Positions 1 through 33,004 of a DNA stretch of 33,004 bases are shown piece after piece. Source of the DNA: a virus. Position 1 is the stretch's first letter. Every line of letters begins with the position of its first letter. The notes below the pieces were generated by a model that worked only from the letters and a program-made list of their open reading frames with translations, made no database searches and was not told where the DNA came from. Both the position numbers and the translations under genes were made by a program. The DNA is taken from the IMG/VR virus record IMGVR_UViG_3300010401_000063, positions 1 to 33,004 of that record; one strand, written 5' to 3'.

Positions 1-100
1 CGACCTTGTCGACGATCCGACCCGGCTGGCCGAGATTCTTCAGCGCGCCGATGCCGAAGCAGATGAGTGCCAGAACATAGATGATGTCGTGGTTGGACAT
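1..100 (-). CDS. Small membrane protein, 5' part only (runs off the left edge)
   Basis: An ATG at 98-100 on the minus strand opens a frame that stays open to the window edge (33 complete codons). A good ribosome site (AGGA, about 7 bases upstream) lies in the 9-base gap after the Rz stop, so it is the next gene of the lysis operon. The product begins MSNHDIIYVLALICFGIGAL, one hydrophobic segment at about residues 6-20, followed by a polar, positively charged stretch. I do not recognise the family. A small phage membrane protein of the lysis region is the most that can be said. Confidence 0.55.
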   Translation of the reverse strand, partial: MSNHDIIYVLALICFGIGALKNLGQPGRIVDKV

Positions 101-109
101 GGCGGTTTC

Positions 110-595
110 CTAAAGCTGCGGTTGAAGCTGTGAGATCAACGCGTCGAGGGAATTGGCGTTCCCGATACATTCGTCGTGGGCTGCGACAAGTAGCTCTCTA
201 ACTTCTGCATCGCTTCCCGCCTGGCTGGTTTCAGGAGTTCCGGACTGATGACCGGCTTCGGGCACTCCAGTACTACCGGGGCAGGCTTGGGGACGGTGGA
301 GCAGGCGATCAGCGAGCTTCCGGACCCGATCACGATCAGCCACGACAGAAGCAGTCTGGTCCTGTAGGTCACGAAGCACCTGTGCGTTGTTTTCGGAGAT
401 GTCACGGAGCTGCTTGTAGCGCTGCTCCACGGCCTTTCGGGCAAGAGCCTCACCAACGGCCTTCGCCTTCCAGTCCTCGGCTACCAGGCTGTCGTACTTC
501 GAATGCCAGTGGCCTGAGCCGACCTTCCAGCCGCCACCGAAGATGGCGAGCACGATGAGAAGGCCAGCGCCGATTTTGAGATAGAGCGAGGTCAT
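110..595 (-). CDS. Rz: Rz-like i-spanin (inner membrane spanin subunit)
   Basis: 161 aa. Residues about 4-24 form a single N-terminal membrane anchor (LKIGAGLLIVLAIFGGGW), followed by a long charged, probably helical periplasmic region rich in Lys, Arg, Glu and Gln. This is the layout of lambda Rz-type i-spanins, which join with an outer membrane lipoprotein to fuse the inner and outer membranes in the last step of lysis. The start overlaps the holin-candidate stop by 4 bases. The strongest support is the lipoprotein gene nested in another frame (136-372), the classical Rz/Rz1 arrangement. The C-terminal third (about residues 100-130) is rich in Gly, Pro, Ser and Thr because it shares its DNA with Rz1. 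Confidence 0.85.
   Translation of the reverse strand: MTSLYLKIGAGLLIVLAIFGGGWKVGSGHWHSKYDSLVAEDWKAKAVGEALARKAVEQRYKQLRDISENNAQVLRDLQDQTASVVADRDRVRKLADRLLHRPQACPGSTGVPEAGHQSGTPETSQAGSDAEVRELLVAAHDECIGNANSLDALISQLQPQL
136..372 (-). CDS. Rz1: Rz1-like o-spanin lipoprotein, nested inside Rz
   Basis: 78 aa read in a different frame wholly inside Rz. I place the start at the GTG at 370-372, because ACAGG sits 6 bases upstream and because it puts the positive residues (TYRTR) directly before the hydrophobic segment LLLSWLIVIGSGSSLIAC. The lipobox is LIAC, with the Cys at about residue 24 as the lipid attachment site. The mature protein is short and proline-rich (STVPKPAPVVLECPKP), as is usual for Rz1 o-spanins, which sit in the outer membrane and bind Rz across the periplasm. 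The frame is also open upstream to a start at 456, but that would put about 30 polar residues before the signal peptide. Confidence 0.8.
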   Translation of the reverse strand: MTYRTRLLLSWLIVIGSGSSLIACSTVPKPAPVVLECPKPVISPELLKPARREAMQKLESYLSQPTTNVSGTPIPSTR

Positions 596-909
596 GAGGT
601 TGGCGTCGTTGTATTGGTGGTCACGGTCGTTGCCCGGGTGGTTGAGCTTGCGGTCTGCGACCAGTCACGGCCGGCGTCGCTGTAGATCTTGTAGACCCAC
701 GTTCCGAGGCCTGTCACCGCGGTGATCACCACGCTCGTCATGCCGGAGGCTTCAAGTCCTCGGGCCGTAGCCGGGAGCGCGAAGTACCAGTGCAGGATTT
801 CCCCGACCACGTGCGCGAGCCACCAGCAGTACATGAACAGGATGAGTCGGGGGACGACGCGCCAGTTATCGAATATTTCAGCAGCATCCAGCCAGCGTTG
901 CTTGTTCAC
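592..909 (-). CDS. Holin candidate
   Basis: 105 aa, GTG start overlapping the endolysin stop by 4 bases and its own stop overlapping the Rz start by 4 bases. Two hydrophobic segments are visible: about residues 19-44 (LILFMYCWWLAHVVGEILHW) and about 57-76 (MTSVVITAVTGLGTWVYKIY). The C-terminus is a Thr/Ser-rich polar tail (TTRATTVTTNTTTPTS). Size, two membrane segments and position between endolysin and spanin support a holin that permits endolysin release. I infer this from context. No diagnostic holin motif was identified. Confidence 0.6.
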   Translation of the reverse strand: MNKQRWLDAAEIFDNWRVVPRLILFMYCWWLAHVVGEILHWYFALPATARGLEASGMTSVVITAVTGLGTWVYKIYSDAGRDWSQTASSTTRATTVTTNTTTPTS

Positions 910-1301
910 GCGAGCGCGATGCCCTCCGCGATCAGTTCGTCGCTGTACGGCTGTGAACCGTTCTCGTGGTGAATGATGGCCTTGACGAGTTCCGGCAGGA
1001 TGGTGGTCAGCTGCACCGGAATATCGGCACCGATGCCGCAGGATGCGCAGACCGCCGCGACATAAGCCTGCGAGTTGTTCTCGTTCGGTGGCGCCCAGCG
1101 GTCAATCGCTTCACCGATGGTATCGATGCCCTGCCGCTCGTAGCTCGCCATGATACGAGCAATGGCCCGAATGCCGTACTTCGGTTCGTCGAACTGGACA
1201 AAGGCGGGATCGAGTTGCGATGCCGACTGACCCAGCCATGTCGTACCGGGGACGCGACGGATGTTGCCCGGGTTCGCGTTACGGATTCCACGCGTGCTCA
1301 T
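906..1301 (-). CDS. Endolysin, phage P5-like muramidase/transglycosylase
   Basis: 131 aa. The N-terminal motif RGIRNANPGNIR followed by W-G, D-x-x-F-V-Q-F and the YGIRAIARIM segment is characteristic of the family of small phage lysozyme-like proteins often annotated as structural protein P5 or endolysin. The segment TIGEAIDRWAPPNENNSQAY also fits this family. Expected role: cleavage of the peptidoglycan glycan strand at the end of infection. There is no signal peptide, so release would need the holin. It sits directly before the holin candidate and the spanin pair, with 4-base overlaps on both sides, which fits a lysis cassette. Confidence 0.75.
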   Translation of the reverse strand: MSTRGIRNANPGNIRRVPGTTWLGQSASQLDPAFVQFDEPKYGIRAIARIMASYERQGIDTIGEAIDRWAPPNENNSQAYVAAVCASCGIGADIPVQLTTILPELVKAIIHHENGSQPYSDELIAEGIALA

Positions 1302-1492
1302 GTCGGATTGGCCTTCTCGGTCGCCCGGCCTTCGGTGATCCCCAACTGTTTGGCGATGGCCTCGTTGCGCTCGCTGATCGAATTGGTGTTCTTTTCCAGC
1401 CGGCGAATGTTCATGACGTTGTAGAGCTGACCGGCGCCGGTGAGTAGCGTGCCGGTAGCCGTTATGATCAACGCCACCTCGGTACCGGTCAT
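1298..1492 (-). CDS. Small single-pass membrane protein of the lysis cassette
   Basis: 64 aa starting MTGTEVALIITATGTLLTGA. I choose the ATG at 1490-1492 because it overlaps the previous gene's stop by 4 bases (ATGA). A longer frame exists upstream but lies over the preceding gene. One hydrophobic segment (about residues 5-27) is followed by a charged helix (RRLEKNTNSISERNEAIAKQ). This resembles small holin or antiholin-type proteins, but I do not recognise a family. Its position immediately before the endolysin makes a role in lysis timing plausible. Confidence 0.55.
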   Translation of the reverse strand: MTGTEVALIITATGTLLTGAGQLYNVMNIRRLEKNTNSISERNEAIAKQLGITEGRATEKANPT

Positions 1493-1641
1493 TGATCCCC
1501 CGCGCGCCTCTCGGTGTTCCGCTTCCATTCTTCCAGAGCGGAAACCCGCTCGTGAAAGCTGCTGCACTGGGCGTTGTGGAACAGAATCCAGCCGATCACA
1601 GCGACCTGCAGTGTGCAGACGATACCGAGCGCGATTTCCAT
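1489..1641 (-). CDS. Small single-pass membrane protein
   Basis: 50 aa starting MEIALGIVCTLQVAVIGWIL, with one N-terminal hydrophobic segment (about residues 2-21) and a charged C-terminal helix (FHERVSALEEWKRNTERRAG) that could form a coiled coil. The ATG at 1639-1641 has a GAAAG ribosome site and lies one base after the previous stop. It overlaps the next gene by 4 bases. With its neighbour at 1298-1492 it forms a pair of small N-anchored proteins just before the endolysin. Function unknown. Confidence 0.5.
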   Translation of the reverse strand: MEIALGIVCTLQVAVIGWILFHNAQCSSFHERVSALEEWKRNTERRAGDQ

Positions 1642-1642
1642 T

Positions 1643-1864
1643 TCAGCTTTCGTTCTCCGCGAGCAGAATCGCACGATCGATCATCGCCATCATGAAAATG
1701 CGCTCCAGCAGCGTGTAGCTGATGGGATGCGCGCGCAGACGAAGCTCGTCGAGCTTCTCCAGTTCCGCCACGGTGTAGTGATCCCGCACGCCTGCATACT
1801 CAGGCTTCGTGGGATCGAAGATTTCCAGCAACGAATCGCTCATGATGATGACTTTATGGCTCAC
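1643..1864 (-). CDS. Hypothetical 73-aa phage protein
   Basis: GTG start at 1862-1864 chosen because AGGAG lies 6 bases upstream. An internal ATG at 1843 lacks a comparable site. The product is soluble-looking and mostly helical, with MSDSLLEIFDPTKPEYAG near the start, a Leu/Glu-rich stretch (VAELEKLDELRLRAH) and a moderately hydrophobic C-terminal helix (LLERIFMMAMIDRAILLA). Family not recognised. It is the third of a run of very small genes before the endolysin. Confidence 0.5.
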   Translation of the reverse strand: MSHKVIIMSDSLLEIFDPTKPEYAGVRDHYTVAELEKLDELRLRAHPISYTLLERIFMMAMIDRAILLAENES

Positions 1865-1876
1865 GTCGAACTCCTG

Positions 1877-2278
1877 TTAGTGACAATCCACGTTTTTATG
1901 ACCTGATACCCGGAGCGCCGCGCAGATGGATTTCACATCGTCTTCCGCCACGCGCGCTTTCACCTTCGCTTCATTTGCCTGAGCTACCGCATCTGCGACG
2001 CCGGCCCTGATCTTCGCATCGATGACCTGATCCTGAAGACGCTGGGTATCTGCATCAGACCGGCCTCGCTCCAGAACCATCCCGAGCGCGAGAGTGGCGA
2101 CCATCAGGGCAATCACGCCGAAGTAAACGCCGAGGCGATCATTGAGAGTGGCGCTGCCGCCCTGCGCGATGGTGCCCTTGTTGTCGCTGATGGCGCCGGG
2201 TGAGTTCTCACGGCGAACCAGGTTGGGCGCGGTATCGTTGATCTCGCTCGGCTTCGAGCCGGTTGATTCGTTGTTCAT
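1877..2278 (-). CDS. Single-pass membrane protein, 133 aa
   Basis: The polar N-terminal 45 residues are followed by a membrane segment (about residues 50-70, VYFGVIALMVATLALGMVL) and a long Ala/Glu/Lys/Asp-rich region likely to be a coiled coil. The C-terminus holds two cysteines and ends NVDCH. The ATG at 2276-2278 is preceded by GGGGATG-type purines about 8 bases upstream. Its first 24 codons overlap the end of the next upstream gene in another frame by 71 bases, which is long for this phage. No family recognised. The two overlapping membrane proteins may act together. Confidence 0.55.
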   Translation of the reverse strand: MNNESTGSKPSEINDTAPNLVRRENSPGAISDNKGTIAQGGSATLNDRLGVYFGVIALMVATLALGMVLERGRSDADTQRLQDQVIDAKIRAGVADAVAQANEAKVKARVAEDDVKSICAALRVSGHKNVDCH

Positions 2279-2690
2279 GTGCGTTCATCCCCGTGGTGAC
2301 TGTGGCCTTCAGGGCCGTGAATTCACCGTACAGGGTAACGCTCGCAGCGACGACGATCACGGCAAGCCCGCTCACGATGCCCAGAATCCAGTTGAGCAGG
2401 CGCTTCTCGCCATTGGGCGGACGGGAATCGCCGTTGCTGTAGGTAATGCTCGGCCGGTATTTGCGCGAGATGATCCGCTCCACGCGGTACGCGATGTCAT
2501 CGTCGGACTCTTCGTAGTCCTTGGGTCCATGCTGGCTGAGCATCCCGCGGAGCTTCGGGATGACATCCTCCATGTCCTGTACGGCACGTGCCAGCCGACC
2601 ATCGGCACGAAACCAGTCTTTGACCCAGTCGATAAAGGATTGCTTCAGTTCCTGCTGCGACTCTTCAGCATCACCCGTAGTCGTCGTCAT
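2208..2690 (-). CDS. Membrane protein with C-terminal helical tail, 160 aa
   Basis: Strong ribosome site (GGGACAGGGG) before the ATG at 2688-2690. The N-terminal 95 residues are soluble and charged (IDWVKDWFRADGRLARAVQD near residue 20). A membrane segment at about residues 101-124 (WILGIVSGLAVIVVAASVTL) is followed by a short coiled-coil-like tail (NAHEQRINRLEAERDQRY). It is the first gene after the tailspike. The final 71 bases overlap the next gene. Possibly a phage inner-membrane protein linked to lysis or superinfection, but this is inference and no family is recognised. Confidence 0.55.
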   Translation of the reverse strand: MTTTTGDAEESQQELKQSFIDWVKDWFRADGRLARAVQDMEDVIPKLRGMLSQHGPKDYEESDDDIAYRVERIISRKYRPSITYSNGDSRPPNGEKRLLNWILGIVSGLAVIVVAASVTLYGEFTALKATVTTGMNAHEQRINRLEAERDQRYRAQPGSP

Positions 2691-2719
2691 CCCCTGTCCC
2701 TTATGTTATTCGGACCCCG

Positions 2720-4795
2720 TTATCGTCGTTGTACCCAGAGCGTGACATGCAGGTCGCTGTTGGTCGGACTCCATGAGCCGTCCGTTGTCACGACGAGCCC
2801 GAGTCCGCGTCCCTGCCCGCCGCCCACGATGGCCGTCTGCGAGAACACATCGCTGCGCTGTGAGCCTCCATTGGCGTTGAAGGTGTTGCCGGAGTTCATC
2901 AGCACGTCCGCAGTGCTGCCATTGATCTTGGTGCCGTTGTCGGTGACCGAAATCTGGCACGAGCCAGCAGTGATGACGCCCGAGCAACTCGAATCGATGG
3001 CGATGACCGCCCATGAATATGCGGTCTGAAGGTTGTTGCGCGTCCAGCCTGCCGGAGCAAGGGCAAGGTTCATCTGGCTCGCCGCGAGATCGAGCGCGTA
3101 GAAGGTGAGCGGAATCGCCTGCTGCCAGGTATTGGGTGTGAAGACATCGTCCACACGGGGACAGTCGACGGCGACCACGGCTCCTGTACCGAGCGACCCG
3201 ATGGTCCCGCCTTCGAGGCGGGTCTGCAGGACGCCCGGCCTGATCTTCAGGAAGTTCGGATTGCTCGGCGCATCGCCTTCCGCATAGCAGTCGCGGATAA
3301 CGTTCCCGAGCCCCTGATTGATGTAGAGCTTGTAGACGCTCGTGTTGTCGGGTATCACGCGCCAGTACGGGAAGACCGTGACGGCGGTGGTGGTGTTGCC
3401 GGTGATGTGGCGAATCTGCCCCGCCCCGGTACCGCCCGTGATCTCGCAGGCCCCGCCGATGTAGACCCCGGCCGTGAAGGCGCCACCGGAATTGACGAGC
3501 GTGTTGATGGTACCGCTCGTGGCGGTACCGATCTTGTCTCCGGTCGATGAGCCGAAATCGTAGTGCGCGACCTTGATTGATTCGCCGACGATCTCGCGGA
3601 ACACGTTGCCGTTGCCATCGAGCATGCGGCAGAGGGTGTCGAAGCCGTAGATGCGGCCGCCGTGATAGCGGTTGGCATTGGGGCCGTTGTAGTTCTCGCC
3701 TACCGCAACACGATCGAGGTAGTAGCCGACCGATCCTGAGGTCGTGCCCCCGATGTTATTCGAGGCCATGTCGATCTGATCGAACTCGTTGTAGTACGGC
3801 CGGTCGCCCGTGCGACCGATCATGTAGATGCCGCGGGTGTTGTTGCCGTTCGCGGTGATGTGGATGCGCTGGAAGCTCGAATAGCTGAAATGCGAGGCGT
3901 CGATGCCTGTGCAGCCATCGGCGGAGAAGTCGATGCGCAGGTCGCGCATCGCGATGTGATTCCGGACCGTCTGGTTGCTGTTGGCGATGATCGAGGAGTT
4001 GGCGGAACCGGTCCACGTAAGGACCGTGCCGCCACTTCGGCCGGCGCCGATGAGCGCCTGCCCATCGCCTTCGAACATGATGGGCGTGCTGATGTTGAGC
4101 GGATCACGACCGAAGGTCGCGACCCCCTGCGAATGCAGCACGCTCTGGATCGCCGCATTGTTGACGGTCGCGGGAGCGGTTTTCGCCGCACCATAACGGG
4201 CAACCGTGCTCGAAGCCCAGAGGTCTCCGGCGGGATAGCGCGCGTTGGTCGGGACGAGACTGACGGCAAGCTCGGCGGCGGACTGGGGGTAGCCGGGGAC
4301 GAAGAGACCCGTCTGCCACTGATTGACGCTCGTGAGTTCAGCCGCGACGGCGACGACAGCCGCCCGTGCCGTGGCATCGGCGGTGCTGCCCGTGCCATCG
4401 AACCCGTAGCGGTATTCGTTGAGGGGCGGGAAGGCGAAGTTGACGACCGTGACCCCTGCTGCTTCTTCGGCTGCGGTGATGTCGTACAGCGCCCGGCCGA
4501 CCTCGTCCTGCGTCAGAACGAAGGGAGTCGCGGGATCGATCGTGCGGGTATTGCCGCCATCGCTGTCGGTCAGGATGAACTTGAGTTCGACGCCGGCCGC
4601 GCCGTACATGACCGGGAAGCGCCCGAGGTCATCTGCAACGACGGGGTTGGTGTGTGCGATGGAGAGCGCGGAGTCCTTGTAGACGGGAGCCGGATTGCTC
4701 GTCTGGCTGAAATATGTCGCACAGAGCGCGCCCGGAAACGGCTTGCCGTTCGCGTCATGATGACTCAGGCGCGGCTCTGGGATTAGTCTTGACAC
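2720..4795 (-). CDS. Tailspike, head-binding domain plus beta-helix
   Basis: 691 aa from the GTG at 4793-4795, chosen because GGAG lies 6 bases upstream. A longer frame to 4843 would start inside the terminator hairpin. Residues about 1-100 match the particle-binding module of podoviral spikes and fibres: a Gly-Lys-Pro-(F)-Pro-Gly turn, a TYFSQTSNPAPVYKDSALS-type beta strand pair, NPVVADDLGRFP and a terminal strand with D-G-x-T-R-T-I-D-P. The remainder is rich in short Asn/Gly/Thr/Val repeats (for example NSSIIANSNQTVRNHIAMRD) typical of a right-handed beta-helix of the pectate-lyase type. Expected role: binds and probably degrades host surface polysaccharide, with specificity that cannot be read from sequence. 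The position after the ejection genes matches P22 gp9. Confidence 0.75.
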   Translation of the reverse strand: MSRLIPEPRLSHHDANGKPFPGALCATYFSQTSNPAPVYKDSALSIAHTNPVVADDLGRFPVMYGAAGVELKFILTDSDGGNTRTIDPATPFVLTQDEVGRALYDITAAEEAAGVTVVNFAFPPLNEYRYGFDGTGSTADATARAAVVAVAAELTSVNQWQTGLFVPGYPQSAAELAVSLVPTNARYPAGDLWASSTVARYGAAKTAPATVNNAAIQSVLHSQGVATFGRDPLNISTPIMFEGDGQALIGAGRSGGTVLTWTGSANSSIIANSNQTVRNHIAMRDLRIDFSADGCTGIDASHFSYSSFQRIHITANGNNTRGIYMIGRTGDRPYYNEFDQIDMASNNIGGTTSGSVGYYLDRVAVGENYNGPNANRYHGGRIYGFDTLCRMLDGNGNVFREIVGESIKVAHYDFGSSTGDKIGTATSGTINTLVNSGGAFTAGVYIGGACEITGGTGAGQIRHITGNTTTAVTVFPYWRVIPDNTSVYKLYINQGLGNVIRDCYAEGDAPSNPNFLKIRPGVLQTRLEGGTIGSLGTGAVVAVDCPRVDDVFTPNTWQQAIPLTFYALDLAASQMNLALAPAGWTRNNLQTAYSWAVIAIDSSCSGVITAGSCQISVTDNGTKINGSTADVLMNSGNTFNANGGSQRSDVFSQTAIVGGGQGRGLGLVVTTDGSWSPTNSDLHVTLWVQRR

Positions 4796-4814
4796 ATAGG
4801 GCTCCAAAAACGAC

Positions 4815-4835
4815 AAAAGCCCCGGAGGGGCCTTT
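4815..4835 (-). terminator. Rho-independent terminator between ejection genes and tailspike
   Basis: On the minus strand a GCCCC/GGGGC stem with a 3-base loop, extended by A/U pairs around a bulge, is followed by a U-rich stretch (TTTTGTCGTTTTT). The tailspike ribosome site begins within 10 bases of it. The same hairpin, read on the plus strand, contains the GGAGGGG that serves the small plus-strand ORF at 4834. Confidence 0.65.
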
Positions 4836-4962
4836 GAAAGCACTGCTGGTGATTGGTGGCTTTGTCTTGCTGCTATACGTCTGCTGGATGATTCATCCGG
4901 TACTGGCGATCTTCGTGGCCATCCTCGGCTATCCGGCTATTGACGCAGTTCTGTCGAAGTAG
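4834..4962 (+). CDS. Candidate 42-aa double-membrane-segment protein, opposite to all neighbours
   Basis: A plus-strand frame with TTG start at 4834-4836, preceded by a strong GGAGGGG ribosome site with about 4-5 bases spacing, and a TAG stop at 4960-4962. The product reads LKALLVIGGFVLLLYVCWMI then HPVLAIFVAILGYPAIDAVL: two hydrophobic segments split by a short turn, with Lys at both ends. It fills the 141-base gap between two minus-strand genes almost exactly and overlaps the end of the upstream one by 26 bases. A frame this hydrophobic with a ribosome site at this place is unlikely to be accidental, but no promoter on the plus strand was found. It could be a holin-like or superinfection-exclusion peptide. 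That is inference. Confidence 0.4.
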   Translation: MKALLVIGGFVLLLYVCWMIHPVLAIFVAILGYPAIDAVLSK

Positions 4963-6418
4963 CGAGCGCCGCCCCGCCGGCAAGACCCAGTGTCTGCGGT
5001 GCTTCGCCCGCTGCCTTTGCAGTCTGCTGTGCGGCCTTCTGGCCGAACGGGGACAGCAGCGCTTCGCGAATCGCCATGCGCGCGGCCGGCAGCATCAGCA
5101 GGTGCGGACTGTGAAAGAGTCCCGCCGCACCGACCGAACCGTAGTAGTCGAGGGGCGAGATGCCCGGCATCGACTCGTTCACTTCCTTCGCGGCCTTCGG
5201 GAAGGCCTGCGCGAATTTAGCAGCCACCTGAAGCTCTCCGCCGTATGGCTTGCCCTTCAACTGGCTTGCGAGTTTCGCCGCGGAGACATTGCCGGTCGCT
5301 TCGTTCAGCGCGTTCTCGACCGTGTGACTCGTGGCGATGAGCCTGCGCGCCTGCTCGAACGACTGTGCAAGCTCGGGTTGCCCCTGCTGTGCCAGATGGC
5401 GCCCGATCAGGTCCTCGAGCGTGGCCGCCGCTTCCCGCTGCGCCATGCCGAGCGCCTGTCTCTCCGGATCTCCACCCCGTGCCGCAGAGGTCAGATTACC
5501 GGCCGCGTCAGCGCGGAGCTGGCGGAGGTACTTGAGTGCCGATGACGCATCGAACGTATCCCGCAGCATCGAGTTCACGAGTTTATCGATCTGCTGGCGC
5601 GCGCCGACGTTCGCTTCCGGAAAGTCCTTTGCGATCTCTTCGACACCCTTGCCGAGCTGGGTGAGATCGTTCAGGTATTGCTCGTCGACCTTGATGCGGC
5701 CGGACGAGGCGACCTGATCGTAAACCTCACCGGCAGTGGACCGGAGACTCTTCAACGCTTCAGGCGTCAGGGGCGCATCATTCGCAAGTCCCAGCGCCTG
5801 ACGCGAGAGCTTGTTGGTCACGGCCTGATTGCGGACTGCCGCAGCCTGTGCGGTCGCGATCTTCCCGCTCGCACCTTCGAGAGCCTTGTTCGCAAGCGTC
5901 GGGTTCGTCGTCGCCGGCGGCACCACATAGCCCGCCTTCTGCGCTTCGTTGAGCGTCTGTGCCTTCACCATCGCGGCCGGATCGGCCTTCACGAAGTTCG
6001 CTGGCGCCTGGCTGGACGCCTGTGGAGCGGGCAGGCGTGACCCCGCCAGCACGGTCTCCGCGAAGTTTGCGATTTTCTCGAGCCGCGTTTCGGGCTTTGG
6101 CAGCCCGACATCGTTCAGCGCCTGCTCGAACATTGCCGAAGGCTTGTCGTAGTCCGAGCCGGTCAGCAGATTGCGTGCGCCGACACCGGCATCCATGGCC
6201 ATGAGCGGAAGACCCGCCACGGCATTGATGACCGCGCGCCCGGCGAGCCCCGCCTGTCGGCCCATGTCCTGCGCAAATGTGCGCTGTGGCGGTTCAGGAG
6301 CGGCAGTCGGGGCGGTTTGCGTCGCCTGATACTTCGCGAATCGCGCGTTGAGCTGCGACTGCGTGGTCCCCTCGGGGACGTTCTGGATCACCGTCCCGTC
6401 GGGCATGCGAACGTCCAT
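4937..6418 (-). CDS. Probable DNA-ejection (internal virion) protein, gp16 position
   Basis: 493 aa. The start overlaps the previous stop by 1 base (TGATG). An N-terminal short domain (PDGTVIQNVPEGTTQSQLNA, residues about 5-25) resembles the small motif that opens many podoviral internal proteins. A hydrophobic Ala/Gly-rich stretch (about 57-75) and a long Ala/Gln/Lys/Leu-rich helical body follow, with a second hydrophobic region near residues 425-445 (YYGSVGAAGLFHSPHLLMLP). Length, helical composition and position as third of three genes between gp10-like and tailspike match the P22 gp7/gp20/gp16 ejection set, which is delivered into the host envelope with the DNA. The assignment rests mainly on gene order. 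Confidence 0.55.
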   Translation of the reverse strand: MDVRMPDGTVIQNVPEGTTQSQLNARFAKYQATQTAPTAAPEPPQRTFAQDMGRQAGLAGRAVINAVAGLPLMAMDAGVGARNLLTGSDYDKPSAMFEQALNDVGLPKPETRLEKIANFAETVLAGSRLPAPQASSQAPANFVKADPAAMVKAQTLNEAQKAGYVVPPATTNPTLANKALEGASGKIATAQAAAVRNQAVTNKLSRQALGLANDAPLTPEALKSLRSTAGEVYDQVASSGRIKVDEQYLNDLTQLGKGVEEIAKDFPEANVGARQQIDKLVNSMLRDTFDASSALKYLRQLRADAAGNLTSAARGGDPERQALGMAQREAAATLEDLIGRHLAQQGQPELAQSFEQARRLIATSHTVENALNEATGNVSAAKLASQLKGKPYGGELQVAAKFAQAFPKAAKEVNESMPGISPLDYYGSVGAAGLFHSPHLLMLPAARMAIREALLSPFGQKAAQQTAKAAGEAPQTLGLAGGAALATSTELRQ

Positions 6419-7398
6419 CAGGGCGGCAGCGCAGAGAAGTCGACAACCTTGCCGGGCTGACTGGAGTCCTGCCCGAGCTTTGCGCGAATGATGTTGTCGA
6501 TGTTCTGAAGTTTCGCGTCGCGGGCCGCCGGGTTATCGGTCCTTGTCGGGACCATGCGCATGAGCAGTTCCTGATCCTTGTCGGTAAATGTGCCTTCGCC
6601 CGCTACACGGAAAATCTGCTTGAGCACCGGCGCCATGGCCGATACAGCGCCTTCACCAATCTGCTGGGCAGTCGTGACCGCCGGGATGCGACCCATGATG
6701 GGTCCCGTCTCGGTTCCCTGAAGTCCCTTCACGAGTCCGGTGCGGGCTTGCTGATAGACGTCCCATGCCTTGGAGAGATTCTGTGCGCTGGACGGATTGG
6801 TGGCCTTACTGTTGGCCGCAGTCAAATCCTGCCCACGACGGGCTGTCTCTGCGGCAATGTCCTGTCCGCGCTGTGTCGTTCCGGCCGAAAGGTCCTGTCC
6901 TCGGCGAGTCGCGGCGATGGACGCAGCGTTGTTCGCGCGTGCCGTTTCAGCTGCGAGTCGAGCATTCTCGGTCGAAGTCTGCGCCGACAACTGCGCATTC
7001 GGATCGGGCTGCAGATTGATGCCAGCCGCTGCTGCCGCCTGTTCCTTGGCATATCGCGCGAGTGACTTCACGTCCTCGGGGTGGAGTGCGTCGAACGCGC
7101 CCTGCCCATGAGCCTGGTCGTACTGCTGTACGATCTCCGGTGCGAAGGTCTGAACCGCAGCCTTCGGATCGGGGGAAGTCTCGATCGCCTGATTCGTCAG
7201 GTAATGACGCTTGGCGGTGGCGGCATCCATCTGCGCCTGCTGGTCCTGAGCTGCGAACTTCTGCTGCTGCTGGGCGCCTGCGATGTTCGTCTGCAGGTAC
7301 GCATCGCGCAGCTTATCGGACTCGGCCTGACGCCTGAGGCCCTTGATGCTTTCGGCAGCGCCGATGATCTTGCCGAGATCGAGCGTTTCGAATGCCAT
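6418..7398 (-). CDS. Probable DNA-ejection protein with 11-residue repeats, gp20 position
   Basis: 326 aa, 1-base overlaps with both neighbours (TAATG and TGATG). Strongly helical and rich in Ala and Gln. Residues about 144-198 contain five consecutive 11-residue units, the last three beginning RGQDL, RGQDI and RGQDL at residues 166, 177 and 188. This is hendecad periodicity, as in right-handed coiled coils. The C-terminal domain (about 200-326) is less repetitive and contains GEGTFTDKDQELLMRMVPTR. Position between gp7-like and gp16-like genes supports a role as an internal virion protein released on infection. No enzymatic motif seen. Confidence 0.55.
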   Translation of the reverse strand: MAFETLDLGKIIGAAESIKGLRRQAESDKLRDAYLQTNIAGAQQQQKFAAQDQQAQMDAATAKRHYLTNQAIETSPDPKAAVQTFAPEIVQQYDQAHGQGAFDALHPEDVKSLARYAKEQAAAAAGINLQPDPNAQLSAQTSTENARLAAETARANNAASIAATRRGQDLSAGTTQRGQDIAAETARRGQDLTAANSKATNPSSAQNLSKAWDVYQQARTGLVKGLQGTETGPIMGRIPAVTTAQQIGEGAVSAMAPVLKQIFRVAGEGTFTDKDQELLMRMVPTRTDNPAARDAKLQNIDNIIRAKLGQDSSQPGKVVDFSALPP

Positions 7399-8447
7399 TA
7401 CGCCCTCGGAGCCGTGCCCAGATACTTCATGAGCAGAAGGTTACTGGCGGTGCCCTGCAATCCATTGTTGATCGCGTTCGCCCCGGTCAGATACGCGTTC
7501 GCCCGGTTCGCGCCGTTATTGATGTAGGCGTTGCTGATGTTATTGGATGCATTCGCCCCCGCAGAAGCCGACATGCCGATACCCGTCGATCCCAACCCCG
7601 CCTGCTGCATGAGCCGGTCGACGAAGGACGAATACTCCCGTGAGGCAAGGCCTGAGGCGTAACGTTCGCCGGCTTTCACTGCGGCGCCCGAGAGCAGTCC
7701 GCCGCGCGCGGCGGCGGAATTGTCGATCGCCTTCTGTCCTTCCTGCAGGTTGAACTGATAGTCGGGGCTCGTGAAGAACGCCGACATGTCAGGCCCGGCA
7801 GTCGAGGATGCGGTGGCGGGGGGGCCTGCCTGCTGCTGCGGAGCCGCCGTCAGCATCGAATCGTATCGCTGCTGCCAGTCCGCCTGATTGCCGTCCGGGT
7901 GGTAGCGCGCGCCGTAGTACGCACCCGCTACACTCTGCAATTGATCCTTGGTGAACATACGGCCATCGGGCAGCGCGACCATGCCGTTGCCGAGATCGGT
8001 CAGCTGGTTATCGGCCATGAAGGCCTGAAGGTTCCGCCGCTCATCGCCGTGCTTGCTGGAAAAGAGCGCCGCGGCGGGATCGAGAATCTTGCCGAGTCCG
8101 CCGAGTTTCTGCGTGAGCTGCCCACCGGGATTGAGCGAGCCGCCCGGTACTGAGACTCCGGGCATGGACGCGCTGAACGGTGTACCCGAAGCACCGCCGG
8201 CTCCGTAGTTTCCCGTAGGGACTGATCCGTAGCCGTAGAGACGAGCGAGGCGGTTCAGCGCCTGATCGCCGATGTAGCGCTGACCGGCGGTATCGGAGCG
8301 CACCAGATCGAACTGGCGCTGCTGTTCGGCGATGGCCTGCGCGGTCGCATCGCCGGAGGCGCGTGCGGCCTTGTCGGAGGCTTTCTTGCCGATGATGGCG
8401 CCACCGACGCCGGCGACCACCGCAGCACCGGCTACCCAGAATGACAT
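7398..8447 (-). CDS. DNA transfer/ejection protein, gp7-like
   Basis: 349 aa. It starts with a Gly/Ala-rich hydrophobic segment (FWVAGAAVVAGVGGAIIGKK, residues about 3-22). The C-terminal half contains SPDYQFNLQEGQKAIDNSAA followed by ARGGLLSGAAVKAGERYASG and a YSSFVDRLMQQAGLGSTG segment, then Asn/Ala-rich repeats. This combination is typical of podoviral DNA transfer proteins in the P22 gp7 position. These proteins pass from the virion into the host envelope as the DNA enters. It overlaps the upstream gene by 16 bases and the next by 1 base. Confidence 0.65.
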   Translation of the reverse strand: MSFWVAGAAVVAGVGGAIIGKKASDKAARASGDATAQAIAEQQRQFDLVRSDTAGQRYIGDQALNRLARLYGYGSVPTGNYGAGGASGTPFSASMPGVSVPGGSLNPGGQLTQKLGGLGKILDPAAALFSSKHGDERRNLQAFMADNQLTDLGNGMVALPDGRMFTKDQLQSVAGAYYGARYHPDGNQADWQQRYDSMLTAAPQQQAGPPATASSTAGPDMSAFFTSPDYQFNLQEGQKAIDNSAAARGGLLSGAAVKAGERYASGLASREYSSFVDRLMQQAGLGSTGIGMSASAGANASNNISNAYINNGANRANAYLTGANAINNGLQGTASNLLLMKYLGTAPRA

Positions 8448-8887
8448 TGCTGCCTCGCTCGGTTGATCATCTCAGGATCATTCGTCGTCAACTCGGCTTC
8501 CGCCTCGGCCTGCGTTTTCGCGTTACAGGCGTGGACCGTGATCCACACCGTGTCCTCGTGAGCCTGCAATACGCGCTTCGTGCCGGGCTTCGTCGTCAGC
8601 ACACACGGCGCCTTGAAACGCTGGTAGTCCTCGTCCGTCCACACGGAGATGTCGCCGGTCATGATGAAGGCGAAGTGCTCTTTCAGATGGATGCGGCTCG
8701 TGACGATCGCGCCCTTCTGCATCGTGACCTGTCGCGCATAGAGTCCATCAGCGAAACGGTTCACGAGCTGGAAGTCGATCTGCGGAAGTTGCAGGAGCTT
8801 CTCTTCGAGCTCGTACATTTCAGTAATAGTCGGTAGCTCGATCTCTCGTGAGCCATCGTCAACTTCGTAGCGAACGGTGAGATTCAT
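8432..8887 (-). CDS. Cupin-fold-like protein, gp14 position
   Basis: 151 aa. An N-terminal helical part (ITEMYELEEKLLQLPQIDFQ) is followed by a predicted beta-barrel: YARQVTMQKGAIVTSRIHLK, EHFAFIMTGDISVWTDE, FKAPCVLTTKPGTKRVLQAH and TVWITVHAC. Alternating short strands with a His/Glu near the first turn and a late His resemble small cupins, although a full metal-binding set is not clear. It lies between the needle-position protein and the ejection proteins, where P22 encodes gp14. The role in assembly is unknown. Confidence 0.5.
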   Translation of the reverse strand: MNLTVRYEVDDGSREIELPTITEMYELEEKLLQLPQIDFQLVNRFADGLYARQVTMQKGAIVTSRIHLKEHFAFIMTGDISVWTDEDYQRFKAPCVLTTKPGTKRVLQAHEDTVWITVHACNAKTQAEAEAELTTNDPEMINRARQQCHSG

Positions 8888-9357
8888 GCGACCCGGATCA
8901 TGACGACGGACCCATTCCGGTACAGTTTCCCGACCGCGACCCCTGCGGTGGCCGCTGCGGCATCGTCGACGGCATTGGTGAGAGTCAGCGTCTGCTGCAG
9001 ATACCGCGCATCGCCTTCGGTCGGCGTGAGGTAGACCGGATGCGGGTCGGTGGCCGCCACATGCGCCGCAAGAGCGGTCGCTGCGCTCGCAGCGGCCTGC
9101 GCTTCTGCAGCCGCCGCAAGATTCGCCGCGCTCGCATTCGATTCAGCGATGGCTGCCGCCTGTGCGGCATCCGCCTTCGCAGTAGCCGCCGCATCGGCAG
9201 TCGAACTGATGTAGGCCGTGGTGTCCGGCGCGAGCGTCTCGGTCGTCACGCTCTGCGGGGAGGCCGTCGTTCGCGCCCGACGTCCCGCGCGCTGCCAGTC
9301 CGCCGCCGAGAACTTGCTGGGATCGGCGTTCTGCGGAAAGTCGAACTGCACCGCCAT
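8884..9357 (-). CDS. Needle/short fibre candidate with Ala-rich coiled coil
   Basis: 157 aa. Residues about 52-105 are almost pure Ala with regularly placed Asp, Glu, Lys and Asn (ADAAQAAAIAESNASAANLA), which predicts a long trimeric coiled coil. It is followed by the tail-fibre motif DPHPVYLTPTEGDARYLQ and a small C-terminal beta domain. The gene follows gp10-like directly (TGATG overlap), which is where P22 encodes the trimeric tail needle gp26. Closing the tail tube and piercing the outer membrane is therefore a reasonable role, but it is inferred from shape and order. Confidence 0.5.
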   Translation of the reverse strand: MAVQFDFPQNADPSKFSAADWQRAGRRARTTASPQSVTTETLAPDTTAYISSTADAAATAKADAAQAAAIAESNASAANLAAAAEAQAAASAATALAAHVAATDPHPVYLTPTEGDARYLQQTLTLTNAVDDAAAATAGVAVGKLYRNGSVVMIRVA

Positions 9358-10736
9358 CAGTAGTTGCCCGTAGCCGCTTCGGTCGTCGCGAGAATGAGTG
9401 TGCGACGTACCGGGTCACTGATCTGATAGCGATATACCCGGTCACGCGCCTGACCGAGCTGGTTCCACACCGTACGCCTTCGGTACTCGCCTATCTTTCC
9501 CATGGAGCGAAAGCGCTGCGCGCTCCAGGTACGCCCGCCGTCATCGGACCAGTCGAGCATCACCTGCGGGTCCGCCCCCTGACCGGAGCTGAGTCCGACG
9601 CCCTGCTCGAACACGAGTTCCAGCCGCTGGTGAATCATGCGGCGGTTCTCGCTCGTCACAGGAGGAGCCGTGGCCGAACACCAGAGAACGTCGTCCCATT
9701 CCTTGAAGGTCTCCGCATCAAGAATTCCGATGCGGTTCGTGTAGTAGTCGAGGACGTACCACGCGTCGTAGCAGCGCAGAATCGCCAGCGGCCGCCAGCG
9801 CTCGAAGCCAAGCGACTTGCGCTCGTGCCAGAGCTGGGTCGAGAGATCGTAGACGATCGTTCCGGAATCGAAGGAGAAGGCGACGAACTTGTGCCCGCCC
9901 TCGCTCCATGTCATCGAGAAGCAGGTCTTGTCGAGTGAGTCCTCGATGATCTGCTCGATACCGGGAATCGAGATGATCTGCGGGGTGTAGCCGTTGAGCT
10001 GATACACCTTGCCGTCGTGACCGACGAAGATCACGACATTGGCCGCCTTCGCGACGGCGTACCGGGAGAGAATCCCGATCTCACCGATGCCGTTCCCGAC
10101 CTGCTCGAAAGAGAAGTCGGCGTTGCCGGTATTGGTCCAGATCTCGAACGACTCGCGGCCGAAGAGAATGAGTTCACCGAGATTCGCAATCGCCCCGACG
10201 AGGTCATCCGGATAGCGTTCGGCGGAAGAAAAGTCGAGCGCATCCCACTCCGCAGGGTTGCGGTTGCTCGACAGATAGAACTTCCCCGACACCGGCGCGC
10301 CGATGATGAAGAAGCCATCGAGTTCTTCCACCCATTCCGCGCCCGGAAAGTCCGGGTCGGTGATCTGCTGGACCGAGACGCCATTCCAGTAGTACCCGAG
10401 GCGGCTCGTCACGAGCATGAGATGGGTTTCATCCCCTGCCATGTCGACGTAGGCCGTTCCCGGCACATCCCCCAGACCGGTTGCGAGACCGGTTTCGGTG
10501 ATGCGATAGAGCACCTCGCCCACGACCGCATAGAGCACGCCGTTGACGACGATGGCGCCGCGCGCGTTACCGGAGCCCACCGTCAGATACGGCCGGACGC
10601 CATACCCCTGAATGACCGCTGCGAAGGTCTTGGCCTGCGGGGGCGCCTGCTCGAGATAGCAGTTCACCAGACGCTGCGCAGACAAGGGAAGCGACCGGAG
10701 TCGATACGACCCGGTCCCGAACGGAATCGCCGGCAT
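9357..10736 (-). CDS. Tail hub / packaged-DNA stabilization protein, gp10-like
   Basis: 459 aa, close to the P22 gp10 length. The N-terminus MPAIPFGTGSYRLRSLPLSA and NCYLEQAPPQAK segment are followed by repeating beta units with G-x-L-Y and W motifs (GVLYAVVGEVLYRI, YYWNGVSVQQI, FGRESFEIWTNTGNADFSFE, VYQLNGYTPQIIS). These suggest a beta-propeller-like core. The family forms the tail hub that joins the gp4 ring to the needle and spikes and helps hold DNA in the head. It directly follows the gp4-like gene with a 1-base overlap. Confidence 0.8.
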   Translation of the reverse strand: MPAIPFGTGSYRLRSLPLSAQRLVNCYLEQAPPQAKTFAAVIQGYGVRPYLTVGSGNARGAIVVNGVLYAVVGEVLYRITETGLATGLGDVPGTAYVDMAGDETHLMLVTSRLGYYWNGVSVQQITDPDFPGAEWVEELDGFFIIGAPVSGKFYLSSNRNPAEWDALDFSSAERYPDDLVGAIANLGELILFGRESFEIWTNTGNADFSFEQVGNGIGEIGILSRYAVAKAANVVIFVGHDGKVYQLNGYTPQIISIPGIEQIIEDSLDKTCFSMTWSEGGHKFVAFSFDSGTIVYDLSTQLWHERKSLGFERWRPLAILRCYDAWYVLDYYTNRIGILDAETFKEWDDVLWCSATAPPVTSENRRMIHQRLELVFEQGVGLSSGQGADPQVMLDWSDDGGRTWSAQRFRSMGKIGEYRRRTVWNQLGQARDRVYRYQISDPVRRTLILATTEAATGNY

Positions 10737-11098
10737 CAGAAATACTCGGACTCGACCGGCCGGTTGACGTAGGTCCTTGCCGTGAGCGAGCGCAGGATCC
10801 TTTCTGCCGGAGATGGCGGCGTCAGCCCAAACTTGCCCATGGCGATCACACTCGCGGGGTCCGGGTTTGCGAAATGCCCGACAGCCTCCGCCGCCACCAT
10901 GTCGATGATCACCATCTCGTACTCATCCGGAACGTCCTCACTGAAGGTCCAGTTGATGAGGTCGTTCTGCACGAGAAGCGCGTTCAGTACGCGATAGCGG
11001 TCGAGCACGGTCTGCCCGTCCTCGGGGGCCGGAGCCTCTCCCGCGGCCAGCACGCCGAGGCGTATCAGCACGCGGGTCTTCAATTCCTGATGTGTCAT
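10736..11098 (-). CDS. Head completion / tail accessory factor, gp4-like
   Basis: 120 aa, mostly helical: TRVLIRLGVLAAGEAPAPED near the N-terminus is the typical opening of this family (R-L-G-V-L-x-x-G-E-x-P-x-x-E-D). It is followed by a helix ending VLNALLVQNDLINWTFSED and YEMVIIDMVAAEAVGHFANP. P22 gp4 binds under the portal after packaging and forms the platform for gp10. The ATG has no obvious ribosome site, so translation may depend on reading from upstream. Confidence 0.75.
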   Translation of the reverse strand: MTHQELKTRVLIRLGVLAAGEAPAPEDGQTVLDRYRVLNALLVQNDLINWTFSEDVPDEYEMVIIDMVAAEAVGHFANPDPASVIAMGKFGLTPPSPAERILRSLTARTYVNRPVESEYF

Positions 11099-11101
11099 GA
11101 G

Positions 11102-11126
11102 AAAGGGCCGGCTGTTACACCGGCCC
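11102..11126 (-). terminator. Hairpin between capsid-associated gene and gp4-like gene
   Basis: Minus-strand GGGCCGG and CCGGCCC arms (7 pairs, 8-base loop) followed by TTTCTC, filling the 34-base gap. The U-tract is short, so it may be a weak or attenuating terminator, or it may stabilise the upstream capsid message. Confidence 0.45.
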
Positions 11127-11132
11127 CGGTCC

Positions 11133-11534
11133 TCACTTCTGGCAGAGGAACGCGCAGTAGAGCGTTCCTGCCGCGGCAGTACCCGGCGCCGTTGTGGTCG
11201 TCACCTTCGCCAGCGTGTTCGCCGTGATCGTGACGGGAGTGATTCCCACGAACGTCTTGGCTCCGCTCTGGCCACCCGTCAGACCCGTGGCCACATCGGT
11301 CGATCCGAGCGTGACCTTCTGCACCATCGCCGGCGACACGTTGGTGTCCATGTCGGTCGGTGAGTACAGGAAGCCATACACGGTGCAGTTCGCCGGGAGA
11401 TACCCGAGCTCCATGACGTCATTCGCTTCGAGCTGACCCGTCGCGTACGCCACGGTGAAGGGTACGAGAAACATCCCAGTCGGCGCCGCAAACGGCGGAT
11501 CGGCCGAGACAGCAACAGTCGTTTCACCAGCCAT
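11133..11534 (-). CDS. Virion protein next to capsid, possible decoration or minor head protein
   Basis: 133 aa with GGAG ribosome site 6-7 bases before the ATG. Rich in Thr, Val, Ala and Gly, with beta-type segments (FLVPFTVAYATGQLEANDVM, ELGYLPANCTVYGFLYSPTD, TFVGITPVTITANTLAKVTT). The gene lies 13 bases after the major capsid stop. Small beta-rich proteins in this place are often head decoration or accessory proteins made in large amounts. No family signature was recognised beyond that. Confidence 0.6.
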   Translation of the reverse strand: MAGETTVAVSADPPFAAPTGMFLVPFTVAYATGQLEANDVMELGYLPANCTVYGFLYSPTDMDTNVSPAMVQKVTLGSTDVATGLTGGQSGAKTFVGITPVTITANTLAKVTTTTAPGTAAAGTLYCAFLCQK

Positions 11535-11547
11535 GAAAGTCTCCTAG

Positions 11548-12663
11548 TTAGGTGAACGCGAAGTAGCCGGTCACGAGACCGTTCTGCTTCGGGGTTGTGG
11601 TGTCGGATGCGCCGGCGCCGAAATACAGCTTGGCGACCTGATCGAGCATCTTGATGCCCGCACCGTTCACCTCGTCGTAGTCGTCCACCTGCTCGATGAC
11701 CTTGGAGCGCAACGCCACGGCGTAACCGAGCGCCTGCGCGCCCACGAGGTAGGCCGGAGCCACCGAAGTCGTACCGGATGCGCCCGGCGTGCCCGCCAGA
11801 GCTGCAATCTCCGGAACTTCCTTGATGATGAGGCCGTCGGTGATGAGGTCACCGCCCGTGAACAGCGGGTTGTTTTCACCCTGCGCGCGTACCCATGCCT
11901 CACGGTTGAGCTGTGCGAACGCCGTCTGCGCCTGACGGAACAGCTTCGTGCCCATGAACACGACGTACCATTCCTCGTCATCGCGCACCTTGATCGGCCG
12001 GATGATCGGATTGGCCGCCTTGGCCGCGTCCTTCATCTTCTTCATGTTCGCGTCATTGACGATGTCGTTGGTCGTGTCCAGCTGCGTCAGATCCGCCGAG
12101 TGATCCCCGGTGGAAAGCGCCGTACCGCTCAGATATGCGCCGAACACCACGCGGTCGGCGTTGTTCACCAGCCAGGTATCCTTGTCGGCCTCTGATGCCG
12201 AGCCGAGTGCCTGATGGGTGTTGCCGTCGGTGGAGATCGAACCGAGCGAGGTGATGATGCGATCACGGAAGTAGGTCTTGAAGTTGTCCTGCAGGACCGA
12301 GCTTCGCGCCTCGACGAGATCGATTGCGCTGAACTGCTTGTCGGACTCCCAGATCGTCACCGCGAAGCGCGACAGGCCGATCGTCAGCTTGTTCGAGCGG
12401 GTATCGAGCGGCGTCTCATAGCCCTTCAGCGTCTGATAGCCGGTGCGGATACCGCCATTGGCGACGGTGGCGCCGAGCTGGTTGACGAGGTAGATGTAGA
12501 CGCTTTCGCCCCGCGCCTTCTGCAGGTCCTCGACCAGCTGGATGGGCGAATTCTCCGTCGTACCGATGTAGCGGGAGAACTTGTTGTTGCGGATGAATTC
12601 CGAAAAGAACTTGTTCTGGTATCGAACAACCCGAGCATTGGTCGGGACTGCGGTCTGAGCCAT
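11548..12663 (-). CDS. Major capsid protein
   Basis: 371 aa with a strong GAGGAG ribosome site 5 bases before the ATG. It starts MAQTAVPTNARVVRYQNKFF, and contains FSRYIGTTENSPIQLVEDLQ and KLTIGLSRFAVTIWESDKQF, resembling HK97-fold capsid proteins of the N4 gp56-type group found in many podoviruses. Position after a scaffold-like gene, its own terminator just upstream (12705-12729) and the strong ribosome site fit the most abundant virion protein. The exact subfamily is uncertain. Confidence 0.8.
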   Translation of the reverse strand: MAQTAVPTNARVVRYQNKFFSEFIRNNKFSRYIGTTENSPIQLVEDLQKARGESVYIYLVNQLGATVANGGIRTGYQTLKGYETPLDTRSNKLTIGLSRFAVTIWESDKQFSAIDLVEARSSVLQDNFKTYFRDRIITSLGSISTDGNTHQALGSASEADKDTWLVNNADRVVFGAYLSGTALSTGDHSADLTQLDTTNDIVNDANMKKMKDAAKAANPIIRPIKVRDDEEWYVVFMGTKLFRQAQTAFAQLNREAWVRAQGENNPLFTGGDLITDGLIIKEVPEIAALAGTPGASGTTSVAPAYLVGAQALGYAVALRSKVIEQVDDYDEVNGAGIKMLDQVAKLYFGAGASDTTTPKQNGLVTGYFAFT

Positions 12664-12704
12664 GTGAACTCCTCAAAGTTGGTTGGATGGCCGGACCGCA
12701 GGCA

Positions 12705-12729
12705 ATAAAAAACCCGCTCGTGGCGGGTT
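12705..12729 (-). terminator. Strong terminator upstream of the major capsid gene
   Basis: Minus-strand AACCCGC/GCGGGTT stem (7 pairs, 5-base loop, 12711-12729) followed by TTTTTTATT. It lies between the scaffold stop and the capsid start. Unless antiterminated, polymerase from upstream would stop before the capsid gene. Confidence 0.75.
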
Positions 12730-12753
12730 CCTGATCAACCATGTCGGGTCCGG

Positions 12754-13557
12754 CTATTTGAATCGAACGATGTTCCGAATGTCGTCGGCGTCCTCATCCC
12801 CTGCTTTCACAGGCGTGGAGGGAACCCCGTTGAGTGAGCGCGGAACGGCGGCAAGTTCTGCCTGGGATTTCGTCAGAGTTTCGATCTGGGCAGTCAGTGC
12901 AGCGATCTGCTTCGACTGCTCGTCGAGTTTCGCCTGAGAGGCGGCGGTCACCTTGTCGCGGTATTTCATGAGATCGCCGCCGACATCGGCCAGTTCTCTC
13001 ACGTGGATACCCATCGAATAGATGTACTCGCCTGGATCATCAGAGGCACGCAAGCCTTCAATCAGGCGCGGATCACGATCCATGGCCTCGAGGAAGGCGG
13101 CTTCCGCCTCCGAAAAGTCCTTGTAGATCGCGCGCGCGGTCTTGACCGAGAGCTTGTAGATCGCCTCACGGATCGGCTGGTTGCCTTCATTGACCCGTGC
13201 TGAGATCGCTGCATCTTCGTTCTCGAAGACGGACGGTTTCGCAACAGGTGTCTGCTGTTTGGCCAGCAATTCCGCGTAGCGCTGTTCGGCTTCCTGCCGC
13301 TTGCGGCGCTCGGCAATGATCGCCGCCACATCGGCCCGGGGTTTCTCCTGCTTTTCGGCAGGTTTTTCCTCGGCCTTTGCGAAGCGGCCCTTCTCGTCCC
13401 GTGCGGCCTTGGCCTCAGCCGATTCCTCGGCGGGCTTCGACTCTGCTGCAGGCGGCGCAGCCTCTTTCTCGCCCTTCGCCTCTGGAGGCGCTTGCACGGG
13501 CTCAGCTTTCGGCGTCTCACCCAGAATGCTCTGAATACTCTCCACTTCAACGCTCAT
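12754..13557 (-). CDS. Capsid scaffolding protein
   Basis: 267 aa. Highly charged and Ala/Glu/Lys/Pro-rich N-terminal half (PPEAKGEKEAAPPAAESKPA), a central helical region (EAEAAFLEAMDRDPRLIEGL), a coiled coil (QAKLDEQSKQIAALTAQIET) and a short C-terminus PRSLNGVPS...DDIRNIVRFK. This composition, and its position between portal and capsid, are typical of scaffolds that direct procapsid assembly and then leave. GGAG lies about 6 bases before the ATG. Confidence 0.75.
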   Translation of the reverse strand: MSVEVESIQSILGETPKAEPVQAPPEAKGEKEAAPPAAESKPAEESAEAKAARDEKGRFAKAEEKPAEKQEKPRADVAAIIAERRKRQEAEQRYAELLAKQQTPVAKPSVFENEDAAISARVNEGNQPIREAIYKLSVKTARAIYKDFSEAEAAFLEAMDRDPRLIEGLRASDDPGEYIYSMGIHVRELADVGGDLMKYRDKVTAASQAKLDEQSKQIAALTAQIETLTKSQAELAAVPRSLNGVPSTPVKAGDEDADDIRNIVRFK

Positions 13558-13570
13558 ACACGCTCCTCAA

Positions 13571-13616
13571 TCGCCCGAAACAGCGGCGGCCTGAAACGCC
13601 CGAAACCCGGCGGCGG
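13571..13616. repeat. Short direct repeat in the portal-scaffold gap
   Basis: Two copies of CGCCCGAAAC, each followed within a few bases by GGCGGCG-like sequence, lie about 30 bases apart in the only non-coding gap (59 bases) between the portal and scaffold genes. It may be a regulatory hairpin or a remnant of duplication. No function seen. Confidence 0.35.
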
Positions 13617-15515
13617 TTAATTCACTGAAACGGTTGTCTTGGCCGCGGGCTTCGCGCCCGGCTGGCCTGCCTCGCCTTCCGGCTGAGGACTGGTGAACTC
13701 GGCGATCTTCACGCTCGCGTCCACCTGGGATTCGACGGCGGCGGCCTTGGCCTGCTCGGCCTGCGCGGCGGTCTTCTCCACATTCGCTTTGGCAAGGGCT
13801 TCCTGCAGTTCCATCATCCGGGCCTGCATCTGCGCCATCTGCTGTGCTTCGGGGTCGTTGGCTCCCGACAGCTCATCCATGACCTGCTTCTTCGTCTGCG
13901 CACGCAGCTGGGATGCGGCGATCAGTGCCCGCGGCGGGATCTTTACCGCACCCGACTCGGCGAGCCGTACGAGCTTCTCGAATTCCTCGGACTGGACGAT
14001 CACCGTATCCGGTGCTTCATCGATGATGATGTCGACGTCCATCTCCGCGACGTTGTTCTCGATCGTCTGTCCCATGGCGTTCGGGTCGGAGGCGATCTGC
14101 TGCACCATCGCCATCTTCTGCTCGGGCGGCAGCTGCTTCTTGGCCAGTTTCTTGGCCTGCAGCTCGCCCATGGTCGTTGGCTGGTTGAGACCGGCGAAGC
14201 GGACGTTGTCCTCGTTGTCAGTCACGCGAATCCACATGGGCGCGGTCCAGTACTGCCGGATGCGGTTCCATGCATGGCGATACATGCGCGTCTTCCAGGA
14301 ACGCAGCGCATTGGCGAGGGGAGCGGTCATCAGCATGCCGCTCTGCTGGTCCACCTGCTTGGCGCGGCCCGAGATATTGCCCGTCTGTCCCATGAGCGCC
14401 GCATTGGGGCCGGTCATCGAGAGCTGCTGATCCGTGTACTGCATCAGCTGGAACTGGCCCTGCGACATGTCGAGATTGGTGATGATCTCGGACTTCATGC
14501 CCTGCGTGTATTCGATAAACCCATCGGGCTTGTGCAGTTCGTTGCGGGCCTTGTTGATGTCCGCGTAGGCGCCTTTCTCCGCATGAATCTGCTTCGTGTT
14601 GAGCAAATGCATCATCTTGGAACGGCGCTTGTTGTGCTCGTCCTGCAGATCGATCCAGCGCGGCACGGCGCCGAAGGGATTGCCGTCACGGTCCTTGTAG
14701 ACCGCCTGCAGCTCGATGCAGCAATCCGGCTGGCCATCCTCGTCCTTGTAGTTGGAGGGCTCGGGACCTTCCAGATAGCCGCCGATACACCACACCGCGC
14801 GCATCCAGTACTCGCCCTTGCGATAGTAGGTGGTGAACACCTGCACGCGCTTGCGCTTGTCGCTGATCATCGCGAAGCGCGGCTTGTCCTCGTGCGTCTG
14901 GTCCGTGCTGAGGGATTCGCCGGTGAAGCACTGCTCAAGAATATCGGCCTTGCCCTTCCACTGCGGCATGGCCACGGCGTCATCCAGATCCATCCACGTG
15001 AAGAAGCCCTTGTAGCGGGCGTCCGAGTAGTCGAGTTCGAGCGAGTGCGGATCGTAATAGACGCGTTCCCAGCGGATGCGGTTCATCAGCACGCGCGGAT
15101 GCTTCTTCTCGCGCGGCTCGATGATGACTTCGCCGGCACAGAGTCCCTCGACGATCAGGTTGTCGAAGGCGGCCGTCGTGACTTCCGTGAAAGCGTTGTC
15201 GTCCTTGACGTAGCGCAGCGCATCGGTTGCCGCATCCGCATCGTCTTCGTGCTGCGGCGTGCGCGGATAGGCTTTCGGGTCGGTGCGCGTCTGCTGTTCG
15301 ATGCCAAGCAGCGTGTCGCACTTATCCTGAATCTTGTTGTCGATGACCGGGGGCTGCTTGCGCTTCTTCAGCGCCTTGCGTTCCTCCTCGGACAGCTGCT
15401 CGTTGTTCTTGTAGTCCCGGCACTTCTCCGCGAGCGTACGGATGGCGAGGGTCGAGGTACTGAAGTCGCGGAACTCGGTGATGCGGTCATCGAGACCGTC
15501 TACGCTACTTTCCAC
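13617..15515 (-). CDS. Portal protein
   Basis: 632 aa, comparable to P22 gp1-type portals. The N-terminal region is charged (EERKALKKRKQPPVIDNKIQ), followed by the portal-like DKCDTLLGIEQQTRTDPKAY, LIVEGLCAGEVIIEPREKKH and IRWERVYYDPHSLELDYSDA. The last about 130 residues are a long Ala/Glu/Gln helix (MQARMMELQEALAKANVEKT) and a Gly/Pro/Ala-rich tail. It forms the dodecameric DNA entry ring at one head vertex and docks the terminase and later gp4. GTG start at 15513-15515, overlapping the TerL stop by 16 bases. Confidence 0.85.
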   Translation of the reverse strand: MESSVDGLDDRITEFRDFSTSTLAIRTLAEKCRDYKNNEQLSEEERKALKKRKQPPVIDNKIQDKCDTLLGIEQQTRTDPKAYPRTPQHEDDADAATDALRYVKDDNAFTEVTTAAFDNLIVEGLCAGEVIIEPREKKHPRVLMNRIRWERVYYDPHSLELDYSDARYKGFFTWMDLDDAVAMPQWKGKADILEQCFTGESLSTDQTHEDKPRFAMISDKRKRVQVFTTYYRKGEYWMRAVWCIGGYLEGPEPSNYKDEDGQPDCCIELQAVYKDRDGNPFGAVPRWIDLQDEHNKRRSKMMHLLNTKQIHAEKGAYADINKARNELHKPDGFIEYTQGMKSEIITNLDMSQGQFQLMQYTDQQLSMTGPNAALMGQTGNISGRAKQVDQQSGMLMTAPLANALRSWKTRMYRHAWNRIRQYWTAPMWIRVTDNEDNVRFAGLNQPTTMGELQAKKLAKKQLPPEQKMAMVQQIASDPNAMGQTIENNVAEMDVDIIIDEAPDTVIVQSEEFEKLVRLAESGAVKIPPRALIAASQLRAQTKKQVMDELSGANDPEAQQMAQMQARMMELQEALAKANVEKTAAQAEQAKAAAVESQVDASVKIAEFTSPQPEGEAGQPGAKPAAKTTVSVN

Positions 15516-16966
15516 GAGTCCTCGTCCCGGTCCTCGAACCCGCCATAGTCGGGCAGTTTCTGGTCATTGGTCTTGCGTTGCGTCGTGACCCACGGCCGGG
15601 ACATGCAGGCGTAGCGGGTCTCATCCGGTGCATGGTCCTCACTCTCGGTGTCCACGTCCTCGGCCTTTGATGCGTCATGTTGCAGCGCCGGGATCGTGCG
15701 AATCGTGTGTATGCAGGTGGAGAAGAAATAGATCATGGGGCGGCCTTCTTCCCCTTTGAGCCGCGCGCGCAACTGATCCCAGCCGCCGAGCGCGCCGGCC
15801 TGTGCCACACGCTTGTTATCTGCGCGGCGGAAGATCACGCCGAGCCGCGAGGCAATGCTCGGTCCGCCATCCTCGGCAAACGCGGACGGGTCGAGTACGC
15901 CCACCTGAAACTGCTCGTCCTGGGCGTCCCGCTCGCGGATACCCTTGCCAACCTCTTCCGCCGTGAGCTTCAGGCCCACGTTCGGCTGATCCGGCTTCAT
16001 CCCGTACCACTCGCGGTACTTGATCAGCGCGCCGCGCGGGAACTGTGCGAGTTCACCATCAGAGACCGCATACCAGCCGACCGAGAACGGCTTGGCCGAT
16101 CCCCAGTCCATCGCACGAAAGCGGGTCCAATGCTTCGGGAGCGCCATCGGCGTCACGACATGCCGGCGGGTCGAGAACTCGGGGAAAAACGCGCCCTCGA
16201 TCGCATCCCAGTCGCCCTTCAGCCACGCATTGACCAGCTCGGCCGAGCCGACGAGATACAGCCGGTTGATGTAGTCCGGGTCCGAGGCCAGAAGGATGCG
16301 GTTGTTCTCCACCCGGCTCGGGATGAATACGTAGCGATGCGGCTTGCCGTTCGGCAGCGTTCGCGTCAGCACCCGCATTCCCAAGGGTGCAGGATCGATA
16401 TAGCGCTGCTTGATCCAGCTCTGTCCTGCGCCACCCGGATTTCCGGTCAGAAGCAGTTGCGTCGGCACCTTGTGGGCGCTACGCAGGACACCGTTCAGCC
16501 GATCGATGGGCCGTGAGTCCGGATACTGGCCGGCTTCCTCGACACAGGCGTCCGTAACGTTCTGGCCCTGATACTTCTCGGCATCCTCGACGCGCTCGAG
16601 CGGACGAAACCGGAGACGCCCTCCCCACGGGAAGCGCCACGTCTTTTTCTGGTCCGACCACTTTGCGCCGAGCGGGCCGTAGATTTCCGATGAGCGTTCG
16701 ATGGCGTCATCGAGCATCGGCAACTCACGGCGAAAGAACACCGCATTGAAGTGCCGGCCGTAGCGCCGGGCTTTCAGCCCATACTTGCCGAGAACGCCGT
16801 CGGTCTTGCCGCCGCCGCGCGCGCCGCCGTAGAAAATCTCGGGCAACGGACAATCAATTAGACTTTTCTGGGGCCCCTGCTGTGGCCGCCACACCATCTG
16901 CGTACTGGTGTTCCCACTGTTCGGCGGTGAGGGGCTCGTCGGAGATGTCTCTGTGTCGAAGCTCAC
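15500..16966 (-). CDS. terL: Terminase large subunit (packaging ATPase/nuclease)
   Basis: 488 aa from the GTG at 16964-16966. ATPase: Walker A GGARGGGKTD at about residues 47-56, Walker B-like VTDACVEEAG at 137-146 with the catalytic Glu pair, and a TGNPGG coupling segment near 174-179. RNase H-like nuclease: acidic residues in RAMDWGS (D287), GVLDPSAFAED (D359) and a C-terminal HAPDETRYACMSRP (D448 or nearby). It cuts concatemeric DNA and drives it into the procapsid. A second start (ATG at 16897, residue 24) gives a protein beginning MVWRPQQGPQKSL and a shorter overlap with TerS. I cannot decide between them. Confidence 0.9.
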   Translation of the reverse strand: MSFDTETSPTSPSPPNSGNTSTQMVWRPQQGPQKSLIDCPLPEIFYGGARGGGKTDGVLGKYGLKARRYGRHFNAVFFRRELPMLDDAIERSSEIYGPLGAKWSDQKKTWRFPWGGRLRFRPLERVEDAEKYQGQNVTDACVEEAGQYPDSRPIDRLNGVLRSAHKVPTQLLLTGNPGGAGQSWIKQRYIDPAPLGMRVLTRTLPNGKPHRYVFIPSRVENNRILLASDPDYINRLYLVGSAELVNAWLKGDWDAIEGAFFPEFSTRRHVVTPMALPKHWTRFRAMDWGSAKPFSVGWYAVSDGELAQFPRGALIKYREWYGMKPDQPNVGLKLTAEEVGKGIRERDAQDEQFQVGVLDPSAFAEDGGPSIASRLGVIFRRADNKRVAQAGALGGWDQLRARLKGEEGRPMIYFFSTCIHTIRTIPALQHDASKAEDVDTESEDHAPDETRYACMSRPWVTTQRKTNDQKLPDYGGFEDRDEDSWKVA

Positions 16967-17162
16967 CCGTGAATTCCGTTGCGCTCAAATCTGGCAGGGT
17001 CTTTTTCAGGAGACCGAGTGCCGCCGCGACCTGCGTCGGGCTCAGCTCGATCTTTCCCATGACGTGATCGACGAGACGACGCGCGATCATTCCCGTTCGA
17101 ATTCGTTCACGGACTTTCTCGGGAGTCCACGGCCGTCCGGGATGGGGTCGTCGCGCTGGCAT
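16854..17162 (-). CDS. terS: Terminase small subunit
   Basis: 102 aa. GGAG lies 6 bases before the ATG. The pattern KVRERIRTGMIARRLVDHVM, then GKIELSPTQVAAALGLLKKT, LPDLSATEFTGELRHRD and EPLTAEQWEH, is typical of small terminases of this phage group: a helical oligomerisation/DNA-binding core and an acidic tail that recruits TerL. It overlaps the oxygenase-like gene upstream by 56 bases and TerL downstream by 44-113 bases, depending on the TerL start. Confidence 0.8.
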   Translation of the reverse strand: MPARRPHPGRPWTPEKVRERIRTGMIARRLVDHVMGKIELSPTQVAAALGLLKKTLPDLSATEFTGELRHRDISDEPLTAEQWEHQYADGVAATAGAPEKSN

Positions 17163-17568
17163 TCGTAACTCCGTACTCGACTAGAAGATGAATCCGGTCC
17201 GTTCTACCGTCATTGGTCGCCCAGTGCACCGGCTCTCTCTGCACCACATAGCGATGGCCGGCCCTCAGATGACACTGCCTGTCCTTGCCGCCTTCGAGCC
17301 ACCCGTTCCAGCAGTTGACGTTCGAGGACAGCACGAGATGGTGCGTGATGCCCCGGATCGCCTCGTCGTTGTGACGATGGATCACGCCACCCGGCGGAAT
17401 GCGGATGAAGAAGGCCCGACTGCAGGGCTCCCAGAAGTCCGTGACTTCCGCCGTCTGGTAGCAGCGATTCTCGGAGCGGATGTCACGCCACTCGGCTTTT
17501 TCAGCGAGCGCACGCAACCGGCGCATGTCGGTCTTCGAGAGCTTGCCGATGAGGGAAGCAAAGCTCAC
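17107..17568 (-). CDS. 2-oxoglutarate/Fe(II) oxygenase-like protein (aspartyl/asparaginyl hydroxylase family)
   Basis: 153 aa, GTG start overlapping the previous stop by 4 bases. A double-stranded beta-helix core is visible: AFFIRIPPGGVIHRHNDEAI carries the iron-binding H66-x-D68 pair, ITHHLVLSSNVNCWNGW is the central strand, and AGHRYVVQREPVHWATNDGR gives the distal His (H115) and an Asn/Arg set. R125 in RTDRIHLLVEY would bind the 2-oxoglutarate carboxylate. The family hydroxylates Asp or Asn side chains. The substrate here is unknown, and the position between virion-surface genes and TerS suggests a virion or host protein. It could also be an inactive relative acting in assembly. Confidence 0.65.
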   Translation of the reverse strand: MSFASLIGKLSKTDMRRLRALAEKAEWRDIRSENRCYQTAEVTDFWEPCSRAFFIRIPPGGVIHRHNDEAIRGITHHLVLSSNVNCWNGWLEGGKDRQCHLRAGHRYVVQREPVHWATNDGRTDRIHLLVEYGVTNASATTPSRTAVDSRESP

Positions 17569-17885
17569 GTGAAGCCTTCGAGGTTCTCAACCACGTACTC
17601 CTCATCGGTTGAGAGCTGGTTGTCGGTGTCGTAATCGGTCTGCACGGTCAGCAACCGCTGCTCGAAGCGATTGCTGTCGTTCAGGATGCGATTGGCATCC
17701 GAGGGGATCGTGATCTCGACACTCGTCTGCGGGGCGATCACGGTCCAGCCGATGATCTCCTGCTTCGTGCCCGTCGTGATGTCATCGAGACGATAACGCG
17801 CGGTGAGCGGCAGAAAGAGCGCGCGATCCTCATCCTCGAACGTCACGCGGAACTTTTTGCGGGACAGTTCCCGCACCGGACGCAT
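17565..17885 (-). CDS. Probable virion-associated protein, 106 aa
   Basis: The ATG follows the previous stop directly (TAAATG). Mixed beta composition: SRKKFRVTFEDEDRALFLPL, WTVIAPQTSVEITIPSDANR, ILNDSNRFEQRLLTVQTDYD and an acidic C-terminus with EEYVVENLEG. Resembles small phage tail or neck proteins whose sequence I cannot assign. It is the last gene of the adhesin-type block before the oxygenase-like gene. Confidence 0.5.
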   Translation of the reverse strand: MRPVRELSRKKFRVTFEDEDRALFLPLTARYRLDDITTGTKQEIIGWTVIAPQTSVEITIPSDANRILNDSNRFEQRLLTVQTDYDTDNQLSTDEEYVVENLEGFT

Positions 17886-18266
17886 TTACGCGGCCGCGAA
17901 GGTCAGTGTGGCAGTGAGCTGCCAGCTCTGCGTGTTCGTCTTGGTCCCGAGCGATTCGACCTTTCGCTGCCACATCACCCCGGCCGTGGACGCGTTGAAC
18001 GTGCCCCACTCCTGCCAGGCGAAGTTCGCCTCGGAGGTTCCGTAGAGCGCGCGGTAGGTGATCGCGCCATTCGTACGCTGGGGGTAAGTGGCTTCCTGAC
18101 CCTTGCGCAGCTTGTTGCTTGCTGCCTGAAGGTCAGTCTGCGCGGCCGAGAATGCCGTCGATGAATCACCGACTCCGAGGTAGGCATTCGAGGCGTTGAT
18201 GAAGGTCGCCGAGTCGTTCATCGCGCATTTGGCGATCTCGATGGCTCCGGCATTGGTCAGGCCCAT
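17886..18266 (-). CDS. Probable tail-fibre-associated protein, 126 aa
   Basis: Beta-rich sequence starting MGLTNAGAIEIAKCAMNDSA with AYLGVGDSSTAFSAAQTDLQ, TYPQRTNGAITYRALYGTSE, AWQEWGTFNASTAGVMWQRK and a final QSWQLTATLTFAA. Similar proteins occur beside receptor-binding proteins in tailed phages and contain the N-A-Y-L-G-V-G-D-S pattern. The stop is directly followed by the next ATG (TAAATG). Confidence 0.55.
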   Translation of the reverse strand: MGLTNAGAIEIAKCAMNDSATFINASNAYLGVGDSSTAFSAAQTDLQAASNKLRKGQEATYPQRTNGAITYRALYGTSEANFAWQEWGTFNASTAGVMWQRKVESLGTKTNTQSWQLTATLTFAAA

Positions 18267-18473
18267 TTACTTTCTCCAGCGTTGGGTGGGGAAGAGGTCC
18301 CCGAACACGACAATCTCGACACAGGCGGGGTCGGCGAGGTCCGCCTGCAATGACTTCAATCGATCGACCTTGTCATCGCCGGTGGGCGCTGCGCGCGGGC
18401 CGCGCTCGCCGTCGTACTTCGAGACATAGGCGAACTCGACGACCGATGCGAGTCTCATTGGATCGCTGCTCAT
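18267..18473 (-). CDS. Hypothetical 68-aa protein
   Basis: Small soluble protein (VEFAYVSKYDGERGPRAAPT, KSLQADLADPACVEIVVFGD, FPTQRWRK at the C-terminus). The start overlaps the previous stop by 4 bases and the stop abuts the next ATG. No family recognised. The tight coupling supports that it is translated. Confidence 0.45.
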   Translation of the reverse strand: MSSDPMRLASVVEFAYVSKYDGERGPRAAPTGDDKVDRLKSLQADLADPACVEIVVFGDLFPTQRWRK

Positions 18474-19300
18474 ACGCCCCTGATCAGAATGCGGGCTTCG
18501 CGCCCGAGAATGTTGATACGCCGTGGCTTCGTCGGCACACGGACACTGAATGAACTGGCATCGGTCACGCGGACATTGAGATCGTCCGCGACCGTCAGCG
18601 ACAGCACGCCGGTGAAGATGTTGATCAGCGATGCGTCATCGACGCTCACCGTCAACGTGTCGCTCGCGGTGATGGACTGCGCCGGTGTCGCGACGCTCGA
18701 TGTCTCACCGGAGAGAGTCACCGAGAGCGAATCGACGACGTCGGCCGTCACCGAGAGTGCTGACACATCGGTGATCGAGACCGAGAGCGTGTCGCTTGCG
18801 GCCTTGTCGGTGACGCCGCTCTGGCTCAGGGCCAGAGTTTCGGAGACTGAGACGGGCAGACCGTCCCCGACTGCCAGATGATTGAGAAGCTGCGAGGCTT
18901 CCGTGATGGAGACGCGGACCGTCTCGCCGCTGACGATGAAGTTCTCATCGACCGGCTGTTCGAGCCACTGGACACTGAGCGTGTCCGATACCGCGATGTC
19001 CGCAATCGTCGCCGGGGTCTTGGCCCCGATGTCGTGATAGGGGCCGGGATTGAGATAGACCCGGAGTTCGGTGACGTTGATACGTCCCTCCAGCATCGTA
19101 AGGGACGAATTGTCCGAAACAGAGACCGAGCAGGTATCGCTCGCGGTCAGTTCATTGAGTTGACCCGAGATCGAGCTTTCGGAGACCGCTACCGAACAGG
19201 TATCGGTGACCGTCTGCGCTTCGCTGAGGCCCGCCGTCGATGCAGGCCCGGGCAGTCCCCAGACCGCAAGGGAGGTGAATAAGGCGCGAGTGAACGCCAT
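18470..19300 (-). CDS. Repeat-rich beta protein, adhesin-like, 276 aa
   Basis: Built almost entirely of about eight units with the pattern (A/V)SDTLSVS(V/I)(T/S)(D/E)xSxL, each about 18-35 residues. Examples are LTASDTCSVSVSDNSSL, AASDTLSVSITDVSALSV and ITASDTLTVSVDDASLI. The C-terminal 25 residues are different and basic (TKPRRINILGREARILIRGV). Such Ser/Thr/Asp-rich repeats form stacked beta strands in surface and tail proteins. No enzyme motif. A signal peptide is possible but not clear (ALFTSLAVWGLPGPASTAGL) and in a phage particle protein may be a beta segment. Confidence 0.55.
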   Translation of the reverse strand: MAFTRALFTSLAVWGLPGPASTAGLSEAQTVTDTCSVAVSESSISGQLNELTASDTCSVSVSDNSSLTMLEGRINVTELRVYLNPGPYHDIGAKTPATIADIAVSDTLSVQWLEQPVDENFIVSGETVRVSITEASQLLNHLAVGDGLPVSVSETLALSQSGVTDKAASDTLSVSITDVSALSVTADVVDSLSVTLSGETSSVATPAQSITASDTLTVSVDDASLINIFTGVLSLTVADDLNVRVTDASSFSVRVPTKPRRINILGREARILIRGV

Positions 19301-19957
19301 TTACACGATGATGAAAGTCACCCCGTTCGCGGGCGCTTCCGTCAATGCCTGATACGTGAAGCGACCCCGGCCGCCATTGAGTGCGTACGCTGTGATGCGC
19401 GTCGCCTGGTACTGCACGGCACCCGAAGTGAATACGATCACCTTGCCGACGTAGTGATCGGCGGTGGCTTCCGTGATCGTCGACGTTTCGAGGATAGTGC
19501 TGGTGGCCGTGAAGCCCGTGTTGTCGATGGTCGCGGTCTGCATGGTGAGTGCAGCCGTGCCCTGATTGGTTGCCGCCGTGGAGCTCGTCTTGATCTGGTC
19601 GACGTCGACCTTGAGATCGACCGAGCCGCCAATCAGCGAGTCGTACACGTTGGCCGGGACGACCATGTAGTCCTGTCGCACAGGTAAGGCCCCGGACTTG
19701 TTGACCGCAACCGTGAGCATGCCGAGCGTGCCGGTGTCGGTCGTGTTGAGCGGGCAGGTGTACTTGCCGTTCTCATCGTGCGTGCAGCTCGTCGCGTCGT
19801 TTTTCTGTGCACCCGCGCCGTTGTTCTTGTTGAGCCGGATATCGGCCTGCGCGAGGGTCAGCGCCGTTTCGGCGGTCTTGCCGTCCGTCTCATCCAGGAA
19901 CTGACCCAGTACGACAGTGACAGCCGTGGACTGCTTCAGGAAACCACACAGGGCCAT
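19301..19957 (-). CDS. Virion protein of the receptor-binding region, 218 aa
   Basis: Starts MALCGFLKQSTAVTVVLGQF, followed by LDETDGKTAETALTLAQADI, KYTCPLNTTDTGTLGMLTVA and ALPVRQDYMVVPANVYDSLI, then an S/T-rich linker and a C-terminal domain (DHYVGKVIVFTSGAVQYQATR). The first half (G-Q-F-L-D-x-T-D-G, LNTTDTGTLG, GALPV, Y-M-V-V) recurs in phage proteins encoded near tail fibres. Starts with a 1-base overlap and stops directly before the next ATG. Confidence 0.55.
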   Translation of the reverse strand: MALCGFLKQSTAVTVVLGQFLDETDGKTAETALTLAQADIRLNKNNGAGAQKNDATSCTHDENGKYTCPLNTTDTGTLGMLTVAVNKSGALPVRQDYMVVPANVYDSLIGGSVDLKVDVDQIKTSSTAATNQGTAALTMQTATIDNTGFTATSTILETSTITEATADHYVGKVIVFTSGAVQYQATRITAYALNGGRGRFTYQALTEAPANGVTFIIV

Positions 19958-20685
19958 TAGCGCATTCCTCTAAGGTGATAGCCGGATGAGATCGCCGCGA
20001 TCGATGACCCGCCTGCGGCTCCCGGGGGCGGATTGGAGGCGCCATTGGTAACTGAGCCTGACGTTGTAAACCCGAGGCCGTTCGGCCCCTGATCGACCGA
20101 GCTCGTGTCGTTCAGGGCATGCGAGAACAGAAGGCCCGTCGTGATGACGCGCGTGGTCGCGGCGGCCTCTGCGCGCAGCTCCGCATTGGTGAACGCACGA
20201 CTCCATGCGCGTATATGCGCCACTTCACCGTTGAAGCTCGTGACCGCTGAAGGGTCTGCGAGCTGCCCGATACGGATGTAACGCTGAAGCTGCGAGAGTG
20301 CCGTGAAATTCTGCTTCTCGATCAGTGTCGTCGAGTCGCCGATGAACCAGGTCGTCAGTGGATTCGCGCCCGAAGGGCGGGACACCGCGATGTAGGTCCA
20401 GGTGTTGATGGGCAACGTCGGCGCGCCGAAGCCAAAGCCGCTGCCGTTCGCGGCGGCATCGAAGGCGCCGGTCGCCCCTGTTGTGCCATTGTTGTAGCAC
20501 TCGATCGATTCGTCCCGGTCGTTGTTGAGCCGCGAGAGGGAAATGAACGGCTCGAAGCCGGTGAAATTCACCATCTGCTTGAACCAGCCGGCGATCGTGG
20601 CGTTGTTGGACGCCGGCGTGAGATCGAAAGAGGTCGTCAGGTCAAAGAGAATATTGGCGCTGGCGCCATTGATCCGGACGCTCAT
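19957..20685 (-). CDS. LamG/concanavalin-like lectin domain protein, 242 aa
   Basis: Residues about 15-205 read as one jelly-roll lectin domain: TIAGWFKQMVNFTGFEPFIS, NTWTYIAVSRPSGANPLTTW, QRYIRIGQLADPSAVTSFNG, EVAHIRAWSRAFTNAELRAE and the closing TGLLFSHALNDTSSVDQGPN. The strand order and the G-E-V-A-H-I-R-x-W motif are typical of LamG/laminin-G-like modules used for carbohydrate recognition. The C-terminus is Gly/Ser-rich. Probably binds host glycans at the virion surface. Confidence 0.65.
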   Translation of the reverse strand: MSVRINGASANILFDLTTSFDLTPASNNATIAGWFKQMVNFTGFEPFISLSRLNNDRDESIECYNNGTTGATGAFDAAANGSGFGFGAPTLPINTWTYIAVSRPSGANPLTTWFIGDSTTLIEKQNFTALSQLQRYIRIGQLADPSAVTSFNGEVAHIRAWSRAFTNAELRAEAAATTRVITTGLLFSHALNDTSSVDQGPNGLGFTTSGSVTNGASNPPPGAAGGSSIAAISSGYHLRGMR

Positions 20686-23387
20686 ACACCCGCCGCCGGG
20701 ATCTTGTAGGCCCAGACACCCTGGTCATTGATCGACACGAGTGCGCGCCGGCCGCTGCCCATGTCGACGATCTGACACTTCGAATAGCTCTGCGCACCGG
20801 CCGCTGGGGGCGTCTGCCCGCCGCCTGCCGCCGCAACCGTGGAATACGTCCATGTTGAATTCACGGGGTTCGTCGGATCGTTCATCTTCAGCTTCCCAAC
20901 CGTCGTGCCGCCGTTGATCTGGTTGTAGAAGAGGAACGCGTAGGACTTCGCATCCCACATGCCGTACCAGCCCGCACCACTTGCGGGGTTGCTGCCACTT
21001 GGAACCTTGCGCACGAAGCGCGTCGTCGCCTTCTTCGAGAGGTCCCAGATGTAGATATCGCCCGAACTGACATCATTGCCGACCGCAAGCGGCGGCCACG
21101 TGTTGTAGGTGCAGGCCACCCAGTTGATGACGGGGTTTCCTGCTGCGGGCTGCACGTTGTAGCGGGTGATGGTCCCCGTCTTGCCAATGCCCCACGCCGA
21201 TTCACCGGCAATCGGTGCGGACTGCGGTACCTTCTGGAAGCCCATCGCTTCCTGATTGAGCGGGTCCCAGCATCCGGGACAGGCCTCGTAGTCCGAAGGC
21301 ATCGAGCCTGCGCTGCTGAGCGTGAGGCCCATGTATTGCCAGTAGCCGGCACCAATGCCCGCATTCGACGCGACCGTGGCGTACGGTATGGGGAACGCCG
21401 AGTACGTGTCACCGCAGCGGCCGCGATCGAAGAACCATCCGCCGGGTGACTGGCCCGAGTTGCCGGAGGAAAAGTCCGTCGTATACGGATACGCGAGCTT
21501 GTCGAGGCCCTCGCAGAACACCGGCGTATTCCACGTGTGCATGCCTGGGGGCATGCCATCTGCGTACGACACCTTGGCGTAGATGTTGTTCTGCAACGCC
21601 GAGGTGTTGATCTGGTTGTCGGGCGAGCGGTCCGTGAGTCGCGTCCACTTCGGCGTGTTGGCGCGAAGAAGACACTCATAGACTTCGTTGCCGGCGTAGT
21701 CGTGGTGGCCACCGTTGGCGGCGAGAAGCATTGCCCCACGCTTCTGATCGACCACGGCACCATTGAAGGCACCGACCACAATTCCCACACCCGAATCGGA
21801 GAGGACACTCGGATTAGTCGGTGCGGTCGCGAGGAACTGCGCATGCGTAAGCAGACGCGTCCACGTCTTGTCCGTCATCGCCGAGTACCACGTCGGGATC
21901 GCGTTATCGATCGGGACCGTGGGCATCTGCGTCGAGCAGATCATCTGATCGAACTTGTGCGACCAGCCCTGCGGACTCATCACCGGCTGGCTCGTCGCCC
22001 CGCCATTGAAGGGCGTGAAATTGAGCACTGACCAGCCGTAGGGCTGACCATTCGCCACGCCGAGATAGTCGCCCGCGAAGTCGAAGATGAACGAGGGATA
22101 GGACGTGATCGGCGTCCAGCTCGCATCGCCCGGATAGGCGTAGTACACCTCGATGCCCGTCGTCTTTGCGGGCGTGTTCGAGGGATCGTTCAGCCAGTTG
22201 CCACTCAGCGTCGCGGCTTTCCGGCCCGGCGTGATGACATGAAGGATGTGCACCCACTGATCCGCGGGGAACGTCCAGCAATTCTGGTTGTTGGTCGAAC
22301 TCTGCCCACCGAGAGGCAAGGGGCCATTCACGAAGCAGGTCGCATCGTGAGTACCACCCGGCTGAATCAGCGCATTGCCGCCGTTGTCCTGCGGGTTGCG
22401 GAGGAACGCGTTCGGGTTAGACCCGACGTTCGTGTACTGGTTGTACCAGCCGCCTCCGTAGGAGGTCGTGATCTGCGAGACTATTTCCTGGGAGCAGTTC
22501 GCATACCACCCAGTGAGCATCATGTACTTGCCGGTACCGTTGCCGGATGGGTTCGTGTTCTCGATATCCGCCATGCGCGAGGCGGAGAACTTCACCGCAT
22601 ACGCAATGTAGATTTTCGAGCTGCGAACCGTCTGCGCCTGCGGCGGACTCGTCCCGGGACTGCCGGCGAGATAGTCCGAGTGCACCACATGCCCACCGCC
22701 CTGATAGTTGGTGAACATCTCAGGGTGGAAGTGCGCGTAGTTCTCCAGAGGAAGAACAGGCCAGCCAGGCTTGTTGATGTCCCCGGTGACCGGGAAGATC
22801 GAACGCAACCATGCGTACTGCGGAAGCGCGCCCTGCGGGAAGCGCATCTCGAGGCACCCATCCTTAAAGATGCCGTCGCCCGGGTTCTGGAAGATGAACT
22901 GACGCGCCGTCGGTCGGTCGGTTGCACCCAGAAACTTCTCGACTGTTGCCGGATCATCGAAGCGATGCGCCCAGATGACGCCGTTGGCGGTCGAGCGGTT
23001 GATCCAGTCCTGCTGCAGGTTCGTCGCGGGCGGTGTTCCGGCCTGCGTCGTTGCGCTCTGCTGGCTCGAATACCCCGACAGGTTGTTGTTCGCATCCTTC
23101 GCGCGCACCCGATAGGTGTGCGTGGAGTTCGCGGCATTCCCCGTATCCGAGTACGAGAGCTGGATTCCGAGCGCAATGGTCGTCGTGCCGTCCTTCAGGA
23201 TGTCGTAGCCGGCAAGGCCCGATCCGCCCGTATCCGTCGAGGCGCTCCACGAGAGATCGATGCGACCGGTATCAATCACGGTCGGCACATTCAGCACGGG
23301 AACAGTCGGGGGGATCGTGTCGATGTCGAACACGATCCGGTCGAGGCGACTCACGATGAGGCCCCAGGGCGCCGCAGGGGTGGCCAC
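20682..23387 (-). CDS. Large virion protein: fibronectin-III domain plus carbohydrate-active-like body, 901 aa
   Basis: Residues about 28-117 form a fibronectin type III module (PTVPVLNVPTVIDTGRIDLS, STHTYRVRAKDANNNLSGYS). The following 380 residues contain VRSSKIYIAYAVKFSASRMA and MMLTGWYANCSQEI, and WVHILHVITPGRKA, WTPITSYPSFIFDFAGDYLG, resembling polysaccharide-lyase or laminarinase-type jelly rolls. The last 400 residues hold about six repeating Trp-containing beta units (GAMLLAANGGHHDYAGNEVY, WVACTYNTWPPLAVGND, WYGMWDAKSYAFLFYNQING) resembling a propeller. No catalytic set was identified. GTG start without a good ribosome site, so the N-terminus may start later. Confidence 0.55.
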   Translation of the reverse strand: MATPAAPWGLIVSRLDRIVFDIDTIPPTVPVLNVPTVIDTGRIDLSWSASTDTGGSGLAGYDILKDGTTTIALGIQLSYSDTGNAANSTHTYRVRAKDANNNLSGYSSQQSATTQAGTPPATNLQQDWINRSTANGVIWAHRFDDPATVEKFLGATDRPTARQFIFQNPGDGIFKDGCLEMRFPQGALPQYAWLRSIFPVTGDINKPGWPVLPLENYAHFHPEMFTNYQGGGHVVHSDYLAGSPGTSPPQAQTVRSSKIYIAYAVKFSASRMADIENTNPSGNGTGKYMMLTGWYANCSQEIVSQITTSYGGGWYNQYTNVGSNPNAFLRNPQDNGGNALIQPGGTHDATCFVNGPLPLGGQSSTNNQNCWTFPADQWVHILHVITPGRKAATLSGNWLNDPSNTPAKTTGIEVYYAYPGDASWTPITSYPSFIFDFAGDYLGVANGQPYGWSVLNFTPFNGGATSQPVMSPQGWSHKFDQMICSTQMPTVPIDNAIPTWYSAMTDKTWTRLLTHAQFLATAPTNPSVLSDSGVGIVVGAFNGAVVDQKRGAMLLAANGGHHDYAGNEVYECLLRANTPKWTRLTDRSPDNQINTSALQNNIYAKVSYADGMPPGMHTWNTPVFCEGLDKLAYPYTTDFSSGNSGQSPGGWFFDRGRCGDTYSAFPIPYATVASNAGIGAGYWQYMGLTLSSAGSMPSDYEACPGCWDPLNQEAMGFQKVPQSAPIAGESAWGIGKTGTITRYNVQPAAGNPVINWVACTYNTWPPLAVGNDVSSGDIYIWDLSKKATTRFVRKVPSGSNPASGAGWYGMWDAKSYAFLFYNQINGGTTVGKLKMNDPTNPVNSTWTYSTVAAAGGGQTPPAAGAQSYSKCQIVDMGSGRRALVSINDQGVWAYKIPAAGV

Positions 23388-23436
23388 ATCTAGCGCTTAC
23401 AGATCGCGAGGCGCGGGAAGAACCGGCACAGGATCT

Positions 23437-23769
23437 TCACGCAAAGCTCACACCGAAAGGGGCGTCCGGCACCCTCCGGTCGATGTCGAAGCTGCCTGCC
23501 GGGGACAGCTGCGATTTGGCGCCACTCTTGGCGACGATCCGTGACTGCGCGGTGTGCGTGCCGTTGGTCAGCGTGTCGAAGCCTGCAATCCCTGCAAGGG
23601 GCAGCTGGTACTGACCGTTCGCGGCGAAGGCGACCGGCACGGAGACCGAGGGCTTGCCGTCGAAGGAGAGTTCGGACCCTGCGTACTGGGACGCATCGAA
23701 GACCGAGGCGTCGGTGTTCTTGCCCGAGTGCTGCCAGCCAATGGTGATCGGATTGAGGATGTTTGCCAT
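23437..23769 (-). CDS. Small beta-sandwich virion protein, 110 aa
   Basis: ATG at 23767-23769, two bases after the stop of the gene upstream. Product starts MANILNPITIGWQHSGKN and contains ASQYAGSELSFDGKPSVSVP, FAANGQYQLPLAGI and GTHTAQSRIVAKSGAKSQ, an Ig/fibronectin-like alternation of strands. It lies between two large modular proteins and may be an independent surface module of the same assembly. Weak ribosome site, probably coupled to the upstream gene. A longer frame extends upstream over the neighbour and is rejected. Confidence 0.6.
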   Translation of the reverse strand: MANILNPITIGWQHSGKNTDASVFDASQYAGSELSFDGKPSVSVPVAFAANGQYQLPLAGIAGFDTLTNGTHTAQSRIVAKSGAKSQLSPAGSFDIDRRVPDAPFGVSFA

Positions 23770-23771
23770 AT

Positions 23772-25568
23772 CTATCCCAGGAGGAATTTCCGGAGTCCCC
23801 CCGGCCGGCGGTTCTTCGGAACCACCGGCGGGGGGTTGAAAGGGGGAGGTCCGTCGACCACGGTCAACGTGAACGCCTGCCCGACACTGACGGTAGTGCC
23901 GGAAGGCGGGTCCTGAGCGGTGACAGTCCCGACAGGCAAGGTGCTTTTCACCGGGATCGTCCCGGCAACGATGAAACCGAAACTCGCGAGCAGCGCCGCC
24001 GCATCGATGAGCGACAGGAGCTTCACATCCGGGGCGAGCGGATTGACGACCGAGAAGTTGTGCGTGAACGCGGTCGCATCCGTGCCATCGGACACCGAAA
24101 TCTCGAGCGTCTGCTGCTCGGTCGGTGCCGTGCCGGTCAATGCGGCCGTTCCCACCGCATGATTGGCCGAGACGGTCAGCCACGCCGGTCCCGAAACCTT
24201 CGTGACGGTGACCGGATCGCCTTCGGGATCGGGATAGAGCGCGCCGAGATCGATGTCGACGACCGTTCCGACGCTGAACGTCATCGGGAACGCTTCGGTT
24301 GCACCCGGCAGTGCATTGTTGGCCGTGAACGAGGCATCCGCCCCGGTCGTATCGGCCGAGAGATCGTAGACGGAGGCGAGAATCGTCTGCTTCACGCGCG
24401 ATGAATTCGCGACGTAGAAGAATTCGCCATTGGTGCGCAGAAAGAGCTGGAATCCCGCAGGCGTTGCGGTCGGGGCGATCCACACATCCCCGGTCTCGAC
24501 CGCAGGCGATGCCCCATCCCCGAGCGCATAGCCGCGGGGAGCGGGCGTCATCGACACGATCACGTACTGCTTGCCCGTGGGCGGCGTGAGCAGAACGGAC
24601 GCTATCGTTGCGAGCGCCGAATCCGTCCCGCCGTTGTTCAGCACGAAGTACAGATCGTAGATCGGCTTCGTGAGGCCCGATAAAACGAGCGTATCGGCCG
24701 CAGAAACGGACTTGTTCGCTGCCGAGGGCGCAGCAGCCCCTGACGAATCCTGCCCCGCCTTGACCTGCGCGATGCTCGGAGCGGCAAGACCGCGCTTCTG
24801 CGCGACCCCGTACACCGTCGAGGCGCCTGAGGGGGTGAGCGAGACCGTAACGGAGCTTGCCGTCAGGCTCTGTACCGCAGGTGAGACATCGAAGCCCAGT
24901 GTTGGCGTGGGCAGGGCGAAAAAGAAATACCGGCGCGAGCGTTCGACCTGATTGGTGAGGCCGGTCGCGCTCGTGGTGGTCGCATGGGCGACGAGCAGCG
25001 TCTGGCCATACCAGTCGGTCAGGATCTCGACGTCGTCCCAGAGCGAGATGAGCGAGCCCGCGGGCCCAAGGTCGTTCGGACTCGCGCCCGCATGAAGCCC
25101 GATCGCATCGTCTTCGGTAAGCGCGGCATTCCAGAGCGCGACAAGGCCGAGCTCGCCCTTGAAGCCATTGGTGTTGTCCGGGCCTTTCCCGATCAGGGTG
25201 TAGTTCACGCCCGAGGGGACACGGGTCGATCCGTTCGTCCCGCCGTTGCCGCCATTCAGATATACGCTGATCGAGGCGGTATCGAAGACACCGAGCGCCG
25301 AGAAGCGCACGCCGGCGGACAGCACCGCACCGGTAAACGCGGTCTGCGGACCTACGCCATCACGGGCATCGGCCCGCACCGATCCGCCTGGGGTGAGCGA
25401 GATCGAGAAACGGTTCTGGTTCGAGCCCGAGATACCGAGCGAGACCAGTGTCTGCGTCCCAGAAAGCGCGGTCGTCTTGCCGATCACCGCCATGGAGAGC
25501 GGTGCGGCGGTCAATATCGCCCCCGACCGATCGAGGTAATCGGTCAGCGCGGCGAAGACGCGGGACAT
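23772..25568 (-). CDS. Modular surface protein: LamG-like, fibronectin-like, Ig-like and PASTA domains, 598 aa
   Basis: Domain order: LamG-like lectin at about 1-200 (LSMAVIGKTTALSG, NRFSISLTPGGSVRADAR, NGFKGELGLVALWNAALTED). Fibronectin-like region at about 215-310 (SVTVSLTPSGASTVYGVAQK, YDLYFVLNNGGTDSALATI). Cadherin/putative-Ig domain at about 420-510 (VDIDLGALYPDPEGDPVTVT, TLEISVSDGTDATAFTHNFS). PASTA-type domain at about 515-572 (DAAALLASFGFIVAGTI, TVTAQDPPSGTTVSVGQAF). The tail is Pro-rich and basic. PASTA domains usually bind peptidoglycan or lipid II, so a role at the cell wall during entry is possible. That is inference. Confidence 0.65.
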   Translation of the reverse strand: MSRVFAALTDYLDRSGAILTAAPLSMAVIGKTTALSGTQTLVSLGISGSNQNRFSISLTPGGSVRADARDGVGPQTAFTGAVLSAGVRFSALGVFDTASISVYLNGGNGGTNGSTRVPSGVNYTLIGKGPDNTNGFKGELGLVALWNAALTEDDAIGLHAGASPNDLGPAGSLISLWDDVEILTDWYGQTLLVAHATTTSATGLTNQVERSRRYFFFALPTPTLGFDVSPAVQSLTASSVTVSLTPSGASTVYGVAQKRGLAAPSIAQVKAGQDSSGAAAPSAANKSVSAADTLVLSGLTKPIYDLYFVLNNGGTDSALATIASVLLTPPTGKQYVIVSMTPAPRGYALGDGASPAVETGDVWIAPTATPAGFQLFLRTNGEFFYVANSSRVKQTILASVYDLSADTTGADASFTANNALPGATEAFPMTFSVGTVVDIDLGALYPDPEGDPVTVTKVSGPAWLTVSANHAVGTAALTGTAPTEQQTLEISVSDGTDATAFTHNFSVVNPLAPDVKLLSLIDAAALLASFGFIVAGTIPVKSTLPVGTVTAQDPPSGTTVSVGQAFTLTVVDGPPPFNPPPVVPKNRRPGGLRKFLLG

Positions 25569-26074
25569 CAGACGTCCGAGTACTCGAGATCGATGGCTTC
25601 GACGTAACAGTCGGCCGCCAGCGTGTCCGCCCCGTCATCCGCATCGCGATAGAACTTCAGGAAGCAGTGATCATCCGCCGCGATGCTGTCGAGACTCGTG
25701 ATCGTGATCGCCGTCGTCATCACGCGCTGGGCGGTCGTGCCGAGATGGGTATCCGTCACCGTCGCCGCAGTCCCGAAGACCTTGCTCTCAATGTTGGTCG
25801 AGTCGGTGTCGGGTGTGATCGCCGCCACTGCCGCACCGAACTGCACGACACCGCTCGTGATCCCTGACGGCGCACTCCAGCGCACGCGGACCGTGAGATT
25901 GCCCGAGGCGTAGCGCGCGGCGCGGAACACGAAGAAGCAGGTCTCTTCGGTCGCCGCATCAAATGCCAGCACACGACGCGAGGTCGTCGAGCCTGCGATG
26001 TACTTCGGCTGCGGGGCATTGCTGGTCGGACGTTCGACCGGGCCGGGGAACAGGGGAACGACGACGGTTGCCAT
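25568..26074 (-). CDS. Virion protein, beta-rich, 168 aa
   Basis: Starts MATVVVPLFPGPVERPTSNA and contains TEETCFFVFRAARYASGNLT, VRVRWSAPSGITSGVVQFGA, TTAQRVMTTAITITSLDSIA and CFLKFYRDADDGADTLAADC. This is a single jelly-roll-like module widely found as a small phage structural protein encoded near tail fibres. 1-base overlap with both neighbours (TGATG). Confidence 0.6.
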   Translation of the reverse strand: MATVVVPLFPGPVERPTSNAPQPKYIAGSTTSRRVLAFDAATEETCFFVFRAARYASGNLTVRVRWSAPSGITSGVVQFGAAVAAITPDTDSTNIESKVFGTAATVTDTHLGTTAQRVMTTAITITSLDSIAADDHCFLKFYRDADDGADTLAADCYVEAIDLEYSDV

Positions 26075-26265
26075 CAGCAGGTAATCCTGTACGGGTCCAG
26101 TGGGCCGGGCGGAGGATTCCAGAGAGGCGGTCTAGGGATCACCGGACCTTGCAGTGGCACTGCCACCGGATATGGCATCGGTAAATAGACCGGCCGCGCT
26201 TCCAGAGAGCGAATGCGCTGCTCCAGTTCCTCGATGCGCTTCAACAGGTCTTCGGTTGTCTTCAC
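26074..26265 (-). CDS. Small coiled-coil and proline-rich protein, 63 aa
   Basis: Residues 1-24 are a heptad-like helix (TEDLLKRIEELEQRIRSLEA) and residues 25-63 are Pro-rich (YLPMPYPVAVPLQGPVIPRP, WNPPPGPLDPY) ending in Cys. GTG start overlapping the previous stop by 4 bases. A short helix-plus-Pro tail of this kind could be an adaptor that trimerises and links virion proteins. No family recognised. Confidence 0.5.
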   Translation of the reverse strand: MKTTEDLLKRIEELEQRIRSLEARPVYLPMPYPVAVPLQGPVIPRPPLWNPPPGPLDPYRITC

Positions 26266-28388
26266 GCTGAGGGCCTCACGGCGTTGTAGAGATTGCTACC
26301 CACGGCCTGCTTGAACTCCGAATGCTCGAAGTCGACGATGTTGTCGCCCGGGCCAAAGACCGCACCCTCAGACCCGTAGAGGCCGATGTGCGGGTTGTAG
26401 TCCATGGTGTTATAGCGCCCGGTCGGTTGACCGCTGGCATCGAGGATCGGATAGAGATACCCAATCGGCTTCTTGATGTTCGCGACCAGCACGTCATTGC
26501 GCCAGATCTGCAGCAGACCATTGCCGTTCACGGTCGGGTCCCAGATCACGTGGAACACGTAGACTTCGCGCACGCCCTTGTTCAGCGTGTGGAAGGGCGT
26601 GCCGAGACTCGTCCCGCCCGGCGTGTAGCGATCGAGGTCGTGGAAGTCCTGGTTGAGATCGGGTCGGTACTGCGTCCAGAGGCCGATGTAACCGCCCTCG
26701 GTAAAGATCGCGAGCGGCACGATCGTTTGTGCCTTGGCGCCATTCGGTGCGGGGTTTGGATAGTTCGTGTGGTGCACCTGAAAGAACACCATCTGCCCGC
26801 CCGTGTGATCGGTCTCGGGCCTGCACTGCCAGGCAAAGCCATACCAGACTTCGGTGAAGTTCGGGACCTGCGCCTGAATGCTGATCTCGACACGCTTGTC
26901 GCTCTGGGCCCCCCGAATCAGCTTCTGATGCAGGGCCTTGCAGCGTACGGTCGTACCCGCCGCAGGCATCGTGGGCGGAAGCGGCGTCCCTGCGGCCGGG
27001 ATCACGATATTGCGCGAGAGCACCGTGCTCTCGATCACTTCACGCAGGAAGTTGCCCGTGACCGAATCGGTGTTCAGCGCCGTGCCCGGTGGAACCGCGA
27101 CCCCATCGGCGAAGGTGTAGAAGCTCTTGTAGACCGTCGAGCCCGTCTGGCCACTCGATATCGAGACAGTCTGCGTCTGCGAGACCGCCGAGACATTGCC
27201 GGCGAGGTCTTCGGATTTGACGGTATACGCAATAGATCCCAGACCCGGCGCAGGATCACTGACCGTCAGTCGCCCGGCGGTGGAGATCGAGAGCTCACTG
27301 CAACTCGTCGTGAATACGGTCGTCGAGCGGGACGAACCGCACGGCCCGACATACACCACGAGCGGCATCGGACAACTGTAGGTGTCCTGCAGTGCCCAGT
27401 CAGAGCCCGACCAGCGATAGACCAGAAACGTGCTGAGATCGGTGCGCTCGATCAACTGGTCGCCGGGACCGAGCGTCGAGACGCTGGGGCTGGAGACGAC
27501 GGATGCACCTACTGCCAGCCGTGCCCGCGCACGTGTGTCTGTCGGCCCCTGCCAGGCCTGCACGAACGGGCTGTTGGCATCTGTCGTGGCCCGCACCATG
27601 AGCCCTGAGTGCGCATTGGCGTTCGTCGTACCGGGGGTGGAGATCACCCTCAGCACTGCACGCCATGCGGTTCCGGTCACGCGGACGCCGAGCATGCAGC
27701 CCTCGTCCGTCGTGCCGTTGAAGCCTGCCGCGCCATTCACCGTCAGGTCGTAGCGATTGCCTGCCTGCGTGAAGTTCGCGCTCGTCGTGCTGCCAAAGGC
27801 CATGAGCAGCGGCGCTTCGAGCACATTTGGCGTGACCGTGACGTCCGTGAATTTCGTGCCGTTGCGGTAGAAGTTGATCCGTCGACAGCCGCCCTGTGCG
27901 AGCGTTGCGTTGTAGAGCTCGCTCACCGCTTCGCAGGACAGGCTGACGGGTGCTGCTACTCCCAGCGCTTTCAGCCCGAGCGGGATCGTCGGTGACAGCG
28001 TGTCGGTCCCAATGACCGGGACATACGACCACGGCAGCTGAATGGTTGCGGTCTGGCCCGCATACGTCGCATCGAGGGCCAGAACACCGGTGCCCTGAAC
28101 CGTGCTGGATCGTGCGAGCACATCGCTTGCGAACGTCCAGCCGGCGGTGATCGCGTCATCCCCGGAGATCGAACGCAGCTGGATCAGCGCAGCGCCGGGT
28201 GTCGGCTCCTGCAGGAAGCTGCGTACGTTCTGGCTGAAGGCCGCAGTCAGTCCGAGCAGCGTCGGGAAGGCGCTCGCATCCCACGTGAGCGGGATCGCGC
28301 TCGATCCGTCATCGCCATTGGGGAAGCCAGTATCGATGTTCCCCGAGGGCGTGGGAGCGATGGTGTGGGACCAGCCGGTAAGCGCCAT
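26262..28388 (-). CDS. Modular tail protein with polysaccharide-lyase-like C-terminal domain, 708 aa
   Basis: First gene of the late block. ATG at 28386-28388 is preceded by TTTGGAG, as in the tailspike gene. N-terminal 140 residues form a beta-rich module (WDASAFPTLLGLTAAFSQNV). About residues 145-370 contain an fn3-like start and a LamG-like region (CMLGVRVTGTAWRAVLRVIS, FLVYRWSGSDWALQDTYSC). About 420-708 resemble the polysaccharide lyase family 20/heparin-lyase-like jelly roll: EVWYGFAWQCRPETDHTGGQ, MVFFQVHHTNY, FHVIWDPTVNGNGLLQIWRN and YNPHIGLYGSE. If active it would cleave acidic polysaccharide of the host surface. Lyase assignment is at fold level. Confidence 0.55.
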   Translation of the reverse strand: MALTGWSHTIAPTPSGNIDTGFPNGDDGSSAIPLTWDASAFPTLLGLTAAFSQNVRSFLQEPTPGAALIQLRSISGDDAITAGWTFASDVLARSSTVQGTGVLALDATYAGQTATIQLPWSYVPVIGTDTLSPTIPLGLKALGVAAPVSLSCEAVSELYNATLAQGGCRRINFYRNGTKFTDVTVTPNVLEAPLLMAFGSTTSANFTQAGNRYDLTVNGAAGFNGTTDEGCMLGVRVTGTAWRAVLRVISTPGTTNANAHSGLMVRATTDANSPFVQAWQGPTDTRARARLAVGASVVSSPSVSTLGPGDQLIERTDLSTFLVYRWSGSDWALQDTYSCPMPLVVYVGPCGSSRSTTVFTTSCSELSISTAGRLTVSDPAPGLGSIAYTVKSEDLAGNVSAVSQTQTVSISSGQTGSTVYKSFYTFADGVAVPPGTALNTDSVTGNFLREVIESTVLSRNIVIPAAGTPLPPTMPAAGTTVRCKALHQKLIRGAQSDKRVEISIQAQVPNFTEVWYGFAWQCRPETDHTGGQMVFFQVHHTNYPNPAPNGAKAQTIVPLAIFTEGGYIGLWTQYRPDLNQDFHDLDRYTPGGTSLGTPFHTLNKGVREVYVFHVIWDPTVNGNGLLQIWRNDVLVANIKKPIGYLYPILDASGQPTGRYNTMDYNPHIGLYGSEGAVFGPGDNIVDFEHSEFKQAVGSNLYNAVRPSA

Positions 28389-28397
28389 GGGCTCCAA

Positions 28398-28426
28398 AGA
28401 AAAAGGCCGCTGTGGGGGCGGCCTTT
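28398..28426 (-). terminator. Terminator in front of the late operon
   Basis: Minus-strand AAAGGCCGC/GCGGCCTTT stem (9 pairs, 7-base loop) followed by TTTTTCTTT, ending 10 bases before the first late ATG. It is almost symmetric, so it could also act on plus-strand transcripts. Position after the Q-like gene and tRNA makes it a natural target for Q-dependent antitermination. Confidence 0.8.
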
Positions 28427-28520
28427 AACGCTTGCTTGATGGGTCGGAACCAACGCGGAGGAGCGATTGGTTATGGGGAGTTAAGCAGAAGAATTCGTTA
28501 CGTACAAATGCGCGCTGAGT
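28427..28520 (-). other. Leader between tRNA and late terminator
   Basis: 94 bases without a gene, A/T-richer than its surroundings (for example TTTGTACGTAACGAATTC). It would hold a late promoter or antitermination site if Q acts here. I see no convincing -35/-10 pair. Confidence 0.25.
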
Positions 28521-28602
28521 GGCGGCGGGCAGGATTCGAACCTGCAACTCCGGCTAGTGCCTCGAGGATCACCGGCATTCTATCCATTTGAATTACCGCC
28601 AC
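28521..28602 (-). tRNA. tRNA with enlarged (16-base) anticodon loop; anticodon undetermined
   Basis: Read on the minus strand from 28602. Acceptor stem GTGGCGG/CCGCCGC (7 pairs, one G-U) with an extra outer G-C pair possible. T8-A9. D arm ATTC/GAAT with A14, G18-G19 and A21. Anticodon stem CCGGT/GCCGG. Variable loop AGTT. T arm GCAGG/CCTGC with loop TTCGAAT. All the conserved positions are normal except that the anticodon loop is 16 bases (28555-28570) instead of 7. The loop holds the self-complementary CCTCGAGG. No CCA is encoded. A20 in the D loop would be compatible with an arginine tRNA, and CCT or CGA can be found in the loop, but no reading frame of it is canonical. Confidence 0.65.
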
Positions 28603-28608
28603 CGTTGT

Positions 28609-28977
28609 TCAGCCCTCCATCACTGACAGATGCGCCCCGACTCGCCACCTCGCCCGTCGCAACACATTCTGCGCCTGTCGCTCGCGCATTCGAAGCTTCT
28701 CGGCGAGTTCCGACATCGCCATCCAGCCCTGGTAGTACAGCCGCAAGGCGCGCTGATCGATCTGGCAGCATCTCGCCACACACACATCGACGTGCGCTGC
28801 AGGCTCTGAGAGCACCACAGGCGGCCTCCCCTCCTGACCTGCGCCCATCGGGCCCTGTTCGATCAATCGGCCAAGCAGCGTCTTCTCCGGCCATCCTGCG
28901 ATGCGTTCGCGGGTTTCGGCACCCCACTGTTCGAGACGGATGTGGATGATCTTCGTCTCGGCGTCCATGCGGTTCAT
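28609..28977 (-). CDS. Q-like late antiterminator candidate (HTH protein)
   Basis: 122 aa from the ATG at 28975-28977 (frame open to a TTG at 29031, and a second ATG at 28968). No strong ribosome site decides. The segment KIIHIRLEQWGAETRERIAG is like the start of phage Q/DUF1133-type antiterminators. The C-terminus (RALRLYYQGWMAMSELAEKL, RMRERQAQNVLRRARWRVGA) is a sigma region 4-like helix-turn-helix. Two cysteines lie close together at the centre (VARCCQI). It ends 6 bases before the tRNA, and the late terminator and operon follow. This is the place of a Q gene in lambdoid phages, but the sequence match is partial. Confidence 0.5.
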   Translation of the reverse strand: MNRMDAETKIIHIRLEQWGAETRERIAGWPEKTLLGRLIEQGPMGAGQEGRPPVVLSEPAAHVDVCVARCCQIDQRALRLYYQGWMAMSELAEKLRMRERQAQNVLRRARWRVGAHLSVMEG

Positions 28978-29093
28978 GGTGCGGCGATCACGGGATTCGA
29001 AGACGGGAAGGCTCACGGCGAGTGCGTTCAAGGTTGACCCCGTTCGTTATATGGAAAGCGGCTGGTTTTCATACGATTGTGCGATGAAGCTCC

Positions 29094-29360
29094 CTAGCGC
29101 GTCACGACCTTGAGCGCCTCCTCTGCGGTACTCACGATCGGAACTTCCCATGCGGTGAGAAAGGCGACCTGACCGGCTTCACGCTTGCGGTATTTCGTGA
29201 TGCCGGAGACCTCCAGAAGCTGGATGCGCCCACGGAAGCTAATCAGCAGATCGCAGGGACGGTCGAGGCGTTCGACCTTGGCACCGATGGCGAGCAGCGC
29301 ATTGACGATGCCGGGCTCGGTCTCGTCACGGCGTTTGCCAACCCAGGCGGGTCTACTCAC
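29094..29360 (-). CDS. Small VRR-NUC-like nuclease relative with altered active site
   Basis: 88 aa, GTG start at 29358-29360 overlapping the previous stop by 8 bases. Pattern RRDETEPGIVNALLAIGAKV (N-terminal Glu), ERLDRPCDLLISFRGRIQLL (Asp), EVS, then QVAFLTAWEVPIVSTAEEAL. This follows the PD-(D/E)xK core of small phage VRR-NUC/resolvase-like proteins. The usual E-x-K is replaced by E-V-S, so the catalytic Lys is absent at that position. A Lys a few residues later (GITKYRKR) could substitute. It may be an inactive or migrated active site. A role in DNA processing is plausible. Confidence 0.55.
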   Translation of the reverse strand: MSRPAWVGKRRDETEPGIVNALLAIGAKVERLDRPCDLLISFRGRIQLLEVSGITKYRKREAGQVAFLTAWEVPIVSTAEEALKVVTR

Positions 29361-29709
29361 GGTCTTTCTCGCAGAGCACTTTGGCCTCCTGAGGTTGGTC
29401 GCGGATACCGATCATGTGCTCAGGGGTCTCGCCCTGTTTTCGTCGCCACGCGGTGAACATAGACTTCCCCATGACCGAGTCCATAGAAACCGAGTAGCGC
29501 CCGCACTTCGAGAGTGCGTAGCCCGAGTTGGGTCCGGTGCGAACGGCGGTCTCCCACTCGAGCGGAGGCAGAGGCTTCCGGAGTTCCGCCTTCGGCGTCG
29601 CCCTCTTGGGGACTGCGTCTGGGACATGTCTCCTCAAGACTTCCCACATCTTGTCTTCGGATACATGCCGCAGGGGCCCATGCATCGGGCTGTATGGCGC
29701 TTGACTCAT
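29353..29709 (-). CDS. Hypothetical phage protein, 118 aa
   Basis: ATG at 29707-29709, chosen because it overlaps the HNH stop (ATGA). A longer frame to 29838 runs over the HNH gene. N-terminus HGPLRHVSEDKMWEVLRRHV. C-terminal module SKCGRYSVSMDSVMGKSMFT followed by AWRRKQGETPEHMIGIRDQP and QEAKVLCEKDRE. This small module is common in phage early regions but its function is not known. A Cys at the KCGR turn and one near the end could bind metal. Confidence 0.5.
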   Translation of the reverse strand: MSQAPYSPMHGPLRHVSEDKMWEVLRRHVPDAVPKRATPKAELRKPLPPLEWETAVRTGPNSGYALSKCGRYSVSMDSVMGKSMFTAWRRKQGETPEHMIGIRDQPQEAKVLCEKDRE

Positions 29710-30119
29710 GCCGCTGAACTCCATCTGCGCCGGCCACGCTCTTTCTCGCATTCGGCGTGACGGCCACGAGGGTTCTCGGTTCCATGCTGATAAATCCTCA
29801 TTTTCTGCGGATCGTCGTACTGACCGCAGTAATTGCATTTCAGCCAGTCCGCATGACCACAGGCATCAAGCGCTGCAGTTCGACGATGAATTAGGTTGTG
29901 ATACGCCTGGCTCGGGCAAATCACCAAATTCTCAGGCCGGTTGTCACCCTTGTTCTCATTGACGTGATGGATAACTGCCCCAGCTGGTAGAGGCCGGCCA
30001 AGAACGCCTTCCGCCACGAGTACGTGCTCCCTGACGATTCGGCCACGCACATGTTTCGTCACATAGCGTGACGATTGAGTCATCTGCGGTACAATAGTTG
30101 CGATGTTAACGACCGCCAT
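29706..30119 (-). CDS. HNH endonuclease with C-terminal zinc-ribbon-like segment
   Basis: 137 aa from the ATG at 30117-30119, with an alternative ATG at 30083 (MTQSSRYVTKHV) that starts directly at the AP2/HNH-type N-terminal strand. HNH core: AVIHHVNENKGDNRPENLVI with the His-His-Val, Asn-Asn motif and the later YHNLIH His. The C-terminus CNYCGQYDDP...HGTENPRGRHAEC carries two Cys-x-x-Cys-like elements suitable for zinc. Not next to terminase, so a homing-type or general nuclease is likely rather than the packaging HNH. It is the first gene of this leftward group. Confidence 0.7.
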   Translation of the reverse strand: MAVVNIATIVPQMTQSSRYVTKHVRGRIVREHVLVAEGVLGRPLPAGAVIHHVNENKGDNRPENLVICPSQAYHNLIHRRTAALDACGHADWLKCNYCGQYDDPQKMRIYQHGTENPRGRHAECEKERGRRRWSSAA

Positions 30120-30529
30120 GAACAGCCTGCTTTCACTTCTGCTGGATCATCCGGAGCGCTTTACCTGGAGCGAGATCCCGTGCTGTCTGCTCGGTGTCTG
30201 GGAAGCTGCTCTGTCCACCTCACCTGACCCTGTATCTGCATCCCGAGCGCCGGTTGAACGAACCCCATTCCCGCTCGAGGCGAGAGATGGAGTTCGTCCT
30301 GACCCTTGCAGAGCTCGCAGAGCCCTCGGCCAGTTGCCGTCGTAGTGGCACTCGGCATCCGGGTTCACTTTCGGGAGGCTTCTCCCCCGTCAGCTCGGGC
30401 CACCCGTTTCACTCGGCCCTATCGCGTGTGCTGAATTCCCCCAGTGGCGATATGTGAGTGCATGCGCTGGTGTTGCCCGCCCGCATGCCCCCGAAGGGAC
30501 TAGCTGGGCGGCTCACTCCGATTTGAGAG

Positions 30530-30584
30530 ATCAGCCCGCCCGCCTGCCTGTGCCAGTGCGGGATCAGAGGCGGGGACCGCTGAT
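30530..30584. repeat. Imperfect inverted repeat in the gap left of the repressor
   Basis: ATCAGC at 30530-30535 and GCTGAT at 30579-30584 form the outer arms, and CCGCC and GGCGG pair further inside with bulges. The product would be a hairpin about 55 bases long. Nearby, CCGCCC and GGGCGG flank another folded part at about 30479-30511. Could be the body of a small RNA or a protein binding site. Confidence 0.4.
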
Positions 30585-30602
30585 ATGGTCGGGCCAAGAC
30601 TG

Positions 30603-30635
30603 AAAACCCAGTTCTGGGCGTTAATTAAAAACGCC
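30603..30635 (-). terminator. Probable terminator of the leftward repressor transcript
   Basis: On the minus strand GGCGTT/AACGCC (6 pairs, 7-base loop) is directly followed by CCCA/TGGG (4 pairs) and TTTTC. The two hairpins share two bases, so they may compete. It lies about 35 bases after the repressor stop. Confidence 0.45.
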
Positions 30636-30668
30636 GACTTTTGGTGAATTTCCACTGCTAGGCTGATC

Positions 30669-30896
30669 TCAAGAACAATCAGCGCGCAGTTCTGTCCGGC
30701 GCGTACGCGTGGCCGCGGGACTGCGAAAATAGGCAGCGAGCTTTTCGATGTGGCTTACACCGGGGTCCTTGACCTCACGGCGCGCGATCTTCTCGATCGT
30801 GCGCTTGGACATGCGGGTCGCCTTCGCAACCTTGGTCCAGTTGCCTTTCGCAGATTCGAGCTCTTCGAGGACGTACGCGTAGATGGATTCGGCCAT
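30669..30896 (-). CDS. Small HTH repressor candidate (CI position), 75 aa
   Basis: Helix-turn-helix: WTKVAKATR (about 20-28) turn and recognition helix SKRTIEKIARR (about 30-40), then DPGVSHIEKLAAYFRS. The C-terminus is short and basic, with no LexA-like peptidase domain. The ATG (30894-30896) starts only about 8 bases after the -10 box of the leftward promoter, so the mRNA is probably leaderless or nearly so. Position and orientation match the repressor of the immunity region. It could instead be a Cro-like protein. Both HTH genes flank the same operator. Confidence 0.6.
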   Translation of the reverse strand: MAESIYAYVLEELESAKGNWTKVAKATRMSKRTIEKIARREVKDPGVSHIEKLAAYFRSPAATRTRRTELRADCS

Positions 30897-30904
30897 AGAC
30901 CCTT

Positions 30905-30933
30905 ATGTTAGACCCACTATAGGGTCTACGCAA
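30905..30933 (-). promoter_or_regulatory. Leftward promoter of the repressor gene
   Basis: Minus strand -35 TTGCGT (30928-30933), 17-base spacer, -10 TAACAT (30905-30910). The spacer is filled by the palindromic operator. The expected start of transcription is at about 30898-30899, only about 2 bases before the ATG. Confidence 0.6.
30909..30928. promoter_or_regulatory. Operator O1, TAGACCC-N6-GGGTCTA
   Basis: Perfect 7-base inverted repeat with a 6-base centre, inside the leftward promoter spacer and reaching into both boxes. A third half site TAGACCC lies at 30896-30902 over the repressor start codon. Binding would block RNA polymerase. Confidence 0.7.
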
Positions 30934-30944
30934 CCCAGTAGAGG

Positions 30945-30963
30945 GCGTAAATCGCTTTTACGC
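30945..30963. repeat. Hairpin before the rightward HTH gene
   Basis: GCGTAAA and TTTACGC (7 pairs, 5-base loop) end 9 bases before the ATG at 30973. It may limit translation, stabilise the 5' end, or be a second regulator's binding site. Confidence 0.4.
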
Positions 30964-30972
30964 TGCCCTGGC

Positions 30973-31308
30973 ATGGGCAGACGTTCAAAAAAGTTCAAGA
31001 CGCCGAGTCTTGTGGTCGGCATTCTTGGTCAGAACGTGCGTGATCTGAGGGATCAGCGATACGCTCGTTTGCCCCATGACACCGCAAGGAATAAGGCACT
31101 CGCAAAGGATGCGGACACGACGCTGAGCCAGATTCAGCGCGTGATTGCCGGTGAAGTAGCTGTCGGAGTGGACCTGGTGGAGTCGCTTGCCACCGCGCTG
31201 AGGGTCCAACCCCGTGACCTACTGACGCCGTATCTCGCCGCGTCCATGGAAGGCAAGCCGCCACCTGACGCTCATATGCGGGATTCGGCCTTACTTCAGC
31301 GACGCTGA
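30973..31308 (+). CDS. Second small HTH regulator (XRE-like), 111 aa
   Basis: ATG at 30973-30975. The frame extends further upstream, but that would put the start over the operator region. Residues about 15-80 read as an XRE-type domain: GQNVRDLRDQRYARL, ALAKDADTTLSQIQRVIAGE, VDLVESLATALRVQPRDLLT. The C-terminus is a short unstructured tail without peptidase motif. Weak ribosome site. Transcribed rightward, in the direction of the early genes, so either Cro-like or a co-repressor. Both are possible. Confidence 0.6.
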   Translation: MGRRSKKFKTPSLVVGILGQNVRDLRDQRYARLPHDTARNKALAKDADTTLSQIQRVIAGEVAVGVDLVESLATALRVQPRDLLTPYLAASMEGKPPPDAHMRDSALLQRR

Positions 31309-31382
31309 GATACTCCTGCTCCTTGAAACACCCATGATCTGACGCAGAGCAACATCGACACGGTCGTTCCCTGTCGAGCGTT
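31309..31382. other. Leader before the early promoter
   Basis: Non-coding. It holds an inverted repeat, TCGACA and TGTCGA (31355-31377), whose role is unclear. Possibly a weak terminator of the upstream regulator or another operator. Confidence 0.3.
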
Positions 31383-31402
31383 TGGACCCTAAAAAGGGTT
31401 GC
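31383..31402. promoter_or_regulatory. Operator O2, imperfect TGGACCC-N6-GGGTTGC
   Basis: Centre of six bases (TAAAAA) and inner ACCC/GGGT arms shared with O1. It overlaps the -35 of the rightward promoter. Its start lies 21 bases from that of O3, two helical turns, so dimers could contact each other. Confidence 0.6.
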
Positions 31403-31427
31403 ACACACCCAAAATAGGGTCTATCAT
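31399..31427 (+). promoter_or_regulatory. Early rightward promoter
   Basis: -35 TTGCAC (31399-31404), 17-base spacer, -10 TATCAT (31422-31427), the best sigma-70-like promoter in the window. Expected start at about 31434, giving a leader of about 33 bases before the first early gene. Confidence 0.7.
31404..31423. promoter_or_regulatory. Operator O3, imperfect with perfect GGGTCTA arm
   Basis: ACACCC-AAAATA-GGGTCTA with centre in the promoter spacer, as for O1 in the leftward promoter. It reaches into the -10 box. Confidence 0.65.
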
Positions 31428-31466
31428 CTCTCCCACGCTCACTACCGGGCGGATGGGAGAAGGGTG

Positions 31467-31706
31467 ATGGAGAGACAAGTCACACGAGCGATGCTTCTGG
31501 CGGTGGCGCTGGGTGCATCGGCGCTATGGATCATGTGCACGTACGTCCGCACGGACCCGCGCTCCAGCTCCGACTTCTCCAGCCTCGACCTCGATCCCGC
31601 ATATGCGATCGCGGCCTTCTGCGGCAACTCTCCGCTCAAGGGGGGTGATGCCCAGCTGATCGCCGACTGGGGCAAGGCCCACCACATCGACTGCGGGGTG
31701 AACTGA
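31467..31706 (+). CDS. Small exported or membrane-anchored early protein, 79 aa
   Basis: First gene of the early operon. Purine-rich GGGAGAAGGG lies just before the ATG at 31467-31469. N-terminus MERQVTRAMLLAVALGASAL then WIMCTYV is one membrane or signal segment. The remainder is soluble (DPAYAIAAFCGNSPLKGGDA, QLIADWGKAHHIDCGVN) with two cysteines that could pair outside the cytoplasm. First-made membrane proteins of temperate phages often act in exclusion. That is inference only. Confidence 0.55.
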   Translation: MERQVTRAMLLAVALGASALWIMCTYVRTDPRSSSDFSSLDLDPAYAIAAFCGNSPLKGGDAQLIADWGKAHHIDCGVN

Positions 31707-31707
31707 G

Positions 31708-31851
31708 ATGTCAGAGCCCACCCTCGAAGACCGCAAGGAGCGCAAGCCCTGCACCTGTGGTCACCCGCTCATCGACCATTGCGATGACGGTGCTCAGGGC
31801 TATTGCATCCACGAAGGCTGCGACTGCGATCGCTACGAGGCGCAGTCATGA
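31708..31851 (+). CDS. Cysteine/histidine-rich mini-protein, 47 aa
   Basis: ATG at 31708-31710, one base after the previous stop. The product reads KPCTCGHPLIDHCDDG then GYCIHEGCDCDRYEAQS: six Cys and three His in C-x-C-x-H and C-x-x-x-x-C-x-C spacing, enough for one or two zinc sites. Next gene starts in the stop (ATGA). Too small for routine gene finding but the frame, order and overlaps support it. Function unknown. Confidence 0.6.
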   Translation: MSEPTLEDRKERKPCTCGHPLIDHCDDGAQGYCIHEGCDCDRYEAQS

Positions 31852-32033
31852 GCCAGAGCTACTCCCAGAGCACCTTGTGGTCGCTGCGATGGACCCCTGC
31901 GCGCGGGACGCACTGGAAGAACGAGCGAGGCGTGACGCCGGAGACGCAGGATGCGTGGCTCGCTCGATTCCGAGCCGATGAGCCTAGCGTGACGTTCACC
32001 ATCGCATTGCGAGCGCCGAAGGCGCCGAAATGA
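31848..32033 (+). CDS. Hypothetical 61-aa early protein
   Basis: ATG at 31848-31850 in an ATGA overlap; next gene also in ATGA. Product QSYSQSTLWSLRWTPARGTH, WKNERGVTPETQDAWLARFR, ADEPSVTFTIALRAPKAPK: basic, with several Trp. No family recognised. Confidence 0.5.
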   Translation: MSQSYSQSTLWSLRWTPARGTHWKNERGVTPETQDAWLARFRADEPSVTFTIALRAPKAPK

Positions 32034-32266
32034 GCACCGGAAAAGAAAGGACCGGAGCCACGCGTACCCGCGTGCAGCGCGAAGCCAATCGTATCGACTG
32101 CGAGTTGTATAGCGCGATCCGCAGCGCCGAGGACCTATACGACTCGCTGAAGCGATACACCGGTCCCCGCGTAATCGAGTTGCACAAGTCGCTCCAGAGC
32201 CTCCGTAGTGCACGTGTCGGAATTCGGATGCTCATGCACGCGGACGACCGCGCGAGGACGGTATGA
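32030..32266 (+). CDS. Hypothetical 78-aa helical early protein
   Basis: ATGA overlap at both ends. Basic and helical: ATRTRVQREANRIDCELYSA, IRSAEDLYDSLKRYTGPRVI, ELHKSLQSLRSARVGIRM. No recognised family. Composition would suit a nucleic-acid or protein-binding early factor. Confidence 0.5.
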   Translation: MSTGKERTGATRTRVQREANRIDCELYSAIRSAEDLYDSLKRYTGPRVIELHKSLQSLRSARVGIRMLMHADDRARTV

Positions 32267-32535
32267 GCAACTCCCACACCGAAAGTAACTCGCCAGTTCC
32301 GGGTTCTGTCCGCAGTTCTCTCATAGAACTCGGTTCAGCGGTCGCCAGAATTCGGAAGCACTACTTCCTCAAAGCCGGCGGCGAACAGACGTACTACACC
32401 TACGTCACGCTCCTGATACCGAGCGGGCTAGAACCGGCAACCCCTGCGCAGTCGATAGAGGTCTATCTGTCGCCCGAAGCGCGACAGGCGCTGATCGACG
32501 CGCTCTCGGATGAACAGCAGGACGTGAAGCCATGA
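32263..32535 (+). CDS. Hypothetical 90-aa early protein
   Basis: ATGA overlap at both ends. Contains SLIELGSAVARIRKHYFLKA, YYTYVTLLIPSGLEPATPAQ and YLSPEARQALIDALSDEQQD, a mixed alpha/beta protein. Not assigned. Confidence 0.5.
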   Translation: MSNSHTESNSPVPGSVRSSLIELGSAVARIRKHYFLKAGGEQTYYTYVTLLIPSGLEPATPAQSIEVYLSPEARQALIDALSDEQQDVKP

Positions 32536-32726
32536 AGTACGCGTGCGGTGAATGCGGGAAGCCGATCAAGACCGGCTGCTACTGCGCCGAATGCGCTGAT
32601 CGCGAGTCGCAAGCCGACAAGGAAGCCGAACTAGCGAAGGAGATCGCGCACTCCGAGATGGACGGCGATCAGTACATCGCCACGCTCGACAACGGCCGCG
32701 CATGGCCGAAGGCCGACAATGAATAA
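32532..32726 (+). CDS. Zinc-ribbon mini-protein, 64 aa
   Basis: MKYACGECGKPIKTGCYCAEC gives C-x-x-C and C-x-C-x-x-C clusters within the first 21 residues, a treble-clef or ribbon type metal site. The rest is an acidic helix (SQADKEAELAKEIAHSEMDG). Overlaps its neighbours by 4 and 8 bases. Similar small zinc proteins act as early regulators, but the target is unknown. Confidence 0.55.
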   Translation: MKYACGECGKPIKTGCYCAECADRESQADKEAELAKEIAHSEMDGDQYIATLDNGRAWPKADNE

Positions 32727-33004
32727 GCCCACTGAGTTCGCATACCGGGCCGTCCTTCGCGATCTGGCACACAACGAGCCGCGCCACGGTTTTGAGAGCG
32801 AAGGCGACTTCGAGCTCACGAACGAACAGGCCGCGATCATCGTCAAGCACTTCCCTGAGATCGTGGACGAGGCTGTGGCGAGCCTGCCCATGCAGTTCGC
32901 CCTGGTGCTCGAATCCCCGACTGAAGAGGCCTGCACGCTGTACTGCTCGCTGCTCGCCCTGCAGGTCAAGCACGAGGCGAAGAAATACATCCTGTACGAC
33001 CTGC
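32719..33004 (+). CDS. Early protein, 5' part (runs off the right edge)
   Basis: ATG at 32719-32721, 8-base overlap with the previous gene. Open for 95 codons to the edge. Soluble and helical: FAYRAVLRDLAHNEPRHGFE, FELTNEQAAIIVKHFPEIVD, EAVASLPMQFALVLESPTEE, ALQVKHEAKKYILYDL. No recognised family. Confidence 0.55.
   Translation, partial: MNKPTEFAYRAVLRDLAHNEPRHGFESEGDFELTNEQAAIIVKHFPEIVDEAVASLPMQFALVLESPTEEACTLYCSLLALQVKHEAKKYILYDL

Follow-up and report, generated by a model that had tools for sequence, protein, structure and literature searches.

A tRNA-like gene with an intact body and a rebuilt anticodon arm behind a Q-like phage gene, a possible member of a class of non-decoding tRNA mimics

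The window analyzed here is a 33,004-base stretch of virus DNA (IMG/VR record IMGVR_UViG_3300010401_000063) carrying P22-like podovirus genes for portal, terminase, major head, head-closure and DNA-ejection proteins. A tRNA-like gene occupies positions 28521..28603 of its minus strand, as delimited by Rfam model RF00005 and by reading of the sequence, and the features around it lie on the same strand. Upstream is a Q-like gene (28609..29031, minus strand, start codon uncertain) with a weak match to PHROG_79 (E = 5e-4) that was also obtained with one of its homologues (1e-4); 5 nt lie between its stop codon and G-1, the first base of the tRNA-like gene. Downstream is an intrinsic terminator (28402..28426, minus strand; one found vs. 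0.3 expected), and no sigma-70 promoter was found when the interval between the tRNA-like gene and this terminator was searched. The next gene (26262..28397, minus strand, start codon uncertain) probably encodes a tail protein, as its position and size suggest; it gave a sub-threshold match to Pfam Polysacc_lyase, and no viral relatives of it were found. The location between a Q-like gene and a terminator, described in an earlier note on this DNA, thus stands, with a Q match that is weak. An HNH endonuclease gene (Pfam HNH_3) was also observed upstream of the Q-like gene, at 29706-30119 on the minus strand.

RF00005 was matched at 28602-28521 (minus strand) with 45.6 bits (E = 8e-7) in an Rfam cmscan of the window, the gathering score of the family being 29 bits, so the covariance-model run that the earlier note had proposed ended above the cut-off; ARAGORN called no tRNA. 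Coordinates of the parts, all on the minus strand, were taken from Rfam and from reading of the sequence. The acceptor stem consists of GTGGCGG (28596..28602) and CCGCCGC (28522..28528), paired 7/7 with one G-U. The D arm, ATTC-AAATGGATA-GAAT (28577..28593), has its stem paired 4/4 and the T arm, GCAGG-TTCGAAT-CCTGC (28529..28545), 5/5; U8, A14, G18-G19 and A21 are likewise present, and the body is therefore intact, as had been claimed. A feature beyond that note is the G at 28603 (G-1), which is able to pair with C73 (28521) to give an 8-bp acceptor stem. CCA is not encoded after C73. The anticodon arm (28550..28575) is rebuilt: CCGGT and GCCGG, paired 5/5 with one G-U, close a 16-nt loop, GATCCTCGAGGCACTA (28555..28570), in which positions 32-33 are GA. 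The reported 16-base loop is thereby confirmed and, lacking Y32-U33, should prevent the gene from decoding. The loop does contain the self-complementary CCTCGAGG (28567-28560) that had been pointed out, but the weight placed on it finds no support: about 4.7% of random 16-mers with the base composition of the loop would contain an 8-base palindrome, which puts CCTCGAGG near chance, and in folding the loop does not outdo its own shuffles (z +0.76), so that no stability comes from the palindrome. The cloverleaf has an energy of -30.7 kcal/mol vs. a minimum of -33.6 kcal/mol for an alternative fold with a different middle part; the cloverleaf is singled out by the covariance model, not by folding energy alone.

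Several assignments were considered for this structure. As an elongator tRNA, the gene has a body above the family cut-off and lacks the 7-nt loop with Y32-U33. Reading it as class II, with a long variable arm, was rejected, as no 5-bp/7-nt anticodon arm could be drawn by eye. The G-1 opposite C73 recalls tRNA-His, but the GUG anticodon in a decoding loop is absent and histidylation cannot be claimed. Only RF00005 matches in the window, and the permuted arms of bacterial Y RNAs (RF02553) were not found there.

The homologues closest to the Q-like gene, in L002 and L003, are 68% and 61% identical to it, and in neither does a tRNA follow the gene; Rfam likewise found no tRNA in eight related records, of which several are fragments. 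With near relatives lacking it, the window gene has either arrived recently or survived in its lineage alone. Among the relatives examined, none had a normal-loop (7-base) version at this place, which the earlier note had named as the sign of recent damage. No exact match to the window anticodon arm was found in viral contigs, an exact scan for the 5' half of the gene gave nothing, no similar tRNA was found in E. coli genomes, and no relatives of the window capsid gene were found in genome contigs. Among 46 further capsid-protein relatives, one (G016) carries a tRNA-like gene (L094:1500-1584) whose anticodon loop is 19 nt long and which shares with the window gene the G-1:C73 pair and the 5-nt spacing after a stop codon and sits between two structural genes. 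Tracts resembling tRNA with seemingly shortened D arms were also observed in two capsid relatives of the window (L095:1501-1557 and L098:1501-1557).

The G016 gene led to a scan for tRNAs with an expanded middle, using a pattern of canonical D and T arms separated by at least six extra bases, which thus demands that both arms be intact. In viral contigs at least 120 stretches matched; the body was intact in 91 of 122 hits, among the matches listed, and at least 69 distinct tRNA-like genes with an intact body and without a normal anticodon arm were obtained; this sample was drawn with one pattern among the matches listed, and its members are not all independent. The window gene shares the features of this class: intact acceptor, D and T arms, an anticodon arm other than 5 bp/7 nt, and no Y32-U33. 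Genome contigs yielded almost only archaeal intron tRNAs with the same pattern, and two matches in 185 genomes sampled from the taxonomic class of L413 (a Woeseiaceae MAG) were not credible members on reading; tRNA-like genes with rebuilt arms are nearly absent from bacterial genomes. A second pattern, based on the window D loop, was discarded because its matches were mostly chance ones (tRNA body in 2/119).

Y32-U33 is present in 7/47 of the phage genes, close to chance, vs. 24/25 archaeal intron tRNAs (Fisher p = 7e-12). For comparison of the ends, 38 normal phage tRNAs were taken from the viral loci examined. Full pairing of the acceptor (7/7) was seen in 64/85 expanded phage genes vs. 34/38 normal ones, a non-significant difference (p = 0.09) that leans slightly toward more mismatches in the expanded set. 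Fewer of the expanded genes encode CCA (13/85 vs. 16/38, p = 0.002), as would be expected if charging is not needed, and C73 is somewhat commoner in them (16/85 vs. 2/38, p = 0.06). The loops of the class fold better on average than dinucleotide shuffles (mean z -0.59, p = 0.003).

Some replacement loops of this class recur: about three families were seen, with acceptor stems that differ and are compensated, and the window loop is in none of them. One family has a conserved CCCTCATGGTGAAGGRCCAAAACGCCGGGATTAA-like stretch in the anticodon arm with different compensated acceptors (L125, L173, L176, L191, L195, L213); another has CATTTGCGTATT-like loops, with several members placed among normal tRNAs (L108, L128, L160, L172, probably L184); and a possible third has loops of the form GAYATGCTT...CAGAG (L106, L148).

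Such genes are labelled tRNA-Undet or tRNA-OTHER in annotated phages, or are missed. Streptomyces phage Yara (MH019215.1) has two unannotated tRNA-like genes in intergenic gaps (L457:651-734 and L457:1469-1534), with an expanded anticodon arm in one and a truncated arm in the other. The gene with the truncated arm has the 3' half CCGGAGTTGCAGGTTCGAATCCTGC and a CCGG stem in common with the window gene, but its loop is 4 nt rather than 16 and its acceptor and D arms differ. Three Microbacterium phages keep a nearly identical rebuilt-arm gene, flanked by a small gene and the gene for DNA polymerase I. Gene 38 of Microbacterium phage Clock and gene 142 of Streptomyces phage JustBecause, annotated as tRNA-Undet/tRNA-OTHER, resemble the window gene in having an intact body and a non-decoding arm and in lying between phage genes or tRNAs; they differ from it in their acceptor stems and in their arms (shortened in Clock, a nested hairpin in JustBecause), and no description of a function was found for them. 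Other tRNA-related RNAs were also observed in these searches: an unannotated permuted tmRNA (129.5 bits) in Ruegeria phage RpAliso (OR257569.1, L458:1008-1576), adjoined by two Y RNA-like matches, both sub-threshold, and a sub-threshold Y RNA-like match in Microbacterium phage FuzzBuster (MN062720.1, L463:697-759), immediately upstream of an annotated Ro-like RNA binding protein gene.

For the window gene taken alone, the main rival explanation is damage, in which an ordinary phage tRNA took an insertion of about 9 nt in its anticodon loop, has not yet decayed elsewhere and has no function. No relative shares the window loop, the loop has no special structure, C73 and the absent CCA fit relaxed constraint, and near relatives lack the gene, so that the event may be recent. 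We nevertheless hold damage to be unlikely, though well worth weighing, given that every body stem and tertiary position of the window gene is intact, that changes in the class are concentrated in the anticodon arm (in a set whose pattern itself demanded intact D and T arms), and that random damage is not expected to give recurring loop families. The fold could instead serve as "tRNA punctuation", cut by RNase P and a 3' tRNA nuclease so as to split the Q message from what follows. Such processing would suit the stop codon of the Q-like gene 5 nt before G-1 with a terminator behind, the equally tight spacing of the G016 gene between two structural genes, and several solitary class members 3-14 nt after a stop codon. 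It is improbable all the same, because uniform spacing of this kind was tested in the class and not found (median distance to the upstream ORF end, 141 nt), about half of the class lies near other tRNAs (within 2 kb for 32/69 genes, among the matches listed), the message is already ended by the terminator, and a rebuilt loop is unnecessary for processing.

The remaining two explanations are both very improbable. An intron-containing tRNA, spliced to a normal 7-nt loop, would account for an insertion at the usual intron site and for a length similar to that of archaeal tRNAs, and an intron-like origin had been among the suggestions of the earlier note; it is disfavoured by flanks without Y32-U33, by the lack of any group I or II intron match in the Rfam search of the window, and by the difference between the phage class and archaeal intron tRNAs described above, and we know of no archaeal-type tRNA splicing in bacteria. 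Many integrases use tRNA 3' halves, and the gene could on that ground be an attachment site (attP) bearing the 3' half of a host tRNA. The window gene, however, is a complete one in which the 5' half matches the 3' half; its 3' 29 bases (allowing up to 2 mismatches) occur in 0/369 genomes sampled from the taxonomic class of L413, which may not be that of the host, and no integrase was found among the proteins scanned from a record that may be a fragment.

The reading that we prefer, with confidence that stops somewhat short of even, is that the window gene is a phage-encoded non-decoding tRNA mimic whose body was kept and whose anticodon arm was rebuilt. Its observed part is the anatomy, the missing decoding loop and a plan common to many phage genes. 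A phage tRNA ancestor would have kept its acceptor, D and T arms, such that the RNA could be folded, processed and bound like a tRNA, and rebuilding of the anticodon arm would have left it unable to decode. RNase P would trim the RNA after its transcription behind the Q-like gene, and the RNA would then engage a putative protein able to recognise the elbow or acceptor of a tRNA; one possibility is a sponge for an enzyme that modifies or attacks tRNAs. This reading is favoured by the intact body, the G016 parallel, the size of the class and its near absence from bacterial genomes, and further by the loss of Y32-U33, the recurring loop families, the near-normal acceptor pairing, the rarer CCA, the loop stability of the class and the Yara gene. 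Counting against it are the lack of any relative found for the window gene, a loop that lies outside the families and is not unusually stable, the slight lean to acceptor mismatches, and a class sample drawn with one pattern, with non-independent members, among the matches listed. The earlier suggestion that selection keeps the body while the decoding part changes is accordingly supported for the class of phage genes; as no relative carries the window gene, it cannot be demonstrated for that gene alone.

More broadly, and still more tentatively, phages may possess an extensive and so far undescribed class of non-decoding tRNA mimics, with a full elbow and acceptor and with the anticodon arm as an exchangeable module, directed against proteins that bind tRNA bodies or working through them, the window gene being a member. 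The literature searched, which included few subscription journals, held no description of phage RNAs that combine a tRNA body with a rebuilt anticodon arm. The reason for tRNA genes in phages has long been a question, the usual answers being codon supply and the replacement of tRNAs that host nucleases have cleaved; a gene with a tRNA body that cannot decode fits neither. If such genes are functional, tRNA mimicry would be a separate phage strategy, for which a list of candidate genes is now available; if they are debris, counts of phage tRNAs are too high wherever "Undet" genes are included.

Among known systems, bacterial Y RNAs (YrlA, RF02553) are non-decoding tRNA mimics with a permuted order of arms, usually found with a Ro protein. 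They resemble the window gene as non-decoding tRNA-like RNAs, and some phages carry them, as weak RF02553 matches suggest; they differ from it in their permuted arms and separate Rfam model. Archaeal intron-containing tRNAs also combine a tRNA body with extra anticodon-loop bases, but keep the exon halves of the loop, including the Y32-U33 that is lost in the window gene. The tRNA genes of Stx2 phages lie just behind Q. They share with the window gene a place in the Q/late-gene region and, unlike it, are ordinary by prediction, two for Arg and one for Met (PMC7946995). Retron effectors that cut tRNA can be countered by phage tRNAs (PMC11555353), and van den Berg 2023 (PMC10264068) proposes that phage tRNAs with mutated anticodon loops withstand the tRNA nucleases of the host. 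The latter tRNAs are, like the window gene, of phage origin and altered in the anticodon loop; a search of that article's text found no insertions or changes of loop length, and its tRNAs, unlike the window gene, are proposed there still to serve translation once host tRNAs have been cut.

Follow-up and report, generated by a model that had tools for sequence, protein, structure and literature searches.

The question raised by this locus is whether the palindromes around two divergent helix-turn-helix genes are the operators of a lysis-lysogeny switch and, if so, which of the two proteins reads them. We analyzed the whole of IMG/VR virus record IMGVR_UViG_3300010401_000063 (33,004 bases, hereafter the window), which is probably a fragment. 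Its minus strand carries P22-like portal, head-closure, ejection and terminase genes; the nearest named phages for the portal gene (13617-15515) were CBW1004C-Prop1 and the Pseudanabaena phages Pam5, Pan3 and Pam1, at about 37-39% identity. The two helix-turn-helix genes, P1 and P2, lie divergently at the right end. As developed below, the locus very probably serves a temperate P22-like podovirus as its immunity region, with the layout known from lambda.

P1 matched PHROG 9425, a transcriptional repressor family, with E = 1.6e-12 over residues 3-64 of its 75, and its match to Pfam HTH_3 (E = 0.0014) fell under that family's cut-off. P2 matched the Pfam families HTH_31 (E = 8.7e-5) and HTH_26 (E = 2e-4), and the intergenic region between the two genes measures 76 bp. 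Going leftward, P1 is followed by a gene with a weak Q-like match and, beyond it, by the late genes; small genes of no assigned function follow the rightward promoter. An HNH endonuclease gene (29706-30119; HNH_3, E = 9.3e-12) is also found downstream of P1 on the same strand. No integrase gene was found in the window, the record being a fragment. The features of the region are as follows.

28609-29031, minus strand: Q-antiterminator-like gene, weak match (phrog_79, E = 4.9e-4), downstream of P1 and before the late genes
30669-30896, minus strand: P1, 75-aa helix-turn-helix protein in cro-like position (PHROG 9425)
30905-30910, minus strand: putative -10 (TAACAT) of the leftward, pR-like promoter, 8 nt before the P1 ATG, assigned by conservation in relatives
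30928-30933, minus strand (read 30933-30928): putative -35 (TTGCGT) of the same promoter, assigned by consensus match and conservation
30909-30928, no strand: O1, TAGACCC-N6-GGGTCTA in the 17-bp leftward spacer, 7 of 7 arm bases paired
30930-30949, no strand: O2, degenerate copy over the leftward -35 (core 30933-30946), 21 bp from O1
30959-30964, plus strand: candidate -10 (TACGCT) of a pRM-like promoter for P2, 8 nt ahead of the P2 ATG, a conserved TAnnnT
30963-30980, no strand: O3 candidate, CTGCCC-N6-GGGCAG on the P2 start codon, read by eye
30973-31308, plus strand: P2, cI-like helix-turn-helix protein of 111 aa, encoded between the operator pairs (HTH_31, HTH_26)
31383-31402, no strand: O2', copy ending on the rightward -35, core ACCC-N6-GGGT at 31386-31399, read from the sequence
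31399-31404, plus strand: putative -35 (TTGCAC) of the rightward, pL-like promoter, consensus match
31404-31423, no strand: O1', copy in the rightward spacer, core ACCC-N6-GGGT at 31407-31420, read from the sequence
31422-31427, plus strand: putative -10 (TATCAT) of the rightward promoter after a 17-bp spacer, consensus match
31464-31706, plus strand: first gene of the rightward operon, without family match

All palindromes and promoters named in a preliminary description of this DNA were present in the sequence. The operator pattern is stronger than that description claimed, with a fourth site and the same pair at both promoters: each outward promoter has an operator in its spacer and another, 21 bp away, that ends on its -35. 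The description had overlooked O2, whose core reads GCCC-N6-GGGT on the minus strand, with 7 of 8 core letters, and likewise the O3 candidate. The expected -35 of the P2 promoter, a hexamer far from consensus, falls within O2 too. The same operator stands at both outward promoters, so that one protein could close both, as had been proposed. Both putative promoters match the consensus weakly (7 of 12 positions for the leftward one, with its 17-bp spacer), and their assignment leans on conservation. A strict promoter scan listed the rightward promoter alone, shifted by one base, and did not list the leftward one. The O3 candidate has a counterpart in the same register in one relative (L003, by reading) and is not conserved in the other loci; single candidates for a third operator at the repressor promoter occur in the window and L003 only. 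A further CCC-N6-GGG palindrome (AACCCAGTTCTGGGCG) lies at 30605-30618, just downstream of P1; over 21 nt it shares 81% of its letters with the O2 region at 30932, and it adjoins a terminator-like hairpin at 30617-30635.

We then compared these palindromes with chance expectation. The core ACCC-N6-GGGT occurs three times in the 33,004 bases, each time within 30912-31420 (about 500 bp). Among 300 dinucleotide shuffles of 30300-32300, 295 had no copy, five had one and none had more. Palindromes with 7-base arms are not rare as such (two observed against a shuffle mean of 1.8), and when up to three mismatches were allowed across the whole record, a reversed control pattern gave five matches per strand against two per strand for the true pattern. 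The signal is therefore one core repeated in register with the promoters, rather than palindromes as such.

To follow the region in relatives, we fetched loci from viral contigs and bacterial genomes with P1 as the query. P1 relatives were found in 22 loci; the genome collection yielded one locus, and single queries with the P1 proteins of L014 and L013 added one new locus, L025. L006 and L007 were dropped as near-identical, and L024 (=L014), L026 (=L013) and L027 (=L003) as repeated records, which left a non-redundant set of 20 relatives plus the window (21 loci). In five loci (L003, L022, L023, L025 and L028), the positions of the spacer operators were taken by reading and not by automatic choice.

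A P1 promoter of the form TTG-17 bp-TAnnnT, with 6-8 nt to the ATG, was present in 17 of the 21 loci; L010 and L011 have no recognizable -35, and L013 and L025 have other spacing as scored. The mirrored far promoter carried its own CCC-type operator pair in 16 of 21 (15 pairs at 21 bp, L019 at 20 bp), against a mean of 0-0.03 per region expected by shuffling. Most often the -35 reads TTGAC at the far promoter and TTGCG at the near promoter. Three more loci, L013, L014 and L025, have different operator letters (TTCC/GGAA, AGTA/TACT and TGTAC-type) and carry copies of their own operator near both promoters, the far sites of L014 being 33 bp apart. A second operator set at the far promoter was thus found in 19 of 21 loci, and the sites of the preliminary description are conserved in relatives. 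In L020 no far pair was seen in the 783 bp searched, and L018, with 43 nt upstream in total, offered no sequence for this search. Near O2 is reduced to one half-site in L004, L010 and L011. Operator placement is thus conserved although the letters change.

These data bear on an alternative reading, in which the palindromes serve as transcription terminators or arose as chance repeats, the genome being GC-rich. Long-armed palindromes are indeed as common here as the shuffles predict. However, one and the same core is found again in different environmental contigs, aligned with promoter elements and at a fixed 21-bp spacing, and its places are occupied by a different core in other loci. Moreover, two terminator-like sites were found where 2.3 were expected, and neither falls at an operator position. 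We regard this reading as scarcely credible and take the palindromes to be putative operators. The further proposal that the regulator has stronger affinity for its own promoter is weak and was not borne out as a general rule: arm symmetry, which is not affinity, was higher at the near than at the far spacer operator in seven of 14 loci, equal in five and lower in two (L015 and L017, not scored in register, were left out). In L014, three AGTA-N6-TACT sites lie between the divergent genes, their cores starting about 25, 48 and 69 nt before the P1 start codon (position 3962); their spacings of 23 and 21 bp resemble a full OR1-OR2-OR3 set.

The P1-P2 module also has a nearly fixed length. The first bases of the two start codons are exactly 77 nt apart in 12 of the 18 non-redundant loci with P2, and 76-80 nt apart in 16 of 18; P2 starts were picked by eye among in-frame starts before the distance was measured. 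In 15 of 18 loci a TAnnnT hexamer precedes the P2 start by 7-9 nt (by 8 nt in 11), and in 19 of 21 loci (including L018) one precedes the P1 start by 6-8 nt, the background frequency of TAnnnT being 0.0035 per position. A search for ribosome-binding motifs found none before P2, and its three matches before P1 were the -10 itself. Since -10-like hexamers lie 6-9 nt before both starts and no ribosome site was found before P2, both mRNAs are probably leaderless. There is precedent for this: the cI and cro mRNAs of the Yersinia telomere phage PY54 were shown by RACE to be leaderless (PMC4488713), and the paaR2 repressor gene is described as leaderless in its report (PMC8630535).

We next examined the two protein families. 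A P2 orthologue adjoins P1 in 21 of 24 loci scanned (redundant copies and Pseudomonas phage PAJU2 counted); no match was found in L012, L017 and L018, the last with 43 nt upstream. A scan for P2 relatives with the single protein gave 71 pattern matches, none of which was confirmed, and orthologues were found beside P1 instead. Iterative hmmsearch joined the P2 helix-turn-helix to the N-terminal region of ORF059, the repressor of PAJU2, and the P2 profile matched PDB 5d4z, the Repressor of a Salmonella temperate phage, with E = 4.1e-8. P1 matched the PAJU2 Cro-like protein with E = 0.3 from the window protein and E = 4e-6 from the L004 protein. Peptidase_S24 (PF00717) was absent from all 22 virus records; P2, at 111 aa, lacks a cleavable C-terminal S24 domain and so is not of the RecA-cleavable CI type. 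No antirepressor family (ANT, Bro-N) scored over cut-off in 20 records. One weak ANT-like match, with stops, was seen in G019.

Twelve of the 22 virus records contain an integrase gene, and in nine of these it lies downstream of the far promoter in the same direction (L006, L011, L013, L014, L016, L021, L022, L023 and L025; the L006 match is under cut-off). Placement was assigned manually from the contig coordinates. In L008 the integrase, also under cut-off, is so placed only if the contig is circular, while that of L003 is on the other strand and that of L004 on the other side. The integrase placement and the PAJU2 and 5d4z matches fit a cro-like P1, a cI-like P2 and a pL-like far promoter.

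AlphaFold predicted all-helical helix-turn-helix folds for P1 (mean pLDDT 79.5) and P2 (85.3). Foldseek against the PDB returned general XRE-type matches only, none at E = 0.001 or better; those for P2 included P22 c2 and 434 Cro. The models are as similar to C-proteins, HigA and SinR as they are to phage repressors, again with every E-value above 0.001, which would suit a restriction-modification controller or a toxin-antitoxin type regulator in place of a lysis-lysogeny switch. Nevertheless, the setting, with a Q-like gene and late operon on one side and an integrase operon on the other in relatives, speaks against such a regulator, as does the homology of P1 and P2 to the PAJU2 repressors. 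The neighboring proteins scanned included no methylase or toxin family and one HNH nuclease. We therefore consider a restriction-modification or toxin-antitoxin role very improbable.

Which protein reads the operators is a finer question. Two relatives, L012 and L017, lack P2, and any other gene, between the promoters, yet keep all four operators, with the near and far spacer operators 89 bp (L012) and 117 bp (L017) apart, core to core. P2 was not found elsewhere on these fragments of 5.2 and 19.7 kb, the L012 match being P1 itself. Mean column identity is 54% for P1 and 26% for P2, while the operator stays the same. The P1 recognition helix co-varies with the operator (r 0.76), and the correlation persists when the rest of the protein is controlled for (partial r 0.55, 4/2000 permutations, n = 20). 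These observations favor the view that P1 alone reads the operators and represses both promoters, with P2 as an accessory regulator that has its own target. On the other hand, L012 and L017 are fragments, and the partial correlation drops to 0.20 (226/2000) once the two most divergent loci, L013 and L014, are left out.

The P2 helix co-varies with the operator as well (r 0.44, 26/2000; partial r 0.33, 94/2000, n = 16; partial r 0.24, 204/2000 without L013). In addition, all 11 loci with ACC half-sites, and none of five others, carry the P2-helix motif S[TSQ][ILV]QR, chosen after seeing the data (Fisher 2.3e-4), which suggests that P2 reads the sites too. We judge a P1-only arrangement unlikely; that P1 and P2 may both use the same operators is moderately supported by the sequence comparisons. 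The helix-operator co-variation is only suggestive of two proteins that bind the same operators with opposite preference.

In the reading we prefer, a lambda-like immunity region, P1 (cro-like) would be transcribed leftward from the pR-like promoter. A weak promoter, located like the pR-like one in the 76-bp intergenic region, would drive P2 (cI-like) rightward, and the pL-like promoter beyond P2 would fire rightward. The 21-bp operator spacing corresponds to two helical turns, and a pair of bound dimers would be expected to exclude RNA polymerase. The two proteins would most likely compete for a shared set of operators: P2 may hold both promoters shut in the prophage, and P1 may limit early transcription, and that of P2, during lytic growth.

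The comparison with lambda supports this layout. In the lambda record, OR1 and OL1 have 13 of 17 bases in the spacer, and three bases of OR2 and of OL2 fall on the -35. The OL1 and OR1 centers are 2,407 bp apart, with cI, rexA and rexB between; two sets of three operators about 2.3 kb apart are described in one cited account (PMC5880393), and PL is placed upstream of cI-rexA-rexB in another (PMC8630535). In both systems operators sit in the spacer and on the -35, and the cI or cI-like gene stands between the sets, divergent from cro or its counterpart. Thus, the preliminary description was correct that a complete second helix-turn-helix gene separates the operators, but its contrast with a compact lambda switch does not hold, because the lambda sets also flank cI. 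The window differs from lambda in its 14-bp operator core (ACCC-N6-GGGT), in pairs 21 rather than 24 bp apart and in start codons 77 rather than 101 nt apart. It also lacks a clear third operator, rex genes and an S24 peptidase on the cI-like protein.

Other known systems share parts of this arrangement. PAJU2 has annotated divergent repressors, ORF059 and ORF060, and operator-like repeats at both promoters; ORF060, which one record names putative repressor Cro, shares 39% identity with the P1 protein of L004. However, ORF059, at about 234 aa, is twice the length of P2, the operator letters differ, and 29 nt separate the -10 from the ATG of the cro-like gene. The Salmonella phage Repressor (PDB 5d4z/5d50) is likewise a short repressor whose helix-turn-helix matches the P2 profile; the match is confined to that domain, and no ANT or Bro-N protein scored over cut-off in the 20 records scanned from the window group. 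The Salmonella protein is reportedly displaced by an antirepressor. The immB region of PY54 shares divergent cI and cro, a short intergenic region and, for both genes, the leaderless mRNAs predicted for P1 and P2, but a single operator, OR3, is described for it (PMC4488713). The CP-933P paaR2/ydaS immunity region is a lambda-like switch with a non-lambda repressor, a leaderless repressor gene and equally spaced palindromes, and differs in its other proteins and in a toxin-antitoxin operon linked to the repressor (PMC8630535).

Among named siphophages with P1-like genes (Bhz54, PSASB_03, Kimi, Vibrio 1.207.B and VPv64), a palindrome scan found no such tandem operators, and the annotated members list no repressor-like gene beside the P1-like gene. 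In the cultured Bordetella phage IFTN4 (L033), a near-perfect palindrome lies in the spacer of the P1-like promoter (about 2450-2480), with a -10-like hexamer just 6 nt before the ATG; no far operator copy was found in the 5.2 kb of sequence searched. A literature search of open-licence papers alone turned up nothing that we recognized on this phage clade.

We tentatively propose, as a possibility against which the balance still tilts, that these phages represent an environmental temperate clade with a minimal lambda switch: two small non-cleavable helix-turn-helix proteins, leaderless mRNAs, a fixed 77-nt start distance and one operator covering the -35s of both the cro-like and the cI-like promoter, with the cro-like protein alone controlling both promoters through four operators in some members (L012 and L017). 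The lambda-type switch is of a known kind; this uncultured phage group with its short repressor is a new example. In it, the lambda operator layout appears to be kept at both early promoters while the protein and the operator letters change, and kept in phages in which no cleavable repressor was detected. Three traits deserve follow-up: the probable leaderless state of both mRNAs, a module of nearly constant length and the apparent natural absence of the cI-like gene from some loci. Loci of the L012/L017 type may reveal what the switch does once that gene is lost. Overall, the loci would offer a natural series for the co-evolution of operator specificity in two competing proteins.
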